Positions 1 through 64,000 of a stretch of DNA of 64,000 nucleotides are shown one piece after another. The DNA is from a virus: IMG/VR virus record IMGVR_UViG_3300044712_000815, positions 62,001-126,000 of that record; one strand, given 5' to 3'. A program made the position numbers and the translations under genes. The number at the start of each line of letters is the position of its first letter. The stretch's first letter is position 1. Under the pieces are notes generated by a model, which saw only the letters and a list, made by a program, of their open reading frames with translations, searched no databases and was not told the origin of the DNA.

Positions 1-5
1 ATAAT

Positions 6-365
6 CTAATTGTAGTTGTAGTAATTTTCTTTATTTAATTTTAGTATTTTTATTAGAAATTGAATAGTTTTTTCATAGAGTTCATCTTTATTCTCAGATT
101 TTTTAAAAAAATCATTGAATTCTAATACTAACCTATCATATTGCTGAAATGTTAAATCAGTATTTCCAAATAATTTATAAAGTAAAATTTGATATGTGAT
201 CAATGCAAAATATCTCCCATCATAATTTTTTTGAAAATCAATTGCAATATCATCAATACTCGGATAAATTGGTGAAAAATATTTAGACCATAGTGTTATT
301 GTGGTTTTTTCACCTTCAACAATACTATTGTATTTTTCGAAATTAGGAACTACTAAGTGACCCAT
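6..365 (-). CDS. Hypothetical protein, 119 aa
   Basis: I do not recognise this protein. It is soluble-looking, with aromatic residues throughout and no signal peptide, membrane segment or metal-binding cysteines. It is transcribed away from the portal gene and is preceded on its own strand by a good host-type promoter and a conserved leader, so it is probably expressed early. The ATG follows the leader directly. The coding call is likely because of that promoter. Confidence 0.65.
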   Translation of the reverse strand: MGHLVVPNFEKYNSIVEGEKTTITLWSKYFSPIYPSIDDIAIDFQKNYDGRYFALITYQILLYKLFGNTDLTFQQYDRLVLEFNDFFKKSENKDELYEKTIQFLIKILKLNKENYYNYN

Positions 366-389
366 AAATTGTTGTTTTAAATTATGCTA

Positions 390-419
390 CAAATATACGA
401 ATTTTTATTGAAATAACAA
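390..419 (-). promoter_or_regulatory. Host-type (Bacteroidota) early promoter
   Basis: Read on the minus strand, a TTG box is followed after 19 nt by TATATTTG, matching the Bacteroidota primary sigma consensus TTG-N19ish-TAnnTTTG. The bases after the -7 box (GTAGCATAATT, then AAAACAAC) recur almost exactly before the gene at 55308, so promoter and leader appear to be a conserved unit. Confidence 0.75.
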
Positions 420-484
420 TGAAATAATAAATAAAATAAAGGAAACCAAATCTTTTAATATATATGAAAAAATAATATTTAAAA

Positions 485-2242
485 ATGGCAACATATAATC
501 GCTATAATCAACCAAATTCAATGTATGAATTTGGAAAAGGTAATACTGGAAAAAGTTTTGGTAACAAATTATTAAGAAGGTTAAGTAATTTTGGTATGGA
601 TGATCAGGAAATGGTAGTTAAAAATAGTCAAGCTGTTGGTGCATTTCAAGATACTAGTAACTTACTATATGAACCAGGCACAAATATGTATGATTTATTT
701 ACTAAAAAAGTAATATCTAAAATATTAGAAAAAAAATCAATTGCATATTTAGATCGAAGATATCTAGATAAAAGAAAAATTTTACATCAATATGCAATTA
801 AAGAAGAAATTAAAGATTATATAACAAGGATATCAGAAGAAGCTATTAACTATGATGATGATAATTATTTTTGTAGTGTTACAGATTTACCTGAAATGTA
901 TGATCAATCAATTAGGATAAAATATCAAGAAAATTTTAAGAAAATTTATAATTCTTTCGGTTTTAATGATGGTCTTACTGCATGGAATTATATGAAAACA
1001 TTTTTGATAGATGGGTTTTTGGCATATGAACTTGTTTATGATGATGATCAAAAAAATATTATTGATCTTAATTTATTGGATCCATTAACATTAATTGTTG
1101 CTGCTGAACCGGGAACTGGAACTGTAGTTTGGATTCAAAATCCAGATTTACCACAATTAAGAAGGGTTTTATTAGATGCAAATATTGTTTACATATCATA
1201 TTCGAATAATTTGGACTATGATGAAACAAGTTATGTTGAAGGTCTTATTAAACCATATAACCAACTTAAATTATTAGAATTTACAAAGTTGATGTATAAT
1301 TTAAATCAAGCATCAATTTATAAAAAATTTATTATACCTGTTGATGGATTAACACGACAACAAGGTGAACAACAAATCACACAATTGATGAGTGAATATC
1401 ATGAAGACATTGAATGGGATGATAGAACAGGGATACCATATATTAATGGTTCAACAAAAATCCCACATTCAAAAGATATTTGGTTGCCAAAATCAGATAA
1501 TGGTGGATCACCAGAAGTTGAAATTATTCAGCCACAACAAGCTGAGTTAAATGAAGATGTAACATTACAATGGTTTTATAAAGGATTAAAACGTGCATCA
1601 AAAATGCCTTTTTCTAGATTGGATGAAGATCAAGGTGGTGGAAATTTTTATGATGATACTGCATCAATTACTATGGATGAAATCAGATTCAAAACTTTTG
1701 TTAATCGTTTAAGAACATTATTTAAAGAAGTTTTAGTTAAACCGTTGAAAATTCAAATGGTTTTAGATTTTCCTGAATTAGAAAAAGATAAATTATTTGA
1801 TAGTTATATTAAAATTAAATTTAATTCAAATGATTTATTCGAAGAATGGAAATATTTAAATAATTTATCAAAAAGAGCTGAAATAGCATCAACATTATCT
1901 TCTAATTTAGTGGATGCTGATGGAAAACCATACTTGAGTATTGAATTTTTAATCAGAAAAATAATGAAATTTACTGATGAAGATATTGAATTAAATAACA
2001 AATATAAAACAATGAGTGGTGCGGCATCTCCGGGTGCAGGTGCAGGTGGCGGTTTTGGTGGTGGCGGTGGCGGCCTAGGTGGAGCACAAATGGGTGGTGA
2101 AATGCCTGGTGGAGCACAAATGGGTGGTGAAATGCCTGGTGGAGCACAAATGGGTGGTGGAGCACAAGGTGGTGGAGCACAAGGTGGTGGAGCACAAGGT
2201 GGTGGAGCACAAGGTGGTGGAGCACAAGGTGCTGAATTTTAA
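485..2242 (+). CDS. Portal protein, T4 gp20-like
   Basis: Likely the dodecameric portal ring at the packaging vertex, through which terminase pumps DNA and to which the neck attaches. At 585 aa it is somewhat longer than T4 gp20. The middle region carries the gp20-type pattern, including the segment at residues 280-311 (KKFIIPVDGL, then QLMSEYHEDIEWDDRTG) that corresponds to the R-x-F-Y-I-D-V-G...TG block of portal proteins. The last 70 or so residues are an unusual low-complexity tail of Gly, Ala, Gln and Met repeats. It is the first gene of the head module, followed 16 nt later by a small gene that shares the 280-311 segment, then protease and capsid protein, the classic T4 order. The assignment rests on motif and order, not on a search. 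Confidence 0.88.
   Translation: MATYNRYNQPNSMYEFGKGNTGKSFGNKLLRRLSNFGMDDQEMVVKNSQAVGAFQDTSNLLYEPGTNMYDLFTKKVISKILEKKSIAYLDRRYLDKRKILHQYAIKEEIKDYITRISEEAINYDDDNYFCSVTDLPEMYDQSIRIKYQENFKKIYNSFGFNDGLTAWNYMKTFLIDGFLAYELVYDDDQKNIIDLNLLDPLTLIVAAEPGTGTVVWIQNPDLPQLRRVLLDANIVYISYSNNLDYDETSYVEGLIKPYNQLKLLEFTKLMYNLNQASIYKKFIIPVDGLTRQQGEQQITQLMSEYHEDIEWDDRTGIPYINGSTKIPHSKDIWLPKSDNGGSPEVEIIQPQQAELNEDVTLQWFYKGLKRASKMPFSRLDEDQGGGNFYDDTASITMDEIRFKTFVNRLRTLFKEVLVKPLKIQMVLDFPELEKDKLFDSYIKIKFNSNDLFEEWKYLNNLSKRAEIASTLSSNLVDADGKPYLSIEFLIRKIMKFTDEDIELNNKYKTMSGAASPGAGAGGGFGGGGGGLGGAQMGGEMPGGAQMGGEMPGGAQMGGGAQGGGAQGGGAQGGGAQGGGAQGAEF
2078..2229 (+). repeat. In-frame tandem repeats in the portal C-terminus
   Basis: A 30-bp unit (encoding GGAQMGGEMP) occurs twice plus a partial copy, followed by five copies of a 15-bp unit encoding GGAQG. 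The copies are nearly identical at DNA level, so they probably expand and contract by slippage. They give the portal a flexible Gly-rich tail. Confidence 0.9.
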
Positions 2243-2258
2243 AAAATAATTTTAAAAT

Positions 2259-2771
2259 ATGTCATTAGATAGAAGAATAGTATCAATATTATATTACAAT
2301 AATATATTTGATGTAAATAAAGTAGAAGAATTTATTGGAGAAAAGAATAATTTTTATGAAATAAAAATTGGTGGCAAAATAAAAAAACTTGAAATTCCAA
2401 GTAAAGAATATAATCCTGAAAATTATTTCAATGATCTTAATAATGTTACGTTTGAAAAAAGAACTTTTATAATTCCGGTAAGTGATATATCAGAACAAGA
2501 TGCAAAAGAATCAATCAAACAATTAATGAAAGAATATAATGACGATATAGAATTGAATCAATTTGATATTGTTGTTGATGATATTAAAGAAAATAAAAAA
2601 TTAAAAGCAACTGAATCATTTGAAAAAGATTTAAAAAATTCTGAAATTGAAAAGAAAACAATTTTAGAAAAAAGCAAGAAATCAAATCCAAAAATATCTA
2701 GTAAAAAAATTCAAATTGTAGATTCAAAAAAAATTGATGATGATCTTGATGATTTCATAAATATATTATAA
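2259..2771 (+). CDS. Small head-module protein with a portal-derived segment, 170 aa
   Basis: Function unknown. Residues 67-99 (KRTFIIPVSDISEQDAKE, then QLMKEYNDDIEL) closely match residues 280-311 of the portal encoded just upstream, so one segment has probably been duplicated. The rest differs: a short N-terminal region and a Lys/Glu/Asp-rich C-terminal half ending in an acidic tail. Its place between portal and protease is where T4 has the small core proteins gp67 and gp68, so a scaffold-core or portal-binding role is plausible. A strong terminator follows, ending the portal transcript. Confidence 0.75.
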   Translation: MSLDRRIVSILYYNNIFDVNKVEEFIGEKNNFYEIKIGGKIKKLEIPSKEYNPENYFNDLNNVTFEKRTFIIPVSDISEQDAKESIKQLMKEYNDDIELNQFDIVVDDIKENKKLKATESFEKDLKNSEIEKKTILEKSKKSNPKISSKKIQIVDSKKIDDDLDDFINIL

Positions 2772-2775
2772 TAGC

Positions 2776-2806
2776 AAAAAAACCAGTTAATTAACTGGTT
2801 TTTTTA
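2776..2806. terminator. Rho-independent terminator
   Basis: An 8-bp perfect inverted repeat, CCAGTTAA / TTAACTGG, is flanked by a run of A on the left and T on the right, so it can stop transcription from either side. It separates the portal operon from the protease/scaffold gene. Confidence 0.9.
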
Positions 2807-2831
2807 TTTTAAATATCAGATTATTTCAAAA

Positions 2832-2868
2832 GTAGAAAAAAGTGGTATTTTTTTACAAATATATAAAG
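2832..2868 (+). promoter_or_regulatory. Putative phage (late) promoter before protease/scaffold gene
   Basis: The stretch reads TAGAAAAAAGTGGTATTTTT, then a few bases, then AATATATAAA about 20 nt before the start codon. Nearly the same sequence stands before the capsid gene (TAGAAAAAAATGATATTTTT, then AATATATAAA). It does not match the host TAnnTTTG box, so a phage-directed promoter is inferred. Confidence 0.6.
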
Positions 2869-2885
2869 AAAAAATTATAAAAATT

Positions 2886-5234
2886 ATGAAACCAGTCCTT
2901 ATTGTAGAACATTGTATGGATGGTCTAAAATTAAAACCCGTAAATGAATCTCAAGATCCAAAAAAAGGTTATATTTTAAGTGGTACTTTCACCGAATTCA
3001 ATATTAAGAATAGGAACGATCGAGTTTATACTGCTGAAAAATTTTTACCACATCTTGATGAGTTATTGGCTCGTAAGAAACAGATGACCGTTGTTTATGG
3101 GGAATTTGACCACCCAGATGTGTTTGACACTTCATTATCAAGGGTTTCGCACACAATCGAAAACGCATTTTATGTTAAAGAATCAAATTTAGTAAAAGGT
3201 GAAATTAGATTACTCAATACACATTGGGGTAAAGAAGCGAAAGCACTTGTGGATGATGGTTGTCCAATTTTTGTATCATCTAGAGCTGCTGGTATCACAG
3301 AATCTGATGGTACTGTAACTGTTAAAAAACTTTTTACTTATGATGCCGTTGCTGACCCCGGTTTTTCATCAGCTAGAATGGAAGTTAAATCTATAAATGA
3401 AAGTTTAGGATTTAATGAAACCGCAAACTTTAGGATATATGATATATCTGACGAGTCAAAAATAAATGAATTATTTAGTATGAATCCAAATGACTTTGTA
3501 TCAAAAAAACACATGGTCGAGTATTCAAAGTATCTAACAAAGGAAATAGAAGATTTTAAAAGTACAATTAATGAAGCTATTAAAACAAAAAGTAATTATG
3601 ATCCTTCAAAGTTAGACCAAATGTTTACTTACTATGAAACTCTACATGAACAACAAACAAAAGTTGCAAAATATTTAGATTATCTTTCTGAAAAATTGCA
3701 AATTGTTGTAAATGAAAACGTCCAGTTGAAAAAAACAACAACAAAATTAATTGAACACAATGATTATCTTGCAGAAAATCTTGAAAAAGTAGGTAACTAC
3801 ACAGAATATATTGCAGAAAATCTTGACAAATCTATCGAATATGGTAAATATATTGCAGAAACCTTAGACAAAAATATCGACTTTTCTGAATACATTGCTG
3901 AACACGTAGATAAAAATATCAAATATTCAGAATACATTGCTGAAAATCTTGATAAAACAATAGATTATTCAGAATACATTGCTGAAAATCTTGATAAAAC
4001 AATAGATTATTCAGAATACATTGCTGAAAATCTTGATAATTCAATAGTATATGCAGAATATATTGCTGAAAATCTTGATAACAATATTGCATATTCAGAA
4101 TATATCGCTGAACATGTTGACAATAATATTTCATATTCGGAATATATCGCTGAAAATCTTGATGATTCAATGGCTTACACTAATTATATTGCTGAAAGTC
4201 TTGATAAAACAATTGAAAGATCAAAACTTCTTACAGAACAATTAAAAAATGGTAAAGTTCTTGAAAATTTCGATTTTATTAAAGATGAAGATATAAAAGG
4301 TGATGTAGATAAATATTATGAAGATGCAATTCCAACAGCAAATGCAGAAGAAACAGTAGATCAACCAATCACACCAGCAGAAGGTACAGAACCAGCAGAA
4401 GCTCCAGCAGAAGGTGCTCCAGCAGAAGGTGCAGAAGAAGTTCCAGCAGAAGGTGCAGAAGAAGTTCCAGCAGAAGGTGCAGAAGAAGTTCCAGCAGAAC
4501 TACCAACCGAAGAACCAAATGTTCAAGGTGAAGGTGGTGAAATAACTCCAGGTGAAACAGTTGCAATTGGTGATCAAACAGGTGAAGTTCTTGCCACTAA
4601 TCCACAAACAGGTATAATTGTAGTACAATTAGATACACAAGAAGAACCTGTTGAAGTTCAAGAATCAAAAGTTACCAGACTTGGTAGCAAATTAAGACTT
4701 GTCGAAAAGTCATTAAAAGAAAATCTAAATACATTGATCCAAGAAACTAAAAAACGTAAAGCTTCTGAAGATGATCAACCAAATTTCTTAATGTTCTTAA
4801 CTGAAAAACGTAAAGCAGCTTATTATTCATTGTCAAACGAAGACAAAACTAAGGTAAAAATCGCACTAAAAGAAAGCGAAGGAAAATACACTAGTGAAGC
4901 CCAAGTTATCGCAATTATAAATGAAGCTTTATCACCAAAAAGAAAATCATTTGATGAATTATTGCTTGATGCAATGCCATCTGAATTAAAACCTATATGG
5001 GAAAAATTAGATGCAAATGTCCAAGGTCAAATCCTTGCTACATCAAGATTATATAATGCATTGGATTCAGAACAAAAATTTGAAAGTTTTTGGTTAAGTA
5101 GAGACCTCGCACGTTACACAAACGAAAAACCTGCAAAACAATTAATCACTGAAAATCATATCGTAGATGATTCTAAATTAACTGAATCACAGATAGATCG
5201 TTTCAAATCAGTATTTAATAAATTGAATTCTTAA
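2886..5234 (+). CDS. Prohead protease fused to scaffold-like region (gp21-like + core)
   Basis: Residues 1-165 match the T4 gp21 type of prohead serine protease (assemblin-like fold). GEFDHPD gives a candidate catalytic His76, FVSSRAAG gives Ser131/132, and TYDAVADPGF follows. In T4 this protease cuts the core and capsid proteins before DNA packaging. Here the chain continues to 782 aa: a helical linker, about a dozen 14-residue units of the type SEYIAENLDKTIDY (about residues 294-460), an acidic PAEGAEEV repeat region, and a C-terminal helical domain of about 170 residues. Such long acidic and coiled segments are typical of scaffold (gp22-like) proteins, and no separate scaffold gene lies in the module. 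I infer a protease-scaffold fusion. It sits directly upstream of the capsid gene under its own putative promoter. Confidence 0.85.
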   Translation: MKPVLIVEHCMDGLKLKPVNESQDPKKGYILSGTFTEFNIKNRNDRVYTAEKFLPHLDELLARKKQMTVVYGEFDHPDVFDTSLSRVSHTIENAFYVKESNLVKGEIRLLNTHWGKEAKALVDDGCPIFVSSRAAGITESDGTVTVKKLFTYDAVADPGFSSARMEVKSINESLGFNETANFRIYDISDESKINELFSMNPNDFVSKKHMVEYSKYLTKEIEDFKSTINEAIKTKSNYDPSKLDQMFTYYETLHEQQTKVAKYLDYLSEKLQIVVNENVQLKKTTTKLIEHNDYLAENLEKVGNYTEYIAENLDKSIEYGKYIAETLDKNIDFSEYIAEHVDKNIKYSEYIAENLDKTIDYSEYIAENLDKTIDYSEYIAENLDNSIVYAEYIAENLDNNIAYSEYIAEHVDNNISYSEYIAENLDDSMAYTNYIAESLDKTIERSKLLTEQLKNGKVLENFDFIKDEDIKGDVDKYYEDAIPTANAEETVDQPITPAEGTEPAEAPAEGAPAEGAEEVPAEGAEEVPAEGAEEVPAELPTEEPNVQGEGGEITPGETVAIGDQTGEVLATNPQTGIIVVQLDTQEEPVEVQESKVTRLGSKLRLVEKSLKENLNTLIQETKKRKASEDDQPNFLMFLTEKRKAAYYSLSNEDKTKVKIALKESEGKYTSEAQVIAIINEALSPKRKSFDELLLDAMPSELKPIWEKLDANVQGQILATSRLYNALDSEQKFESFWLSRDLARYTNEKPAKQLITENHIVDDSKLTESQIDRFKSVFNKLNS
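3770..4215 (+). repeat. 42-bp in-frame tandem repeats in the scaffold region
   Basis: Eleven or twelve diverged 42-bp units encode 14-residue repeats with the core YIAENLD. Two neighbouring copies (about 3922-4026) are almost identical, which shows recent duplication. The phase is kept throughout, so the repeat is selected at protein level. Confidence 0.9.
4373..4500 (+). repeat. Pro-Ala-Glu tandem repeats
   Basis: Near-identical 24-bp units encoding PAEGAEEV form an acidic, proline-rich spacer in the protease/scaffold protein. The region is low complexity and likely disordered. Confidence 0.8.
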
Positions 5235-5235
5235 A

Positions 5236-5274
5236 AATAGAAAAAAATGATATTTTTTTAAGAATATATAAATA
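5236..5274 (+). promoter_or_regulatory. Putative phage (late) promoter before the capsid gene
   Basis: TAGAAAAAAATGATATTTTT is followed by AATATATAAATA, matching the element before the protease gene in both boxes and in spacing. A leader of about 50 nt follows before the ATG. Confidence 0.6.
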
Positions 5275-5326
5275 CTGTAAAAACTAAAGACATTATGTCT
5301 TTAACAAAAAAAATAAAGAAAAACAA

Positions 5327-7168
5327 ATGAATTTAATAGTAGACAATCAAAAAGCTATCGCAAAATGGAAACCTGTTTTGGAATCTCTAGGTGTTGATGA
5401 TCCTTACAGAATGAAATGGATGGCAGAGTACGCTGAAATGCACTCATTAAATGAAAACGTAGCTTATAGTACACTTGGTAACCTTAATGGTATGGGTGCT
5501 ATTCAAGCTGCACAACCATCAGCAACTCCAGGTTTAGTTTGGGGTGATTATGGTGCTGGTACTCCAGGTGGAATTGGTTCTGGTGATATTGGTCAGAATT
5601 TACTTCCAGTTTCAATGAAAATTGCTGCACAAACTATTGGTTTGGATTTAGTAGCTGTTAAACCAGCTTCATCACCAAAAGTTGATATGTTATTCGTAGA
5701 TTTCAAATATGATAACTTAAATGATAGCACATTGAAAGACGAAAGACCAATTATGTTCCAATTGAACTTATCAGGTGGTCTTACAACTTTGAACACAGCT
5801 TTAAAAGCAGCTATGGCAACTAAATTAGATGCTAATTCACAACCAGTAAGAGAAAAAATCGGTGGTTTAACTAATCCTATTTTTGTACACTTATCAGGTG
5901 GTACTTTAACAGTAAACAATACAACAGCTAACGTTGGTGCAACTAGTACATTGGCAGCTTATTTCTTAAAAGGTGCTCCTGTTACTGCTCCAATTATTCA
6001 AGGATTTGATCCAACATTGACCAATTATCCAGCTAATGGTACAAGCCCAGCAAAAGAAGGTTGGTTAGAATTTTTAGGATGGTCAAGAATTAATGGTTAT
6101 CCAATGTTTAGATGTTTCCGTCAATTTAACACAGGTGCAAATAACGCAGGTTTCGGTTTTGTTGATGATAGAAATACTTTCCCAACAGCAGCATATCCAA
6201 TCGTAGATATGTTAAACTCTAGTGTATCAATGCAAATTGCTACAACAGCAGCAGTTGTAACCGAAGTACCTTTAACAGGTGCAACTATTCAATTGGTTTC
6301 ATTGCTTGAAGATCATATTCCTGGTTTTTCAGCAGGTTGGTACTTAAACAAACCTATGACAAGAGATGAAGATGAAAGAACTTATCCAAACGTAATTGGA
6401 CCAGACATTTTCACAAAAACAATCCAAGTTGGTGATGTTGAAATTAGTTCAAGCTTAAAACGTACTCAAATTGAAGATATTAAAGCTGCAACAGGTATGG
6501 ATATCGTTCAAAAACTTGAATCAGTTCTTGTAAATGAACTTACTCAAACTATTAGCAAACAAATTATTTCTAAAGTAACTGAAATGGCTGACAAAAACCG
6601 TACAGCATGGACAACACCAAAAGACACTTTAGGTAATCCTAAATTTGACTTTAACGTTGATACATATTTAGCAGTTGGTGCAGCTACCCCAGGTGGTGAA
6701 ACTACTCATAGTATTCAAAGAAAATTGATTGCAAAAATCAATAACGCTTCTAACTTCATCGCAACTGAAGGTCGTGTTGGACCAGCTCAATACCTTGTAA
6801 CCAATGGTAATTTAGCATCAGTTATTCAAGATGTTGCTGGTTATACCCTTAACCCAGTAAAAGCTAACTTAAACGCTAATGGTCAATTATTCCCTATGGG
6901 TAATGTTGGTAATATTAGTATTTATGTTGACCCTTACCAAAGATGGGATGACAACAGAATCTTCTTAGGTCGTAAAAATAGTGTTGAACAACCAGGTTTG
7001 GTATTCGTACCTTATTTGATGGCACAGTCAATTCAACTTATTTCAGAAGCAACTTGGGCTCCAAGAATGTTGATTAGAAGCCGTTATGCAGTTGCAGACA
7101 TTGGATTCTTTCCTTGGAAACAATTTATGACTATAGTTGTTACAGACAGCGCAGGTGTACTTATCTAA
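5327..7168 (+). CDS. Major capsid protein, T4 gp23-like
   Basis: Forms the head shell (HK97 fold). At 613 aa it is somewhat longer than T4 gp23 (521 aa). The N-terminal region contains GGIGSGDIGQNLLPVSM followed by a segment ending in KVDMLFVDFKY, the pattern gp23-type proteins show at the start of the mature chain. The C-terminus contains AVADIGFFPWKQFMTIV. The first 60 or so residues probably form the piece removed by the prohead protease. The gene has its own upstream element and a strong terminator, as expected for a highly expressed late gene. Its codon use is visibly less A/T-biased than its neighbours, which also fits high expression. Confidence 0.92.
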   Translation: MNLIVDNQKAIAKWKPVLESLGVDDPYRMKWMAEYAEMHSLNENVAYSTLGNLNGMGAIQAAQPSATPGLVWGDYGAGTPGGIGSGDIGQNLLPVSMKIAAQTIGLDLVAVKPASSPKVDMLFVDFKYDNLNDSTLKDERPIMFQLNLSGGLTTLNTALKAAMATKLDANSQPVREKIGGLTNPIFVHLSGGTLTVNNTTANVGATSTLAAYFLKGAPVTAPIIQGFDPTLTNYPANGTSPAKEGWLEFLGWSRINGYPMFRCFRQFNTGANNAGFGFVDDRNTFPTAAYPIVDMLNSSVSMQIATTAAVVTEVPLTGATIQLVSLLEDHIPGFSAGWYLNKPMTRDEDERTYPNVIGPDIFTKTIQVGDVEISSSLKRTQIEDIKAATGMDIVQKLESVLVNELTQTISKQIISKVTEMADKNRTAWTTPKDTLGNPKFDFNVDTYLAVGAATPGGETTHSIQRKLIAKINNASNFIATEGRVGPAQYLVTNGNLASVIQDVAGYTLNPVKANLNANGQLFPMGNVGNISIYVDPYQRWDDNRIFLGRKNSVEQPGLVFVPYLMAQSIQLISEATWAPRMLIRSRYAVADIGFFPWKQFMTIVVTDSAGVLI

Positions 7169-7188
7169 TTGATAATCACAATACTTTT

Positions 7189-7220
7189 AAAAAAGAAGGA
7201 ATTTATTCCTTCTTTTTTTT
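7189..7220. terminator. Rho-independent terminator after the capsid gene
   Basis: AAGAAGGAAT / ATTCCTTCTT form a stem with flanking A and T runs. It isolates the capsid transcript from the mobile endonuclease gene that follows. Confidence 0.9.
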
Positions 7221-7273
7221 TGTTTATTGATATTAATATAAACTTTTGCGCTATTAAAATTTATATATAGTAT

Positions 7274-9250
7274 ATGATTTTAATAGACAAAATACAAATA
7301 ACTGTAACCAATAAAAATGTTGGTTATTATAATCAATTGGGTTATAATGTAAAATCTGGTGATATTATTGATGTTAATATTAATCATTTGCCAAAAACTT
7401 CCAAATTAATAATTGATGTTTCCTGTGATGAATGTAACAGAAAATATAATATATCATACTATTCATATTTAAGAAATATCAAAAATGAAATATATCACTG
7501 CAAAAAATGTTCTGGGATTCGATCAAAAGAAACAAATTTAAAAAAATATGGAGTTGATCATCCATTAAAATTAGAAGAATTTAAAGAAAAAACGAAAGAA
7601 ACTAATTTAAAAAAATATGGTGTAGAATATTCTATGCAAAATAAAGAAATTAGGGAAAAATCAAAAATCACAATAAATGAAAAGTATGGATCATTAGAAT
7701 ATATGTCAACAGATGATTTTAAAGAAAAATCAAAAATAACATTAAATAAAATATATGGGGTAGATTATCCACTACAGAATAATTCAATAAAAATTAAGGT
7801 TGAAAATACTTGTTTAGACCGATATTTAGCTAAATCACCATTTGAATCATATTTTATTAAGGATAAAATATCTAACACAAAAAAAGAAAGATATAATGAT
7901 GAATTTTATAATAATAGGATAAAATATAAACATACGTGTTTAGAAAAATTTGGATTTGAAAATCCAATGCAAAATGAATCAATAAAACAAAAATTATCTA
8001 ATATCATATTTGAAAAATATGGTGTATATTATCCATCGCAAAATGAATTAATTTATCAGAAAATGTTAAAAAATGGTTTACATATTTTTAAATATAAAGA
8101 TTCAGATATTTTTTATCAAGGAAAATATGAATTGGATTTTTTAAATAAATACTATGATAAAATAGATTTAAAAAGAGGCAAATCTATAAAATATATTTTT
8201 GATAATAAAGAATATACATATTATCCGGATTTTTATTTAGAAGATTTAAATTTGATAATAGAAATAAAATCATCATTTTGGTTTAATAAACACCATATTA
8301 AAAATTTGGAAAAACAAAAAAAATGCAAAGAAAATGGATTTAATTTTATATTTATAATAGATAAAAAATATGAAATATTTGATAAAATGATTGAACATAT
8401 AGTATATAATAAAGAACATTCTTGGCAATATGATTTAAGATTAAAATTATTAAAAGAAGATATAAAAAAAATTAATTTTAATTATGAAAATTTGAAAATA
8501 TCAGATTTTAATTTCGAATTTATAGAAAAAAATGATATTAGAACTAAAGAAATAGTCGAATTTATAAAAAAATATGAATGGCTTGGTAAAATGCCAAATA
8601 GACCCACACATAGGTTTATTGCGACATACAACAATATATTAGCTGGTGTTATTGTAATGTCAACACCAAATTCTTTTTCGATGATGTTGGGTGAAAATAC
8701 ACAAAATATAGAAAAACTCATTAGTAGAGGTGCTTGTGCATCTTGGACACCAAAAAATTTAGCTAGTTCATTATTAATGTGGTCCATTAATTGGATGGTT
8801 AAAAATACCGAATTTAGATTGTTTGAAGCATATGCTGACCCCGAAGCAAAAGAACTTGGCACTATATATCAAGCTTGTAATTTTTATTATGTTGGCGATA
8901 ATTTTGGTTCTGATAAATTATATTTTGATGTAGAAAAAGATAATGGGTGGGTTAACAATAGAAGTTTTAGAAAATTAAATTTTTATAAATCTTTCTTAAA
9001 AAAGAATAATATTGATTGGAATGATAATTGGAACAAAAAAACAACAATACTTTGGAATAATATACCAAGTGGTATTGTAGATATTATGAAAAAATATTCA
9101 TTAGAATGTATGAACAATTGTCTAGTTAGAAAGCCAAAAAATAAACATAAATATGCATATGTTATTGGTAATAGTAAGAAAGAAACTAAGATATTAAGAA
9201 AAAAGTTTGAAACTATAAATAAAATTTATAATTATCCAAAAAATAGATAA
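7274..9250 (+). CDS. Composite endonuclease: Zn finger + KYG repeats + PD-(D/E)XK + Mom-like domain
   Basis: A 658-aa multidomain protein. (1) Residues about 50-80 hold two CxxC pairs (SCDEC and HCKKC), a probable zinc finger. (2) About residues 90-270 are roughly eight repeats with the core N-L-K-K-Y-G-V followed by an acidic helix, a type known from phage homing endonucleases and likely DNA-reading. (3) Residues about 285-375 form a nuclease domain with D319, E330 and K332 in the order D-x10-E-x-K (YYPDFYLEDL, then IIEIKSS), a PD-(D/E)XK site. (4) About residues 410-658 resemble the GNAT-like Mom DNA-modification family (YEWLGKMPNRPTHRF; SRGACASWTPKNLASSLL). It lies alone between the capsid gene and the glycosyltransferase island, a typical position for a mobile gene beside a conserved one. 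The Mom-like call is the least certain part. Confidence 0.72.
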   Translation: MILIDKIQITVTNKNVGYYNQLGYNVKSGDIIDVNINHLPKTSKLIIDVSCDECNRKYNISYYSYLRNIKNEIYHCKKCSGIRSKETNLKKYGVDHPLKLEEFKEKTKETNLKKYGVEYSMQNKEIREKSKITINEKYGSLEYMSTDDFKEKSKITLNKIYGVDYPLQNNSIKIKVENTCLDRYLAKSPFESYFIKDKISNTKKERYNDEFYNNRIKYKHTCLEKFGFENPMQNESIKQKLSNIIFEKYGVYYPSQNELIYQKMLKNGLHIFKYKDSDIFYQGKYELDFLNKYYDKIDLKRGKSIKYIFDNKEYTYYPDFYLEDLNLIIEIKSSFWFNKHHIKNLEKQKKCKENGFNFIFIIDKKYEIFDKMIEHIVYNKEHSWQYDLRLKLLKEDIKKINFNYENLKISDFNFEFIEKNDIRTKEIVEFIKKYEWLGKMPNRPTHRFIATYNNILAGVIVMSTPNSFSMMLGENTQNIEKLISRGACASWTPKNLASSLLMWSINWMVKNTEFRLFEAYADPEAKELGTIYQACNFYYVGDNFGSDKLYFDVEKDNGWVNNRSFRKLNFYKSFLKKNNIDWNDNWNKKTTILWNNIPSGIVDIMKKYSLECMNNCLVRKPKNKHKYAYVIGNSKKETKILRKKFETINKIYNYPKNR

Positions 9251-9281
9251 ACAAATATGAAAAGTATTCATATAAATATAT

Positions 9282-10088
9282 ATGGATAAAATTAATATAA
9301 TTATCTTTTCGAAAGATAGAGCTTGTCAACTCGAATTATTTTTGCGATCAATGAAATTTTATTTCAAAGAATTTGATCAACATATTATTAATGTTTTGTA
9401 TACATATTCTGATAATACATTTAAAGATGGATATGATAAATTATTTTGTATACATAATGATGATAATATAAATTACATAAAAGAAAACGAATATCCATTC
9501 AAAAAATATGTTATATCACTATTAAATCAAGAAAATCCATATACTATATTTTTTGTAGATGATATTATATTTAAAAATAATTTTACATTAGATTGTAAAC
9601 AATTTGAATTGTTTACACACAACGATGATATTTTAACATTATCACTAAGACTACATCCACATTTGACTTATTGTTATGCTGCAAGTCACGTAATGAATCC
9701 ACCAAAGTTTGATTCTGATTTATTATTTAAATGGTATGGATCAGAAGGTGATTATGGTTATCCGATGTCGCTTGATGGTCATTTTTTCAGAACAAGTGAT
9801 ATTTTAACACTCACCACAATGATTAATTTCAATAATCCAAATTCATATGAAAGTATGTTGGCTTGTTATCCGATAAACAGAATGAAAATGCTTTGTTTTG
9901 AAGATTCGATAATTATAAATAATCCTATTAATAAAGTACAACACTTCAACAATAATGTACATGGTAATATATCAGCAGAATATTTAAATGATATGTTTTT
10001 AGATGGAAATATTATTGATTTTGAATATTTTAAAGAAATAAAAAATATTTCTTGTCATCAAGAAACAAAAATAAATTTTATAAAATGA
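9282..10088 (+). CDS. Glycosyltransferase, GT-A/GT2-like
   Basis: Residues 4-22 (INIIIFSKDRACQLELFLRS) are the opening strand and helix of GT2-like enzymes, and YTIFFVDDIIF carries a DD pair in the place of the metal-binding DxD. Expected activity is transfer of a sugar from a nucleotide donor; acceptor unknown. It is the first gene of the island, and the next gene overlaps its stop in ATGA, so translation is coupled. Confidence 0.65.
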   Translation: MDKINIIIFSKDRACQLELFLRSMKFYFKEFDQHIINVLYTYSDNTFKDGYDKLFCIHNDDNINYIKENEYPFKKYVISLLNQENPYTIFFVDDIIFKNNFTLDCKQFELFTHNDDILTLSLRLHPHLTYCYAASHVMNPPKFDSDLLFKWYGSEGDYGYPMSLDGHFFRTSDILTLTTMINFNNPNSYESMLACYPINRMKMLCFEDSIIINNPINKVQHFNNNVHGNISAEYLNDMFLDGNIIDFEYFKEIKNISCHQETKINFIK

Positions 10089-10234
10089 TAAGTTTAAAAA
10101 AGAAATATTGGTATAAAACTAATATTTATGTTTGTGTATTATGTGGTATTGAAAAAAAACATAAAACACGAGTTTATTCTGAAAAAGAAAAGGGTATAGT
10201 GTTGCACGATGATATATGTTGGGAACACCTTTAA
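10085..10234 (+). CDS. Small cysteine-containing protein, 49 aa
   Basis: Not recognised. It has CVLCG and a C-terminal CWEHL, which could form one small zinc site. I chose the ATG overlapping the upstream TGA (ATGA), as this coupling is common here. Confidence 0.5.
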   Translation: MISLKKKYWYKTNIYVCVLCGIEKKHKTRVYSEKEKGIVLHDDICWEHL

Positions 10235-10248
10235 AAAAAATAAAAAAT

Positions 10249-10860
10249 ATGTTAGAAATAATAAAAAAATATGAATTAGAATATTATTTAAAAATTCTTA
10301 TAACTGAAAATGAAGGTAATAATAACTATTATCACAATTTTCAACATATAACAACAGTAATGATGAATGTTTATCATATAGCATTACATGAAGATTTATC
10401 CCGAAAAAAAATCAGATTATTATTAATTGCTGCATTGTTTCACGATTTCAATCATTCTGGTGGAAAATTAAATGATTCTGAAAACATAAAATTAGCTATT
10501 GAAGCATTTGAAAAATATAGTAAAGAATCAGATAAACACAATAAATTTATTATTGATATTATTAAATGTACACAATATCCATACAATGTTGAAGAAGATG
10601 AAAATTTAACAAAATGCCAAAAAATTATAAGAGATGCAGATTGCTTACATAGTATTGAAGATAATTTTATTCAGCAAATTTTGTTCGGATTAAGTAAAGA
10701 AAGTGGTGGTAATTTAACTATAACAACATTAAAAAATCAAATAAAATTTATGGAAGAATTAAAAGTATTTACTTCTACTGGAAAATCTAAATATAAATCA
10801 AATTTATCTAAAAAAATTAATGATTGTAAATATTTAATTAAAATTTTAAATGGAAAATAA
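10249..10860 (+). CDS. HD-domain phosphohydrolase, 203 aa
   Basis: Metal-dependent HD-superfamily protein. From this start the ligands are YHNFQH (H29, H33), LFHDFNHSGG (H65, D66, H69) and RDADCLHSI. Such proteins cleave phosphate esters of nucleotides or signalling molecules; this small form is common in phages and its substrate is unknown. An in-frame ATG exists 33 nt upstream, but the chosen one follows an A-rich leader and avoids a long overlap. It overlaps the next gene by 11 nt. Confidence 0.75.
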   Translation: MLEIIKKYELEYYLKILITENEGNNNYYHNFQHITTVMMNVYHIALHEDLSRKKIRLLLIAALFHDFNHSGGKLNDSENIKLAIEAFEKYSKESDKHNKFIIDIIKCTQYPYNVEEDENLTKCQKIIRDADCLHSIEDNFIQQILFGLSKESGGNLTITTLKNQIKFMEELKVFTSTGKSKYKSNLSKKINDCKYLIKILNGK

Positions 10861-11095
10861 TATAGAAATTTTAAATGATCTATCAGATAAAATATTTGAA
10901 GATGCAATAAAAAATGGAATTCTTTCTGATATAGAAAGTGATAAAAATTATGCTGGATATTTTATGTATATGTATAGTATTAATAATATACACTATTTTA
11001 AACATAAAATGACTAGAAAATATGGTTATGATTATGATACAATAATGGAAGCGTGTAATTTGTGGTATGCATCAAGAAAAAAAACAATATTATGA
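10850..11095 (+). CDS. Hypothetical protein, 81 aa
   Basis: Not recognised. A soluble helical protein rich in Tyr and Met, overlapping both neighbours (its stop overlaps the next start in ATGA). Context only suggests co-translation with the HD protein and the GT10-like enzyme. Confidence 0.6.
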   Translation: MENNIEILNDLSDKIFEDAIKNGILSDIESDKNYAGYFMYMYSINNIHYFKHKMTRKYGYDYDTIMEACNLWYASRKKTIL

Positions 11096-11898
11096 AAAAT
11101 AAAATTAAAATAATAGATCATATGTTTGCCCATGCGAAATATAGTACGGATTATCAAGAATCTGAATATATTGATTGGGATAGAACACCAATATTACCAA
11201 CTGATGATACGATATTCTATACAGATTATAGTTTAGATCAGGTTAGATCAAATAAAACAACATATGCTTGGTTATTGGAATCACCAGATATAACAACACA
11301 ATCATATAATTGGATTTCTAATAATAACAAAAAATTTACCAAAGTTTTAACACATAGCAAAGAATTATTAGATCGGGGCGAAAATTTTATATTTTGCCCT
11401 ACTGGTGGTTGTTGGATTAAACCCGAAGATCAAAAAATATATGAAAAAACAAAAATAATTTCAATAATTGCATCAGCAAAAAGAATGACCCGTGGTCATT
11501 TGTTAAGACATCAAGCTATTCAACAATTTAAAAATATTGATGTATATGGTAGAGGATATAATCCAATTGATTATAAATTAGATGGATTAAAAGATTATGC
11601 ATTTTCTTTAACTATTGAAAATACAAAAAAAGATTATTATTTCACAGAAAAATTAATTGATTGCTTTATGACAGGAACAGTACCTATATATTGGGGATGT
11701 CCATCAATAGACAAAATATTTCATCCTGATGGTATGATATTTTTTGATAATGTTGATGAACTTGATAATATATTAAACAATTTGTCTTTAGATAAATATA
11801 ATTCAATGAAAGATGCAATTTTATATAATTTTTTTATGGCAAAACAATATAGAATAGCAGAAGATTATATTTATAAAAAAATAATAAATAAAATATGA
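11092..11898 (+). CDS. Glycosyltransferase, GT10 (fucosyltransferase)-like
   Basis: The C-terminal half has the GT10 donor-site signature: SLTIENTKKDYYFTEKLID, then CFMTGTVPIYWGCP, matching the alpha-1,3-fucosyltransferase pattern E-N...Y-x-T-E-K-L...G-T-V-P-I-Y-x-G. The N-terminal half also fits, with YAWLLESPD and a histidine-rich loop (RGHLLRHQA). It probably transfers a deoxy-sugar from a GDP donor supplied by the host. The start is the ATG overlapping the upstream stop. Confidence 0.8.
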   Translation: MKNKIKIIDHMFAHAKYSTDYQESEYIDWDRTPILPTDDTIFYTDYSLDQVRSNKTTYAWLLESPDITTQSYNWISNNNKKFTKVLTHSKELLDRGENFIFCPTGGCWIKPEDQKIYEKTKIISIIASAKRMTRGHLLRHQAIQQFKNIDVYGRGYNPIDYKLDGLKDYAFSLTIENTKKDYYFTEKLIDCFMTGTVPIYWGCPSIDKIFHPDGMIFFDNVDELDNILNNLSLDKYNSMKDAILYNFFMAKQYRIAEDYIYKKIINKI

Positions 11899-12206
11899 AA
11901 TTAGGTGAATTTATAGAAAAATTTAGTCACAATAATTTGATTAGACTTGTGTATAAACACAAAGGTGGAAATGAAATTGTATTAGAAACGTGGGATGATG
12001 TTTCAATGGATTGGGAAGTAAATAAAGGGAAAGGTAAAAATAGACATTATATAAATAATGAAGTGCTTGGATTGGCTTCAATTTGTGGGATAGGTCATTA
12101 TCCTGAAGCAATAAATATTATTATTGAAAGATTAGATAATCAACCATTTATTGATGAAATTATTGATGAAAGTAATTATAATTGTACTATGAATAATTAT
12201 GAATGA
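11895..12206 (+). CDS. Hypothetical protein, 103 aa
   Basis: Not recognised. A soluble protein with a beta-rich N-terminal half (IRLVYKHKGGNEIVLETW). It overlaps both flanking glycosyltransferase genes by a few bases, so it is translated with them and may be an accessory factor. Confidence 0.6.
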   Translation: MKLGEFIEKFSHNNLIRLVYKHKGGNEIVLETWDDVSMDWEVNKGKGKNRHYINNEVLGLASICGIGHYPEAINIIIERLDNQPFIDEIIDESNYNCTMNNYE

Positions 12207-12960
12207 TTTTAAAAAAATAATGGACAATTATATTAACAATAGTCCAATATGGACTATGTTAGAAGATAATTTCAATAAATATTATATTGAAGATCAAAAA
12301 ACTATAAATATACCAAAAAAAATACATCAAACTTGGTTGGGTAGTAAAATTCCAGATAAATATACTAGGATTATTGAAACTTGGAAGGAAAAAAATCCAG
12401 ATTGGGAATATAAGTTGTGGACTGATGATGATATTGAAAGTTTCAAATTGGAAAATATTGAAAGTTTTAATAAAATAAATAATCTTGGGGCAAAAACTGA
12501 CATTTTAAGATATGAAATATTATATAGAGAAGGTGGGTTGTATATAGATACGGATTTTGAATGTTTAAAAAGTTTTAACGATTTAATATATTTAGATTTA
12601 TTTTCAGGTACAGGTCATGTTGATGTTCCTGAAGTTTTTAATGGCCTTATTGCGTGTAAACCTGGTCATCAATTGATGCGAAAATTAATTGATGATATAA
12701 AGGTTATTGATACTAATGATTTTAATAAAATAATATCATTAACAGGACCTAAATATTTTTCTAGTAAATTATTCGAATGGATTAAAGATAATCCTACTGA
12801 TAAAATTGTTGTTTTTCCGACTAAATTTTTTTATCCATTTCCAGCTGAACATAGATTTATGATTAGAAATGATGATGAAAATAGTCGTAATATAGTTAAC
12901 CAATTTAATACGGAAAAATCATATTGTACCCATTTATGGTATACTAGTTGGCAAAAATAA
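12199..12960 (+). CDS. Glycosyltransferase, GT32 (capsular/OCH1-like)
   Basis: The family pattern is clear. IPKKIHQTWLGSKIPDKY opens the domain, NPDWEYKLWTDDDI follows, then AKTDILRYEILYREGGLYID with the catalytic metal-binding DTDFE. Length and motif order fit the sugar-binding DXD family of capsule and lipopolysaccharide enzymes. The likely donor is a host nucleotide sugar. It overlaps the upstream gene by 8 nt. Confidence 0.88.
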   Translation: MNDFKKIMDNYINNSPIWTMLEDNFNKYYIEDQKTINIPKKIHQTWLGSKIPDKYTRIIETWKEKNPDWEYKLWTDDDIESFKLENIESFNKINNLGAKTDILRYEILYREGGLYIDTDFECLKSFNDLIYLDLFSGTGHVDVPEVFNGLIACKPGHQLMRKLIDDIKVIDTNDFNKIISLTGPKYFSSKLFEWIKDNPTDKIVVFPTKFFYPFPAEHRFMIRNDDENSRNIVNQFNTEKSYCTHLWYTSWQK

Positions 12961-12968
12961 TTAAAATT

Positions 12969-13301
12969 ATGAAATATTTTAAAAAATTATTATTAAAATA
13001 TATTGGAAAAATAGAATATATTGTTACAATAACTAATACGGGTGGTGAAATTGAAAAATATTGTTTTTATAAAACAAAAGATCTTGATGTTTTTGTAAAT
13101 GAAATTAATGCTGAAATATATTGGATGGTAGAAAAAATAGAAAAAATTAAAAGATTTGATTTTAAATATAATAAAGAAATAATACATACCCCATTGTGGT
13201 TTCAAAATACTTTTACAGAAAAATATAAATTGGATGATTGTGAATATAGCTTTTTTATGGGCGATGATAGTTTACAAAATATTAAACGTACAAACCGATG
13301 A
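12969..13301 (+). CDS. Hypothetical protein, 110 aa
   Basis: Not recognised. It begins with a basic, hydrophobic helix (MKYFKKLLLKYIGK) that could touch a membrane, followed by a probable beta sheet. The start avoids a longer overlap with the GT32 gene. The stop overlaps the next start in ATGA. Confidence 0.6.
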   Translation: MKYFKKLLLKYIGKIEYIVTITNTGGEIEKYCFYKTKDLDVFVNEINAEIYWMVEKIEKIKRFDFKYNKEIIHTPLWFQNTFTEKYKLDDCEYSFFMGDDSLQNIKRTNR

Positions 13302-13528
13302 AAAATGACCAAATGGAAAATGTAAAAGAAAAAATTGAAAGACTTGGGGAAATATGTGGAGCTGCAAGTATGATGAAAATTGGTGAAGAATTAAAAAACG
13401 AACAAGAAATTATAATAAATTACTTAAAGGTAATGAATGTTATTGAAATTGGTATTGATGGTAGGGGATTTTATTTTACTGATGAAAAATATACGGATTT
13501 ATTTTTAGAATATCGTGATAATTTTTAA
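13298..13528 (+). CDS. Hypothetical protein, 76 aa
   Basis: Not recognised. An amphipathic helical N-terminal half, then a short beta hairpin. It may be a small winged-helix type fold (NYLKVMNVIEIGIDGRGFYF), but this is a guess. Coupled by ATGA to the gene upstream. Confidence 0.55.
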   Translation: MKNDQMENVKEKIERLGEICGAASMMKIGEELKNEQEIIINYLKVMNVIEIGIDGRGFYFTDEKYTDLFLEYRDNF

Positions 13529-13533
13529 AGGAT

Positions 13534-13995
13534 ATGGGTGAAAAAATTATCGACTATATAAAAAATCCAGAATCAATTTTAGATGATAATAATATTGATA
13601 TTGAAATAAGAAAATTGTGTTTTCTTTTTAATAAGTATGGTTTGAGAACACAATTTTCTTGTATTGGTCACGAATTAGATGTCTTAGGTAAGAAAGAAAA
13701 AAATAGAAAATCTCATATTATTTTTGATGATAATATAACAAATGATGATATATCTAAATTGTTAAATAATATACATTTAATTGAAAGAGATAAAATTATA
13801 ATAGCGAAAGATAAATATATTGAATTTCCTGTTGATATTGGTAATTTTGGTTCTTGGATAAGGATTTTAAATAATGAAGCAAAAACAAATCAAACTTGGG
13901 AATTAACATATAATGATAATATTGATTTTCGAAATAAAATTATAAAAAAATTAGAATATTGTTTAACAAAATTGATAGAATTAAAAAATAAATAA
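13534..13995 (+). CDS. Hypothetical protein with SCxGH motif, 153 aa
   Basis: Function unknown. The pattern NKYGLRTQFSCIGHE recalls a set of uncharacterised phage and bacterial proteins with a conserved S-C-x-G-H after a K-x-G-x-x-T motif. The Cys and His could be catalytic or bind metal. It lies between unknown and exostosin-like genes with a gap of 4-5 nt on each side. Confidence 0.6.
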   Translation: MGEKIIDYIKNPESILDDNNIDIEIRKLCFLFNKYGLRTQFSCIGHELDVLGKKEKNRKSHIIFDDNITNDDISKLLNNIHLIERDKIIIAKDKYIEFPVDIGNFGSWIRILNNEAKTNQTWELTYNDNIDFRNKIIKKLEYCLTKLIELKNK

Positions 13996-13999
13996 AAAT

Positions 14000-14824
14000 A
14001 TGGATTTTATTATAGGTGAAAAATTTATCAATGTGGGAGATTCAATATTTTCAACAAATCGTGTTGAAATTAATAATGAAGATTACAATAAACGTGTTAA
14101 TACGTTTGATACAGAAAAGTTAACTGATATCAATATCGTATATCTTCATACAATGTATAAAAATCAATTTTTTCATAGAATAAAAAATTTAGACAATAAA
14201 TTTGTTGTAGTTACACATAATAGTGACTTGAATATAAACGAAGTTGATAATTTACCAAATAATGTGATAAAATGGTTCGCACAAAATGTTAATTGTGTTG
14301 ATGATAGATTAGAATCTATTCCAATAGGATTAGAAAACAGTATTTGGTATTCATACATTGAAAAACCAAAAAAAATATCTAATAAACTAAATGAAAATAA
14401 AAAAATACAAAATTTAGTATATATGAACCACAATATTGCCACTAATGAAAAAGAACGGATAATTCCATATAGAATATTAAACGATAAATCATATGTGACT
14501 ACTGAATTATGTTCAAATGGTGTAGATTATGAGAACTACATTAATAAAATATATAATCACAAATTTATTATTAGTCCAGAAGGAAATGGTATTGATTGTC
14601 ACAGAACATGGGAAATTTTATATTTAAATTCTATCCCAATTCAAAAAAAGAATATAAATAATCAATATTATACAGATTTACCAATTTGTTTTGTTGATAG
14701 TTGGGAAGATGTAACCGAAGATTTTTTAAATAAAGAATATGATAGAATAATTAATTCAAAATGGAATTTAGATAAATTAAAAATGACATATTGGATTGAT
14801 AAAATTCAGAAATACAAAAAATAA
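14000..14824 (+). CDS. Glycosyltransferase, exostosin (GT47)-like
   Basis: The C-terminal donor-site region FIISPEGNGIDCHRTWEILY followed by NSIPI is the exostosin-type pattern (S-P-x-G-x-G-x-D-x-H-R-x-W-E), and CFVDSWEDVTEDFL follows at the usual distance. A GT-B fold is expected. Sugar and acceptor are unknown. Confidence 0.8.
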   Translation: MDFIIGEKFINVGDSIFSTNRVEINNEDYNKRVNTFDTEKLTDINIVYLHTMYKNQFFHRIKNLDNKFVVVTHNSDLNINEVDNLPNNVIKWFAQNVNCVDDRLESIPIGLENSIWYSYIEKPKKISNKLNENKKIQNLVYMNHNIATNEKERIIPYRILNDKSYVTTELCSNGVDYENYINKIYNHKFIISPEGNGIDCHRTWEILYLNSIPIQKKNINNQYYTDLPICFVDSWEDVTEDFLNKEYDRIINSKWNLDKLKMTYWIDKIQKYKK

Positions 14825-14834
14825 TTAAAATATT

Positions 14835-15365
14835 ATGAAAATAGGAGACAAAGTTGTAATTGACAAAGAATATTATGTTCAAAAACACAAAGAAATATAT
14901 CCTGAATGGGAATGTGATGGATTAACAAACGATAAAGAACTACTTGGATATAAGCAATTTATTATAGATGGTAGAGAATTATTAGTTGTAAATATATCAG
15001 CAATGAATTATCGTTTAGATTCTTGGTCACACGATAAATATGTAATATATATTCATTTTTTAAGTGATGATGGTATTAAATTTATGACACAATATGATTT
15101 TATTAAGGATGATAGTAAAGAAATACCAAATATAACCTCAATATCTGATTTGAATATAGAACCTAGAAAAAATACGAATATAGAAAATATCATAAAATTA
15201 TTAAAAGAAAAAAAATCAACAAGAAAATCTACTGAAGATAGGATTATAAATGATATTAGATCAAACAAAGATATATATAAACCTGACCTAGAAGCCATTT
15301 TTGCGTTATCTGTAACAATAACAGCTTTAGAAGAACTATTAATATTAGAAGAACAAAATCACTAA
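14835..15365 (+). CDS. Hypothetical protein, 176 aa
   Basis: Not recognised. The N-terminal part (KIGDKVVIDKEYYV, LLVVNISAMNYRLDSWSHDKY) looks like a small beta barrel, and the C-terminal part is a charged helix pair. The stop abuts the start of the FkbM methyltransferase with no gap. Confidence 0.6.
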   Translation: MKIGDKVVIDKEYYVQKHKEIYPEWECDGLTNDKELLGYKQFIIDGRELLVVNISAMNYRLDSWSHDKYVIYIHFLSDDGIKFMTQYDFIKDDSKEIPNITSISDLNIEPRKNTNIENIIKLLKEKKSTRKSTEDRIINDIRSNKDIYKPDLEAIFALSVTITALEELLILEEQNH

Positions 15366-16010
15366 ATGGAAAAATATATTGAAAAATTATTAGATATAAT
15401 AGACTACAATGATGGTTTTTATATAGAATGTGGTGCTAATGATGGTGTCACACAAAGTTATACTTATGAATTAGAAAAACGAAATTGGAAAGGGATTTTG
15501 ATTGAACCATCAGCAACAGCATATTATAAATGTATTAGTAATAGATCGAAAGAAAATTTATTTTATAATTGTGCATTAGTATCAGATAATAAAACAGAAA
15601 TTATTGGTGATTTTGATGGAAGTTGTATGGCAAGTGTTAATGGTGAAAGATTGGGTAGAAACAATTTGTTTACTGTTAAGTGTCGAACACTTACATCAAT
15701 TTTAGATGAACTTAAAACTGAAATTAATGGTCTTATTGGTTCAGAAGAATTACTAAATAAAATTAATAATATTGATTTATTTAGTTTAGATGTAGAAGGA
15801 TATGAATTAGAAGTATTAAAGGGATTGGATTTTTCTAAATATAGTCCCAAATATTTATTAATTGAAATTTATAGTAAAGATTATGATGAAATATTCAATT
15901 TTTTGAAAAAAAACAACTATGAATATGTTTTAAGTACAACAAACTTTAATAAAATTGATAATCCTTTTTGGGATGGTACACATAATGATTATTTATTCAA
16001 AAAAATATAA
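15366..16010 (+). CDS. FkbM-family methyltransferase
   Basis: SAM-binding motif I is FYIECGANDGVTQSYTYELE, followed by GILIEPSATAYYKC, and the family's late motif is FSLDVEGYELEVLKGLDF. FkbM enzymes add methyl groups, often to hydroxyls of sugars in glycans. In a glycosyltransferase island the natural reading is O-methylation of a phage-made glycan, which is inference. Confidence 0.85.
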   Translation: MEKYIEKLLDIIDYNDGFYIECGANDGVTQSYTYELEKRNWKGILIEPSATAYYKCISNRSKENLFYNCALVSDNKTEIIGDFDGSCMASVNGERLGRNNLFTVKCRTLTSILDELKTEINGLIGSEELLNKINNIDLFSLDVEGYELEVLKGLDFSKYSPKYLLIEIYSKDYDEIFNFLKKNNYEYVLSTTNFNKIDNPFWDGTHNDYLFKKI

Positions 16011-16013
16011 AAT

Positions 16014-16703
16014 ATGCCAAATATATTTATAGTTCATTATAAAAAATTAATAGAAAGAAAAGATTATCTAAAATCAGCTTTACATTTTTTTGTAGAAAGA
16101 AATAAATGTGAATTTGTTGAAAATTTTGATCGAGATTTGATCGAAACATATGATACCATGTATCATAAAAATATTGAACTTTGGAAAGAACGAATATCCG
16201 GAATTTATATAAATGAACCAGAATATAGGGATTTAAAACCTTCTGAAATTTGTAATTCATTATCCCATATTGATGCTATGAAACGTATGTTAAATCAGAA
16301 TTTACCACGTGCGATAATTCTAGAAGATGATGTGATAGTTAATGATGATTTTTTAGAAAAAATATATAATTTAATTCGTATTTTACCTAATGATTATGAT
16401 TTCGCATTTTTTGGAACATCGTATGATATGTCACAATTAGATAATATAACATTTAATGAATCAATACAATATGATCAAAATTTATATAAGAAAAAAATTG
16501 GTATAACTAGATGTGTGGATGCATATATTGTTAGTGAAAAAGGTGCGAAAAAAATAGTTAATGAAATTAGTGAGATTTGTTTACCATTTGATTTTGAATT
16601 AAATTATTTCTTTAAAAAATTAAATATGAACGTTTATTGGTATGATCCAGGTTTTATTTCCCAAGGAAGTCAAACGGGACAATATAAAAGTTCTATACGA
16701 TAA
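16014..16703 (+). CDS. Glycosyltransferase, GT25 (LPS biosynthesis type)
   Basis: It opens with IFIVHYKKLIERKDYL, then EICNSLSHIDAMKRML and AIILEDDVIVNDDF, where EDD is the metal site, and RCVDAYIVSEKGAKKI. This order is diagnostic of GT25. Length is normal. It probably adds a hexose to a glycan or glycoprotein. Confidence 0.88.
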   Translation: MPNIFIVHYKKLIERKDYLKSALHFFVERNKCEFVENFDRDLIETYDTMYHKNIELWKERISGIYINEPEYRDLKPSEICNSLSHIDAMKRMLNQNLPRAIILEDDVIVNDDFLEKIYNLIRILPNDYDFAFFGTSYDMSQLDNITFNESIQYDQNLYKKKIGITRCVDAYIVSEKGAKKIVNEISEICLPFDFELNYFFKKLNMNVYWYDPGFISQGSQTGQYKSSIR

Positions 16704-16717
16704 AAAAATATAAAAAT

Positions 16718-17095
16718 ATGGCAGTTATTGCGGTTGATTTTGATGGGACATGTGTTACGCACGAATATCCTAGAATTGGTAAAGATATTGGTGCTGTGCC
16801 AGTATTAAAAAAATTAATTGATGCTGGACATCAGTTAATATTATTTACTATGCGAAGTGGTAAAGAATTACAAGATGCTGTAGATTGGTTTATTAATAAT
16901 AATATAGTGTTATATGGCATAAACATAAATCCAGAACAATCATCTTGGACAAAAAGTAATAAGGCTTATGCCCATCTTTATATTGATGATGCTGGGATTG
17001 GGTGTCCATTAATTTTTGATGATAATATAGCAAGAAGACAGTTTGTTGATTGGGTGAAAGTTGAAGAAATATTAAAACAAAAAAGGTTATTATGA
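16718..17095 (+). CDS. HAD-superfamily hydrolase
   Basis: Motif I AVDFDGTCV gives the nucleophile Asp and the second Asp; motif II is ILFTMRSG; and YIDDAGIGCPLIFDD supplies the acidic end motif. The chain is short (125 aa) and has no large cap, as in phage polynucleotide or sugar phosphatases. The substrate cannot be told from sequence. The stop overlaps the next start (ATGA). Confidence 0.82.
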   Translation: MAVIAVDFDGTCVTHEYPRIGKDIGAVPVLKKLIDAGHQLILFTMRSGKELQDAVDWFINNNIVLYGININPEQSSWTKSNKAYAHLYIDDAGIGCPLIFDDNIARRQFVDWVKVEEILKQKRLL

Positions 17096-17493
17096 AAAAT
17101 AAGTATAGTTTGAAAGAAATTAATTATAGTAGATATAGTACGATAAAAATAAGTACAGATCAACAATTGAAAACGGATAAAGAAGTTAAATATTTAACTG
17201 ATGAACAAATTAAAAATGGTGAACAAGGAATAATTTTTGTACCTTGGATACTAAAAGAACATACGACTGAATCTTTAAAGGATTATAATTCTTTTATGAA
17301 AAAGTATAGAAAACAACATGAAGTATGTCCAAAATGTGGGGCAAAAGAACACATTACAACACTTATGGGTTATCCAATGTATTCGGATAGACGAGAAGAA
17401 TATAAGGATTTAAATTCATGTTTATGTGTGTGTGGTGATGTTCATTCGTGTCACGATAGAATATCTATTAAAGAATTTAAAAATAAAATATAA
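17092..17493 (+). CDS. Hypothetical zinc-binding protein, 133 aa
   Basis: Not recognised. A probable zinc ribbon lies in the C-terminal half (CPKCG, then CLCVCGDVHSCH). The N-terminal half is charged and helical. Coupled by ATGA to the HAD gene. Confidence 0.6.
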   Translation: MKNKYSLKEINYSRYSTIKISTDQQLKTDKEVKYLTDEQIKNGEQGIIFVPWILKEHTTESLKDYNSFMKKYRKQHEVCPKCGAKEHITTLMGYPMYSDRREEYKDLNSCLCVCGDVHSCHDRISIKEFKNKI

Positions 17494-17495
17494 TT

Positions 17496-17711
17496 ATGGA
17501 TGCAAATGAAATTTTAAACGAATATTTAAATCTTGATATAAAAGAAAAAATTAGATTTAAAGTATTAATGAATGATTATGATAAATTAGAAAAACTTGAA
17601 AAAAGAATAGAAATTGCTAAAACACTTACTAATATAGTAAATGAAAACGGTGAATCATATTTAAGTTCAGATTGGGTTAAAACCAATATATTAAAAATAA
17701 AAAATGGATAA
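17496..17711 (+). CDS. Hypothetical protein, 71 aa
   Basis: Not recognised. A small, highly charged, helical protein. It overlaps the next small gene by 8 nt. Confidence 0.55.
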   Translation: MDANEILNEYLNLDIKEKIRFKVLMNDYDKLEKLEKRIEIAKTLTNIVNENGESYLSSDWVKTNILKIKNG

Positions 17712-17865
17712 GTTTAAAATTACATATTGGAAACACAATAAACTAAACCCAATGTCGAAATGTTTTGAAGTAATTGATGCAATAAATAAAAATAATGCAT
17801 TTGATATTTTTATGAATAAATATTCAGGTTCATATTATTATATTATAAAAATAGATTTGATATGA
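17704..17865 (+). CDS. Small hypothetical protein, 53 aa
   Basis: A short reading frame that fills the gap exactly. It starts 8 nt inside the previous gene and its TGA overlaps the next ATG, the coupling pattern used across the island. The sequence (KFKITYWKHNKLNPMSKC) looks like a two-strand sheet with a helix. Function unknown. Confidence 0.55.
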   Translation: MDKFKITYWKHNKLNPMSKCFEVIDAINKNNAFDIFMNKYSGSYYYIIKIDLI

Positions 17866-18725
17866 TATATTTTTACAACAATTTTCATAATGGTGATATT
17901 CATTATTCAAGAACATTTGTTAAGGATATTATGAATAAGTTGGGTAATAATGATTATTGTTATTTGCATAATTGTGATCCAAATATATTAAGAGATATTT
18001 CAAATTTAAAGCACAATAATTCATTTATTAGTTTTGATAATTGGAATTTAATAAGTGATTACCCAATAAAGCATAATTCGCAAATATTAAGAACTGAATA
18101 TGATATATTTATAAACACTTGGGTTGGTCAAAAAGATATGTCTTATATACATCTAGATAAAGATATATCATGTTCACTATATGCACATTATAATTTATAT
18201 AAAGATATTTATGATGAATTATCTATACCAATAGAAGATATAGAATATTATATTCCTGAAATAAACTTTAATAACATTAATAAATCTAGTATTGATAATT
18301 TTATATCTAGTAATAATTTTGAAAAAATCATTTTAATTGCTAATAATATTCCACGTACTGTTAGAATGGATTTAGATTTGAATATATTAGCAGATAAATT
18401 ATCTATTGACTATCCCAATATTTTAATAGCATTAACAAATGAAACAAATTTAATAAAAAATAATATTTTATATCTTGGAAATTTAATACCAGAACCAAAT
18501 TTAAATGAAATAAGTTATTTTTCTAAATTTTGTGATATTATCGTTGGTTTTCCATCGGGTCCATATATTTTTACTATGATAAAAGATAATTTATTTGATA
18601 TAAATAAAACTTTTATTACAATTTCGGATAATATATATGATTCATATTATTTTGAAAGCAAATCAAAAATGTTGCATTTACTAGATCATAATATGGTTAA
18701 TTTATATGAATTAATAAAATTTTGA
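17862..18725 (+). CDS. Probable glycosyltransferase-like protein (GT-B type?), 287 aa
   Basis: No clear family motif. Two Rossmann-like halves are suggested by FEKIILIANNIPRTVRMDLD and by SKFCDIIVGFPSGPYIFTMI, whose S-G-P loop resembles the donor site of GT-B enzymes. Position in the island supports the call; it could also be another nucleotide-sugar-binding protein. Confidence 0.5.
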   Translation: MIYFYNNFHNGDIHYSRTFVKDIMNKLGNNDYCYLHNCDPNILRDISNLKHNNSFISFDNWNLISDYPIKHNSQILRTEYDIFINTWVGQKDMSYIHLDKDISCSLYAHYNLYKDIYDELSIPIEDIEYYIPEINFNNINKSSIDNFISSNNFEKIILIANNIPRTVRMDLDLNILADKLSIDYPNILIALTNETNLIKNNILYLGNLIPEPNLNEISYFSKFCDIIVGFPSGPYIFTMIKDNLFDINKTFITISDNIYDSYYFESKSKMLHLLDHNMVNLYELIKF

Positions 18726-18730
18726 TAAAA

Positions 18731-18913
18731 ATGGAAACTAAAAAAGAAATCGAAAAAGGATTTGTGAATGTTCATATTGACATTACAACAAAACAAGTTT
18801 ATGTATCAAATCATCCATATCCAACTATAGAAGAAGCAGAAATGGGAATTTTTTGTGGATTTGGGATAGAAAAAGTTGGTTGTTTTGAGATAGAATATAC
18901 GAAATACGAATAA
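18731..18913 (+). CDS. Hypothetical protein, 60 aa
   Basis: Not recognised. A small beta-rich protein. The ATG was chosen over an in-frame TTG three codons upstream. Confidence 0.55.
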   Translation: METKKEIEKGFVNVHIDITTKQVYVSNHPYPTIEEAEMGIFCGFGIEKVGCFEIEYTKYE

Positions 18914-18914
18914 T

Positions 18915-19139
18915 ATGAAAAATAAAAATATGTACAAAGCATTTAAAATTACAAAAAAGTATAGACTGACTTTTAATAAGTTCAAAAAGTCAGCTAAAAA
19001 CGATAAGTCTATTTGTGTTTATTCGACTGGAATACGAAATTGGGTAGCAGATGATAGCTTTAACTATTCAATCGTACTTGGAACATTTAGAATAATATTT
19101 TCAATTGAAAGAATTCAACGTGGATGTTGTAATGGTTAA
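18915..19139 (+). CDS. Hypothetical protein, 74 aa
   Basis: Not recognised. A basic protein with a Lys-rich N-terminal helix and a short C-terminal sheet ending in CCNG. It starts one base after the previous stop. Confidence 0.55.
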   Translation: MKNKNMYKAFKITKKYRLTFNKFKKSAKNDKSICVYSTGIRNWVADDSFNYSIVLGTFRIIFSIERIQRGCCNG

Positions 19140-19160
19140 CAAAAATAAAAATAGTAAATA

Positions 19161-19349
19161 ATGAATGATTTGAAAAATAATCAATTATATGGCTACATTA
19201 TGATATTTGATAAACCAGATTTGAACGGAATTGCAATTTCAAAAAAAGCGATTAATTTAGATGACTTTGAACAAATGAAAAAACGTGGTGATATTATAGA
19301 TTATGAAATTGATGAAAAAGGAATAAAAATTACAAAAAATTACATTTGA
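19161..19349 (+). CDS. Hypothetical protein, 62 aa
   Basis: Not recognised. A small alpha/beta protein (YGYIMIFDKPDLNGIAISKK). It stands just before the GT-D-like gene with a gap of 5 nt. Confidence 0.55.
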   Translation: MNDLKNNQLYGYIMIFDKPDLNGIAISKKAINLDDFEQMKKRGDIIDYEIDEKGIKITKNYI

Positions 19350-19354
19350 ATTAT

Positions 19355-20107
19355 ATGAAAGAATATTATTCAACTAGAAACTTTAATGAAGAAACATTAA
19401 ATAAAATTTTTTCAACATTAAAAAAGTGGACAGAATTCATCCAAAATACAACAAATTTTTCATTTATAAAATTTGGTGATGGTGAATTTTACTGTATGAT
19501 GGGTGAAGAAGGTGAAAATTGTGATCATCATCCATATTCAAAAGAATTAGCTGTTAAGTTGTATGATGCTTGGTACTTTTTTAATACATTAGAATACATA
19601 TATATTGCAGAATGGGCAGGACATAAACCGGATATGAATTGTGCAACAATATCTGAAAGATTTCAATTAGATTTGATTTCTAAAACAGATATTAAAGTTA
19701 ATTTTGTTAATTATGAAATACTATTACAAAATACGTTATGTGAAGACAAATTTAATTTTTTAAAATCTATAAAAGATTCAAATAGAAAAAAAATATTTGT
19801 TGGCCCAAATAGATTACAGGGGGTTAATGATTTTTTGAATGTAGATACATTTATAAACATACCATTAATTAACACATTTGCAAAATATGATGAAATATTA
19901 CCAACAATTTTAAATGAAATTGAAGATAATAGTATATTTTTATTTTCGTGTGGCTTACCATCAAAATCTTTTATTCATAAAATATTAGAAAAAAATAATA
20001 ATGTGACTTGTTTAGATTTTGGTAGTGGATTTGATTCAATGTTTGTTGGACACACTAGAGAAGGTCAAATTGATGGAAATTATGTAAAAAATTATTACAA
20101 TCTATAA
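19355..20107 (+). CDS. Glycosyltransferase with GT-D fold signature
   Basis: The motif FSFIKFGDGEFYCMMGEEGE contains the F-G-D-G-E core that marks the GT-D fold (DUF1792 group; the Asp-x-Glu binds metal). FVGPNRLQGVNDFL and LFSCGLPSKSFIHKIL match the later nucleotide-binding region of the same group. Known members add glucose to already glycosylated serine-rich bacterial adhesins, which is notable given the Thr-rich proteins encoded 4 kb downstream. The ATG is preferred over an in-frame TTG 9 nt upstream. Confidence 0.75.
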   Translation: MKEYYSTRNFNEETLNKIFSTLKKWTEFIQNTTNFSFIKFGDGEFYCMMGEEGENCDHHPYSKELAVKLYDAWYFFNTLEYIYIAEWAGHKPDMNCATISERFQLDLISKTDIKVNFVNYEILLQNTLCEDKFNFLKSIKDSNRKKIFVGPNRLQGVNDFLNVDTFINIPLINTFAKYDEILPTILNEIEDNSIFLFSCGLPSKSFIHKILEKNNNVTCLDFGSGFDSMFVGHTREGQIDGNYVKNYYNL

Positions 20108-20286
20108 TGGTACAAGTTACAACAGGTGGTGGTTATACACCCAAAAAATTAACAGATAAAGAAAAAATAAAAGAACTTATTGAACTTTGTTCTATGGTTG
20201 AATCAGAAAATGTAAAATATAGAAAAGATATAGAAAATCTAAAAAATGAAATAAATTTATTAAAAAATAGATATGATAGTTTATGA
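20107..20286 (+). CDS. Small coiled-coil protein, 59 aa
   Basis: A short frame joined to both neighbours (TAATG with the gene before, ATGA with the gene after). After a Gly-rich start (VTTGGGYTPKKL) it is one long charged helix with a leucine heptad at the end. Function unknown. Confidence 0.6.
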   Translation: MVQVTTGGGYTPKKLTDKEKIKELIELCSMVESENVKYRKDIENLKNEINLLKNRYDSL

Positions 20287-21098
20287 ATGAAGTAATTTTT
20301 TATGAAATAGAAAAAGAAAAATGGTGTGAAGTAAGATATTTAGATGCCGTTATAAGTTATTTAAATAAAAAAATAACAAACTATTCAATAATAGTAACAC
20401 CCAATCAACACACTTTACCTAATACTAAATTTGCGAAAATAATAGTAATATTAACAGGTGATGAATTGGGATTTTTTAGTTCACAAAATTATAATAATCC
20501 GAATATTGTTAAAATATTTAGATTTTTTAATAGAATAGGTAGATATGATGAAAAATTTATATATCCTATTCCACCTGGATATAATTGGACTATGCATAAT
20601 GATTATAGTAAGCAAATGATCAAAATGTATCCTGAGAAAAAATTATCAGAAAGAAAATATGATATTTCATTTCTTGGACAACCATTACCTTGTAGAATTG
20701 AATTATTTAATATTTTAAATCAATTATCAAGCAAATATAATGTATTAAGTAGTGTAAGTCCATCTTTTAGAACGGGTGTTCATATTGATGATTATTATAA
20801 AATAATGGGTGATACAAAGATCGCATTAGCACCAGATGGAACATCAGTAGATACGTTTAGATATGTTGAAGCATTTGGTAGTGGCTGTGTAGTAATTACT
20901 ACAAAAAAAGATGATATTTGGTATTATAGAAATTCACCCACAGTTTTTATTAATTCTTGGTCTGAATTAAATGATAAGCTTATCGAAAATATTTTATCTA
21001 TGGATTTAGAAGAATTATATGATAAAAATTTAAAATATTATAAAGAAATATTATCAGAGGAAGCTGTTGCTAATTATATATATATAAATTTGATATAA
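20283..21098 (+). CDS. Glycosyltransferase, exostosin/GT-B-like
   Basis: The C-terminal half reads TKIALAPDGTSVDTFRYVEA followed by GSGCVVITTK, the exostosin-like donor pattern (P-x-G-x-x-x-D-T-x-R-x-x-E-A). KYDISFLGQPLPCRIELFN opens the domain. It overlaps the small coiled-coil gene in ATGA. Sugar and acceptor unknown. Confidence 0.75.
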   Translation: MNEVIFYEIEKEKWCEVRYLDAVISYLNKKITNYSIIVTPNQHTLPNTKFAKIIVILTGDELGFFSSQNYNNPNIVKIFRFFNRIGRYDEKFIYPIPPGYNWTMHNDYSKQMIKMYPEKKLSERKYDISFLGQPLPCRIELFNILNQLSSKYNVLSSVSPSFRTGVHIDDYYKIMGDTKIALAPDGTSVDTFRYVEAFGSGCVVITTKKDDIWYYRNSPTVFINSWSELNDKLIENILSMDLEELYDKNLKYYKEILSEEAVANYIYINLI

Positions 21099-21103
21099 AA
21101 TAA

Positions 21104-21475
21104 ATGAAAAATGTAAAAGAATATTTAGATAAAAATCTTTTTGTGGTAGGTGAAACATCATGTACATTAAAAAGTAATGGTCATTATTGTGTTTGTGGAT
21201 CGTGGAAATATCCAAAAAAATGGAATGGTCATTCTATTTTTTATAAATCATCAGATGAAGATAAAAAAAATTCTAAAGATGAACCAGATCATATTTCTAT
21301 TTGTATTAATAATGAAGTCGTAATAGTTAGTAATATGTGTGTTAATGGTATATGGAGTAAATATCATTATCTACAAATGTATGAACATATACCAAGAAAT
21401 GAAAGATGCACAAGTGATGAAATAATCAAATATATAGATGAATTTTTTCAATTAATAAAACAAAATGAAAAATAA
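21104..21475 (+). CDS. Hypothetical protein, 123 aa
   Basis: Not recognised. It contains several Cys (SCTLKSNGHYCVCGSW), possibly one metal site, and a charged C-terminal helix. Last gene of the forward island; the convergent minus-strand gene ends one base away. Confidence 0.6.
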   Translation: MKNVKEYLDKNLFVVGETSCTLKSNGHYCVCGSWKYPKKWNGHSIFYKSSDEDKKNSKDEPDHISICINNEVVIVSNMCVNGIWSKYHYLQMYEHIPRNERCTSDEIIKYIDEFFQLIKQNEK

Positions 21476-21476
21476 A

Positions 21477-21845
21477 TTACTTATTAAATAATCGTTTAGA
21501 TATTTTTTTCCATCTTGATTCTTCGTGTGGTGTTAATGAACCACGATTTTGCAGTTTAATAAACTTATCGTGTTCTTGTTTTAATTCTTCCATTGACATA
21601 TCATCAATATGTTTTTCTTTATAATTTTCATTGACAAATGTATCAAAATTACAAATTAATGATTCTTTCTTTTTTCTAGATTTCTTTTTTTCTCTATCAT
21701 ATATGGATGTGCAAATAGCATAAGCTTGTTTTGACTTTTTCTTTTTTGACTTTGTTGTCAAAGTTTCGGGTTCATTATGATATATATGTGATATACACCT
21801 TGGAATGAATTTATTTTTTGTTTCTTTTTTTCTTGGTTCAGGCAT
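21477..21845 (-). CDS. Hypothetical basic protein, 122 aa
   Basis: Not recognised. Very Lys-rich, with a Cys/His cluster near residues 17-20 (CISHIYH) and repeats of KKKSRKKK type, suggesting nucleic-acid contact. The C-terminal part (MEELKQEHDKFIKLQNRGSL) is a helical pair. The start follows the upstream stop by 9 nt. Confidence 0.6.
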   Translation of the reverse strand: MPEPRKKETKNKFIPRCISHIYHNEPETLTTKSKKKKSKQAYAICTSIYDREKKKSRKKKESLICNFDTFVNENYKEKHIDDMSMEELKQEHDKFIKLQNRGSLTPHEESRWKKISKRLFNK

Positions 21846-21854
21846 TTTAAAAGA

Positions 21855-22256
21855 TTATTTTAATGTACTAAGTTTAGATAAACCATAATATATGTCAATT
21901 ATCCTTACTCGAAGACATCCCATTGATTGAGAATTATATACGGCAGATGTTGAAGGTTTTTGGAGTAAACAAGTAATCCAAATTTCTTGACCACGTTTAA
22001 CTTGTTTAAGACTCAAATCGGTATTAAGAACTGGACCACCAGCAATTTCATCTAGTTTTTTTATTTCATTTTCGTCCGTGATCATACCAGTTATTTGAAT
22101 AATTTCTACAGGTTCTTTGATCTTTTTATATTCACCATTGTCAAGTTTAGATATTGCAATAATATCATCGGATAAAGGTTGAAATTCTTTATCTTTTTCA
22201 AAGTTTTTATTTTTTGTATCTTTGAAATCGTTAAATTTTGTTGTTATATCACTCAT
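21855..22256 (-). CDS. Hypothetical protein, 133 aa
   Basis: Not recognised. A charged N-terminal third, then a compact alpha/beta domain (VEIIQITGMITDENEIKKLD; GCLRVRIIDIYYGLSKL). Its place beside tagged proteins suggests a virion or morphogenesis role, without direct proof. Confidence 0.6.
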   Translation of the reverse strand: MSDITTKFNDFKDTKNKNFEKDKEFQPLSDDIIAISKLDNGEYKKIKEPVEIIQITGMITDENEIKKLDEIAGGPVLNTDLSLKQVKRGQEIWITCLLQKPSTSAVYNSQSMGCLRVRIIDIYYGLSKLSTLK

Positions 22257-22264
22257 TATTAATA

Positions 22265-22498
22265 TTATTTTCCAAGTGATATTAAAATTGAATCTAATTT
22301 TTCATGTATTAAAAGCATTTTAGCAATATAATCAAAAGTATTATTAGGATTATTTGATTGTTCAATAGCGATATCATCTATCAATATTTTAATATCATCT
22401 ATTTTTTTTAAATTATCTTTCATATAACCACTGAATTTATTTGCAATTTCAGTATTTTCTTTTATCAAGTCTTCATCTAGTGTTGTAAATTTTTTCAT
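22265..22498 (-). CDS. Hypothetical protein, 77 aa
   Basis: Not recognised. A small, mostly helical protein. Its ATG overlaps the stop of the gene upstream by 4 nt. Confidence 0.6.
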   Translation of the reverse strand: MKKFTTLDEDLIKENTEIANKFSGYMKDNLKKIDDIKILIDDIAIEQSNNPNNTFDYIAKMLLIHEKLDSILISLGK

Positions 22499-22773
22499 AT
22501 TTCTGTGAATTTTTTTATGTCTGTTGGATCGAATAAAACTTCTGAATCTTCTAGATCAATTTCTTTTATTTCAGGATTATCAACTTTAACAAATTTATAA
22601 GATGTTAATTCATCCAATATTACATCTTCAGTAACTTCATCATCTGTAAATTTATTAACAATATTATGAATATCATGTAATGTTAAGACATAAACACCTT
22701 CTTCTGAATCTTCAATTTCTATTGTCATTGATTCATCTAATTTATAGTTTGTAAAATTTATAATTTCTTCCAT
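22495..22773 (-). CDS. Hypothetical acidic protein, 92 aa
   Basis: Not recognised. Strongly acidic (Glu/Asp-rich throughout) with beta-strand patterns such as EEGVYVLTLHDIHNIV. It could be a small internal or DNA-mimic-like protein, but nothing proves this. Confidence 0.55.
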   Translation of the reverse strand: MEEIINFTNYKLDESMTIEIEDSEEGVYVLTLHDIHNIVNKFTDDEVTEDVILDELTSYKFVKVDNPEIKEIDLEDSEVLFDPTDIKKFTEI

Positions 22774-22774
22774 T

Positions 22775-23203
22775 TTAGTTTCTTATTTTATATTCTTTTA
22801 ATAGATATTCTTTATATTTATCAATTAGTTTATCAATCAAAAATTCATTATTAAATTTTTTATTATCAATATCATAAACTAAGTTATCATTAATTTTAAT
22901 ATTGATATTATTTTCATATTCATTTTTATATACAGATAATTTAGCATATATTTTATCATTGTTTGATAAATCAATTGTAATATATGTTCTATATATTAAA
23001 TTAATATTTTTAAAATCTTTTTTATCAAAATAACCACCAATTTTCTTTATTCTTATTGGTTTTGGATTATTTTTTCTTTTATATGTTATTATTGATAATT
23101 CATCTTTTATTTTGTTTATTAATTTTGTATTTTCATCTTCAATATCAAATTCTATATCTGAAATATCTAATTTTTCTAATATTTCTTTAAATCTTGTTAT
23201 CAT
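22775..23203 (-). CDS. Tagged small protein (MITRFKEILE start), 142 aa
   Basis: Function unknown. From this ATG the protein opens with MITRFKEILEKL, one of four successive genes here that share an M-I-T-x-[FY]-K opening. An in-frame ATG lies five codons upstream, but the shared opening favours the later one. The body is a Lys/Asn-rich alpha/beta domain. See the finding on capsid-targeting-like tags. Confidence 0.6.
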   Translation of the reverse strand: MITRFKEILEKLDISDIEFDIEDENTKLINKIKDELSIITYKRKNNPKPIRIKKIGGYFDKKDFKNINLIYRTYITIDLSNNDKIYAKLSVYKNEYENNINIKINDNLVYDIDNKKFNNEFLIDKLIDKYKEYLLKEYKIRN

Positions 23204-23224
23204 ACTATTGTTTTTCATTTAATT

Positions 23225-23614
23225 TTATGAATTTGGTAAAACAAAATCATTTGTTACTTGATTTGGATTAGAAGCTGGTGAATAATCTGTACTCATCGGT
23301 TGTTCAGATGTCCATTGTGGTTTGAGTGGGGTATTTATCATATCCGAATTATTATCATCGTGATCTTTTGGATTGATGATCATGTCTGCCCTTGCTTCGA
23401 TTGGTTCTTGGTTTGGAAATGGGTTTCCTTCAACATTAAACCAAAACTTATAACCATTTGTGCCATTATTTTGTATTTTAACTGGAACAACTTCTCTTTT
23501 ATCTGTGCCTGGTATTTTGTATAATATATACACAATTTCACCATCTTTAAATCCGTTTATTTGTTGTTGTTCATATATAAATTCTTCGAATATTTTAAAT
23601 CTTGTAATTATCAT
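23225..23614 (-). CDS. Tagged small protein (MIITRFKIFEE start), 129 aa
   Basis: After the shared opening comes a small beta barrel (FKDGEIVYILYKIPGTDKRE; KIQNNGTNGYKFWFNVEG) resembling an SH3-like fold, then a disordered Pro/Asn/Ser-rich tail. Function unknown. It looks like a candidate internal head protein. Confidence 0.62.
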   Translation of the reverse strand: MIITRFKIFEEFIYEQQQINGFKDGEIVYILYKIPGTDKREVVPVKIQNNGTNGYKFWFNVEGNPFPNQEPIEARADMIINPKDHDDNNSDMINTPLKPQWTSEQPMSTDYSPASNPNQVTNDFVLPNS

Positions 23615-23622
23615 AATATTAA

Positions 23623-23922
23623 TTATTTTTTTAGGTATTGTTTTAATTTCATTAAATTATCATATTCATCATTTTCAAATTCGTGTTCAACATCATATGT
23701 TCCTTCCAATTTAGCTGATATAACATCATAAAATATATTGAATACATATTCTGTTAAATCAATACCATAATGTGTAATACTACCAAAAGCACCAATTAAT
23801 GTTGAAAAATCATTCAACACATATGATATTTTATGTTTAGGAATATCAAGTTGATTTTCATAAAAATTTATTATTTCTTTTTCTGTCATATTATTTTCAA
23901 ACAATTTAAAATTTGTTATCAT
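23623..23922 (-). CDS. Tagged small protein (MITNFKLFEN start), 99 aa
   Basis: A helical body of about 85 residues follows the shared opening. The start is clear, with a small gap to the upstream gene. Function unknown. Confidence 0.62.
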   Translation of the reverse strand: MITNFKLFENNMTEKEIINFYENQLDIPKHKISYVLNDFSTLIGAFGSITHYGIDLTEYVFNIFYDVISAKLEGTYDVEHEFENDEYDNLMKLKQYLKK

Positions 23923-23924
23923 AA

Positions 23925-24263
23925 TTAAAAATCATTTTTTATTTCTTCTGTTTGTGCTGTTATTTGAACCATATTACCATCAGCCCAATCATAAATATCA
24001 TCCCAAATAGCCATACTACTTTCAACATTATCTTTCTTTTCAGATAATTTTGTAATTAATTCTTGCAATTTGTTCCAAGAATCATTTGATGTTTGTTTTA
24101 TTATTAAATTCTTTTGATTATTCAAAAAACTAATATATTTAGCATTAAATGAAATTAAATCATTTACGTTTTCAAATATTGATTCATTCCAAATTTTAGA
24201 AATATCTAATTTTAATTTCCAATCATCTTCCTTTTTTTCAAATAATTTATATTTAGTAATCAT
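23925..24263 (-). CDS. Tagged small protein (MITKYKLFEKK start), 112 aa
   Basis: First gene of the minus-strand cluster. It opens with MITKYKLFEKKEDD (an ATG three codons further upstream is also in frame) and continues as a helical protein with Trp-rich segments (DDWKLKLDISKIW; IWDDIYDWADG). Transcribed from the divergent AT-rich region shared with the Thr-rich protein gene. Function unknown. Confidence 0.62.
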   Translation of the reverse strand: MITKYKLFEKKEDDWKLKLDISKIWNESIFENVNDLISFNAKYISFLNNQKNLIIKQTSNDSWNKLQELITKLSEKKDNVESSMAIWDDIYDWADGNMVQITAQTEEIKNDF

Positions 24264-24311
24264 ATTAAACATATATATAAAAAATATTAAATGAAAATAT
24301 TAATTAATATA

Positions 24312-24351
24312 TAATGTATGGTTTTTAACTTTTAAAAATTAATATATACAA
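24312..24351 (+). promoter_or_regulatory. Putative phage promoter before the Thr-rich protein genes
   Basis: ATGTATGGTTTTTAAC, then AATTAATATATACAAAAAAT lies 20-50 nt before the GTG start. It matches the two-box motif before the protease, capsid and GIY-YIG/RHH genes. A minus-strand element with the same TATATATA core faces the tagged cluster. Confidence 0.5.
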
Positions 24352-24368
24352 AAAATAACAAATTTATC

Positions 24369-24848
24369 GTGCCAAATATAATTAGAATTAGAGATTTAAT
24401 AAATGAAACAGATTTAAATGGGGTTATTATACCAATTGATAAAACTGGTTATACTTATAATGCACAACAAATTGGTATTCTAGATTTAAAAGATTTTATT
24501 TTATCTGGATTTACTGGTGGAACATCTGGTGGTGGTGGTACTAGTGGAACTTCTGGTGTTGATGGATTGGATGGTGAAGATGGAACTACACCATGTATAT
24601 CAGTTAATTCGAATATTATAACAATTGTTATGTTAACGACGACAACAACGACAACAACACTAGCACCAACGACGACTACGACAACGACATATATTGGACC
24701 AGCAACGACGACTACGACAACGACATATATTGGACCAGCGACAACGACAACAACAACAACTGTTGCTATAACAACGACGACAACAACTCAGTATCCGTAT
24801 GGATTTTCAGATAATTTTGAACCAATTGGATTAAATAACTTATTATAA
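24369..24848 (+). CDS. Thr-rich mucin-like structural protein 1, 159 aa
   Basis: Probable virion surface or fibre-associated protein. The N-terminal 50 residues form a small domain, followed by a Gly/Ser/Thr and collagen-like stretch (GTSGVDGLDGEDGTTP). Then come four runs of six to eight threonines separated by APT, YIGPA and VAI spacers, and finally FEPIGLNNLL. Thr runs of this kind are typical O-glycosylation targets, and glycosyltransferase genes flank the locus on both sides. The start is GTG in an A-rich context. The function is inferred from composition and position among tail genes. Confidence 0.7.
   Translation: MPNIIRIRDLINETDLNGVIIPIDKTGYTYNAQQIGILDLKDFILSGFTGGTSGGGGTSGTSGVDGLDGEDGTTPCISVNSNIITIVMLTTTTTTTTLAPTTTTTTTYIGPATTTTTTTYIGPATTTTTTTVAITTTTTTQYPYGFSDNFEPIGLNNLL
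24632..24790 (+). repeat. ACN (Thr) codon repeats with YIGPA spacer
   Basis: Runs of ACG/ACA/ACT codons alternate with a spacer, and one unit (Thr run plus YIGPA) is duplicated. Codon choice varies within the runs, so selection acts on the amino acid rather than on simple DNA slippage alone. Confidence 0.85.
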
Positions 24849-24863
24849 AAATAGAAAAATATT

Positions 24864-25259
24864 ATGGCAGTAAAAATTACAATTACAAATGCGGGTGGAA
24901 ATATAAGCGATTTTTTAGATATTTATACAAATGAAACGGGATCGTTTCAATTATTACCTGAATTAGCAAATATTCCGAAATCTAGCTTATTGGTAGGATA
25001 TACTTTTACACCACCTGTTGGAACAACAGGTTACCGTGTTATAGATCAATTTTGTTATTCTGTACTTGAACTTTATTGTGCAACGACTACTACAACGACA
25101 ACAACTATTGCACCTGCTACTACAACGACAACAACTATTGCACCTGCTACTACAACGACAACAACTATTGCACCTGCTACTACAACGACAACATCAACTT
25201 ATCCATATTATCCGTTGAATGAAAGTTTTGAACCAATTGGATTAAATAACTTATTATAA
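24864..25259 (+). CDS. Thr-rich mucin-like structural protein 2, 131 aa
   Basis: A sister of the preceding gene. The N-terminal domain is different (VKITITNAGGNISDFLDIYT; likely a small beta sandwich), then three Thr runs separated by IAPA, and the same last ten residues FEPIGLNNLL. The shared end implies docking to the same partner or a shared tail domain. Starts 15 nt after the previous stop; a terminator follows. Confidence 0.7.
   Translation: MAVKITITNAGGNISDFLDIYTNETGSFQLLPELANIPKSSLLVGYTFTPPVGTTGYRVIDQFCYSVLELYCATTTTTTTTIAPATTTTTTIAPATTTTTTIAPATTTTTSTYPYYPLNESFEPIGLNNLL
25080..25197 (+). repeat. 39-nt repeats encoding Thr runs plus IAPA
   Basis: Nearly identical units encode ATTTTTTIAP three times in a row. 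The copies match almost base for base, so they are recent duplications. Confidence 0.85.
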
Positions 25260-25261
25260 CA

Positions 25262-25291
25262 AAAGCCCATTTTTAAGTGGGCTTTATTATT
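25262..25291 (+). terminator. Rho-independent terminator
   Basis: AAAGCCCA / TGGGCTTT form an 8-bp stem around a short AT loop, followed by ATTATTTA. It ends the Thr-rich protein operon. Confidence 0.88.
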
Positions 25292-25377
25292 TATAATATA
25301 TAAATTTTATCAACAAATAAAATAAAAAAGAATATATTATACATAATGTATATTATGTTAAAAAATAATTAAAATTT

Positions 25378-26235
25378 ATGTTAAATCCAAAAATTAGTGT
25401 AATAATGGCATCATTTTTATTACCATATCCAAATTCAGCAACCAATCGAGATAAAAAATTTGTTCGTGCAGTAAATAGTTTTAAAAAACAATCTTATTCA
25501 AATAAAGAATTAATTATTGTTTCTGATGGTTGTCCATTAACAGTTGAATTGTATAATAAATTTTTCATCAATGATTCAAATATTAAATTGATAAAAATAC
25601 CCAAACAAGAATTATATTCTGGTGGTATGAGAAATGCTGCACTTGAAATAGCTGATGGAGATATTATTAGCTATTTAGATACAGATGATGTTCTTGGTGC
25701 AAATCATTTACAGTTAATTGTTGATGAATTTGATTTGGATAAATATGATTTTGTATATTATGATGATTTGTTGGTTCTCGATAGCACATTTAAGAAATTT
25801 TATCATAGAATAGTTGAACCTCGTTGGGCTAGTATCGGAACAAGTTCAATAAGTCATAAAAATATGAAAGATATGAAGAAATTGTGGTCAACTGGCTATG
25901 GTCACGACTGGTTAACTATGTTTAAATTGGTGAGTATGGGTCTGAAATACAAAAAATTGAATAAAATTTCTGAATATTTGGTTTGTCATTATGGAAATGG
26001 TGGGGATTTTTGATTCATTTTTTTAAATAATTTATTAATTTTCGAAACAGGTGAAAATCATTATATATTAGATTGTGATTATGTTTTTAATGATAAGTTA
26101 AAGAATATAAATTTTTTATTGAATAAAATAAATCATAATTTAAAAAATAGTGAAGAAATAATAAATGAACTTAAGATATTAAGACTACGAGAAGAACGAA
26201 AACTAAAACTAAAAAAGATAAAAGAGATATGTTAA
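25378..26235 (+). pseudogene. GT2 glycosyltransferase with in-frame TGA (intact to 26013)
   Basis: A GT2 enzyme: PKISVIMASFLLPYP start, ELIIVSDGCP, SGGMRNAALEIADGDIIS followed by YLDTDD (the DxD metal site), and a C-terminal SHKNMKDMKKLWSTGYGHDW. The frame stops at TGA (26011-26013) after 211 aa. The same frame then stays open for another 73 codons (FIFLNNLLIFETGENHYILD and on) up to a TAA that overlaps the next start by 7 nt, the usual spacing in this genome. The extension therefore looks like the natural C-terminus cut off by a nonsense change, a recoding site or a sequencing error. The catalytic domain is complete, so the short form may still work. Confidence 0.65.
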
Positions 26236-26780
26236 ACACGTTAAAAAAATTAGCTTATATATCATTAAAAGAAACTGAAAACTTAGATGATGTTAATATT
26301 ATTTATGTTGAACATAATGGTGGTGTTTTTACAAAAAAAATGCGATGTGATTTTTTTGAAATTGATAATTTAAATACATTACCTGATGCTGTTGAACAAT
26401 TATTTATTGATAAAATTATATCAATGGTTAAACCAATTTATGTTAATTTAAAAGAAACTAAAGCAGCAATTAATACATATTTTGATGCAATAAAACCAAT
26501 AAACGATAAACATAAAAATACCGACAGATTTATCATTTTTTCCAATGATATAAATAAAGAATTTATAAATGAAACATTTGAATATCCGGTACATATACTT
26601 GCATCAGAATATTTAGATGATAATTTGGTTATATTCGGATACAAAACAAAAGTAGATCAACCTGGAATAGTATTAGTTACTAATAAAGAAGGAATAAAAC
26701 ATAAGAATAAAATACGATTAACTGTAAATGATATTGGTTATCATTCCAATAAAGCGTATTATGTTTTAAAAATAAAATAA
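26229..26780 (+). CDS. Hypothetical protein, 183 aa
   Basis: Not recognised. A mixed alpha/beta protein. It contains VIFGYKTKVDQPGIVLV, which vaguely resembles the capsid protein's FLGRKNSVEQPGLVFV; the likeness is short and may be chance. It lies between a glycosyltransferase and an FkbM gene, with a gap of 3 nt to the latter. Confidence 0.6.
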   Translation: MLNTLKKLAYISLKETENLDDVNIIYVEHNGGVFTKKMRCDFFEIDNLNTLPDAVEQLFIDKIISMVKPIYVNLKETKAAINTYFDAIKPINDKHKNTDRFIIFSNDINKEFINETFEYPVHILASEYLDDNLVIFGYKTKVDQPGIVLVTNKEGIKHKNKIRLTVNDIGYHSNKAYYVLKIK

Positions 26781-26783
26781 TAT

Positions 26784-27554
26784 ATGAAAAAAGAATTTTA
26801 CGTACATAGTACCGATGATTTGGTAAATTTGGAAAATGATGCTGATATTTTAAAAACAAATTGGGTAAAAAGATTTGATGTTAAATACCCCGAATCGGTA
26901 ATATATCATGAAATATATAATAGGGAAGATTACTTTCAAGGTGATTGTATTATAAACCCTGGTGATATTGTAATTGATTGTGGTGGAAATGTAGGAATAT
27001 TTTCAGCATTGGCAATTGATATGGGTGCTTCACGTGTGCTATCATTTGAACCATTTCCAAATAATTTTGAATTAAATAAAAAGAACAATCCAAATGTCGA
27101 AGTTTTTAATTTTGCGGTATCCAACAAAAGTGGTGAAATTATCGAATTATTATATACACATACAGGCAATGGTGGGCATACTATAATGGAATCGGAAATC
27201 ATAAGAACACCAAATCATTTTCAACATAAAAATATTTTTGTAAAAACTATAACATTAGATGATATTATATCAGAAAATTTTATTGATCATGTTGATTTTT
27301 TAAAAATTGATACAGAAGGTGCAGAATTAAAAATTTTAGAAGGTTTGTCTGATAATAATTTAGATAAAATTAAAAGTATATCATTAGAATACCACCATAG
27401 TGTATTTAATTATGATGATAATATTTATAATAAATTTCAAGAAAGATTTATTAAACGTGGATTTAATGTATTTACTTGGATATTGGATAAATATACTAGG
27501 ATGGTTTATATAAATAAAGGTGATGTTTTCACATTAAATAAAAAACACATATAG
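26784..27554 (+). CDS. FkbM-family methyltransferase
   Basis: The SAM-binding motif DIVIDCGGNVGIFSALAID is followed by RVLSFEPFPNNFELNKK, NFAVSNKSGEI and the family's DFLKIDTEGAELKILEGL. It is the second FkbM gene of the window and more typical in length (256 aa) than the first. Likely role: O-methylation of sugar or glycan hydroxyls in the same decoration pathway as the neighbouring glycosyltransferase. Confidence 0.88.
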   Translation: MKKEFYVHSTDDLVNLENDADILKTNWVKRFDVKYPESVIYHEIYNREDYFQGDCIINPGDIVIDCGGNVGIFSALAIDMGASRVLSFEPFPNNFELNKKNNPNVEVFNFAVSNKSGEIIELLYTHTGNGGHTIMESEIIRTPNHFQHKNIFVKTITLDDIISENFIDHVDFLKIDTEGAELKILEGLSDNNLDKIKSISLEYHHSVFNYDDNIYNKFQERFIKRGFNVFTWILDKYTRMVYINKGDVFTLNKKHI

Positions 27555-27614
27555 ATTAGAAAACTTTTTATTTTTTTTTTCTTATAAAAATTATATTAAC
27601 GGAAAAAATATAAT

Positions 27615-27851
27615 ATGAAAACTATTGAAATTTACGAAAAAACCGAAACATCCAAATTACAAGAAATGTTAAAAACCTATGAACAATGTTTGGAAGAATC
27701 AGAATTAAAATTAGCTAGTATAAAATGTGGTATGAGTCTTTTTTTGTCTAATGAACGTGAAGAATTAAATAAAAAAATAATAGATTATGAAATAGATGTT
27801 AGTCTAATTCGAATGGAATTGAATAAAAGACTGTGGAAAGAAAAAGAATGA
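27615..27851 (+). CDS. Small coiled-coil protein, 78 aa
   Basis: Two amphipathic helices (SKLQEMLKTYEQCLEESELK; NKKIIDYEIDVSLIRMELNK). It opens with MKTIEIYEKTE, similar to the short tags elsewhere but less exact. Its stop codon lies inside the terminator hairpin. Function unknown. Confidence 0.6.
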   Translation: MKTIEIYEKTETSKLQEMLKTYEQCLEESELKLASIKCGMSLFLSNEREELNKKIIDYEIDVSLIRMELNKRLWKEKE

Positions 27852-27872
27852 TAAATTATCATTCTTTTTTTA
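27841..27872 (+). terminator. Rho-independent terminator overlapping a stop codon
   Basis: AAAAAGAATGATA / TATCATTCTTTTT form the stem, with a T run after it. The TGA of the small coiled-coil gene is in the 5' arm. Confidence 0.88.
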
Positions 27873-27907
27873 TTTTATGGTGTTGTATTTTTTATATATA
27901 CGATATT

Positions 27908-29194
27908 ATGATATTTGATAATATTTGGTTTATAAACAAAGCAACGGAAATACACGGGAATAAATACGATTATTCCTTAGTTAATTATGTTAATTTACGA
28001 ACTAAAGTTAAAATAATTTGTCCTATTCATGGTGAATTTGAACAGACACCAGATAAACATTTTCGTAAACGGGGATGTCAAAAATGTGGTGGATCAAAAA
28101 AATTAACAACAGATGAATTTATAATAAAAGCTAAAAATATACATAATGATAAGTATGATTATTCTTTAGTTAATTATAATGATTCACACAATAAAGTTAA
28201 AATAATTTGTCCTATTCATGGTGAATTTGAACAATTATCATATGTTCATCTAAACGGAAATGGTTGTCCAAAATGTGGTTATGATAGAAATAATTTTGTT
28301 GAAAATGCTAAAAAAATATATGGAAATAAATTTGATTATTCCTTAGTTGATTATAAAAACACATACACGAAAGTAAAAATTATTTGTCCAATTCACGGTG
28401 AACTTGAACAATTCCCCCAATCACATTTAGATTATGGTTGTGTTTTGTGTAATAGAAAAAATGAATTTATACAAAATGCTAAATTAATACACAACGACAA
28501 ATATGATTATTCTTTAGTTGAATATTTTGATGAATATACTAACGTTAAAATAATTTGTCCAACCCATGGGGGATTTGATCAATTACCGAAATATCATATT
28601 CGAGGTAATGGTTGTAAAAAATGTTCAGATGATGTTAAACGATTAGATACTAATGAATTTATTATGAGAGCTAAAAAAATTCATGGTGATAAATATGATT
28701 ATTCGTTAGTATATTATGTTGGTGCATTTGATAAGGTTAAGATTATTTGTCCTATACATGGTGAATTTGAACAAAGAGCGTGTGAACATATAAACAATGA
28801 TCGTGGATGTCCATTTTGTAAAGAAAGTTTAGGTGAACGAGAAATTGCTAAATTTTTAACCGATTCTAATATTTTATATGTTCGACAAAAAAAGTTTAAA
28901 GATTGTATAAATATATTAGTATTACCATTTGATTTTTATTTACCTAAATATAATATATGTGTTGAATTTGATGGAATACAACATTATATCCCAATAAAGT
29001 ATTTTGGTGGGATTAAAAAATTGATATATACACAAAATAATGATAAAATTAAAACTGATTTTTGTATAAAAAATAATATTCAATTAATTAGAATTAAATA
29101 TGATGATGATATTTTACAAAAACTTGAAAATGAATTATCTAATATTAAAAATAAAAATATAATATATGGCAACACCACTTTTTCGGTCGTTTAA
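27908..29194 (+). CDS. EDxHD-type homing endonuclease with five Zn-repeat units
   Basis: A free-standing mobile endonuclease. Five repeats of about 50-60 residues each carry the pattern H-G/N-D-K-Y-D-Y-S-L-V, then VKIICPIHGEFEQ and usually CxxC (DUF723-like repeats, probably zinc-bound and DNA-reading). The nuclease domain at the end has E in SLGEREIAKFL, D342 in FDFYLP, and E353-F-D-G-I-Q-H359, the VSR-like EDxHD arrangement known from phage I-Bth0305I-type enzymes. I chose the ATG at this position because the repeat begins directly after it; the in-frame ATG 75 nt upstream lies within the terminator region. Its 3' end overlaps the next structural gene by 29 nt. Confidence 0.8.
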   Translation: MIFDNIWFINKATEIHGNKYDYSLVNYVNLRTKVKIICPIHGEFEQTPDKHFRKRGCQKCGGSKKLTTDEFIIKAKNIHNDKYDYSLVNYNDSHNKVKIICPIHGEFEQLSYVHLNGNGCPKCGYDRNNFVENAKKIYGNKFDYSLVDYKNTYTKVKIICPIHGELEQFPQSHLDYGCVLCNRKNEFIQNAKLIHNDKYDYSLVEYFDEYTNVKIICPTHGGFDQLPKYHIRGNGCKKCSDDVKRLDTNEFIMRAKKIHGDKYDYSLVYYVGAFDKVKIICPIHGEFEQRACEHINNDRGCPFCKESLGEREIAKFLTDSNILYVRQKKFKDCINILVLPFDFYLPKYNICVEFDGIQHYIPIKYFGGIKKLIYTQNNDKIKTDFCIKNNIQLIRIKYDDDILQKLENELSNIKNKNIIYGNTTFSVV

Positions 29195-31865
29195 AAATAG
29201 GGGGACCTCATTTTTTGCGTTTCCGAGTGCAGCTAGTGATTTAAATTTATCAAACTATAATGATATGTATAGTTTGAATTTCACTAAATTTGCATTATTA
29301 AATATTCCAAGACAAGTTGATGGATCACCAAATCCAATAGATGGGATTATGGATTTTTTACCAAAAAGTAATGAAGATGGTGTAGCACCATTTTATACTG
29401 ATGATCCAAATTATACAACACCAGTAAAATTGTCGGATCAATTAGTAGAATCATTAAGAAATTATGTTGCTAATTATGATACTTCTATACATGAAAGTAG
29501 ATTAACATCTAATTCAGATTTTTATAATATAAGTGAAAGATATACACCAACTGAACCAATTTTTTGGAAATGGTGTAGAAAATTAAACTTAATTGATTTT
29601 GAACCTGCTGTTCATAGGGTTGATTGGGAAAAAAATATGTCAGATTTTGATAATCCAAATGCATCAACTATAACAAATGTCGATTATTTTAGGAAATATT
29701 TATGGAAAGAAAGAGAAGTAATAGATTATCAAACAACATGGTTCGAAGAAAGTAATGATTATACGTATAATAGTGAAAGAACCCCATTATTTATAATAAA
29801 TGAAATTGCTAAATTTAAAAAAGGTGATGAAGTTATATTAAAAAGTAATACCGCTAATGATCAATCAAAATTGTCTAATGGTACAGAAATTGTAACATTT
29901 GGCGATATTTATACTATTGGAAAGATTGAATTTACAGGTAATACTACAAAAATTTGGTTAGATGTTAAATTTAATAGTGGTGGTGAAAATGATTTAAGCA
30001 CAACATATGTTTATTTAAATTATAATAGATTAATTCAATATGTTGGTGAAATTAATCAAATAACAAATATACAAACAGCAACTAGGGTTGGTCAAGAAGT
30101 AACAGCATATATACCACATCAAGGTGGTAGAACACCAACAGTTCTTTTTGGAATTAGAGACAACAATAATTATAAACCAAACTTAGAAATTCCTATTCTT
30201 GCTGATGAAATACAAACAGAAATTGTTGGTGCAGAAAGTTTAAATTCCCCAATAAGAACAAATCCACAAGATTATCCAGGATCATTTTATGGACAATTTG
30301 ATACTGCAAATAATACATATTTATGTTCAAATGGTGACCGTATGAGATATCAGGGTGATTATTATGGTGTAACATTAACAGATAATACGGGATTAAATGC
30401 TGAAGATTATATTGAAAAATTAACAGATTTTAATTCTGATAATATAGATGGTGTTTTTCTCGATGTGGATAAGAATCATTATTATAAAATGAAAATTCCT
30501 AATTTAAAATGTGATAATTTTGATGAATTTAGTTCAATTTCAATTAATGGAAAAGCACCAGATGATTTTGATTTTAATGCAATTTTGTGGTATTATGAAT
30601 TAGTTGAAAGAGATCAAAATAATAATTATCATTCGTATGTAAATCTATATGGTATCGAATTTTTAAATAATCCAGAAAATGATGATGACAATTATGGTAC
30701 ATTAATTACACCTTATCATAAATTAGTTACTAATGGTGAACATGACGGATTATCATATATGTTTAATTTAAATCTACATTATAATATTGATAATGATGTT
30801 CAACCAATGACATATGATCCTAGTACAATTTATAATATGTTTGGATTCGAAATGTATAATGAAATGATGAGAAGATTTTATCAGGTAAATGAAAATTTTG
30901 TTAATATCATATCGGAATTTGTTCGAATAAATATGGAAGTTCAGGAAATGAAAAGTTTAATTTATTCACAAACTAGTATGGATGATTTGAAATCTAGAAT
31001 GAAAAATATGGAAGAACTTTTAAAATTATATGCTACCAATCAATTTGTTGATTCTGATACCGCAAAAATTTCGGTTGATTATTCTGGTATTTATCCAAAA
31101 TTAAAAATGAATGTTGTGTCTGTTGAATATGATGAAATCAAAAATATAAGTTTAACTGATACATATAATTATAATTTTGCAAACACAGGATCATCATATC
31201 CAATTGCGATGTCATTTACAAGTAATATGTTACTGAACCTAATAAATGATAATTCTTTTAATCCAAGTGGCAATACTATTGTTATGTTGGATAGAGATCT
31301 TAAAAATAAGCAAAAATTAGATATAATAATTAAACCGGAATATGCACAATATGCACAAAGATTATATCTTAATATGATGTTTAAACAAAATAGTATATTA
31401 ACTGAAATAAATATTTTTGATGTAATATTACCAAAAGATTTAATATCATATAATATTGTAACACCTGAATTATCCACGTTTAATGATAGTTTCTATTTAA
31501 ATGAAAACATTTATGTTAATTGTACTGATGTTAGAACAGGATACACTTCATGTTCTACTGGTTATACTGAAATAATTTTAACTGAAGATTTATTCAGAAC
31601 GGGAAATACAATTTATGTACAAAATTTATATTTTAAAGCAACAGATGGAAGTATAATAGATTATAGTGGTGCGTATAATGTGGTAAGTAAAATTGGTATT
31701 ACATTAGCGATTAATTTACCAATTAGTGAAATTTGCGGTTATCAATTGGTTGGACAACCAAGGGTCAGTTTTTATCGAGGATTACAAATATCATTAATGA
31801 GAATAAGTGATGATGATTCGACAACATTTGCGCAACGTTATAATGTAACATATAAAATAATTTAA
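29166..31865 (+). CDS. Large virion structural protein, probably baseplate wedge
   Basis: An 899-aa protein, Asn/Asp/Tyr/Thr-rich and beta-rich in the manner of tail structural proteins. It opens with TPLFRSFKNRGTSFFAFPSA. The centre has a helical segment near residues 570-630 (NIISEFVRINMEVQEMKSLI), and the C-terminal third looks like a beta-sandwich domain. Upstream of gp6- and gp25-like genes, a baseplate-wedge role (gp7-like position) is the best reading, but I see no decisive motif. Start within the end of the homing endonuclease gene. Confidence 0.7.
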   Translation: MATPLFRSFKNRGTSFFAFPSAASDLNLSNYNDMYSLNFTKFALLNIPRQVDGSPNPIDGIMDFLPKSNEDGVAPFYTDDPNYTTPVKLSDQLVESLRNYVANYDTSIHESRLTSNSDFYNISERYTPTEPIFWKWCRKLNLIDFEPAVHRVDWEKNMSDFDNPNASTITNVDYFRKYLWKEREVIDYQTTWFEESNDYTYNSERTPLFIINEIAKFKKGDEVILKSNTANDQSKLSNGTEIVTFGDIYTIGKIEFTGNTTKIWLDVKFNSGGENDLSTTYVYLNYNRLIQYVGEINQITNIQTATRVGQEVTAYIPHQGGRTPTVLFGIRDNNNYKPNLEIPILADEIQTEIVGAESLNSPIRTNPQDYPGSFYGQFDTANNTYLCSNGDRMRYQGDYYGVTLTDNTGLNAEDYIEKLTDFNSDNIDGVFLDVDKNHYYKMKIPNLKCDNFDEFSSISINGKAPDDFDFNAILWYYELVERDQNNNYHSYVNLYGIEFLNNPENDDDNYGTLITPYHKLVTNGEHDGLSYMFNLNLHYNIDNDVQPMTYDPSTIYNMFGFEMYNEMMRRFYQVNENFVNIISEFVRINMEVQEMKSLIYSQTSMDDLKSRMKNMEELLKLYATNQFVDSDTAKISVDYSGIYPKLKMNVVSVEYDEIKNISLTDTYNYNFANTGSSYPIAMSFTSNMLLNLINDNSFNPSGNTIVMLDRDLKNKQKLDIIIKPEYAQYAQRLYLNMMFKQNSILTEINIFDVILPKDLISYNIVTPELSTFNDSFYLNENIYVNCTDVRTGYTSCSTGYTEIILTEDLFRTGNTIYVQNLYFKATDGSIIDYSGAYNVVSKIGITLAINLPISEICGYQLVGQPRVSFYRGLQISLMRISDDDSTTFAQRYNVTYKII

Positions 31866-31869
31866 ATTG

Positions 31870-32520
31870 ATGGATATATTAGTTGGTGATTTAGTAAATA
31901 AAATTAAAACTGTTTTTGATTCAACAAAGGTTCTTTCAGTTGAAAGTACTAATGAAAAAATAAATTCAGATGAATTAAGATTGGTAATATCTATGAATAA
32001 AATATTATATGATGATGTAAATATTATTTATACTAAAATACTATTTGTGATAGATAACAATAAAACAAAACTAACAAAAAATTATTTTTCATATTTATAT
32101 GACATTAATTGTGAATATATTAGAATAGATTTTAATGATTTGGATGATTTTTCAACAAAAATAACTAATATATTTAAAGAAAATAAATTTGGTGAAGATA
32201 TTAAAATTTTATCAAAGTTAATTAAATCACCATCAACATTAATTAATACTTGGTTTAAAGAAAATAAAATTACCGATTTGTCTGTAACTAATTTTGAAGT
32301 GGAAAAAATTCCAATTATGCCTTGTGATTTAATGGAATTTAAATTTATTATTGATTTAAATAATAATCAAAATGGAAAATTGAATATATCAAAAAAAGGA
32401 AAAAATAAATATGTATTTAAATTTGAATTTTTAGATAATATATATGAAGATGAAGAAAGTAATTTGAATCATTTAGTTGAAACGATAGGAAACAATTTAA
32501 AAAATAAACTTAAAATGTAA
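31870..32520 (+). CDS. Hypothetical protein in the baseplate operon, 216 aa
   Basis: Not recognised. A Lys/Asn-rich alpha/beta protein in two parts: an N-terminal half with LVISMNKILYDDVNIIYTKI and a C-terminal half with MEFKFIIDLNNNQNGKLNIS. It follows the large structural gene by 4 nt and precedes the ART-like gene by 1 nt. An ATG is preferred over the TTG before it. Confidence 0.6.
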   Translation: MDILVGDLVNKIKTVFDSTKVLSVESTNEKINSDELRLVISMNKILYDDVNIIYTKILFVIDNNKTKLTKNYFSYLYDINCEYIRIDFNDLDDFSTKITNIFKENKFGEDIKILSKLIKSPSTLINTWFKENKITDLSVTNFEVEKIPIMPCDLMEFKFIIDLNNNQNGKLNISKKGKNKYVFKFEFLDNIYEDEESNLNHLVETIGNNLKNKLKM

Positions 32521-32521
32521 A

Positions 32522-33016
32522 ATGATTAAGCTTTTTGATAATTTTATACAAACTCAATTATTTTTTCATTCTAGTGAAACTAAGTTTGATAAATTTAATT
32601 TTTCATATGTTAATGGTGTTGGATTAAAATATGGATATGGTATTTATTTTTCAAAAGATCGTAATCATGCAAAAATTTATCATTCTAATTTTTTATATAC
32701 ATGCAAATTAAATACTAATAATTTTGTTGATTGGTCGGATTATATTTCTGATAATACATTAAAAAAAATAAAGCCGATTTTAAAAAAATTAGACATTAAA
32801 TTAAATAAATATGATAAGTGTTTTTCAACAATATATTTAAAAATAAAAAATAGAATATTGGACTTAAGATATCCTAATGATATTTATGATAATAATGCAG
32901 CTAAAGATACAACACAATTATTATTGAATGTTGGTATTAATGGAACATATTTCGAAAATGAATATTGTGTATTTGATCCAAATGATATTTTAATATTAAA
33001 AATTGAAAAAATTTAA
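32522..33016 (+). CDS. Putative ADP-ribosyltransferase (H-Y-E type) with N-terminal tag
   Basis: Likely transfers ADP-ribose from NAD to a host target. Residues 14-27 (FFHSSETKFDKFNF) give His16, residues 32-43 (GVGLKYGYGIYFS) give Tyr42, and the C-terminal TYFENEYCVFDPNDILI gives Glu147. This H-Y-E order and the G-x-G-I-Y-F-S and E-Y-x-V-F-D-P motifs match ART domains found in polyvalent phage proteins. The first residues MIKLFDNFIQTQ resemble the tag seen on many small proteins in this window, so it could be packed in the head and injected, like T4 Alt. It lies inside the baseplate operon. The ART call is by motif only. Confidence 0.65.
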   Translation: MIKLFDNFIQTQLFFHSSETKFDKFNFSYVNGVGLKYGYGIYFSKDRNHAKIYHSNFLYTCKLNTNNFVDWSDYISDNTLKKIKPILKKLDIKLNKYDKCFSTIYLKIKNRILDLRYPNDIYDNNAAKDTTQLLLNVGINGTYFENEYCVFDPNDILILKIEKI

Positions 33017-33035
33017 AAAATAAATTTAAAATGTA

Positions 33036-34970
33036 ATGGCAAGAAGTACAAAACTTAACAGGGTTTTTAATAGAATTGAATTAAATTATACAAATTTAAC
33101 AAATCAAGTAATAAATTGGTTGAGTTCTGCATATAATAAATCAAGTATTCTTTTTAATTCCGCATCACCATATGGTCAAATATTAGAAGTAGTTAAAGAA
33201 GTTTTTCTTCAAAACATATTATATTTGAAAAATGTTGTTAGACAATTGGACATTGATCAAACAGTTACACCAAAAATGATCAAAATGATTTCGAGGATAT
33301 CAGGACACAATCCATCAAGGGCAATGTCTGCAAAAGGTACACTTAAATTTAAACTTAAACAAGGTATAAATATTGATCAACTCGTTTCTGGTGGGCAAGT
33401 AATAATTTACGATAATACATTAGTAAAAAATAAAACAAATAGTTTATATTATTCAATAAAAATCGGAACAGATAAGAACTATTACCCTCTAACACCAGGT
33501 TGTCAATTTTTTGTAAATATTATACAAGGAAAATATGAAACACAAACGTTTACTGGTACAGGTAAATATTCCCAATCATTTCAAGTTTCAGTTAGTAATA
33601 ATGTAACAATTGATAATTTTGATTATCAGATTACATTAAATGGCATTAATTTAGAAATTAAAGATCATATTTATGATATGCTAGAAAATGAATATGCTTG
33701 TGTTACACGAACTGGGTTTAATGGAGATTTAGATATTTATTTTGGTAATGGCATAAATGGAATTATACCACCAATTGGTTCTATAATAAAAGTGACATAT
33801 TTATTATCTAATGGATTAATTGGAAATATTTTAAATAATAAAGTTAATGATTTTTATTTTATAGATGATATTTATGATAGTGATGGAAATATATTACAAC
33901 CATCAGCACTTTTTGATATTTTTGTGGAAACTGATATAAAATTTGCAAGTAATGGTGAAAGTGTAGAATACACAAAAAGTGTTGTTCCTTATGTATCAAG
34001 AAATTTTGTACTAGCAACACCAGCACAATTTATTTATCATCTAAAAAAATTAAATATGTTTTCTAAAGTCAATGCATTTAATACATTAGATATGGTTAAA
34101 ATTGATATTGATAGTGATGGAAATTTAGATAATATTAATATTAATGAAATGTATTTGTATTTAATTCCAAGAATAACAGATTATTATTCAACTGACACTA
34201 ATTATTTCAATGTTCCATTTTCTGCATTTTTATTAGATCAAGTTGAAAAAGATAGAATCATAACATATCTTAAAAAACAAGGAATATTAAGTATTACATC
34301 TACCATTAAAATAATTGATCCAATACCAAAATATTTTATTATAAATTTATTTATTAGAAAATATGATGATATTGAAGAAGATAATATTAGAGAACAAGTT
34401 ATAAATATTTTGTCTGATTATTTTTCAACATATGATAGATATGATCGAGTTATTAAAGCCGATTTAATAGCTAAATTAAAACAGATTGATGGTATAGATT
34501 CACTTAACCTAGAATTTGTTGGTAAAGATAATGAAGATTATCATAGGGATGGTGCATTATTGTCATCAACTAAAAAAACTGTAATTGAATCAACTTATGC
34601 CACATCATCAAATTCAGTTAATGTATCATCAAATTCATATAGAAATATTGTTTCTACTTCAGGTTCAACTAACAGTGATAGTAGTGTAATGTTAGCTAAT
34701 TCGATAACTATTAATGGTAATCCGGCATCGACATCAGTTGGTTCATCAACAATTGTAGCATATGATAGCACAAGTCAATATGATGCAACTAAAATGGTTG
34801 GAATTGATCCAGTATTGGGTGATATTGTTATCGGAAGTAATGAATTAGTAATTTTAAGAGGTGGTTGGAATAATAGAAATGGTGTATATTTTAGTGAAGA
34901 CCCAAAAACTACATCTGGATTAAATACAGTTAATATTATTTGGAAAGGTGTTACACCAAGAAAGAAATGA
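33036..34970 (+). CDS. Baseplate wedge protein, T4 gp6 / Baseplate_J-like
   Basis: A 644-aa structural protein. The N-terminal helix region (FNRIELNYTNLTNQVINWLS) and GQILEVVKEVFLQNILYLKN, the central beta domain (FNGDLDIYFGNGINGIIPP, then GSIIKVTYLLSNG, a hallmark of gp6/J proteins) and a C-terminal part (YDDIEEDNIREQVINILSDY) fit gp6. In T4, gp6 dimers form the iris ring that joins wedges around the hub. The last 120 residues are Ser/Thr-rich and may be exposed. The stop overlaps the next start in ATGA. Confidence 0.85.
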   Translation: MARSTKLNRVFNRIELNYTNLTNQVINWLSSAYNKSSILFNSASPYGQILEVVKEVFLQNILYLKNVVRQLDIDQTVTPKMIKMISRISGHNPSRAMSAKGTLKFKLKQGINIDQLVSGGQVIIYDNTLVKNKTNSLYYSIKIGTDKNYYPLTPGCQFFVNIIQGKYETQTFTGTGKYSQSFQVSVSNNVTIDNFDYQITLNGINLEIKDHIYDMLENEYACVTRTGFNGDLDIYFGNGINGIIPPIGSIIKVTYLLSNGLIGNILNNKVNDFYFIDDIYDSDGNILQPSALFDIFVETDIKFASNGESVEYTKSVVPYVSRNFVLATPAQFIYHLKKLNMFSKVNAFNTLDMVKIDIDSDGNLDNININEMYLYLIPRITDYYSTDTNYFNVPFSAFLLDQVEKDRIITYLKKQGILSITSTIKIIDPIPKYFIINLFIRKYDDIEEDNIREQVINILSDYFSTYDRYDRVIKADLIAKLKQIDGIDSLNLEFVGKDNEDYHRDGALLSSTKKTVIESTYATSSNSVNVSSNSYRNIVSTSGSTNSDSSVMLANSITINGNPASTSVGSSTIVAYDSTSQYDATKMVGIDPVLGDIVIGSNELVILRGGWNNRNGVYFSEDPKTTSGLNTVNIIWKGVTPRKK

Positions 34971-35248
34971 TTATGGAAGATTGGAAAAAAGATGCACCAC
35001 TAATAAGACCTGAAGAAGAAGGATTAAACTATCCATATTTGCAAAGACTCAGATATAATCCAAATTATTATTGTCCCAATGAAGAAGATTTAAATATTGG
35101 GGATGTTATTGTTATTGGAACATATAGATCGAGTCGTGATGGATCACCAAATATTGGATGGGTAGAAACAACAGTAAAAGGATTGCCGTTATGTAACTTT
35201 TATAGTGGTTATATAACTTGTATGAAATTGACATATTGTAACATTTGA
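34967..35248 (+). CDS. Hypothetical protein, 93 aa, possibly frameshifted at its end
   Basis: Not recognised; opens with MEDWKKDAPLIRPEEEGL and contains LNIGDVIVIGTYRSSRDG, likely a small beta domain. Just before its stop another frame takes over with VTFDPISKFIDKNNNLRPY, which reads like a natural continuation up to TAA near 35317. A one-base indel around 35225-35240 would join them. Function unknown; position suggests a tail accessory protein. Confidence 0.55.
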   Translation: MIMEDWKKDAPLIRPEEEGLNYPYLQRLRYNPNYYCPNEEDLNIGDVIVIGTYRSSRDGSPNIGWVETTVKGLPLCNFYSGYITCMKLTYCNI

Positions 35249-35290
35249 TCCAATATCAAAATTCATAGATAAAAATAATAATTTAAGACC

Positions 35291-35536
35291 TTATTTGGCA
35301 AATTTAAATAAACTATAATCAATTGTGTTATCGTATGTCCAACATTCTTTGCCAATATCATATTTACTATCTAATTCATTATTTTCGGCAGCAGTAATTA
35401 TTGCACGACATTCTCTATATGTTAAATTGTATTTTTTCTTAATATCATATATTGATAAATAACTATTATATGGTATTTTTAGTTGAATCATACAACTAGA
35501 TAAAAGGAACAATAATACTATCAGTGTTTTTTTCAT
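35291..35536 (-). CDS. Small lipoprotein, 81 aa
   Basis: A short signal peptide MKKTLIVLLFLLSSC with lipobox LSSC, so lipidation at Cys15 and membrane anchoring are expected. The mature part is about 66 residues with two further Cys. Small phage lipoproteins often block superinfection or modify the envelope; that role here is only a possibility. It is transcribed against the baseplate genes, in an isolated two-gene minus operon. Confidence 0.72.
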   Translation of the reverse strand: MKKTLIVLLFLLSSCMIQLKIPYNSYLSIYDIKKKYNLTYRECRAIITAAENNELDSKYDIGKECWTYDNTIDYSLFKFAK

Positions 35537-35548
35537 TTTTATGCGTTT

Positions 35549-35830
35549 TTATTTATTTAGAAATTCATTAAAAATTTCTACTTTATTATATAATACAAAC
35601 TTGTGAATATAATACGCTAGTGTCTTATAATTTTTATATTCATAAATATCTTTAATATTATAATCAATTAAAAAATTATTATCTACTGCCATCATATAGT
35701 TATCATTTTGATCAAACCAATATGTCATTTCATATATTTTATCATTAATTTTCATAGAAAGTATAACAGCAACACCATTATTTATTTCTCCAATATAATC
35801 TATAATTGATATAAAATTAGAATCTTCCAT
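35549..35830 (-). CDS. Hypothetical protein, 93 aa
   Basis: Not recognised. An alpha/beta protein rich in Tyr and Asn (GVAVILSMKINDKIYEMTYW). It is the first gene of the short minus operon with the lipoprotein, with a TTTTTAATATATATATAAAT stretch between it and the divergent gene. Confidence 0.6.
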   Translation of the reverse strand: MEDSNFISIIDYIGEINNGVAVILSMKINDKIYEMTYWFDQNDNYMMAVDNNFLIDYNIKDIYEYKNYKTLAYYIHKFVLYNKVEIFNEFLNK

Positions 35831-35868
35831 TAGGGAAAAATATTTTTTAATATATATATAAATAAAAT

Positions 35869-36267
35869 ATGGTTACTATGGTAGATATAGATAAATATGA
35901 AGAACAATTGTGGAATAGAATGACTCCACTTATATCATATCACGATTTACTTAAAATGAAAAATGTTAAACATTGTGTATTATGCTTAGATCGTGATGGC
36001 GTTTGGAAACGATTAGAATTAAAATGGGCGTTAGCTTTTTTCGAAAATATTAATGATAATAAGAAAGCGGATAAAATTAAAAATATAATGAAAAAACATT
36101 ATATCGCTGATGATAAAATACAAAAAAAATTAAATATAGAATTAAAAAAATATCACAAAAAATCACCAGAAATACAAAAGGGCTTCTTTCAAACCTCCTA
36201 CGATAAGGATGAAAAAGGCATGTTGTATGTGTATTGGGATCATCAAATTAAAATATATGTGAAATGA
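35869..36267 (+). CDS. Hypothetical protein, 132 aa
   Basis: Not recognised. A helical, Lys-rich protein with an HCVLCLDRDGVWKRLELKWA segment. The position one base before the gp25-like gene suggests a tail or baseplate assembly role. A second ATG three codons in is equally possible as start. Confidence 0.6.
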   Translation: MVTMVDIDKYEEQLWNRMTPLISYHDLLKMKNVKHCVLCLDRDGVWKRLELKWALAFFENINDNKKADKIKNIMKKHYIADDKIQKKLNIELKKYHKKSPEIQKGFFQTSYDKDEKGMLYVYWDHQIKIYVK

Positions 36268-36268
36268 T

Positions 36269-36640
36269 ATGGCATTAAGAGATGTAAAAGATTTGGTCAT
36301 TAGATATGATGGTCATCCTAAATATGAAAAAAATAGAATTGTTGAAGATGATGAAATTGAAGTCATTGTTCAAAAGTTAGAAATGATATTATTTACCAAT
36401 AAAGGTGAAGTGTTAGGTGACATCGAAATAGGTTGTAATTTAGAATATTATTTGTGGAAAACACGAGTTACAACCGGAACATTAAAAAGCAAAGTAGAAG
36501 AACAAATTGCAAATTATATTCCAGAATTATCAGCATTAGGATATTTATTTAATATAGACCTTTATGAAGGTACATTAAGAGATATTCTATATTTAAATTT
36601 TGTGATAAAAGGATATAATGTTCAATTTATTTTCGAATAA
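36269..36640 (+). CDS. Baseplate wedge protein, T4 gp25-like
   Basis: A 123-aa protein with the gp25 pattern: EIEVIVQKLEMILFTNKGEV, then GDIEIGCNLEYYLW and LKSKVEEQIANYIPEL. In T4, gp25 binds gp6 and gp53 and helps start sheath assembly. Normal length; sits directly upstream of the terminase gene. Confidence 0.85.
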   Translation: MALRDVKDLVIRYDGHPKYEKNRIVEDDEIEVIVQKLEMILFTNKGEVLGDIEIGCNLEYYLWKTRVTTGTLKSKVEEQIANYIPELSALGYLFNIDLYEGTLRDILYLNFVIKGYNVQFIFE

Positions 36641-36655
36641 AAATTAAAAAATTGT

Positions 36656-37189
36656 ATGGCAGAAAAACAACCAGAAAAAAAAGAAAAAGTAGAAGAATTT
36701 ATATTAACAACGGAATTAATAAAAGAAATAGAAGAAAAAGAAAATTTAGGAAAAATTTTAAAACGATATGAAAAATTGTGGTTTTCAAATTTAAGGGGAA
36801 TTCGAAAATCAAATTTAACATTTGCTATGACAGATGATGAATGGTTAGAATATATCAAATGTAAAATAAATATTCATTATTTCGCTGAAAATTATTGCCA
36901 AATTAAACGAGAAGATGGTACAATCGGACCAATGAAACTTCGAGATTATCAAAAAGATATTATTGATCTATATACTAAAAATCCACGAAGCATATTAATG
37001 GCATCAAGACAAACTGGAAAATGCAACTATTTCAATATCAACGTGTTAGTTAAAAATAATAATGGACAAGAATATAATATTTGTGTTGGGGAACTATATT
37101 ATACTGAATTAAAGAAAGATAGAAAATTAACAATTTTAGAAAATTTAAAAATATTTTTATATAGAATATTAAATAAATTAGATAATTAA
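36656..37189 (+). CDS. Terminase large subunit, N-terminal part with split-intein N fragment
   Basis: Residues 1-122 are the N-terminal extein of a gp17-like packaging ATPase: an acidic helix, then FAENYCQIKREDGTIGPMKL followed by RDYQKDIIDLY (adenine/Q motif region), and RSILMASRQTGK, which is Walker A up to its Lys. At Cys123 the sequence changes to an intein N fragment of 55 aa (CNYFNINVLVKNNNGQEYNI, then CVGELYY) and ends. Cys1, the following beta strands and the E-L-Y helix fit intein block A. The missing Thr of G-K-T is the first extein residue in the downstream gene. The short N fragment recalls the atypically split TerL intein AceL-TerL. Confidence 0.93.
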   Translation: MAEKQPEKKEKVEEFILTTELIKEIEEKENLGKILKRYEKLWFSNLRGIRKSNLTFAMTDDEWLEYIKCKINIHYFAENYCQIKREDGTIGPMKLRDYQKDIIDLYTKNPRSILMASRQTGKCNYFNINVLVKNNNGQEYNICVGELYYTELKKDRKLTILENLKIFLYRILNKLDN

Positions 37190-37193
37190 TTCT

Positions 37194-37228
37194 CTTTCCG
37201 CTTTGGCGAAAAGCCATAAAAAATAATT
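37194..37228 (+). promoter_or_regulatory. Small hairpin and TTAATATATA element between TerL-N and the endonuclease
   Basis: TGGC-GAAAA-GCCA forms a short stable hairpin, followed by an A-run and then AATTAATATATAG about 20 nt before the endonuclease start. It could end the TerL-N message weakly and start a separate one for the endonuclease. Confidence 0.4.
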
Positions 37229-37250
37229 AATATATAGAAATAAAAATATT

Positions 37251-38210
37251 ATGGAAGAAGATTATATAGAATGTAAAATTTGTGGATTTAAATCAAAAAG
37301 AATTTATGGTCGTCATTTGAAATCACATGGATTAACATCAAAAGAATATAAGGAAATGTATCCAGATGCATTGTTATATGCAGATTGTGATTATAAAAAC
37401 ACATCTAAAAATAGTGGATTGCATATGAAAACTGAAAAATATAAAAAAATATTTTCTGAAAAAATAAAAGGTGAAAAAAACCCAAATCATAAATCTAATA
37501 CAACAATAGAAAAACGACAAAAATGTTCACCATTTTCTAAAGAATTTAAAAATTATTCAGATGATAAAGAACGAACAGTATTTATAAAAAATATATGTAA
37601 TAATAAATCATATCAAGTAAGATTAAATTATTGGTTAAATAAAGGATTTAATGAAATTGATGCTGAATTAAAATTGAAAGAAAGACAATCCACATTTTCA
37701 TTAGATATATGTATTAATAAATATGGTGATGAAAAAGGAACCGAAATATATAATAGTAGACAACAAAAATGGCAAAAATCTTTAGTGGAAAATGGCAACT
37801 TGAAATGTGGATATTCTATGATATCGCAAGAATTGTTTTTTATTATATTAGAAAAATATAAATTTGAAAATAGAAAAAAAATATATTTTGCAACAAAAAA
37901 CCAAGAATATTTTATTTGTAAAGGAAAAAGTGAATTTTATCAATTTGATTTTGTTGATTTGGAAAATAAAAAAATAATAGAATATAATGGTGATAAATAT
38001 CATGCAAATCCAAAATTGTATGAAGCTACTGATCATCCCCACCCATTCAGAAAATGGATAACTGCACAAGAAATTTGGGATAAAGACAAACGAAAAGAAT
38101 TAGTTGCGAATGATGAAGGATTTCAAGTTTTAACAATTTGGGATTCTGAATATAAAAAAAATAAACAAGCTACATTAGAAAAATGCTTAATATTTTTAGA
38201 TAAAAAATAA
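37251..38210 (+). CDS. Free-standing homing endonuclease in the intein gap (EDxHD type)
   Basis: A 319-aa enzyme lying between the two terminase pieces. The N-terminus has a zinc-finger-like module (CKICGFKSKRIYGRHLKSHG followed by LTSKEYKEMYP), common in phage homing endonucleases. The middle is a basic, Lys-rich DNA-binding region. The C-terminal nuclease has E in ISQELFFIIL, FYQFDFVDLENKKIIEYNGD (E244 and D248) and KYHANP (H251), the I-I-E-Y-N-G-D-x-x-H-A-N-P hallmark of the VSR-like EDxHD family. It presumably cuts intein-free terminase genes to spread the whole insertion. It has its own AT-rich start region (TTAATATATAGAAATAAAAA). Confidence 0.88.
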   Translation: MEEDYIECKICGFKSKRIYGRHLKSHGLTSKEYKEMYPDALLYADCDYKNTSKNSGLHMKTEKYKKIFSEKIKGEKNPNHKSNTTIEKRQKCSPFSKEFKNYSDDKERTVFIKNICNNKSYQVRLNYWLNKGFNEIDAELKLKERQSTFSLDICINKYGDEKGTEIYNSRQQKWQKSLVENGNLKCGYSMISQELFFIILEKYKFENRKKIYFATKNQEYFICKGKSEFYQFDFVDLENKKIIEYNGDKYHANPKLYEATDHPHPFRKWITAQEIWDKDKRKELVANDEGFQVLTIWDSEYKKNKQATLEKCLIFLDKK

Positions 38211-38219
38211 TTTATTTAT

Positions 38220-40397
38220 ATGTTAAAAAACTATTTGAAAAATATAATATACTTCTTAATTCAATTAATAGAAAAATATGAATTTAGACATTTCGATCCT
38301 AATGAAGATGATATAATGAAAAAATTTGTAAATACTATATTTTTAGAAAATGAAATATTAGTTGAAACTGATTATGGATTCGTTCCTGTGACAGAACTAA
38401 ATATTACTCAACCATTTCAACGATATAAATTAGAATTAGAAAATGGAATATGGTTTGAAGGTGCTGACACACATACAATATTTACTAAAGATCATATTCA
38501 AAAAGCATTAATAGATTTAACAACAGATGATTTTGTTATAACTAAGTATGGATTAAGCAAAGTTAAATTAATAAAAAAAATGTACGGAAAGGTTAGTATG
38601 TTTGATTTATCCATCAATACACCTGAAATGAGTTATTATACAAATGATATATTGAGTCACAACACAGTGAGTGCTGCCATTGTTATTTTACATTTTGTTT
38701 TATTTAATGATGATAAGGGTTGTATGATCGTAGCAAATAAAGGTAAAACTGTAAAAGAAATTATTAGAAAAATTAAAGATATTTATAAATTATTACCATT
38801 TTTCTTAAAAAAAGGTGTTGTAAACTGGAATGAAACTCAAATTGCATTTGAAAATAATTCTCGTATCCAAACAGAAAACAGAACAAAAGACCCATCAATT
38901 GGTTTTACAATTGACCTACTATATCTTGATGAATTTGCACATATTCCAGATAATTTTATAAGGGAATATTATGGTGCGATAGTACCTGTTGTATCTTCTA
39001 TATCCAATTCTAGGATAATAATAACATCAACCCCGTGTGGATATAATATGTTTTGGGAACTGATAACTGCGGCAGAATTGCCTGATGATGATCCAAATAA
39101 AAGTCCATATAAAGCGATGCGAGTTCTTTGGACACAAGTACCTGGACGAGAAGATACAAATATAAAAATTATAGATGCTAAATTAAAGAAATTTAGTATA
39201 TCTAAATCTCAAGTATTAAAGGATATAAGGGAAAAATATGATATAACATTATATAAAAAACACGTTGGGGATGACATTATAGATTGTGTTAAGTATGATG
39301 TAAAAGATGAAAAAACATATATTGATAATATACGAAAAATTAGAATAAATGGAATTCCTCTTCCTGAATTGGCAATAATTAACAATTGGCAAGAAGAAGA
39401 AACAAAATTGTTGGGTTCACCTGAAATTTTTGATCAGGAATATGGATTACATTTTGTGACAGGTGATAAAATTTTATTTGGTAAAGAAATAATAGATTTA
39501 TTAAAAAGTCAACAAACACAATTTGATTATATGGAACTACCCGCATTTGGAAAATTGCCATTTCCATATGATTCTATGAAATGGATAAGAAATTTGAATC
39601 TTTTTAATCCACTTAAAGTAAAAGATTATTATATATTGATATCTATTGATTTGGCTGAAGGATTAGCAAAAGATTATTCGGTTATAAATATATTTAGATT
39701 GATGTTAAGAGATAAAGAAGAAATTGAAAAGTACAAATATGAAAATTTGTATGATTTATTTAAACTTGAACAAATTGGATTATATCGTAATAATGTATAT
39801 TCAATTAAGGAAATTGCACATATACTATATTGTATAGCATTTGAATTATTTGATCCAGAAAAAATTAAAGTTAATTTAGAATATAATATGTTTGGTGGTG
39901 AATTTTTAACCCAATTACCACAAGTATTTAATGGTGAAAATAATTATTCAAATTCAATATTTTTAAGATATAAACATAATCGAGAAGATGTTGGTGCAAG
40001 AATAGGCTTGAAATTAAACAAAGATAAACATTTGATTATAGATAAAGAATTTCAACAAGCTATTAAGCAAAGAAAAATGATACTACATCATGAACTAAAT
40101 ATAAAAGAAATTACAACATTCAGCAAACACGAAACAGCAGCAGGTAATGTAACTTATAGGGCAGAAAGTGGTAATGATGATGTCGTTATGACTACAATAA
40201 CATTATCTTGTTGTTTTGATAATATTGGTTATAAAAATCTTATTGATATGTATGTTAATTGTAATTTACAAGGTGATGTGTTAAGATATATAGAAACAAT
40301 CACAAATAAATCTAATAATGCTGAAAATATGATTGGTGCATATAATAGAATATATCGAAGAAGACCAGAAATGTATAATTCTAGATATCCTAGATAA
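38220..40397 (+). CDS. Terminase large subunit, C-terminal part with split-intein C fragment
   Basis: Residues 1-148 are an intein C fragment. It holds KFVNTIFLENEILVETDYGF, then GADTHTIFTKDH (block B, T-x-x-H type), DDFVITKYGL, and MFDLSINTPEMSYYTNDILS followed by the terminal His-Asn (blocks F and G). The extein resumes at Thr149 (TVSAAIVILHFVLF), which completes Walker A. Walker B with catalytic Glu is IDLLYLDEFAHI (D237, E238), then IIITSTPCG (coupling motif). The nuclease domain begins at D477 in SIDLAEGLAKDYSV. Spliced length would be about 699 aa (122 + 577). It would power DNA packaging and cut the concatemer, docked on the portal. Confidence 0.93.
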   Translation: MLKNYLKNIIYFLIQLIEKYEFRHFDPNEDDIMKKFVNTIFLENEILVETDYGFVPVTELNITQPFQRYKLELENGIWFEGADTHTIFTKDHIQKALIDLTTDDFVITKYGLSKVKLIKKMYGKVSMFDLSINTPEMSYYTNDILSHNTVSAAIVILHFVLFNDDKGCMIVANKGKTVKEIIRKIKDIYKLLPFFLKKGVVNWNETQIAFENNSRIQTENRTKDPSIGFTIDLLYLDEFAHIPDNFIREYYGAIVPVVSSISNSRIIITSTPCGYNMFWELITAAELPDDDPNKSPYKAMRVLWTQVPGREDTNIKIIDAKLKKFSISKSQVLKDIREKYDITLYKKHVGDDIIDCVKYDVKDEKTYIDNIRKIRINGIPLPELAIINNWQEEETKLLGSPEIFDQEYGLHFVTGDKILFGKEIIDLLKSQQTQFDYMELPAFGKLPFPYDSMKWIRNLNLFNPLKVKDYYILISIDLAEGLAKDYSVINIFRLMLRDKEEIEKYKYENLYDLFKLEQIGLYRNNVYSIKEIAHILYCIAFELFDPEKIKVNLEYNMFGGEFLTQLPQVFNGENNYSNSIFLRYKHNREDVGARIGLKLNKDKHLIIDKEFQQAIKQRKMILHHELNIKEITTFSKHETAAGNVTYRAESGNDDVVMTTITLSCCFDNIGYKNLIDMYVNCNLQGDVLRYIETITNKSNNAENMIGAYNRIYRRRPEMYNSRYPR

Positions 40398-40791
40398 TTA
40401 TTTTTTTAAATTTCAAATTATATTTGTCGATATTTTTATTATAATTATTAATTTCTTTTTTTCTAGTTTCATCATCAAGTAACCAATAATTGTTACGTGA
40501 TGATGGACCATGGAGATAGAAATTGTTTGATAGTTTTTTACATACCATTGCACAAACCTTTGAATCAATTTTCGTTTTAATTGATAGTTCATATGATTTT
40601 TTTAATTTTATTTGTATTTGTTTTTCAATATTATTTGGAATATCCCAATTATTATATGGTGAAACTATTACAAATCTTGAATAAGAATTATCTTTTTCTT
40701 TGTGAATTATTCGAGAATTGTTCAATAATTCTAATATTGATGTTTTTATATTATCAAGGTCTATCGTTAAATTTTCTATATAAGTATTCAT
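40390..40791 (-). CDS. Unknown partner protein of an RHH cassette, 133 aa
   Basis: Not recognised. An alpha/beta protein with a Lys-rich centre, one Cys pair (KVCAMVCKKL) and a basic C-terminal helix. It overlaps the end of the terminase gene by 8 nt on the other strand. Directly upstream (5 nt) on its own strand is a tiny ribbon-helix-helix gene, so the two form a cassette. Could be a toxin, nuclease or regulator; nothing in the sequence decides. Confidence 0.6.
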   Translation of the reverse strand: MNTYIENLTIDLDNIKTSILELLNNSRIIHKEKDNSYSRFVIVSPYNNWDIPNNIEKQIQIKLKKSYELSIKTKIDSKVCAMVCKKLSNNFYLHGPSSRNNYWLLDDETRKKEINNYNKNIDKYNLKFKKIII

Positions 40792-40796
40792 AATAT

Positions 40797-40952
40797 TTAT
40801 TTTAATTTTTCTTTTATAATCTTTTCAATGTGTTCAGAATAATTTTCTATTCCATTATCCGAACAGTATTTGACCCACAATTCATAAACATCCGGATCAA
40901 TTGAAAATGACACCTTCTTTCTCTTCTTTTCATCTGAAATTTTTCTTCGCAT
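40797..40952 (-). CDS. Ribbon-helix-helix DNA-binding protein, 51 aa
   Basis: The translation MRRKISDEKRKKVSFSID gives the N-terminal beta strand, then DPDVYELWVKYC and ENYSEHIEKIIKEKLK form two helices, the RHH (MetJ/Arc) fold. It would bind DNA as a dimer, probably the intergenic region it shares with the opposite RHH gene, and autoregulate. It is followed after 5 nt by the 133-aa unknown gene. Confidence 0.72.
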   Translation of the reverse strand: MRRKISDEKKRKKVSFSIDPDVYELWVKYCSDNGIENYSEHIEKIIKEKLK

Positions 40953-41011
40953 AGCTTTTTTTATTGTTATATAAAAAATTTTTAAAAAAGTTTTTTTTTA
41001 TTAATTTATTG

Positions 41012-41036
41012 AACACTAACATCTTAGTGTTTTTTC
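41012..41036. promoter_or_regulatory. Inverted repeat between divergent RHH genes (operator or terminator)
   Basis: AACACTAA-CATC-TTAGTGTT is a perfect 8-bp inverted repeat followed by a T run. It could be a terminator, but no forward gene ends close by, and its place between two divergent RHH genes makes an operator equally likely. Confidence 0.6.
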
Positions 41037-41040
41037 ACTA

Positions 41041-41085
41041 TAAAAATGGTATTTTTTGACTTTTTTATATTTATATATAATAAAA
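41041..41085 (+). promoter_or_regulatory. Putative phage promoter before RHH/GIY-YIG cassette
   Basis: AAAAATGGTATTTTTTGAC, then TATATTTATATATAATAAA precedes the RHH start by about 20 nt. Both boxes match those before the protease and capsid genes. Confidence 0.5.
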
Positions 41086-41100
41086 AAACAAATAAAAGTT

Positions 41101-41277
41101 ATGAAAGATGTAAATAAAAAAATCGTAGTGTCAATTTCATTAGAACCAGAACTATTGAAACTTGTGAATGATACAGTTTCAAATAGATCGAAATTCCTGG
41201 AAAATTGTATCATATCAGAATTATGCAAATCCGAAGATATCAAATCTGAACTAAAAAAGAAATTTATTATTTTATGA
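41101..41277 (+). CDS. Ribbon-helix-helix DNA-binding protein, 58 aa
   Basis: MKDVNKKIVVSISLEPELLK gives the beta strand and first helix; NRSKFLENCIISELCK gives the turn and second helix. RHH fold, as in antitoxins and small phage repressors. The start after the promoter-like element is preferred over an upstream in-frame ATG that would lie within that element. Its TGA overlaps the start of the GIY-YIG endonuclease (ATGA), so the two are translated together and this protein probably controls that endonuclease. Confidence 0.72.
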   Translation: MKDVNKKIVVSISLEPELLKLVNDTVSNRSKFLENCIISELCKSEDIKSELKKKFIIL

Positions 41278-42422
41278 AATGGACTTTAGAAAAACTTCAA
41301 GAAGAAGCTGATAAATATTTGACTCGTGGTGAATTTCAAAAAAACTGTTCAGGTGCATATACATTTGCAAGAATACACAATTTATTGGATATATTATTTG
41401 ACAAACACAAATATAATGGATATTACAATAATAATAAACCTAAAGGGTATTGGACATTAGAAAGACTTCAAGAAGTAGCAAATAAATGTAAAACTAGAAT
41501 GGAATTAAAACAAAATTTTTGTGGTGCATATTCTAATGCTGTAAAATCAAAATTGTTGGATTTTTTGTTTAAAAATCATAAAAATAATGGATATCTTAAT
41601 GATGATGGTTGGATTAAAAATAATTATGTTATATATGTATATGAATTAGAAAAATTCAATATCGCATATGTTGGATTAACAAATAATATAAATCGAAGAG
41701 ATAAAGAACATTTATTTAATCCAAATGAAAAACTTAGTCAATTTTGTAAAGATCAAAATGTATCCTATCCTGAATATAAAATACTAGAAATTGGATTAAA
41801 TTCATATACAGTAAGAAATAGAGAATTGTTTTGGTTAAATTATTATAAAAATGATGGTTGGATAATGTATAATATCGCAAAAACTGGGTCATTGGGAAAT
41901 GTTGAAAAATATTCAAAATCAAAATTACAAAAAGAAGTAAATAAATATAAAACTAGATTGGAATTTAGTATAAATAATATAAATATGTATAATTGTGCAA
42001 AAAATAGAAAATTACTTGATAATTTATTTAAAACCCATTATAATAGTGGATTTACTGAAGACAAATGGACTTTTGAAATATTACAAATAGAAGCAAATAA
42101 ATATGATACAAGAAATGAATTTTTTAATAATAATTATAATGCCTATCATGCTGCTAGAGATAAAAAACTAATTTCAGAATTATTTAAAAATCACAAAAAT
42201 AATGGATATATAAAACAAAAAAATGTAAATATTCCTTATACATTTTGGTCAAAACATAAATTGCAAGAAGAATGTGACAAATACTTAACAAGATTAGAAT
42301 TTAAAAAAAATAATAAAGCTGCATATAGTGCAGCATTAAGATATAAAATATTAGATGAATTATTCAAAAATCATAAAAATAATGGTTATATAAATAAAAT
42401 AAACCCAAAAACCATCAAATGA
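41274..42422 (+). CDS. GIY-YIG endonuclease with five DNA-binding repeats
   Basis: A mobile (homing-type) endonuclease of 382 aa. Two N-terminal repeats and three C-terminal repeats share the core W-T-L-E-x-L-Q-E-E-A-x-K-Y-x-T-R-x-E-F, ending in LFKNHKNNGY. Between them is the nuclease domain: YVIYVYELEKFNIAYVGLTN (the two-strand GIY-YIG core, here IYV and YVG), NINRRDKEHL with the catalytic Arg, and a Glu in RNRELFWLNYY. The repeats probably read DNA modularly. The gene ends inside a strong terminator. It shares overlapping translation with an RHH protein, which is unusual for this family. Confidence 0.82.
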   Translation: MKWTLEKLQEEADKYLTRGEFQKNCSGAYTFARIHNLLDILFDKHKYNGYYNNNKPKGYWTLERLQEVANKCKTRMELKQNFCGAYSNAVKSKLLDFLFKNHKNNGYLNDDGWIKNNYVIYVYELEKFNIAYVGLTNNINRRDKEHLFNPNEKLSQFCKDQNVSYPEYKILEIGLNSYTVRNRELFWLNYYKNDGWIMYNIAKTGSLGNVEKYSKSKLQKEVNKYKTRLEFSINNINMYNCAKNRKLLDNLFKTHYNSGFTEDKWTFEILQIEANKYDTRNEFFNNNYNAYHAARDKKLISELFKNHKNNGYIKQKNVNIPYTFWSKHKLQEECDKYLTRLEFKKNNKAAYSAALRYKILDELFKNHKNNGYINKINPKTIK

Positions 42423-42437
42423 TGGTTTTTGGGTTTT
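42401..42437. terminator. Strong bidirectional terminator
   Basis: A perfect 16-bp stem (AAACCCAAAAACCATC and its complement) with a 4-nt loop. It ends both the GIY-YIG gene and, from the other side, dnaK. The GIY-YIG stop codon lies at the loop. Confidence 0.95.
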
Positions 42438-42455
42438 ACTAGTTTTTATTCAGAA

Positions 42456-44336
42456 TCATTTTACTTCTTCAAATTCTACATCGGTCACATCATCATTTTT
42501 TGATTGTGTCGATTCATTTTGGCAATTTTGATTACTTTGTTCACTTTGTTCACTTTGGCTGTAAATTTTGGTGCTGATGTTATTCCACACATCAGTTAAA
42601 CTTTTCGTATATTTTTCAACATCTACTAAGTTTTGTGCTTTATGCGATTCTTTCAATTTATTTAATTCGGCATTTAATTCTGATTTATCAGTTTCTGTCA
42701 ATTTTTCACCAAATTCTGTAATCTGTTTTTCTGTTTGAAAAATCAAAGAATCAGCTTGGTTTAAAGTATCAATTTTTTCTTTTTCTTTTTTATCAGATTC
42801 AGCATTTTCTTTTGCTTCCATTTTCATTTTTTCAATTTCATCTTTAGTAAGAGCTGTCGAACCTTCAATTCTAATTTTGTTTTCTTTATTTGTTGCTTTA
42901 TCTTTTGCTTTTACTGTTAATATAGAATTCGCATCCAAACTAAATTCAACTTCTATTTGAGGAACCCCACGCATAGCAGGCAAAATTCCGTCTAAATTAA
43001 AGGTTCCAAGATGTTTATTGTCCTTAAACATAGGTCTTTCCCCAGTTGCAATATTAATCTGAACCCCAGGTTGGTTGTCTTGTGCCGTTGAAAAAATTTG
43101 GGTTTTACTTACAGGAATTGTTGTATTTGCTTCAATCATCACCTGAAAAAGTTGCCCTTGAACTTCAATCCCAAATGGAAGTGCAGTCACATCAAGTAAT
43201 AAAATATCTGATGTTTCCCCTGCAATAATAGATCCCTGAATACAAGCACCTTGTGATATAGCGGTATCTGCATTTAAACTTCTGTTTGCTTTTTTACCAA
43301 AAAATTTTTCAACGCTTTCAACCAAATATGGAATTCTCGTGCTACCACCAACAAGCACAATGTCATCAATATCCGATGCATTCTTTCCACTTTTCTTAAG
43401 TGATGATTTAATTAATTCCAAAGTTTTATCAATATAAAATTGAATTAATTGATTAAATTTAGCAACATTTATAGTTTTAACTAAGTGTTTTGGAACATTA
43501 TCAATTACTGTGATATATGGCAAATTTATTTCAGTTTGTGTTGTATTTGACAATTCGATTTTCGCTTTCTCCGATGATTCGGTCAATCGTTGTAATGCCA
43601 TGGGATCAAGGCGAAGATCAACACCAAATTCTTTCTTAAAATCATCAGCAACATAATTGACTATAGCTTCATCAATTAAATTTCCACCCAAATCCAATGA
43701 ACCATCCGTTGCAATCACTTCAAAAATCCCATCATCTATATCCATGACAGAAAAATCCGAAGTGCATCCACCACTATCCACAATAAAATATAATTTACCT
43801 TTTTTATCTTTAATGTTTAGTGAAGCTGCTGTAGGTTCGGATATTATCCGGAGAACTTCAAGTCCAGCAATTTCACCAGCAACTTGGGTCGATTTTCTTT
43901 CATCGCTATTAAAGTACGCAGGAACAGTTATTATACATTGTTTAACTTCGAGTCCCAAATAATCTTCAGCAGTTTTTTTCATTTTTTGTAAGATCATTGC
44001 TGATATTTCTTCAGGTGAATATATTTTATCACCAATTTTAACTGCTGCTTTACCATTATTATCAACAATATCATATGGTCGTTTAAGATGTTTTACATCA
44101 TTATAACTACGACCCATCAATCTTTTAATATTAAAGATTGTGTTTTTTGGATTTAATGCTGCTTGTCTTTTTGCCGCATCTCCAACTTTAATTTCACCTG
44201 TTTTTGGATCAAAAGATACAATAGAAGATGTACTTGTTGATCCTTCTGAATTTGGTATAACAATAGTTTGTCCACCTTCCATTACAGAAACCGTACTAAA
44301 ATACGATCCCAAATCTATTCCGATTATTTTTCCCAT
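42456..44336 (-). CDS. dnaK: Hsp70 chaperone DnaK
   Basis: ATP-driven protein-folding chaperone, 626 aa, close to bacterial DnaK length. Nucleotide-binding domain: IIGIDLGSYFSTVSVMEGG, VTVPAYFNSDERKSTQVAG followed by GLEVLRIISEPTAAS, VDSGGCTSDFSVMDI and DDIVLVGGSTRIPYL. The linker region DILLLDVTALPFGIEVQG (D-L-L-L-D-V type) leads to the substrate-binding domain and helical lid, and the end DVTDVEFEEVK keeps the bacterial EEVK end. Residues equivalent to D8, K70, E171, D194 and T199 are present, but the first phosphate loop is changed from D-L-G-T-T-N-S to D-L-G-S-Y-F-S and one Gly of G-G-G-T is Cys. No DnaJ or GrpE gene is in the window, so host co-chaperones may serve. A role in folding virion proteins is inferred. 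Confidence 0.95.
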   Translation of the reverse strand: MGKIIGIDLGSYFSTVSVMEGGQTIVIPNSEGSTSTSSIVSFDPKTGEIKVGDAAKRQAALNPKNTIFNIKRLMGRSYNDVKHLKRPYDIVDNNGKAAVKIGDKIYSPEEISAMILQKMKKTAEDYLGLEVKQCIITVPAYFNSDERKSTQVAGEIAGLEVLRIISEPTAASLNIKDKKGKLYFIVDSGGCTSDFSVMDIDDGIFEVIATDGSLDLGGNLIDEAIVNYVADDFKKEFGVDLRLDPMALQRLTESSEKAKIELSNTTQTEINLPYITVIDNVPKHLVKTINVAKFNQLIQFYIDKTLELIKSSLKKSGKNASDIDDIVLVGGSTRIPYLVESVEKFFGKKANRSLNADTAISQGACIQGSIIAGETSDILLLDVTALPFGIEVQGQLFQVMIEANTTIPVSKTQIFSTAQDNQPGVQINIATGERPMFKDNKHLGTFNLDGILPAMRGVPQIEVEFSLDANSILTVKAKDKATNKENKIRIEGSTALTKDEIEKMKMEAKENAESDKKEKEKIDTLNQADSLIFQTEKQITEFGEKLTETDKSELNAELNKLKESHKAQNLVDVEKYTKSLTDVWNNISTKIYSQSEQSEQSNQNCQNESTQSKNDDVTDVEFEEVK

Positions 44337-44440
44337 ATAAATTTATTTATTTTTTTAACTGTTTTTTCAATCTTTGTGCCAATATAATTATTATGTCATA
44401 TTGTCAGGTTATTTAGAAAATAATGCCAATATTGGTAAAA

Positions 44441-44737
44441 TTATCTTATTTTCGAATTATCAGGTTTATCATTTCTTGTTTGTTTCAAATGTTCAACAAT
44501 ACATAATAAAGATTCCAATACTATTTTTTGCAATTCTTTATTTTCATTAGAATAACTTACATCAAATTTATCAATATCATAATAGCTAATATTTCCAATT
44601 TCAGTAATATTATCAAACAAAAAATTATCAGATAGGTGTTTTGGATTTTCGATAAGACTGAAATATTTTCGATTATAACAAAATTCTATTTTTTCTACAA
44701 ATCGTTTTTTCAAATCATCAAGTTGTTCTTTTTTCAT
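44441..44737 (-). CDS. Hypothetical protein, 98 aa
   Basis: Not recognised. A helical protein with charged ends. Last gene of the long minus operon, separated from dnaK by about 100 nt without a clear hairpin. A 9-bp tandem repeat forms its leader. Confidence 0.6.
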   Translation of the reverse strand: MKKEQLDDLKKRFVEKIEFCYNRKYFSLIENPKHLSDNFLFDNITEIGNISYYDIDKFDVSYSNENKELQKIVLESLLCIVEHLKQTRNDKPDNSKIR

Positions 44738-44776
44738 AATGTTTATAATGTTTATAATGTTTATAATGTTTATAAA
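44736..44776. repeat. 9-bp tandem repeat (ATGTTTATA) in a gene leader
   Basis: Four to five perfect copies of a 9-bp unit lie immediately before the start of the 98-aa gene. On the coding strand the leader reads TATAAACAT repeated, ending at the ATG. Copy number is likely to vary by slippage and could tune translation. Confidence 0.85.
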
Positions 44777-45060
44777 TGTGTATTTTCTTCAAAAAAACCT
44801 TCCCAAACACAAATTTCTTCACCTTGTTCATTTTCGACTTTCCAATATAAATATCTTTCACCAGAATCATCAGGTTCGACAAGATTAGTATCTTTATTTA
44901 ATACATAAACCCGTTGCATACAGCATGAACCAATCACATTATATTTTTTACCTATTATTAATTCATCAATATCGAATATTGACCATTTATAATTTTTTCC
45001 TAATCGAATAACATCGCATCCACCACTATATGTTATTTCTTTTATTTCTGTTCTGTCCAT
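44770..45060 (-). CDS. Hypothetical protein, 96 aa
   Basis: Not recognised. A beta-rich domain (DIDELIIGKKYNVIGSCCMQ; YLYWKVENEQGEEICVWEGF), perhaps a small SH3-like barrel. Four nt separate it from the upstream gene. Confidence 0.6.
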   Translation of the reverse strand: MDRTEIKEITYSGGCDVIRLGKNYKWSIFDIDELIIGKKYNVIGSCCMQRVYVLNKDTNLVEPDDSGERYLYWKVENEQGEEICVWEGFFEENTHL

Positions 45061-45063
45061 TTT

Positions 45064-45276
45064 TTAAGATAGTTCATCTGTAAATATCAACCGATTTTGA
45101 ACAAACTTATAAAACTTTCCACGTAATTCATATTTTTCCCTATTTATAATATCATCACTTGGTTCAACATTTGCAATTCCCCTAATCATACGAATTGCTT
45201 GCATTATTACTTCGACATCATCAATTCTAATGTCTTTTTCTAATGTTACTGTAAATCCTTTTACTCGTTCTGTCAT
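45064..45276 (-). CDS. Small conserved-type phage protein, 70 aa
   Basis: Starts MTERVKGFTVTLEKDIRIDD followed by MQAIRMIRGIANVEP, a pattern I associate with a widespread family of small phage proteins of unknown role. A likely ferredoxin-like alpha/beta fold. I chose this ATG rather than one five codons upstream because the family usually begins here. Confidence 0.65.
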   Translation of the reverse strand: MTERVKGFTVTLEKDIRIDDVEVIMQAIRMIRGIANVEPSDDIINREKYELRGKFYKFVQNRLIFTDELS

Positions 45277-45280
45277 AATT

Positions 45281-45445
45281 TTAATTATCAAATATAAAAT
45301 ATACTGCTAATTTTATTAAACATATTAATAAAAATGCAACACCAAAACATCCAATAGCCACCAAAATATTTGATGCTAATGCCATAAATATAAATATTCC
45401 CAAAAATATGGAAATGATTATAAGCCATCCAATTACTTTTTTCAT
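45281..45445 (-). CDS. Small membrane protein, 54 aa
   Basis: Translation shows two hydrophobic segments (VIGWLIIISIFLGIFIFMAL and ILVAIGCFGVAFLLICL), so an inner-membrane hairpin is expected. It overlaps the upstream gene in ATGA style and fills the gap to the next. Function unknown. Confidence 0.6.
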   Translation of the reverse strand: MKKVIGWLIIISIFLGIFIFMALASNILVAIGCFGVAFLLICLIKLAVYFIFDN

Positions 45446-46149
45446 AATAAATCAGTTATATTTGTTGATTTTTTTTGTGTTAATATTGAATATGCATCAA
45501 ATATTGTATATGTCATCCGACCAACTGGATCAATTTCCAATTCTGAATAATTATCAAAATGAAATTCGAATTGAATACCACCACAAGCCATAGGATAAAT
45601 ATCAATTTTATCAGACAATAAATTATTTTTATTTAAATATGGTAATATATTTAAAGCTGAATTTATTGCTATATCAGAAATGATTTCAGAATCATGAGAA
45701 TTCCAGTTTTTTTCTAATTTAGCGAAACTATTTATTTTTTTAGTAAAAATTTCGATTATTTGATAATTTACTATTCCATAATTTTTGATGATAGGATTTT
45801 CTTCAAATTCTTTTATATTATCGCCTAAACACATAAGTTGTGAAAACATTAAACTACCATCGACATTTTCATTAGAAATTGCAATTATTTTTTCACATAT
45901 TTGTTTTAGGTTGTCAAAATTTTCTAATGTGAATGTTTTAGTTTCAAATTCTTTGACGAATTTATTATAAAGTTTATGATTTTCATCAACAGTACAAGAC
46001 ATACCCCAAAATGAAACATCAAAACAATTACCATTTTTAGTAATTGTTGCGGACACATCATCTAAATTATAATTTGGACCAACATAGCCTTTTGATGCTA
46101 ATGCACTAATGGCAAGTGATCTTAATTCGGTATTTGGTTTTGCTATCAT
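45442..46149 (-). CDS. Hypothetical protein, 235 aa
   Basis: Function unknown. The C-terminal half has LEKNWNSHDSEIISDIAINS, then YPMACGGIQFEFHFDNYSEL, resembling a widespread group of uncharacterised proteins with an L-x-x-x-W-D-S...G-G-I-Q-x-E-W pattern. The N-terminal half is unlike it. The largest gene of this operon apart from the TnpB-like one. Confidence 0.62.
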   Translation of the reverse strand: MIAKPNTELRSLAISALASKGYVGPNYNLDDVSATITKNGNCFDVSFWGMSCTVDENHKLYNKFVKEFETKTFTLENFDNLKQICEKIIAISNENVDGSLMFSQLMCLGDNIKEFEENPIIKNYGIVNYQIIEIFTKKINSFAKLEKNWNSHDSEIISDIAINSALNILPYLNKNNLLSDKIDIYPMACGGIQFEFHFDNYSELEIDPVGRMTYTIFDAYSILTQKKSTNITDLL

Positions 46150-46162
46150 ATTTTAGTTATAG

Positions 46163-46465
46163 TTAAACTATTTCATTAATTGATATTCCATTTTGAAAAT
46201 ATGTATCTAGTTGTGTACCAGTTTGAATTTTTTCAGAATTAGCTTTTTCCTTCCATTCAATCCAATTGGTTATAAGGGATAAATCATAATCATTAAAAAA
46301 ATCTGATAAAACAATACGTAATTTTTTTAATTGATCAACATCTTTATTCCAAATACTTAAACTAATAATCGAATCATCGGGTTTACCATTTTTTTTATTT
46401 GTGGCAATTTCTTTTTCTAACTGATTCCATTCATCATCAGTATATTTGTTTCTTAAATTTCCCAT
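46163..46465 (-). CDS. Hypothetical protein, 100 aa
   Basis: Not recognised. A helical protein with conserved-looking Trp residues (WIEWKEKAN). Short intergenic gaps on both sides show that it belongs to the operon. Confidence 0.6.
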   Translation of the reverse strand: MGNLRNKYTDDEWNQLEKEIATNKKNGKPDDSIISLSIWNKDVDQLKKLRIVLSDFFNDYDLSLITNWIEWKEKANSEKIQTGTQLDTYFQNGISINEIV

Positions 46466-46470
46466 TATAA

Positions 46471-46677
46471 TTATTCACTTAAACGTTCCACCACATCAAA
46501 CCCCATATCATAAAGAGCAAGTATTATCATTTTCAAATCACCAGTATCAATCCTATTGTTTGGGGTTTCTAACCCTAAGTTAGTTCGATACTTCTTTATC
46601 ATTTCATTGCTTTTTACATCAAGCATAAATAAGTCCATTGGGTTTATCTTTCTACCGTAATTGTTTTTCATAGACAT
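46471..46677 (-). CDS. Hypothetical protein, 68 aa
   Basis: Not recognised. A basic N-terminus and a helical body. It overlaps the upstream gene by 10 nt. Confidence 0.55.
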   Translation of the reverse strand: MSMKNNYGRKINPMDLFMLDVKSNEMIKKYRTNLGLETPNNRIDTGDLKMIILALYDMGFDVVERLSE

Positions 46678-46865
46678 ATACCCTTTACATCTTCTATTTT
46701 TTCGATTATACCAATTTGTTTTTTTGGTTCTAGATAATCATTCAATTTTTTTGGAATATCTTCGATTTTTAAATCTGTAAAAAAATGATCAGTATCTTGT
46801 AGAATATTTCCTATTCTACCGTCATCCATTTTTGCTAGTGTGTGATAATTAACTTTGTAACTCAT
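46668..46865 (-). CDS. Hypothetical protein, 65 aa
   Basis: Not recognised. A small alpha/beta protein (SYKVNYHTLAKMDDGRIGNI). It belongs to the same operon by spacing. Confidence 0.55.
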   Translation of the reverse strand: MSYKVNYHTLAKMDDGRIGNILQDTDHFFTDLKIEDIPKKLNDYLEPKKQIGIIEKIEDVKGICL

Positions 46866-46881
46866 AATTTTAATTTATTTT

Positions 46882-47082
46882 TTAATCTAATGTTAACATT
46901 TCTTCATCTATTTGTTCTAATGTTAAATTATGTTCTGATTGTAATTTTTCAACAACAAATTCTAATCTTTCTACTGCAAATGTTTCTTTTTGTCCTTCTA
47001 TTGTGGGAACTAAAACATTTCCCAAAGATTCAAGGATTGAAATTAATTTTTTAGTTTCTCGTAATAAATGGTCTTTTGTCAT
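46882..47082 (-). CDS. Hypothetical protein, 66 aa
   Basis: Not recognised. Almost entirely helical with leucine heptads (LRETKKLISILESLGNVLV) and an acidic end; probably a small coiled-coil dimer. Confidence 0.55.
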   Translation of the reverse strand: MTKDHLLRETKKLISILESLGNVLVPTIEGQKETFAVERLEFVVEKLQSEHNLTLEQIDEEMLTLD

Positions 47083-47104
47083 AATTTTATTTTTAATTTT
47101 TTAT

Positions 47105-47335
47105 TTACCAAGCATCGTTTCTAGGTGGAATATATGATAAATCAGTTAAAACATAATCATGATTTTGTAAATCATCTTCGCTTGTTATTATGAAATTATA
47201 AAATCCATTATGAATAACTTCTTCTAATAAATTAGCTAATTCTGAATCTGACAATTCATCAATTTCATTAAGTTTCTTTTTTATTGCAGCTATTGCAAAT
47301 TCCCGTGTAACAAAATGTGTAGATTTTATGCTCAT
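47105..47335 (-). CDS. Hypothetical protein, 76 aa
   Basis: Not recognised. It opens MSIKSTHFVTREFAIAAIKK and has an acidic helical centre; similar small proteins with a T-R-E-x-A-I-x-x-I helix are common in phages. The ATG chosen avoids a 45-nt overlap with the upstream gene. Confidence 0.58.
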   Translation of the reverse strand: MSIKSTHFVTREFAIAAIKKKLNEIDELSDSELANLLEEVIHNGFYNFIITSEDDLQNHDYVLTDLSYIPPRNDAW

Positions 47336-47336
47336 T

Positions 47337-47654
47337 TTACCATTTATTATCATATTTACACCAATCATTATTATCTTCATCCCAATGTCTAGAATCTATA
47401 TGACTATAACAGATATGTAGACCAAATAGATTAATAGTAAATCTAAATCCGGCATGATCAGTTTTATAATTTTTAGAAATATATAATCCTAAAATATTTA
47501 GAAAATCGACATTCAAAACATATTCTTTATTATATTCTCTTGGTAGTGCAATATTAAAGAATATTTCGAATAATATTTCGAAATTTAAATAAATTTCAAA
47601 TTCTTTAAATTTATTTTTTTTGACATTAGAAACCCAACAAAACAAATTTTTCAT
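47337..47654 (-). CDS. Hypothetical protein, 105 aa
   Basis: Not recognised. Very aromatic, with many Phe, Tyr and Trp (FEIYLNFEILFEIFFNIALP; HIDSRHWDEDNNDW). It ends one nt before the next start and overlaps the upstream gene in ATGA style. Confidence 0.58.
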   Translation of the reverse strand: MKNLFCWVSNVKKNKFKEFEIYLNFEILFEIFFNIALPREYNKEYVLNVDFLNILGLYISKNYKTDHAGFRFTINLFGLHICYSHIDSRHWDEDNNDWCKYDNKW

Positions 47655-47938
47655 ATTTTTTTAGTATTAATTGAATCAACAATATCGTGTGCTAATTTAA
47701 TTCCAATATCTGATATGCTTCTTAAATACATAACAGAATGAAATTTACCATTACCTTTTCCAGGTTCATATGTATCAAGTAATATTGAAACTAATTTCGT
47801 TCTAACATCATCTTTAAGAATGAAATTTCCATTTACTATATCAAATATTTCTTTCAGTTCTATCATTTCTTTCGATATTTCTTTTTTAAGTTCTGTTTTA
47901 AGAATGAAATATTTATCATTTATGTTAAAATTGTTCAT
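47651..47938 (-). CDS. Hypothetical protein, 95 aa
   Basis: Not recognised. A helical, charged protein. It overlaps both neighbours by 4-14 nt. Confidence 0.58.
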   Translation of the reverse strand: MNNFNINDKYFILKTELKKEISKEMIELKEIFDIVNGNFILKDDVRTKLVSILLDTYEPGKGNGKFHSVMYLRSISDIGIKLAHDIVDSINTKKI

Positions 47939-48311
47939 TTTCTTTCATTATTGTTAGTGCATCAATAATACCTACTTCTAATGCTTGTTCGTATGTTCTA
48001 TACAAAAGCCATTCTTGATTTTTGTGATGAATCCAACCCCATTCTTTTTCAGCTAGATCGTTTGGATTACCAAAGAATTGATCTATTCGATAACAGAATT
48101 TTGGTTCACATGTTTGATCTACTTCAACGATAACAAATATTTGTTTTTTTCTCAACCATTGTTGAAGTAAACTGATGTCCAATTGCCCAATTGATTTGTT
48201 CTTTATGATATATTCCAAATTCAGGTTCAAATTTTCTTCAAATTCACTATTTTCTGTCAAATGCAGGGATTGACAAGGAGGTAACTGAAACATTCGCACT
48301 CGTTTATTCAT
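47925..48311 (-). CDS. Hypothetical protein, 128 aa
   Basis: Function unknown. The centre (LLQQWLRKKQIFVIVEVDQT) and end (YRTYEQALEVGIIDALTIM) resemble small uncharacterised proteins found in phages and Bacteroidota plasmids. A host-like promoter (TTG-N19-TATATTCG) may lie upstream at 48330-48365. Confidence 0.62.
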   Translation of the reverse strand: MNKRVRMFQLPPCQSLHLTENSEFEENLNLNLEYIIKNKSIGQLDISLLQQWLRKKQIFVIVEVDQTCEPKFCYRIDQFFGNPNDLAEKEWGWIHHKNQEWLLYRTYEQALEVGIIDALTIMKENEQF

Positions 48312-48324
48312 AATTAATAATAAT

Positions 48325-48352
48325 TATTTATTTTTTGCGAATATATGAATAG
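48325..48352 (-). promoter_or_regulatory. Weak host-type promoter candidate
   Basis: Read on the minus strand, TTGTTAATC... is followed 19 nt after the TTG by TATATTCG, one base off the TAnnTTTG box. The TTG lies a few bases further upstream. It could restart transcription for the following genes. Confidence 0.35.
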
Positions 48353-48360
48353 TTTTTAGA

Positions 48361-48726
48361 TTAACAAATTTTTTGTAGATTTTTTATTTTTTTAAGTTTG
48401 TTCTTTCTATTGAATCTAATATGTTCCACATCATCATTAAATTCATAAAGGATATCATCAATAACTTCGTAATTGTCAAATTTCATATGAAATGTTTGTC
48501 TAGAATTATCCATAAAATCATACATTGTAACATTAAAACCATCATCAGTAATATGGAATATTTTTAATGTGTGATTAAAATATTGATTACATAGTGCCGC
48601 AATAATAGCAGAAAATTTTAATTCGTTTGTTTTAACATTCATAACAAAATCCATTGTAGCACAATTTGATGGTATTCCCCATAAACCATTTTCTTGTTTA
48701 TTTTGATTTATTTTAATTATTTTCAT
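48361..48726 (-). CDS. Hypothetical protein, 121 aa
   Basis: Not recognised. A beta-rich N-terminal part (GIPSNCATMDFVMNVKTNEL) and a basic end. The second of two adjacent ATGs is used here. Confidence 0.58.
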   Translation of the reverse strand: MKIIKINQNKQENGLWGIPSNCATMDFVMNVKTNELKFSAIIAALCNQYFNHTLKIFHITDDGFNVTMYDFMDNSRQTFHMKFDNYEVIDDILYEFNDDVEHIRFNRKNKLKKIKNLQKIC

Positions 48727-48740
48727 CAATTTAAATTGTA

Positions 48741-48932
48741 TTACAATTTACAATCAAAGCAAAGTTCAGCATTACGGGCTTCATCTAAACTGATTATAGA
48801 TACTTCACATCCAGCATTTAATAATGCTAATTGTTCTTTTTTATCTTCTTTACTAAGTGGATTATCATCAATAACACGCAATAATCTTGCTTTTCCACAT
48901 TTACATTTAAACATTTGTATTTTAATTTCCAT
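48741..48932 (-). CDS. Small zinc-binding protein, 63 aa
   Basis: FKCKCGKARL and CFDCKL supply two Cys pairs, so one zinc site joining both ends is likely. Between them is a helical part (LSKEDKKEQLALLNAGCEV). Function unknown. The start at MEIKIQMFK avoids overlap with the gene upstream. Confidence 0.6.
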   Translation of the reverse strand: MEIKIQMFKCKCGKARLLRVIDDNPLSKEDKKEQLALLNAGCEVSIISLDEARNAELCFDCKL

Positions 48933-49131
48933 ATTTTTTAATTTTAACATATTTAAACCATTTCATAGGCACATCATCACTATGGTATTTAATAATGGTA
49001 TAATAATCTAAAATTACCCACAATAATCCATGATATTCAATATCAATTTGCCAATTATTATTTGATAAATTTATTTTAAAATCCCAAATAAAGATGATAT
49101 AAAATATTAGTAAATAAATAAATATTTTCAT
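48922..49131 (-). CDS. Small membrane-anchored protein, 69 aa
   Basis: An N-terminal hydrophobic helix (IFIYLLIFYIIFIWDF) is followed by a polar, Trp/Tyr-rich part; probably a single-pass membrane protein or one with an uncleaved signal. It overlaps both neighbours by a few bases. Confidence 0.58.
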   Translation of the reverse strand: MKIFIYLLIFYIIFIWDFKINLSNNNWQIDIEYHGLLWVILDYYTIIKYHSDDVPMKWFKYVKIKKYGN

Positions 49132-49631
49132 TCGTTATTTAAATCATTAATGGTTTGATTGAATTTATTTCCAACTTCAGATAATAATTCCAATTGTTCT
49201 TTGATTTTATTAATATTTTCATTCAAATCTTGTTGAAAATCAAATGGTTTTTCTTCATTCGTATGAAGTTCATTTAATCTTTCATATAATGTTGTCAATT
49301 TAATATTTTTTTTAACATGATCATCGTTATCTATATCATATTCAGTTTCTTCAAAAAATGTTTCTAGTTCAATTGCTTTATTTTTTACTTCTTGTATTTC
49401 GGATAATCGTTCATCAGAAAAACTACTAAATTTAAAATTAAATTCTTCATCTTTTAATGGACAAGATTCAATTACATTAAATTCGTTATATGGATCAATA
49501 ATTTGTTCTTCAAATTCTACTTGTAAAAACCCAGATAATGAACATTCATATATTGATTTATTATAATCTTCAAAATCATATATTGTATGTAAAAATGGGC
49601 AATTCCCACAAAAGTTAACTGTTTTTTTCAT
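49128..49631 (-). CDS. Hypothetical Cys-containing protein, 167 aa
   Basis: The N-terminal 55 residues hold FCGNCPFL, ECSLSG and SCPLK, a likely zinc or Fe-S knuckle. The remaining two thirds are acidic coiled coil. Not recognised as a known family. Confidence 0.6.
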   Translation of the reverse strand: MKKTVNFCGNCPFLHTIYDFEDYNKSIYECSLSGFLQVEFEEQIIDPYNEFNVIESCPLKDEEFNFKFSSFSDERLSEIQEVKNKAIELETFFEETEYDIDNDDHVKKNIKLTTLYERLNELHTNEEKPFDFQQDLNENINKIKEQLELLSEVGNKFNQTINDLNNE

Positions 49632-49646
49632 ATTTTTTATTATTTT

Positions 49647-49901
49647 TTATAAGTCTTCTAAAACTTTATAATTAATTAATTTTTCATATTCTTCATTTTT
49701 AAGAAATATTACATAATTAGCAGTATCTACATTTTCTTGTTCAGATAAATCTGCATTAACCAAAATACCATTTCTTAGTTCACATAGTTTTAAAAGATAA
49801 TTACACATATCTTCATCATCTTTTCTATCTACATGATAATTATCAGTAAAATCATAAAATTTCTGCCATAAAATTATTTTACTTCTTCTTATTATTTTCA
49901 T
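49647..49901 (-). CDS. Hypothetical protein, 84 aa
   Basis: Not recognised. A basic start (MKIIRRSKIILWQKFYDF) and an acidic helical end. The second ATG is used because the first lies within the overlap with the upstream gene. Confidence 0.57.
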   Translation of the reverse strand: MKIIRRSKIILWQKFYDFTDNYHVDRKDDEDMCNYLLKLCELRNGILVNADLSEQENVDTANYVIFLKNEEYEKLINYKVLEDL

Positions 49902-50329
49902 AACCAATTATTTGATATATATTCCAATTCGTTAAATTCACAATCAACTGTGTATCCTGTTAACCATTTAATTAATCTTACATCTGATGTTGTTATTTTA
50001 TCATCAATTTTAATAAGTTTACCAGATATATTTTTACAATCATTGTGTGCAAATTTACACATACCATTTTTATGTAATGTACAAATATGTTTATCTTTAT
50101 ATATTATAGAATGTTTAAATGGTATATCTACTTGTTCTACATCAGAATTATCGTGGGTTTTCTTAAAATCTAAACATTTATCTTTCATAATACATTTAGA
50201 ACACCGCATATCATTAGGTCTATAATAATGTGCATTATAATCCCTATCCATAGAATGTAAATAGCTAATCAAACAAGATGTTTTTTTAAATGTAGGTACA
50301 TTATATTTAAAATATATTTTCAACATCAT
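49898..50329 (-). CDS. Hypothetical Cys/His-rich protein, 143 aa
   Basis: It has CSKCIMKDKC followed later by HICTLHKNGMCKFAHNDC, so two metal sites (zinc or Fe-S) are plausible. It lies just downstream of a radical-SAM-like gene and overlaps it. Partner function with that enzyme is possible. An in-frame ATG ten codons upstream is also possible. Confidence 0.58.
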   Translation of the reverse strand: MMLKIYFKYNVPTFKKTSCLISYLHSMDRDYNAHYYRPNDMRCSKCIMKDKCLDFKKTHDNSDVEQVDIPFKHSIIYKDKHICTLHKNGMCKFAHNDCKNISGKLIKIDDKITTSDVRLIKWLTGYTVDCEFNELEYISNNWL

Positions 50330-50975
50330 TTGAAATATATTTTTTAAGTCCAAAATCATATCCTTTATATGGTTCGAAACTTATATTCATTTCTAATAAA
50401 TATTGTTTCAATTCATCATTTACTTGCAACCCACAAAATCCAATAGGTGCATTATATTTATTTGCTATTTTATAAATATTTTCGATTATATCAGATGAAT
50501 CGTTTATATTTTTTATAACAGGTCTATATTCTATTGAATATTTATATTTTAATGTTGATGCAATATTAAGATTATTTTCAAATGTTTTTAAATTTCCACC
50601 ATCATATTCAGAATCAATTCCAAATGTTGAAAAAGCAAAATGTAAATCTAAATTAAAATTTAATTGTGGAAATTTTGAAAAGTCACCTTTTGTTATAATG
50701 ACAACAGGTGCTTTATGTTGTGATTTTTCAAGTAATCTTAAATATTTTATTGTATTATCAATTTGCAATATTGGATCACCATAAAATAAATTAACAGCTA
50801 CTGGTATATTTGTAAATAATGGATTTATATCAACTGGAATTTTATTGTAATTTATTTTTTTATTAGATTCACCAATCAATCGACAATAACAGCAATTATA
50901 ACATTTTGGTAATGAATTTCCAATCATATAAAATGATTTGGTGAAGCAAGCATCTTTATATAAATTATTTTTCAT
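50307..50975 (-). CDS. Radical-SAM-like protein, 222 aa
   Basis: Resembles a phage branch of radical SAM proteins: LPKCYNCCYCRL (C25, C28, C29, C31), then PVAVNLFYGDPILQIDNTIK, APVVIITKGDFSKF, LHFAFSTFGID and EYRPVIKNINDSSD in the usual barrel order. The cysteine cluster is not the classic C-x3-C-x2-C, so the Fe-S site may be altered or my family call may be too specific. It could modify a protein, nucleic acid or small molecule; substrate unknown. Confidence 0.65.
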   Translation of the reverse strand: MKNNLYKDACFTKSFYMIGNSLPKCYNCCYCRLIGESNKKINYNKIPVDINPLFTNIPVAVNLFYGDPILQIDNTIKYLRLLEKSQHKAPVVIITKGDFSKFPQLNFNLDLHFAFSTFGIDSEYDGGNLKTFENNLNIASTLKYKYSIEYRPVIKNINDSSDIIENIYKIANKYNAPIGFCGLQVNDELKQYLLEMNISFEPYKGYDFGLKKYISNDVENIF

Positions 50976-50991
50976 AAATTATCATCCAAAT

Positions 50992-51324
50992 TTATAATTT
51001 GAAAAAATTATCTTCATAATTTTCATAAAAATGTTTTATTTTTTCAATTTGTTCATCTAGATTTATATCTAAACCTTTTTTATATCTATAAAATGATCTA
51101 AGTATTATGCCACTCATATCATCAGGTTCTGTTATACCAATACTAATAAACCATTGTTTCAATTTACTATCAGTCCACAATCCCCAACTATTTCTAAGCC
51201 ATCTACCTGTTGTGGAATGATATGCAGCAATTGCGCTATCTTCTGTTTCTGCTAACCATTGATCAAGACCTTCACTTTGATCTAATTCAATATAACATTC
51301 TTCTAATGTTTCTGGTATTTTCAT
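50992..51324 (-). CDS. DUF6794-like protein, 110 aa
   Basis: The pattern IPETLEECYIELDQ, then GRWLRNSWGLWTDSKL followed by GITEPDDMSGIILRSF, is what I recall for the DUF6794 family (H...G-x-x-x-R-N-x-W-G-L-W...D-D-M-S-x-I-I-L). The function of that family is unknown. Overlaps the upstream membrane-protein gene in ATGA style. Confidence 0.68.
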   Translation of the reverse strand: MKIPETLEECYIELDQSEGLDQWLAETEDSAIAAYHSTTGRWLRNSWGLWTDSKLKQWFISIGITEPDDMSGIILRSFYRYKKGLDINLDEQIEKIKHFYENYEDNFFKL

Positions 51325-51533
51325 ATTTTAAATTTTTTTGTACCGTATGTAATAGTTGGACTAAATGATAATTTTCCATCATTTTTAGAAACATATTTCC
51401 ATATTTTATAAAATATGTAAAATATAATAAGACTAATTATAACCCCAACCCAACCCCACAATATTCCAAACACAATTTGCATTGCCGGTGGACCGAATAA
51501 ATTCATTAATATAAATAATGTTTTTTCAATCAT
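51321..51533 (-). CDS. Small membrane protein, 70 aa
   Basis: Two hydrophobic segments (TLFILMNLFGPPAMQIVFGI and GWVGVIISLIIFYIFYKIW) with a basic C-terminal end; an integral inner-membrane protein is expected. First gene after the TnpB-like gene on this strand, with an AT-rich leader. Confidence 0.6.
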   Translation of the reverse strand: MIEKTLFILMNLFGPPAMQIVFGILWGWVGVIISLIIFYIFYKIWKYVSKNDGKLSFSPTITYGTKKFKI

Positions 51534-51612
51534 TTTTGAATATAATTTTTTTAATTATATAAATATATACAACAAATGTTTAAAAATAATATTTATGTGT
51601 ATAATTGCACTA

Positions 51613-52932
51613 CTAATTTTTAGCTAAAGAACAACCACATTCTTCATTTAATTCGTGTTTACTAATTCCGTTGAAGGAACAAGATAAACTATAGTTAAAT
51701 AAACTTAAATCTATTTTATTTAAAAAGTCCGTGCCAGACAACATTTCAATTTCTTTTTTACCAATATTTACACTACTATTCAAATCTCTTTGATAAATTT
51801 TACCACAATTAGGACAAATATATTGTCTAATTGATGGATTTTTATATACCCGATCACCACAAAAATAACAATCACTAGTTGTGTGTTTTTCACTATTAAC
51901 TATTAATGTTTTACCACATTTTTTGGATTGATGTTCCAAAATATTTCTAAACATTCCAATCATTTCCTGATTTAACATACTTCTGTGCATTGTGTCAAAT
52001 TTAGCAGTATTTAAATCTGGTGTATAATCACCAATAATAATTAAATCGTAATTTTTAAATAAATAATTAGAAATAGTATTACAATATGTCTTTTTTTGTT
52101 CTCGAATTTTATCATATACTTTAATTAATTTATTTTTTAATCTATTGTATTCTTTTGTGTATTGTTTAAATTTTACATTATAATTTTTATCGCCATTAAT
52201 TAAATATTTTTTCTTTTTATCCATTATTGATTTAATTTCATCTATTTGTTTATCACCATATTTTATAAAATTGTTTTTATTAAAAATTATAGTTTTACCA
52301 TTATTATCAACTGCACAAAAAAAGTTTTTGTGGTTTTGATCTATTGAAATCCAATTTTTAATATCTTTCTTTATTGGATCAAGCATATCAAATGTTAAAT
52401 TGATATAATATTTATTTGATTTTTTACAAATTCTTAATGTTTTTAGTTTACCCGATCTTAATTTATTTTTTAATTGTGCTTTTATTTTTATTCGTTTACC
52501 ATTAATATCTTTTCCACAAGATAAAATAAATTCATTATCATTTATTGAATAACCAATATATGGTTCATCATAATATAATGAAAACCATTTCTTTTTCCAT
52601 GATCTAAAATGTGGATAACCTTTATTATTCTTAAAAAATCCCTTAAATGCAAATTCTAATCTTGTTGCTACTTCTTTAAGTGGTTTACTATATATTGTGT
52701 TAATGAAATTATAATCTGTTGTTTTTTTCATATTATTTACCATATAATTTCTCAACCCATTTCTTTTATTTAATAATGGTTTATTTAAATTAGTTAACTT
52801 AAATTCTTTATATTGATTTATGGATAATTCTAATAAATGATTATATAACCAATTTAATATTTTACTTTGACCATCCAATATTAATTTATTTTCATTATCT
52901 AGTATTAATTCTATATTTTGACTATAAATCAT
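51613..52932 (-). CDS. TnpB-like protein (IS200/IS605 OrfB family), RuvC Glu replaced
   Basis: A 439-aa protein with the TnpB plan: N-terminal wedge and REC-like part (SYDEPYIG-type segment near residue 120), RuvC I ISIDQNHKNFFCAV with Asp198, RuvC II LIIIGDYTPDLNTAKF, a zinc ribbon CYFCG and CPNCG (C355, C358, C373, C376), and RuvC III YQRDLNSSVNIG with Asp383. Normal TnpB has Glu in I-x-x-E-D-L; here that position is Gly301, followed by Asp302. TnpB proteins are RNA-guided nucleases; loss of the Glu could leave a guide-RNA-binding, non-cutting form, or Asp302 may substitute. No TnpA gene is near, and the start overlaps an RHH gene in ATGA. Confidence 0.8.
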   Translation of the reverse strand: MIYSQNIELILDNENKLILDGQSKILNWLYNHLLELSINQYKEFKLTNLNKPLLNKRNGLRNYMVNNMKKTTDYNFINTIYSKPLKEVATRLEFAFKGFFKNNKGYPHFRSWKKKWFSLYYDEPYIGYSINDNEFILSCGKDINGKRIKIKAQLKNKLRSGKLKTLRICKKSNKYYINLTFDMLDPIKKDIKNWISIDQNHKNFFCAVDNNGKTIIFNKNNFIKYGDKQIDEIKSIMDKKKKYLINGDKNYNVKFKQYTKEYNRLKNKLIKVYDKIREQKKTYCNTISNYLFKNYDLIIIGDYTPDLNTAKFDTMHRSMLNQEMIGMFRNILEHQSKKCGKTLIVNSEKHTTSDCYFCGDRVYKNPSIRQYICPNCGKIYQRDLNSSVNIGKKEIEMLSGTDFLNKIDLSLFNYSLSCSFNGISKHELNEECGCSLAKN

Positions 52933-53096
52933 AATATATTAATTTCATTTTTGTCGATCACATTGTATTCGATTAAATCTTTAAGTATTAGATACTCTAC
53001 ATATTTTGAAGAATTTTCCATATTTTCCAATAAATATTCTTTGATTTTTGGATTTACTGCTACCGAAATACTAACTTTAGTTTTAATCTTTTTCAT
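52929..53096 (-). CDS. Ribbon-helix-helix DNA-binding protein, 55 aa
   Basis: Translation begins MKKIKTKVSISVAVNPKIKE, the beta strand and first helix, then NSSKYVEYLILKDLIEY, turn and second helix. RHH fold as in small repressors and antitoxins. Its TGA overlaps the ATG of the TnpB-like gene, so the two are translationally coupled and this protein may control it. Confidence 0.72.
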   Translation of the reverse strand: MKKIKTKVSISVAVNPKIKEYLLENMENSSKYVEYLILKDLIEYNVIDKNEINIL

Positions 53097-53196
53097 TTTA
53101 TTGTTGTTTTATTACTATATATAAATAAAATAAAGTCATATTTTTCTATTTTTAAACATTTTTAATATTTAAGTATATATAAGTAAAAAAAATTAT

Positions 53197-53349
53197 ATGG
53201 CAAGACCTAAAATAATAGACAAGAAAATAACTATGTCATTGACAATAAATGAATTATTGAATGAAAAATTAGAAAAATATCTTAATGAGAAAAAATTAAG
53301 TAAATCTGAATATATTGAAAATTTAATAAAAAAAGATAAAAATCTATGA
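53197..53349 (+). CDS. Ribbon-helix-helix DNA-binding protein, 50 aa
   Basis: MARPKIIDKKITMSLTINE gives the beta strand, and LSKSEYIENLIKKDKNL the second helix. It is divergent from the RHH gene of the TnpB-like cassette across 100 nt. Its TGA overlaps the ATG of the DUF1848 gene. Probably an autoregulating small repressor. Confidence 0.72.
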   Translation: MARPKIIDKKITMSLTINELLNEKLEKYLNEKKLSKSEYIENLIKKDKNL

Positions 53350-54113
53350 CACCATATATAATATCAGCTTCTCGTCGTGAAGATATTCCAGCTTGGAAAG
53401 TTGAATGGTTTTTAGACCGAATTAAAGAAGGTAAAGTTGAAATGTGTAGTTCCTTCGCTGAATATGAAATATCCTTTGAAAAGACCAAATTGATAGTATT
53501 TTGGACTAAAAACCCAAGACCACTAATGGAACATTTGAAAGAAATACCTTTCAAGTATTATTTTCATTATACATTAAATGATTATCCGGAATATGAATTG
53601 AATGTACCACCATTAAATGATAGAATTCAAACTTTTATAGATTTATCAAATATGATAGGTAAGAAAAAAGTAATTTGGAGATTCGATCCTATTATAATTA
53701 ATGATCAAATATCAGTTGATGAAATAATAAAAAGAATTAAAAATATTGGTGACCAAATTTATCCATATACTGAAAAATTAGTATTTAGTTTTGTTGATCC
53801 ATATGTGAAACTTAAAAATCAATTTAATAGTATAAATAACGAAACACAATTAAAAATTGTAAATGAACTAAAAAAACTTAATTTATCCTGGAATTTAGAA
53901 TTGGCAACATGCGCTGAAAACAATGAATTTGAAGGAATTGAACACAATAAATGTATTGATCCCGAATTAATTAAACGGATATGTGGAAATAAACGATGGA
54001 TTAGTGACACAAAAGATAAAGCACAACGAAAGTTATGTGGTTGTATAACATCAGGTGATATTGGATCATTTAGAGAATGTTCACATTCATGTACATATTG
54101 TTACGCAAAATAA
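53346..54113 (+). CDS. DUF1848 protein with C-terminal Fe-S-type cysteine motif
   Basis: Matches the DUF1848 family: PYIISASRREDIPAWKVEWF, then KTKLIVFWTKNPRPLMEHL, VIWRFDPIIINDQISVDEII and the C-terminal RKLCGCITSGDIGSF followed by CSHSCTYCYA (C245, C249, C252: C-x3-C-x2-C). The barrel-like body and terminal cysteine triplet suggest a radical-SAM-related enzyme with the cluster at the C-terminus; the substrate of the family is unknown. It shares overlapping translation with an RHH gene, like the mobile-type genes in this window. Confidence 0.82.
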   Translation: MTPYIISASRREDIPAWKVEWFLDRIKEGKVEMCSSFAEYEISFEKTKLIVFWTKNPRPLMEHLKEIPFKYYFHYTLNDYPEYELNVPPLNDRIQTFIDLSNMIGKKKVIWRFDPIIINDQISVDEIIKRIKNIGDQIYPYTEKLVFSFVDPYVKLKNQFNSINNETQLKIVNELKKLNLSWNLELATCAENNEFEGIEHNKCIDPELIKRICGNKRWISDTKDKAQRKLCGCITSGDIGSFRECSHSCTYCYAK

Positions 54114-54122
54114 AAATAAAAT

Positions 54123-54332
54123 ATGACACAAAAAGAAATTGATTTAGTATATGAATTAACTATAAGCATATATCAAGATAAGTGGTTTAAAGAAAAAAAA
54201 AGAACCCGTGATGAAGTACAAGACTGGGTTAGAAAACAACTAGCATCATTTGAAATATACACTATGCCATGTGGTATGAGTTGGGGTGTTTTATGTAGTG
54301 AAGAATTATATAATGAAATTGGTAATATATGA
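54123..54332 (+). CDS. Hypothetical protein, 69 aa
   Basis: Not recognised. A charged helix pair followed by YTMPCGMSWGVLCSEELY. Small proteins of this layout are common beside phage modification genes. The stop overlaps the methyltransferase start in ATGA. Confidence 0.6.
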   Translation: MTQKEIDLVYELTISIYQDKWFKEKKRTRDEVQDWVRKQLASFEIYTMPCGMSWGVLCSEELYNEIGNI

Positions 54333-55224
54333 TAAATTTAACCAAAATAAAAAATCAGGAATTATATTTTAATGATTGTTTTGATGTATTTCCAACAATT
54401 TCAGATAAATCGGTTGATGCTATTATGGCAGATTTACCATTCGGTACAACCAATTGTCCTTGGGATAGTGTTTTACCATTAAATAAGCATATTAAATTAA
54501 CTAAAAGAAATAAAATAATTTATATTAATGAAAATGATTTTTTAATTAATCAGTATAAATTGGGAATTTCTTATAATGAAGCAAAAGAATATTTCGATAA
54601 CAATTGTTCTTTAGGTTTATGGGATCATTACAAAAGAATAATTAAAGATAATGGTGTGATATTATTGTTTGGTCAAACGCCATTTGTTGAAGTTCTTGGC
54701 AACTCCAATATTGATATGCTTAAATATGAATGGGTATGGGAAAAAACCCAAGCAACTGGTTATTTTAATGCAAAAAAGTGTCCAATGAAAGCACATGAAA
54801 ATATTTTAGTGTTTTATAATAATCCACCAACATATAATTATCAGAAAACCGAAGGACATAGCCCAATAAATACATATACGAAAAAAGTTGATGTGTGCAA
54901 CAAAACCCATGTTTATGGTAAGGTAAAAAAGGATGTTAGTGGTGGTGGTGAAACTGATAGATATCCAAGGAGTGTACAATTATTTTCTTCTGATAAACAA
55001 AAAATAAACTAAATGGTACAATTCATTCGACACAAAAACCATTAGAATTAATGAAATATTTCATCAAAACATATACCAATGAAGGTGATTTAATATTGGA
55101 TAACACAATGGGATCAGGGACAACAAATTTGGGGTCATTTATATTAAATAGGAGATCAATAGGAATTGATAATGATAAGACATCTTTTGATAAAGCAGTA
55201 AAAAGAATTACTGATTATATTTAA
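54329..55224 (+). pseudogene. DNA methyltransferase (N6-adenine/N4-cytosine), frameshifted
   Basis: The first frame (to 55012) holds catalytic motif IV as DLPFGTTNCPWD (D-P-P-Y group), then IILLFGQTPFVEVL-like core strands and EYEWVWEKTQATGYFNAKK-type segments with AHENILVFYNNPPTYN. It stops after KQKIN. The next frame, from about 55000, continues IHSTQKPLELMKYFIKTYTN, then DLILDNTMGSGTTNLGSFIL (motifs X and I, the SAM site) and ends at TAA 55222-55224. Both parts are needed, so a one-base change near an A run at 54998-55008 has split the gene, unless a frameshift is used or the sequence has an indel error. Target sequence unknown. Confidence 0.82.
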
Positions 55225-55254
55225 AAATAAATGAAAAAATATTACCAAATATAG

Positions 55255-55284
55255 TTGATAATCAAATTATTTTTCGTATCTTTG
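55255..55284 (+). promoter_or_regulatory. Host-type (Bacteroidota) early promoter
   Basis: TTG, 19 nt, TATCTTTG: an excellent match to the Bacteroidota consensus. The next bases GTAGCATAATTAAAACAAC repeat the leader found in front of the leftmost minus-strand gene. Confidence 0.8.
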
Positions 55285-55307
55285 TAGCATAATTAAAACA
55301 ACAAAAA

Positions 55308-55697
55308 ATGAAAGATCGTATTGAATTACTAATAAAATTAGGATTATCTGAAAAACAAGCAACAGATTTTGTTGAAAATATCGCAAATGAAGCATATTCT
55401 GATGGTTATGTGGAAGGTATGACAGATGAACCTGCAATAATTGGTGAAAGTTTAGGAAAATCTGGTATGGATTTTTTTGAATGGTGGAACATTAAAATGA
55501 AAAATGAAAATAAACCACTTTCTTATTCAGATATAGCATTACATATGTTAGTAAAAGATGAACTTGGTAGAATCGGAAAAGTCATTATAAATGATGATAT
55601 TGATAATATTAAAATATCATTTAGTAAAGATCACTGTGAATACTTTTCACTTAGGTCCGATAATAATGATGGTTTATCCAAATTATATAAAGCATAA
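55308..55697 (+). CDS. Hypothetical early protein, 129 aa
   Basis: Not recognised. The N-terminal 60 residues form a helical domain (ELLIKLGLSEKQATDFVENI), and the C-terminal part is a small beta domain (VKDELGRIGKVIINDDIDNI). Expressed from a strong host-type promoter, so probably an early gene. Confidence 0.65.
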   Translation: MKDRIELLIKLGLSEKQATDFVENIANEAYSDGYVEGMTDEPAIIGESLGKSGMDFFEWWNIKMKNENKPLSYSDIALHMLVKDELGRIGKVIINDDIDNIKISFSKDHCEYFSLRSDNNDGLSKLYKA

Positions 55698-55708
55698 TTA
55701 AAAACAAC
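55692..55708 (+). promoter_or_regulatory. Third copy of the GCATAATTAAAA-CAAC leader
   Basis: GCATAATTAAAAACAACG precedes the next gene and includes the stop codon of the gene before. The same leader follows the two best host-type promoters, but here no TAnnTTTG box precedes it, so it probably acts at translation level. Confidence 0.5.
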
Positions 55709-55712
55709 GAAA

Positions 55713-55982
55713 ATGACTTACGAATCAGAACAAGTATTTGTGTATCTTTTTGATAGGGGATGGGTTGATAATGATGGTGTTTGTTACAGAACTGGCAAAT
55801 ATTTAAACAACACCGGATATTATAGTGAAACGTTTAAGGATAATAAAATATACCATTGTGGAAACGGTGATTGGGATAATATTCCAAAACCAATTTCTAA
55901 AAAATTAGTAGCAGAACATATTGACCAATATAATTCAGAAAACTTAGATAGAGACATATACGAACAGTGGAATCTTCTTTAA
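55713..55982 (+). CDS. Hypothetical early protein, 89 aa
   Basis: Not recognised. An acidic, aromatic alpha/beta protein (QVFVYLFDRGWVDNDGVCYR) with a net negative charge, second in the early two-gene unit. Followed by a strong terminator. Confidence 0.62.
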   Translation: MTYESEQVFVYLFDRGWVDNDGVCYRTGKYLNNTGYYSETFKDNKIYHCGNGDWDNIPKPISKKLVAEHIDQYNSENLDRDIYEQWNLL

Positions 55983-55987
55983 AGGCA

Positions 55988-56022
55988 TAAAAAAAAGCTT
56001 CAAATTGAAGCTTTTTTATTTT
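55988..56022. terminator. Bidirectional terminator
   Basis: AAAAAAGCTTCA / TGAAGCTTTTTT-type hairpin with A and T runs on the two sides, placed between convergent genes. Confidence 0.92.
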
Positions 56023-56025
56023 TTA

Positions 56026-56358
56026 TTATCCTAGATTACTTTTTAATTTTTTTATTAAATTAAGTCGTCTTAATAATTTTTTTTCTTTTTTATTTAGATC
56101 ACCATCATTATCCATTTTAGCGTGTAATTCATCAATTTTATCACTAATTTTATCCATTGGAATAATTTCATCTTCGGATACATCCAACAATTTTTTAAGT
56201 TTTGTTGGTTCATCCAAATTTCGTTTAGCCCAATCAGCGTCTTTTTGTGCTTGTTTTTTTAATTTATTGGCTTTTTTAGCTTTCTTTTTGAGTTTTTTTT
56301 CTGAATCGTCATCACTATTTTCAAAAATAAAGTTTTCATATATTTCTACGTGTTTCAT
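56026..56358 (-). CDS. Tagged basic coiled-coil protein, 110 aa
   Basis: Opens MKHVEIYENFIFENSDDD, resembling the capsid-targeting-like tags elsewhere, then a very Lys-rich coiled coil (LKKKAKKANKLKKQAQKDAD). A small, highly basic, tagged protein fits an internal head or DNA-condensing protein. Function inferred only. Confidence 0.62.
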   Translation of the reverse strand: MKHVEIYENFIFENSDDDSEKKLKKKAKKANKLKKQAQKDADWAKRNLDEPTKLKKLLDVSEDEIIPMDKISDKIDELHAKMDNDGDLNKKEKKLLRRLNLIKKLKSNLG

Positions 56359-56369
56359 AAAATTGAAAA

Positions 56370-56807
56370 TTATTTTTTCTTACCAATTGGTTTTTTGGTA
56401 ATTTTTCTATCATCATCATAGATTTTACATTTTTTGTCTTTTTTACAATCTTTATCTTTAACTTTTACATCATCATCTTCATCATCAATATCATCTAATC
56501 TAACTTTTTTTTCATTGATAATGTCTTTACCAGTTTCTGTACGTTTAGAATGTTTTTGATCATTCTTTGGTAAATCACTTTTACCAAAATCATCAAGACT
56601 AATTAAATTATGCAATTTGCCATTAGAAATAACATCTTTTGATTTTGGTTTTTCATTTACATCTTTAGACCAATCTTTAGGATAATCATTTGATTCAGCT
56701 AATATATCTTTAGCCACTTCAGTGTGTTTTGTTGGTTTTGCTTTTTTGCAAACCTTGTCACAAGAAAATTCTTCTATTCCAAGAAGGTTATTTAATTTTT
56801 TGTCCAT
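56370..56807 (-). CDS. Charged protein with internally duplicated motif, 145 aa
   Basis: Lys/Asp-rich and largely disordered. Two copies of one motif are seen: LNNLLGIEEF with TEVAKDILAE, and LHNLISLDDF with TETGKDIINE. The L-x-x-[FL]-[ED]-[ED]-F core also resembles the N-terminus of the 178-aa protein further right. Likely a processed internal or scaffold-core protein; inference. Confidence 0.62.
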   Translation of the reverse strand: MDKKLNNLLGIEEFSCDKVCKKAKPTKHTEVAKDILAESNDYPKDWSKDVNEKPKSKDVISNGKLHNLISLDDFGKSDLPKNDQKHSKRTETGKDIINEKKVRLDDIDDEDDDVKVKDKDCKKDKKCKIYDDDRKITKKPIGKKK

Positions 56808-56843
56808 TGTCTTTAATTATTTTTTTGTATATATAAATATTTT

Positions 56844-57104
56844 TTAATTTTTTTCTTCTTTACCACAAATTTCATCTTTAATCTGATCTAAATCTTTAGA
56901 TGCACCTTTACCTTTAACCCAATATTTATTGATGTTATCGAAAAATTCTTTCTTTTTTTCTTCTGATAATTTAGCAGGTGATTTTTCATCATAACAATTA
57001 TTAAGAATAAATTTAAAAAATTCTCTATATTCTTTTTGCAAATCAGATAATTGTTGTTCATTTACACTATCCATATATTGTCCAAAATCTTTAATCTTGT
57101 TCAT
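56844..57104 (-). CDS. Tagged helical protein, 86 aa
   Basis: Opens MNKIKDFGQYMDSVNEQ, a tag-like N-terminus, then a helical, Lys-rich body with one Cys near each end. Function unknown. Confidence 0.6.
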   Translation of the reverse strand: MNKIKDFGQYMDSVNEQQLSDLQKEYREFFKFILNNCYDEKSPAKLSEEKKKEFFDNINKYWVKGKGASKDLDQIKDEICGKEEKN

Positions 57105-57120
57105 ACGTTATTCTTTTTTT

Positions 57121-57156
57121 TATTATATATTAATTTTTAAAATCATTTTTTTTTAT
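57121..57156 (-). promoter_or_regulatory. Putative phage promoter (minus strand)
   Basis: On the minus strand AAAAAAATGATTTTAAAAAT, then TTAATATATAATAAAAAA lies just before the 86-aa gene. Same two-box motif as before the capsid gene. Confidence 0.5.
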
Positions 57157-57364
57157 CATATAATTTTAAATTTCTCGTGATTAAATTACCTTTTAATTTT
57201 TCAGTTTTCTTTGATCCATCTTCAAAATATATTTCAATTTCAAATTCATCAAATTTAAGACCAAAATCTTGATATTCAATAATATCATAATTTGTTGATA
57301 ATATAATCACATTTTTGTTGTGATATAATCCACGTCTACCTATGTAATATTCTTTAAATAACAT
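57143..57364 (-). CDS. Hypothetical protein, 73 aa
   Basis: Not recognised. A beta-rich small protein (NVIILSTNYDIIEYQDFGLK; EFEIEIYFEDGSKKTEKL). Overlaps its upstream neighbour by 11 nt. Confidence 0.57.
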   Translation of the reverse strand: MLFKEYYIGRRGLYHNKNVIILSTNYDIIEYQDFGLKFDEFEIEIYFEDGSKKTEKLKGNLITRNLKLYDKKK

Positions 57365-57707
57365 TATATTTTTTTCCTTTTTGTATCATATTATATTTTT
57401 CCATTTCAATATTTGTTGGAAATTTTAAATTTTTAATATATGCAGTAAAAATTTCACCTTGATGTTTTAAACCTATTGGTGGATTTGAACCCATAAATCG
57501 AGTATATAATAATAAATCAGTTGGCACATCATCATATTTAACATTATAAAAATAATCGTAATCACCCAATTCTTTACTATATATTATACCAATATTATTA
57601 TTTAAAAATTTTTTAATTTCTTCCAACCAATTATCATCAGGAATTATTTTTACAATATCCCCAACTTGATATAATATATCATTTTCAAATTTTTTAATAT
57701 ATTTCAT
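57354..57707 (-). CDS. Tagged protein with SH3-like domain, 117 aa
   Basis: Opens MKYIKKFENDI (tag-like), then a probable SH3-like barrel (YQVGDIVKIIPDDNWLEEIK). The ATG that overlaps the upstream stop (TAATG) is used. Function unknown. Confidence 0.58.
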   Translation of the reverse strand: MKYIKKFENDILYQVGDIVKIIPDDNWLEEIKKFLNNNIGIIYSKELGDYDYFYNVKYDDVPTDLLLYTRFMGSNPPIGLKHQGEIFTAYIKNLKFPTNIEMEKYNMIQKGKKYNVI

Positions 57708-58249
57708 TATTGACAAATAGTATCAATTGTTTTTGCAACTTTCATCATCGAGTTGTATCTTGCTTTTTCAAACATTTCTAATGAAACATAATCGACATCA
57801 TTAAAATTAACTGTTTCATTTATATTTTTTAATTCTTTTTCTTCTTGCATTTTTTCACGCATTTGTTGCATAACTTCATTTAATCTAGCTTCTTTTTCTT
57901 CTTTACGAATTTGACGTATTTCATTTATATTTTCACCATTTATTCTTGTTTCGATATTAAATTCGTTAAGATTATAATCCTGGGAATAATTTTGTCTTTG
58001 TACTTCATTAATATTACCATATTGATTATTCTTATAAGTTTCATAATTCGCATAATTTGGTGTTTCATTTAAGCTTATATATGAATTTATATTCATAGAA
58101 TTTCCCCTAATTTGATCATATGAATTTATATTTGATGTATTCCCCCGCAATTGTTCAAATGTATATTCTTTCTTTTCAACATTCTGATATTCATCTACTT
58201 GATTTATTTTCTTAAATAAATTAAGATAATCTTGTTCACTTTGTTCCAT
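57707..58249 (-). CDS. Asn/Gln-rich coiled-coil protein with short repeats, 180 aa
   Basis: The N-terminal half has two copies of an R-G-N-x-x-N-I-N-S-Y unit and many Asn, Tyr and Gln. The C-terminal half is a charged coiled coil (EIRQIRKEEKEARLNEVMQQ). Not recognised. It is divergent from the 199-aa gene. Confidence 0.6.
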   Translation of the reverse strand: MEQSEQDYLNLFKKINQVDEYQNVEKKEYTFEQLRGNTSNINSYDQIRGNSMNINSYISLNETPNYANYETYKNNQYGNINEVQRQNYSQDYNLNEFNIETRINGENINEIRQIRKEEKEARLNEVMQQMREKMQEEKELKNINETVNFNDVDYVSLEMFEKARYNSMMKVAKTIDTICQ

Positions 58250-58336
58250 ATCTATTTAATTGATTTTTAATGTATATATTAAAATTTTCATTTTAACTCT
58301 AATATATTTATATATATTAAAATTTAAAAATAAAAT

Positions 58337-58936
58337 ATGGCAACAAAAGCGGATAAAGAAGAATTTCAAGAAAGTATAGAAAGACTTAAAAATGAAATAG
58401 TGGAAACTCAAGATGAGTTGGATTTTGATCCAACTGATTTTTTTCCAGATACACAAAATGTAGATTTAAATTTAAAAATTGAAATGCATGATTATGAAAA
58501 AGATTTAGAACTTATTAGATCAGAATCAAAAGAAACATTAGAATGTCTTGCTAATCTTTATTTAAATGATGAAACTATGAATAATAAAAACATTAATAAT
58601 ATTATAACCCAAGATGCACTTGCACTATCAGATTTAAAATTTTCAATATCATGTTCAAAAAGGGGCTTAATTAATTTAATGAAGCAAATTGATAATGGTA
58701 GTACTGATGCTGATTTATTTCAAGCAGTATCAATGTTTCAGAGGGAAATGAAAGAAGGCATTAATATGCTTTATAAATTACAAAAAGATATGAAAGATTT
58801 TTTTAAAGACCTTAAAGGTGAACTTAAAGAAATAAATATTGGTGATGTTGAAGTCCAAGATAAATATAAAGGACTTAGAATCACTGATCGGGATATTAAC
58901 AAATCGTTAGATAAAATAATGAAAGAAAAAAAATAA
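58337..58936 (+). CDS. Hypothetical coiled-coil protein, 199 aa
   Basis: Mostly helical with an N-terminal coiled coil (FQESIERLKNEIVETQDELD), a middle helical core (LFQAVSMFQREMKEGINMLY) and a basic end. Length and layout are reminiscent of a gp16-like small terminase, which the window otherwise lacks, but no motif proves it. A lone plus-strand gene between minus-strand clusters. Confidence 0.62.
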   Translation: MATKADKEEFQESIERLKNEIVETQDELDFDPTDFFPDTQNVDLNLKIEMHDYEKDLELIRSESKETLECLANLYLNDETMNNKNINNIITQDALALSDLKFSISCSKRGLINLMKQIDNGSTDADLFQAVSMFQREMKEGINMLYKLQKDMKDFFKDLKGELKEINIGDVEVQDKYKGLRITDRDINKSLDKIMKEKK

Positions 58937-58940
58937 TTTA

Positions 58941-59258
58941 TCAGTTTAAATTTTCTTTCGCATTAAAATATTTATCATATAAAAATTCTGCGGTATATTG
59001 ATATCTCTTATCGTTCATTTTATCAATATCTAACAATATATCCTGATTGTTATCAAAATATTTTTCAAGATATGCTTTGGTATCATCTAATTGTTTAAAG
59101 GATTTTTCACTAATTCCATTAACTTCACAAATTATATTCATTAAATGATCAAATACATCATCTACATAATTTCTTACACCATATTTAAAGCCAAATGAAT
59201 TTGTTTTATATTCTTTTGGTTCTTTATATCTTTCATTTATAGATTCTAAATATTTCAT
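58941..59258 (-). CDS. Tagged helical protein, 105 aa
   Basis: Opens MKYLESINERYKEPKE, tag-like, with a helical body (VDDVFDHLMNIICEVNGISE). One nt from the upstream gene's end. Function unknown. Confidence 0.6.
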   Translation of the reverse strand: MKYLESINERYKEPKEYKTNSFGFKYGVRNYVDDVFDHLMNIICEVNGISEKSFKQLDDTKAYLEKYFDNNQDILLDIDKMNDKRYQYTAEFLYDKYFNAKENLN

Positions 59259-59259
59259 T

Positions 59260-59595
59260 TTAATTTTGTATAATTAATACATTTACAGTACCTTGCGACA
59301 CCACATTTATTTCACCACCAAATTTTTCTTTCAATTCTGCTAATAATTTAGATGTTGTGGTTACACCAACAGTAACATCACGCTTCATATATACTGATAC
59401 TTTTTTACCAGTAGCATAATTTGCAATAAATATCACATAATCATTTGCATCCAATTGTTTTTCTGGATAGTTTTCATTTTTGTCTATAATAATACCATTT
59501 AATTTATTATTATCAAAAAACATTTTAATTTGATCTACTATACTAGTATTTGTATTCTCTTTTAAGAAATCAAAAAAATTTTTAATTGTTTTCAT
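59260..59595 (-). CDS. Tagged alpha/beta protein, 111 aa
   Basis: Opens MKTIKNFFDFLKENTN, close to the capsid-targeting peptide of T4 internal proteins in length and pattern (MKTYQEF...). The body is an alpha/beta domain (DYVIFIANYATGKKVSVYMK). Candidate internal head protein. Confidence 0.62.
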   Translation of the reverse strand: MKTIKNFFDFLKENTNTSIVDQIKMFFDNNKLNGIIIDKNENYPEKQLDANDYVIFIANYATGKKVSVYMKRDVTVGVTTTSKLLAELKEKFGGEINVVSQGTVNVLIIQN

Positions 59596-59607
59596 ATATA
59601 TTTCATA

Positions 59608-60048
59608 TTATTTTTTCTTTGATAGTAATGATGTTAAATCGTTAATAAATTTATCTTGTAATTTTAAATTTTCAATTATTACAAAGTTATTATTACCTTT
59701 AACTTTAATACCTTCTATTATTTTTTTCATATCAGGTTTTGATGTATAATATTTAAACAAACCATTAACAAATTCATTTAAATTAACATTTAAACTTTCA
59801 TTATATTTAACAATGTGCAATTCATTATCTTTTTTTCTAATAAAATAATCGGTATTAGAATATTTTGTTTTTATTGTTTCCATAATATCCTTAATATTTC
59901 CATCATTAAATTTAATAATTCTTTCTTCTAATATTTCAATACCTATATTAGTAGATTTTGGTGTTAATAAAACTTCTTCTTTGATTTGTTCATCATTTCT
60001 GATTGACACCTTAACACTGTTTGTTTGTTCACTATATTTTTTAATCAT
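59608..60048 (-). CDS. Hypothetical protein, 146 aa
   Basis: Not recognised. An alpha/beta protein with a Lys-rich end. It begins MIKKYSEQTNS; only weakly tag-like. Its promoter-like element lies just upstream. Confidence 0.6.
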   Translation of the reverse strand: MIKKYSEQTNSVKVSIRNDEQIKEEVLLTPKSTNIGIEILEERIIKFNDGNIKDIMETIKTKYSNTDYFIRKKDNELHIVKYNESLNVNLNEFVNGLFKYYTSKPDMKKIIEGIKVKGNNNFVIIENLKLQDKFINDLTSLLSKKK

Positions 60049-60060
60049 TGTCCTTTTTTA

Positions 60061-60098
60061 TTTTTATTATATATTAATAAATAATAGTCATTTTTTTA
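60061..60098 (-). promoter_or_regulatory. Putative phage promoter (minus strand)
   Basis: On the minus strand AAAAAAATGACTATTATTTA, then TTAATATATAATAAAAA precedes the 146-aa gene. Same motif as at 57121-57156. Confidence 0.5.
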
Positions 60099-60103
60099 AA
60101 AAC

Positions 60104-60148
60104 TAAAAAAGGGACTTTCATTAAAAATGAAAATCCCTTCTTTTTAGT
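60104..60148 (-). terminator. Rho-independent terminator
   Basis: A long imperfect hairpin (ACTAAAAAAGGGA, TTTCAT and their complements) with flanking runs. It ends the minus-strand transcript of the tagged genes to its right. Confidence 0.85.
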
Positions 60149-60158
60149 TTCAATATTT

Positions 60159-60599
60159 TTAATAATGTGTAATTGTTATATCACCCACACCATTTTTATA
60201 TTGTGAATTAGGATTGATTACAGATACGATCTTACTCAATATTCTTGCATCTTTTCTTGTTACCTCAACACCATAAGCTTTAGGTATAATCAATTTATCT
60301 TTATTTATATCATATTTTATTGTATAATCTTTTGAATTATTCATCCATTTACGATTATAATCAATTACAATATTTAAATAATCAGTATCAGATTTAAATA
60401 TTGATTTTTCAGATTTTTTTGATATATCTTTTATTTTACCCAAACACAATTCAGAATCAATAAATTCAGAAAAAACACTATTTTTTAATAGTTTATTTGA
60501 TCTATTATTTTGTTTTAAATCATCCATCTTTCTTGCGGCACTAAGAATTGTATCGCTAGATAATTCTGTAATAAAATCTTCGAATAGTTTAATTTTCAT
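60159..60599 (-). CDS. Tagged protein, 146 aa
   Basis: Opens MKIKLFEDFITELSSD, one of the clearest tag-like N-termini. The rest is a basic alpha/beta protein (VIDYNRKWMNNSKDYTIKYD). Candidate internal head protein; function unknown. Confidence 0.62.
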   Translation of the reverse strand: MKIKLFEDFITELSSDTILSAARKMDDLKQNNRSNKLLKNSVFSEFIDSELCLGKIKDISKKSEKSIFKSDTDYLNIVIDYNRKWMNNSKDYTIKYDINKDKLIIPKAYGVEVTRKDARILSKIVSVINPNSQYKNGVGDITITHY

Positions 60600-60613
60600 A
60601 TTTAAATTTAAAT

Positions 60614-61150
60614 TTAAATTTCTTGTGCAGGCACTTGTGCTGCTGCTGTTTGTGCTTGTTGTTGTCCTTGTACTTGAACTGCTGGTTTTTGTGCATCTGT
60701 ATTTTGTACAGGTGCAGTTTGTGCTGCTGCAGTATCAACATCGTCTGTTCCTGCTGGTTGTGCTTGAACTTGTGATTGTGCTTGTGTTTGTGCTTGTGTT
60801 TGTGCTGGAACTTTGTCACTACCTGTTACAATTTCAACAGGAAGATTTTCAATATTCAAATAATTTTCATTTGCCCATTGTACCAATCTTTCTGCCAATC
60901 TTTTTTCACCCATATCAGCACGTAAATCTTTACCTGTTTGATCTTTTACTTTTTTAATGTAAGTACTAACTAAAGATTTTGGAAGATCAACATCAACTGA
61001 CACACGATAGAAATCATCAATAGCATCAACCATTTCATTTACTTGTGTTGTTTCACCATTAATTGCAACATCTTCATTTGTTATTGATTCTTGTATAGAA
61101 GATTTCTTTTTACCTTTGAAATCGTCAAAACTAAAAATATTATTTACCAT
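60614..61150 (-). CDS. Tagged protein with Gln/Ala-rich tail, 178 aa
   Basis: Opens MVNNIFSFDDFKGKKKSSIQ, then a folded middle (VSTYIKKVKDQTGKDLRADM) and a low-complexity tail of Gln, Ala, Thr and Pro with a repeated TQAQ unit. The F-S-F-D-D-F core resembles the repeated motif of the 145-aa charged protein. Possibly a processed core protein. Confidence 0.62.
   Translation of the reverse strand: MVNNIFSFDDFKGKKKSSIQESITNEDVAINGETTQVNEMVDAIDDFYRVSVDVDLPKSLVSTYIKKVKDQTGKDLRADMGEKRLAERLVQWANENYLNIENLPVEIVTGSDKVPAQTQAQTQAQSQVQAQPAGTDDVDTAAAQTAPVQNTDAQKPAVQVQGQQQAQTAAAQVPAQEI
60616..60812 (-). repeat. Low-complexity Gln/Ala coding repeats
   Basis: Alternating ACA/CAA/GCA codons with a short TQAQ tandem. 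They encode the disordered tail of the 178-aa protein. Confidence 0.75.
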
Positions 61151-61262
61151 TTTATCTAAATTATTTTTTATGTATATATTAATTTTTTATTGTTATTTTT
61201 TCATTTTAGAAAAACAACTTAAAATTAGTTTGATCTATATATAAAATTAATTTTTCATTTTT

Positions 61263-61293
61263 TTGAATTATTTAAAATAAATTATTATCTTTG
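61263..61293 (+). promoter_or_regulatory. Host-type (Bacteroidota) promoter before NAD synthetase
   Basis: TTG, 20 nt, TATCTTTG, then a 14-nt gap to the ATG. It matches the host consensus, so the gene can be transcribed by the unmodified host polymerase, probably early. Confidence 0.72.
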
Positions 61294-61307
61294 TCAAAAA
61301 ATTAGAT

Positions 61308-63221
61308 ATGAAAATTTCCGTAGCACAGTTAGATATTATTGCAGGACATCCTGATGTTAATGTATCTAAAATCTTATTAGAAATTGAAAAAGCAAGAAAT
61401 AATAATGTTGACATTATTGTTTTTTCCGAAATGACCGTTCCTGGATATTTGATTGGTGATGAGTGGGAAAATGCATCTTTTATAAAAGATTGCTTTTCAT
61501 ACAACGAAACAATTAAAAATGCAACAGAAGGAATCATTGCAATTTGGGGAAATGTTGATATTGATTTTGATCTAAAAAATGAAGATGGTCGTATTCGTAA
61601 ATATAATGCTGCTTTCATTGCCCAAAATTGTGAATATGTTAAAAAAATAATACCACATTCAACAAAAGGTGTTGAAAATTTATCAAATGGTAGAACATAT
61701 AAAACATTAATGCCAAAATATAGGGAATTCGATGATGAACGACATTTTTATTCTCTACGTAAATTAGTACAAGATAAGGGTTCTGATATTGATAATAATA
61801 TATTACCATTTTTAGTCAATATAAATGGTGAATATAAAAGAATTGGTATTATATTATGTGAAGATATGTGGTCAGATGATTACACGATTAATCCAATTGA
61901 CATATTACTCAAATATAATTCGGATGTTATAGTAAATTTATCTTGTTCACCTTGGACATGGAGGAAAAATAATAAACGACATTCGGTTGTTCGTGGAAGA
62001 ATTAAAAACAAACCAACATATTTTGTTTATTGTAACAATACAGGAACACAAAATAACGGAAAGAATATATTCTTATTTGATGGTGGTTCTACTATTTATA
62101 ATCCGGATGGATCATTATTGTGTGTAGCTAAAGATTACACAGAAGAAACAATAACAGCTACATTATTTGCTGATAAAATATCATTATCAAATCCTGAAAT
62201 TACAACAGATCAAGATAAAAAAGAATTATTTAACGGTTTAGTATATGGCATTAAAAAATTCTTTGATACTTTACCTAGCAAAAAAGCTGTAATTGGATTG
62301 AGTGGTGGTGTGGATTCTGCATTAGATATATGTTTACTTGTTGAAGCTCTTGGTGCTGAAAATGTTTATGCTATCAATATGCCTAGTAAATTTAATTCTA
62401 ATACAACCAAAGATGCCGCACTATTACTAGCAAAAAATCTTGGTGTTCATTATAGTGTAATTTCAATTCAAAAAACTGTCGAAAACACTATTTCTGAAAT
62501 AAATAATAGTCATTTTGTTCGATTAAATGATACTGGTGCAATAACACCACTCAATTTATCAGGATTGAATATCGAAAATATTCAAGCACGTGATCGTGGT
62601 TCACGAGTTTTAGCTGGTGTGGCATCAGCATTGGGTGCAGTTTTTATTAATAACGGAAATAAAACTGAAACAGCATTTGGATATGCAACATTATATGGTG
62701 ATATTAATGGTGCAATAGCACCATTAGCGGATTTATATAAACACGAAGTTTATGAATTAGCTAAGTATTACAATATATTAAAAAGAAAAGAAATTATACC
62801 TTCTATCATATTGAATATTGTGGCATCAGCAGAATTAAGTGATGATCAGAATGTGGATGAAGGTAAAGGGGATCCTATCATTTATCCATATCACGATAAA
62901 TTAGTACGTGCATTTGTTGAATTTAGACTTGATCCTGAAGATATTCTTCGTTTATATAGTGAAAGAAAATTGGCTGAAACCTTTTTATGTGATCAAAAAT
63001 TAATTGACAATTTTAGTGTTGAAAATTTTATTATTGATCTAGAACAAAAATGGAAAGCTTACAAATTAGCAATATTCAAAAGAATACAAGCACCACCGAT
63101 TATTGCAGTTTCAAGAAGGGCATTTGGATTTGATTTGCGTGAATCACAAAATAGTGTTCATTTTACTCAAGAATATTATAAATTAAAAAAATTGTTACTT
63201 GAAAAATATAAATTAAACTAA
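61308..63221 (+). CDS. nadE: Glutamine-dependent NAD+ synthetase
   Basis: Makes NAD+ from deamido-NAD+, ATP and glutamine, the last step of NAD synthesis. Residues 1-270 are the nitrilase-type glutaminase domain with Glu41 (FSEMTVPGY), Lys132 (KTLMPKY, FDDERHF) and nucleophile Cys184 (ILCEDMW). Residues about 310-600 are the synthetase domain with the PP-loop IGLSGGVDSALD (from Ser332) and STKFNSN-type ligand loops (NMPSKFNSNTTKDAALL). 637 aa is normal for the two-domain bacterial enzyme, so it seems complete. It stands alone behind a host-type promoter and ahead of membrane genes. Likely purpose: keep NAD high during infection or resist NAD-depleting defences; inference. Confidence 0.95.
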   Translation: MKISVAQLDIIAGHPDVNVSKILLEIEKARNNNVDIIVFSEMTVPGYLIGDEWENASFIKDCFSYNETIKNATEGIIAIWGNVDIDFDLKNEDGRIRKYNAAFIAQNCEYVKKIIPHSTKGVENLSNGRTYKTLMPKYREFDDERHFYSLRKLVQDKGSDIDNNILPFLVNINGEYKRIGIILCEDMWSDDYTINPIDILLKYNSDVIVNLSCSPWTWRKNNKRHSVVRGRIKNKPTYFVYCNNTGTQNNGKNIFLFDGGSTIYNPDGSLLCVAKDYTEETITATLFADKISLSNPEITTDQDKKELFNGLVYGIKKFFDTLPSKKAVIGLSGGVDSALDICLLVEALGAENVYAINMPSKFNSNTTKDAALLLAKNLGVHYSVISIQKTVENTISEINNSHFVRLNDTGAITPLNLSGLNIENIQARDRGSRVLAGVASALGAVFINNGNKTETAFGYATLYGDINGAIAPLADLYKHEVYELAKYYNILKRKEIIPSIILNIVASAELSDDQNVDEGKGDPIIYPYHDKLVRAFVEFRLDPEDILRLYSERKLAETFLCDQKLIDNFSVENFIIDLEQKWKAYKLAIFKRIQAPPIIAVSRRAFGFDLRESQNSVHFTQEYYKLKKLLLEKYKLN

Positions 63222-63232
63222 TTTTTTACATT

Positions 63233-63409
63233 ATGACTAAAATAATAATATCAATTGTACTATTGATTGCTGGTATAGGTTTAGGTTTTGTATCATTCAA
63301 TCATGTTAATCCTTGGTTAGGACTTTTAATAACAATATCCAGTATTGGATTATTTTTAATCTACATTTATAAACAAATAATAAAAACAAAAACAAATGAA
63401 AAAAAGTAA
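63233..63409 (+). CDS. Small membrane protein, 58 aa
   Basis: Two hydrophobic segments (IIISIVLLIAGIGLGFVSF and PWLGLLITISSIGLFLIYIY) with a Lys-rich C-terminal end. Starts 11 nt after nadE and overlaps the SPFH gene by 14 nt. The pairing with an SPFH lipoprotein suggests a joint membrane function. Confidence 0.65.
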   Translation: MTKIIISIVLLIAGIGLGFVSFNHVNPWLGLLITISSIGLFLIYIYKQIIKTKTNEKK

Positions 63410-64000
63410 ATTTATTTTTATGCTATCTATGGTTGCCTTAATGACAATCATTACAAGTTGTGAACGTGTTGCACCAAATTATCAAGGTGTATTGATGGAA
63501 AATTATGGTAAAAACGGAAAAGCTGATTTTTCTCTTCAAAAAGGTCGTGTTTGGACTGCTGCACCAGGAACTGAACTATTTCAAGTACCTTTATGGGAAC
63601 AACGTGGCGATTACGGTGATAGAATTCTCCATCTTAAATCTGCTGATAATACCGAATTTTCTAGCCGTCCAATGTATTCATTTAAAGCTATCGAAAATCG
63701 TTGTGTTGATTTAGTATTTCAAAATAAACAATTGGGTGCTAATTCTGATTTTATGACAACTTTGATGGATAATATCTTAGAAACTAAAATTTATGATGTA
63801 ATGAAGGAAGTTTCCCGTAGTTATACAACACAAGCACTCATGGAAACCACCACATTACCTGATGGCACAACTACTAGTGGATCACTTAAATATGAAAAAG
63901 CTGTACAAGAAATTATATTGAAAGAATTTGAAAGCAAAGGATTAGAACTTATGACATTTAGTTGTCAACTTGAATTTACCGCAGCAGTTACAGCTAAAAT
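63396..64000 (+). CDS. SPFH/band-7 (prohibitin-like) lipoprotein, truncated by window end
   Basis: The frame is open to the last base. The N-terminus is a lipoprotein signal (FIFMLSMVALMTIITSC, lipobox I-T-S-C), followed by ERVAPNYQGVLMENYGKNGK and GRVWTAAPGTELFQVPLWEQ. A beta domain and a helical part (LMDNILETKIYDVMKEVSRS) come next, the SPFH domain plan. SPFH proteins form large membrane rings or cages. Phage versions exist, but their purpose is unclear; envelope protection or superinfection control is possible. Confidence 0.75.
   Translation, partial: MKKSKFIFMLSMVALMTIITSCERVAPNYQGVLMENYGKNGKADFSLQKGRVWTAAPGTELFQVPLWEQRGDYGDRILHLKSADNTEFSSRPMYSFKAIENRCVDLVFQNKQLGANSDFMTTLMDNILETKIYDVMKEVSRSYTTQALMETTTLPDGTTTSGSLKYEKAVQEIILKEFESKGLELMTFSCQLEFTAAVTAK

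Follow-up and report, generated by a model that had tools for sequence, protein, structure and literature searches.

A phage terminase gene fractured at its Walker A motif by an atypically split intein with a candidate homing endonuclease between the halves

Genes divided into two intein-bearing halves have been known as fractured genes since 2009 (Dassa et al. 2009, doi 10.1093/nar/gkp095); a free-standing endonuclease with a Vsr-related catalytic fold is reported to lie between the halves. The DNA polymerase B gene of MIJ3 (PolB), likewise a phage gene, is divided in two by a split intein, and the endonuclease between its halves is of the HNH type (PMC6892783). In the large terminase subunit (TerL), AceL-TerL and GOS-TerL, together with the engineered consensus intein Cat, are split before block B at the S2 site, the position after the first helix in atypical split inteins (PMC13014065), and combine a short N fragment (IntN) with a long C fragment (IntC). 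Continuous inteins also occur in terminases. The Ackermannviridae mini-intein (Shigella phage Ag3, Serratia phage 2050H1, Vibrio phage VAP7) forms one ORF with its host protein, inserts at GK^C...HN^T and has no endonuclease in the intein, and the mycobacteriophage TerL1-a P-loop inteins lie, unsplit, between the Walker A Lys and Thr of terminase_1 proteins (PMC5050341). Introns in terL have been documented in Jug phages and ICP1 (PMC12363816, PMC10448857).

The locus described here belongs to a large phage and lies in a stretch of 64,000 nucleotides (the window; positions 62,001 to 126,000 of the 159-kb IMG/VR virus record IMGVR_UViG_3300044712_000815). Its terL breaks off after the Lys of Walker A and resumes at the Thr, which gives two ORFs in different frames, separated by about 1,030 bases that contain stop codons and another gene. 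The upstream ORF (36656-37189, 177 aa) joins a TerL N-extein to IntN, and the downstream ORF (38220-40397, 725 aa) joins IntC to the TerL C-extein. Both ORFs were re-read exactly as in the first-pass annotation, which had placed the break after SRQTGK, followed by 55 intein residues, and before 148 intein residues and Thr; its two-gene picture stands, and the endonuclease gene in the gap, which went unmentioned there, has to be added to it.

36656..37021, plus strand: TerL N-extein, 122 aa, ending ...ILMASRQTGK (first part, Walker A); PHROG terminase large subunit, E=7e-18
37022..37186, stop codon 37187-37189, plus strand: IntN, 55 aa, starting with Cys1 (CNYFNINV...NKLDN); invariant Cys1, dN/dS
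37121..37186, plus strand: extra C-terminal helix of IntN (RKLTILENLKIFLYRILNKLDN); column identity, model of the continuous homologue L077
37251..38210, plus strand: endonuclease gene in the fracture, 319 aa; ROS_MUCR, AF2, Foldseek, invariant columns
38220..38663, plus strand: IntC, 148 aa, ending ...YYTNDILSHN; homologues, L077 intein fold, dN/dS
38220..38324, plus strand: N-terminal helical extension of IntC, about 35 aa (MLKNYLKNIIYFLIQLIEKYEFR...); profile comparison, column identity
38460..38495, plus strand: intein block B, GADTHTIFTKDH, inside IntC; A82, D83 and H85 invariant
38664..40394, stop codon 40395-40397, plus strand: TerL C-extein, 577 aa, starting TVSAAIV with Thr+1; Pfam, PHROG

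The two exteins are recognizable parts of one terminase. The N-extein is 70-89% identical to TerL relatives in IMG/VR, both intein-free and fractured ones, and the C-extein, which carries the rest of Walker A, the Walker B motif LLYLDE and the nuclease domain, matches Terminase_6N above the Pfam cut-off and a PHROG terminase at E=1e-26. PF03354 fails to detect this TerL at all, so that negative results with PF03354 mean little, and a scan for promoters and terminators returned matches at chance level only.

The intein itself has the termini of a class 1 element: the nucleophile Cys1 is present and invariant among 11 aligned homologues, and the C end, ILSHN^T, provides the penultimate His, the terminal Asn and a Thr at +1. 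Three residues of block B (A82, D83, H85) are invariant in the homologue alignment, and the Cys1 and HN|T ends are kept in divergent homologues. The intein ends in LN rather than HN in the clade with separated halves (L034, L070, L072, L095) and in SQ in L035, so some relatives might not splice normally. Plain sequence comparison gives little: the fused 203-aa intein of the window reaches only E=0.086 against Pfam Intein_splicing, far below the cut-off, and a plain search of the PDB with the window proteins returned nothing useful, whereas profile and fold searches did match. The AF2 model of L077 has an intein fold, matching VidaL (E=4e-8), gp41-1 and Cat; the HINT fold is thus read from a homologue whose C part is 49% identical to that of the window, and the model was built from IntC alignment rows only, with the first 25 or so residues poorly predicted (pLDDT about 40).

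This arrangement is not confined to one contig and recurs far too often to be due to chance. Of 33 related contigs, over a dozen have both members of the pair, divided at the identical codon junction, and a few others have the C side only; about 55 distinct TerLs, drawn from many samples, are fractured at exactly the window's site. Purifying selection acts on the two exteins as well as on the two intein fragments (dN/dS 0.09-0.27 for IntN and 0.07-0.17 for IntC). Selection and recurrence both speak against terL being a decayed pseudogene or an assembly artefact while another terminase packages the DNA, a reading that we consider highly improbable. What might favour it is that LR756501 and LR756500 each encode a second TerL-like ORF; these were considered as terminases and set aside, since they are short, at 390 and 270 aa, lack the Walker A Lys (SRQMGI) and show no recognizable nuclease domain. 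In the 159-kb record no second TerL was found, in keeping with the earlier proposal, for which an intact second copy would have been fatal; the record may be a fragment, in which case a second TerL could lie beyond it.

An interruption removed at the RNA level, by a group I or II intron with an ORF, has precedent in the terL introns of other phages (PMC12363816, PMC10448857) and is nevertheless more improbable still. Both junctions are directly flanked by conserved protein-coding intein sequence rather than by a ribozyme, and the region gave no Rfam match to a group I or II intron, whether at the gathering threshold or at E=1. Genome organization in relatives weighs against RNA-level splicing as well. 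Two assemblies of huge phages have the halves separated by some 11-13 kb and surrounded by unrelated genes; the distance is 12.4 kb in LR756501, with opposite-strand genes between the halves, and about 11 kb in the L070 contig. With such spacing and genes on both strands, TerL could be restored only if the two proteins were joined in trans.

A fracture of terL at Walker A by a mobile split-intein element, with the halves rejoined by trans-splicing, is the reading that we favour, and we put its probability at roughly 0.9. The half-genes would be translated separately, and IntN, comprising block A, the first helix and an extra helix, would associate with IntC, which supplies the remaining HINT fold and an extra N-terminal helix. 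Splicing is expected to follow the class 1 pathway, that is, an N-S shift at Cys1, transfer of the N-extein to Thr+1, cyclization of the terminal Asn and an O-N shift, and would leave a scarless Walker A, SRQTGK-TVSAA.

The fracture is of a known type, and the window's branch, widespread in huge phages, has its own conserved build. Profile alignment to CatC and the structural elements of the L077 model agree in placing the split after the first helix and before block B; the first-pass annotation, too, had put the break before block B, as in AceL-TerL. Homology, fold, relatives with empty sites and purifying selection together support a split intein divided in the manner of AceL-TerL. In L077, which is continuous, the two facing helices follow each other directly, with a four-residue loop between them; the window's split therefore falls in the turn between them, in the atypical S2 region. 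The split position is hence the same as in AceL-TerL and GOS-TerL, and the C domains match; what stands of the novelty claimed for the fragment sizes is one extra conserved helix on each fragment compared with AceL, GOS and Cat. IntN has 55 aa, compared with 25 in AceL-TerL and 37 in GOS-TerL, and lies outside the 15-37 aa of S2-type inteins (34-73 aa in most TerL relatives of the branch); IntC has 148 aa, compared with about 104 in Cat (PMC11766414), and its match to CatC begins at profile position 33, the N-terminal extension being absent from CatC. The +1 residue is Thr in the window and Cys in GOS-TerL. The Ackermannviridae mini-intein has the same insertion point and a homologous C domain.

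The two facing ends, which had been noted as similar helices that may help the halves meet, have equivalents in L077. The equivalent of the extra IntN helix spans residues 32-42 of its AF2 model (moderate confidence). Both extra helices are conserved at least as well as the intein core: mean column identity is 0.69 for IntN residues 29-55 versus 0.57 for residues 1-28, and 0.81 for the IntC extension versus 0.79 for the remaining IntC. Their hydrophobic moments are not exceptional in a test of amphipathicity. Because the helices adjoin in L077 and are as conserved as the core, the docking idea gains indirect support, and on the model they probably aid the meeting of the halves by re-forming the helix-turn-helix of continuous relatives. 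As ligation tools, S2 split inteins that are assisted by such helices and have Thr+1 could be of use.

The 319-aa gene in the gap combines a MucR-type zinc finger (about residues 2-37; ROS_MUCR above the Pfam cut-off) with a putative C-terminal Vsr/EDxHD-like nuclease (about residues 211-316), in which D233, E244 and H251 are invariant. Its AF2 model (pLDDT 87) is matched by Foldseek to Vsr (1cw0, probability 1.00) and I-Bth0305I (3r3p, probability 0.93), with weak E values of 0.013-0.17. An endonuclease between the halves makes the arrangement a fractured gene in the known sense, and the novelty first attributed to the locus was to that extent overstated. Compared with the fractured genes of 2009, the window differs in its atypical S2 split and the MucR-type zinc finger of its endonuclease, and the loci retrieved here are P-loop ATPase genes interrupted at Walker A. 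Most likely, the endonuclease would cut intein-free terL alleles at their Walker A DNA during co-infections, and repair would then copy the element into them.

Judged by their sequences, the relatives reveal a mobile element. In close relatives the site is empty at the same codon or is occupied by a different intein, one of the LAGLIDADG type, and split L010 and empty L023 share 83-97% DNA identity on both sides of the site. Supported branches of a 69-TerL tree force at least nine changes of state, and within the close clade four to five changes are counted; each may be a gain or a loss, the two being indistinguishable on a tree. The half-endonuclease-half order is that of the window in most relatives, with the endonuclease variously intact, decayed, replaced or absent: it is reduced to a remnant of about 27 aa in L001 and L014, disrupted in L028, and replaced by an unrelated nuclease-like ORF in L010. 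Related phages thus offer empty, filled, nuclease-less, LAGLIDADG-invaded and continuous alleles at one Walker A site, which makes the fracture of an essential gene unusually clear to follow in nature.

The split intein could also be real and its endonuclease a passenger, or have another role, with the element immobile, inherited vertically and sometimes lost. Intein fragments that persist without a window-type endonuclease (L001, L010, L050) and the ambiguity of gain and loss would fit such a history, which we regard as unlikely. Against it, the endonuclease ORF is under purifying selection (dN/dS 0.19-0.42), and nearly all retrieved family members lie between intein halves. Vertical inheritance is further questioned by the endonuclease tree, which rejects the window+L064 pairing preferred by the weakly supported TerL tree (p-AU 0.014), a conflict that is suggestive at most.

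Besides terL, the window's nuclease family fractures four other types of gene at Walker A: SbcC/gp46-like, DnaB-like, Clp and Rad50-like. The N-side search pattern required a P-loop-like context, so that the constant location at Walker A is partly conditioned by the search; the C-exteins of the four non-TerL gene types were identified separately, those of the SbcC/gp46-like and Rad50-like genes weakly. In huge-phage genomes, ATPases that act as terminases, as helicases or in recombination may be annotated as two unrelated fragments, and TerL phylogenies and genome completeness calls would be affected by such misannotation. At slightly less than even odds, these genes trace a widespread, hitherto undelineated lineage of split inteins and endonucleases specialized on Walker A of phage P-loop ATPases (TerL and the four types above); within the TerL branch, a helical hairpin of the ancestor would have been cut at the turn and its helices kept as a dedicated docking pair, so efficient that the halves could drift up to about 11-13 kb apart as independent genes while packaging stayed dependent on trans-splicing.

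Three plus-strand ORFs occupy positions 36656-40397 of the window:

36656-37189 (+): ORF 1, N-half of the terminase large subunit (TerL) plus intein N fragment (IntN); 177 aa; T4-type terminase large subunit, PHROG E=7e-18
37251-38210 (+): ORF 2, endonuclease gene; 319 aa; zinc finger of MucR/Ros type (passes the Pfam cut-off), nuclease-like region at the C-terminal end
38220-40397 (+): ORF 3, intein C fragment (IntC) plus TerL C-half; 725 aa

ORF 1 encodes the N-extein as far as ...ILMASRQTGK, followed by 55 aa beginning CNYFNINV; the first 148 aa of ORF 3 end in ...YYTNDILSHN, and the remainder of TerL begins at TVSAAIV.... Joining the two exteins restores SRQTGKT; TerL is thus broken inside Walker A by 55-aa and 148-aa intein fragments, as the first-pass annotation proposed. 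Its split into two genes stands, but it overlooked the content of the gap, namely ORF 2. Because ORFs 1 and 3 lie in different frames, readthrough cannot connect them.

Among relatives, Cys1 and the terminal SHN/T are conserved, except in one group of loci (L034, L070, L072 and L095, which includes widely separated halves) whose intein ends in LN, having lost the penultimate His, and in locus L035, which ends in SQ, residues that splicing inteins do not usually carry at the C-terminus. Comparison of close homologues gives dN/dS values of 0.09-0.27 for IntN, 0.07-0.17 for IntC, 0.04-0.14 for the C-extein and 0.19-0.42 for the endonuclease; judging from the sequences, both intein fragments are maintained by selection. 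The data directly support the anatomy, the family assignment, the homology-based fold, the empty sites and the selection; by established intein chemistry, IntN and IntC would associate, an acyl shift would take place at Cys1, the N-extein would be transferred to Thr+1 and Asn would cyclise.

In the atypically split inteins so far reported from nature, IntN measures 15-37 aa, and AceL-TerL and GOS-TerL are split after helix 1, at site S2 (PMC13014065; PMC11766414). The window intein has the same split type, plus one extra helix per side; the atypical site was correctly recognised in the first-pass annotation, whereas the difference from AceL-TerL lies in these helices, as seen in a profile comparison and a model of a continuous relative. 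That relative (on L077, a contig akin to those with the fracture) is a TerL of 781 aa carrying a homologous intein of 192 aa, 49% identical in its C part. Its AlphaFold2 model adopts a HINT fold, with VidaL, the branched-intermediate intein structure 4oz6 and gp41-1 as best matches and the atypically split Cat intein, an engineered consensus, at rank 7. Helix 32-42 (counterpart of the IntN end) and helix 47-64 (counterpart of the IntC start) are joined by a four-residue loop, at moderate pLDDT (about 70-85) in this region and with the first 25 residues poorly modelled; the window split therefore probably falls in the turn between the two helices. The IntC family profile aligns to CatC, the C part of Cat, only from profile position 33, so IntC has ~33-35 extra residues at its start, and IntN roughly 20-27 at its end. 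The two extra segments are conserved at least as well as the core (column identity 0.81 vs 0.79 for IntC and 0.69 vs 0.57 for IntN). The modelled helix pair is plausible as a docking device; the hydrophobic moments of the extra helices are not exceptional.

A scan of IMG/VR with ORF 3 returned 33 loci. More than a dozen hold complete halves with both intein fragments, a few more the C side only, and in about ten the two exteins abut directly at the same codon. The remaining state, found in two (L018 5053-6084; also L027), is a continuous intein of 344 aa, unrelated and with a LAGLIDADG domain; it begins with Ala1, ends HN/T and, in these close relatives, sits at precisely this Walker A position. 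Some sister pairs are distinguished by the element alone (L010, split, vs L023, empty; L018, LAGLIDADG, vs L019, empty); in 60-base blocks, the DNA on either flank is 83-100% identical. A TerL tree was built from 69 C-exteins (55 split, 12 empty, 1 LAGLIDADG, 1 continuous), and its supported branches require no fewer than nine state changes; for the close clade the number is four to five. Gain and loss are indistinguishable from trees. Exactly empty sites, together with occupation of this point by another kind of intein, give the position the look of a homing site. A further intein end, HN/C, seems to lie right before Walker B (CLYLDEFAF) in the TerL of L156, on top of the Walker A element.

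The gap itself varies. The endonuclease stands alone in the window and L004, is accompanied by other ORFs in L002, L005 and L013, is replaced by a different nuclease-like ORF in L010, survives as a ~27-aa remnant beside another ORF in L001 and L014, and is disrupted in L028. In the huge-phage assembly LR756501 (735 kb) 12.4 kb with numerous genes, on both strands, separates the TerL halves, and in a 152-kb IMG/VR contig they lie about 11 kb apart in the same way; at such distances a complete TerL is obtainable only by protein joining in trans. LR756501 also carries another TerL-like ORF, which is short and lacks the Walker A Lys. Since the separated group has the LN end as well, TerL function there is not to be assumed. 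The short TerL-like paralogues of LR756501 and of a second huge-phage assembly, LR756500 (L158 652-1824 (-) and L035 6937-7749; 390 and 270 aa), have a degenerate Walker A, SRQMGI, adjoin the fractured TerL or lie distant from it, and contain no recognisable nuclease domain.

The AlphaFold2 model of the window endonuclease has a pLDDT of 87 and a pTM of 0.49, hence an uncertain domain arrangement. Its structural hits, with weak E-values, are Vsr endonuclease (1cw0, probability 1.00) and the homing endonuclease domain of I-Bth0305I (3r3p, 0.93); Asp233, Glu244 and His251 are invariant in 42 homologues. By analogy with homing biology, the enzyme would cut intein-free alleles. A scan for the family kept 80 of 215 loci, 63 of them distinct and examined. 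Both junctions were resolved in 48 of the 63, and there the endonuclease sits between intein halves inserted after the P-loop Lys, a generality partly conditioned by an N-side search pattern that demanded a P-loop-like context. The host gene is mostly TerL; in other ATPase genes, too, Walker A is fractured by split inteins that accompany this endonuclease family.

Non-TerL host genes and their loci
SbcC/gp46-like (weak Pfam match): L106, L111-L114, L118, L119, L151
DnaB-like helicase: L121, L155
Clp AAA+: L110
Rad50-like (weak Pfam match): L148

Hosts cluster largely by gene in the endonuclease and intein trees, which suggests a few jumps of the element between ATPase genes. In Caulobacter phage Cr30 (L045 3854-4876) a free-standing endonuclease relative lies just upstream of an intein-free TerL with Walker A SRQSAKST, possibly a precursor or relic state.

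P-loop intein insertion in terminases (PMC5050341) and S2 split inteins in TerL (PMC13014065; PMC11766414) were already known, and citing papers credit Dassa et al. 2009 with the arrangement of fractured gene, split intein and Vsr-like endonuclease. To the extent that this could be checked, four features are new: the helix-extended fragment pair, how widely it occurs in huge phages, the large distances between some halves, and the association of a single endonuclease family with Walker A in several ATPase genes.

Shortly downstream of TerL, window positions 41274-42422 (+) encode another probable free-standing homing endonuclease, with a weak GIY-YIG domain between repeated DNA-binding-like motifs (PHROG 20046, E=2e-47), and a 626-aa ORF at 42456-44336 (-) resembles by eye a DnaK/Hsp70-type chaperone, an unusual phage cargo.
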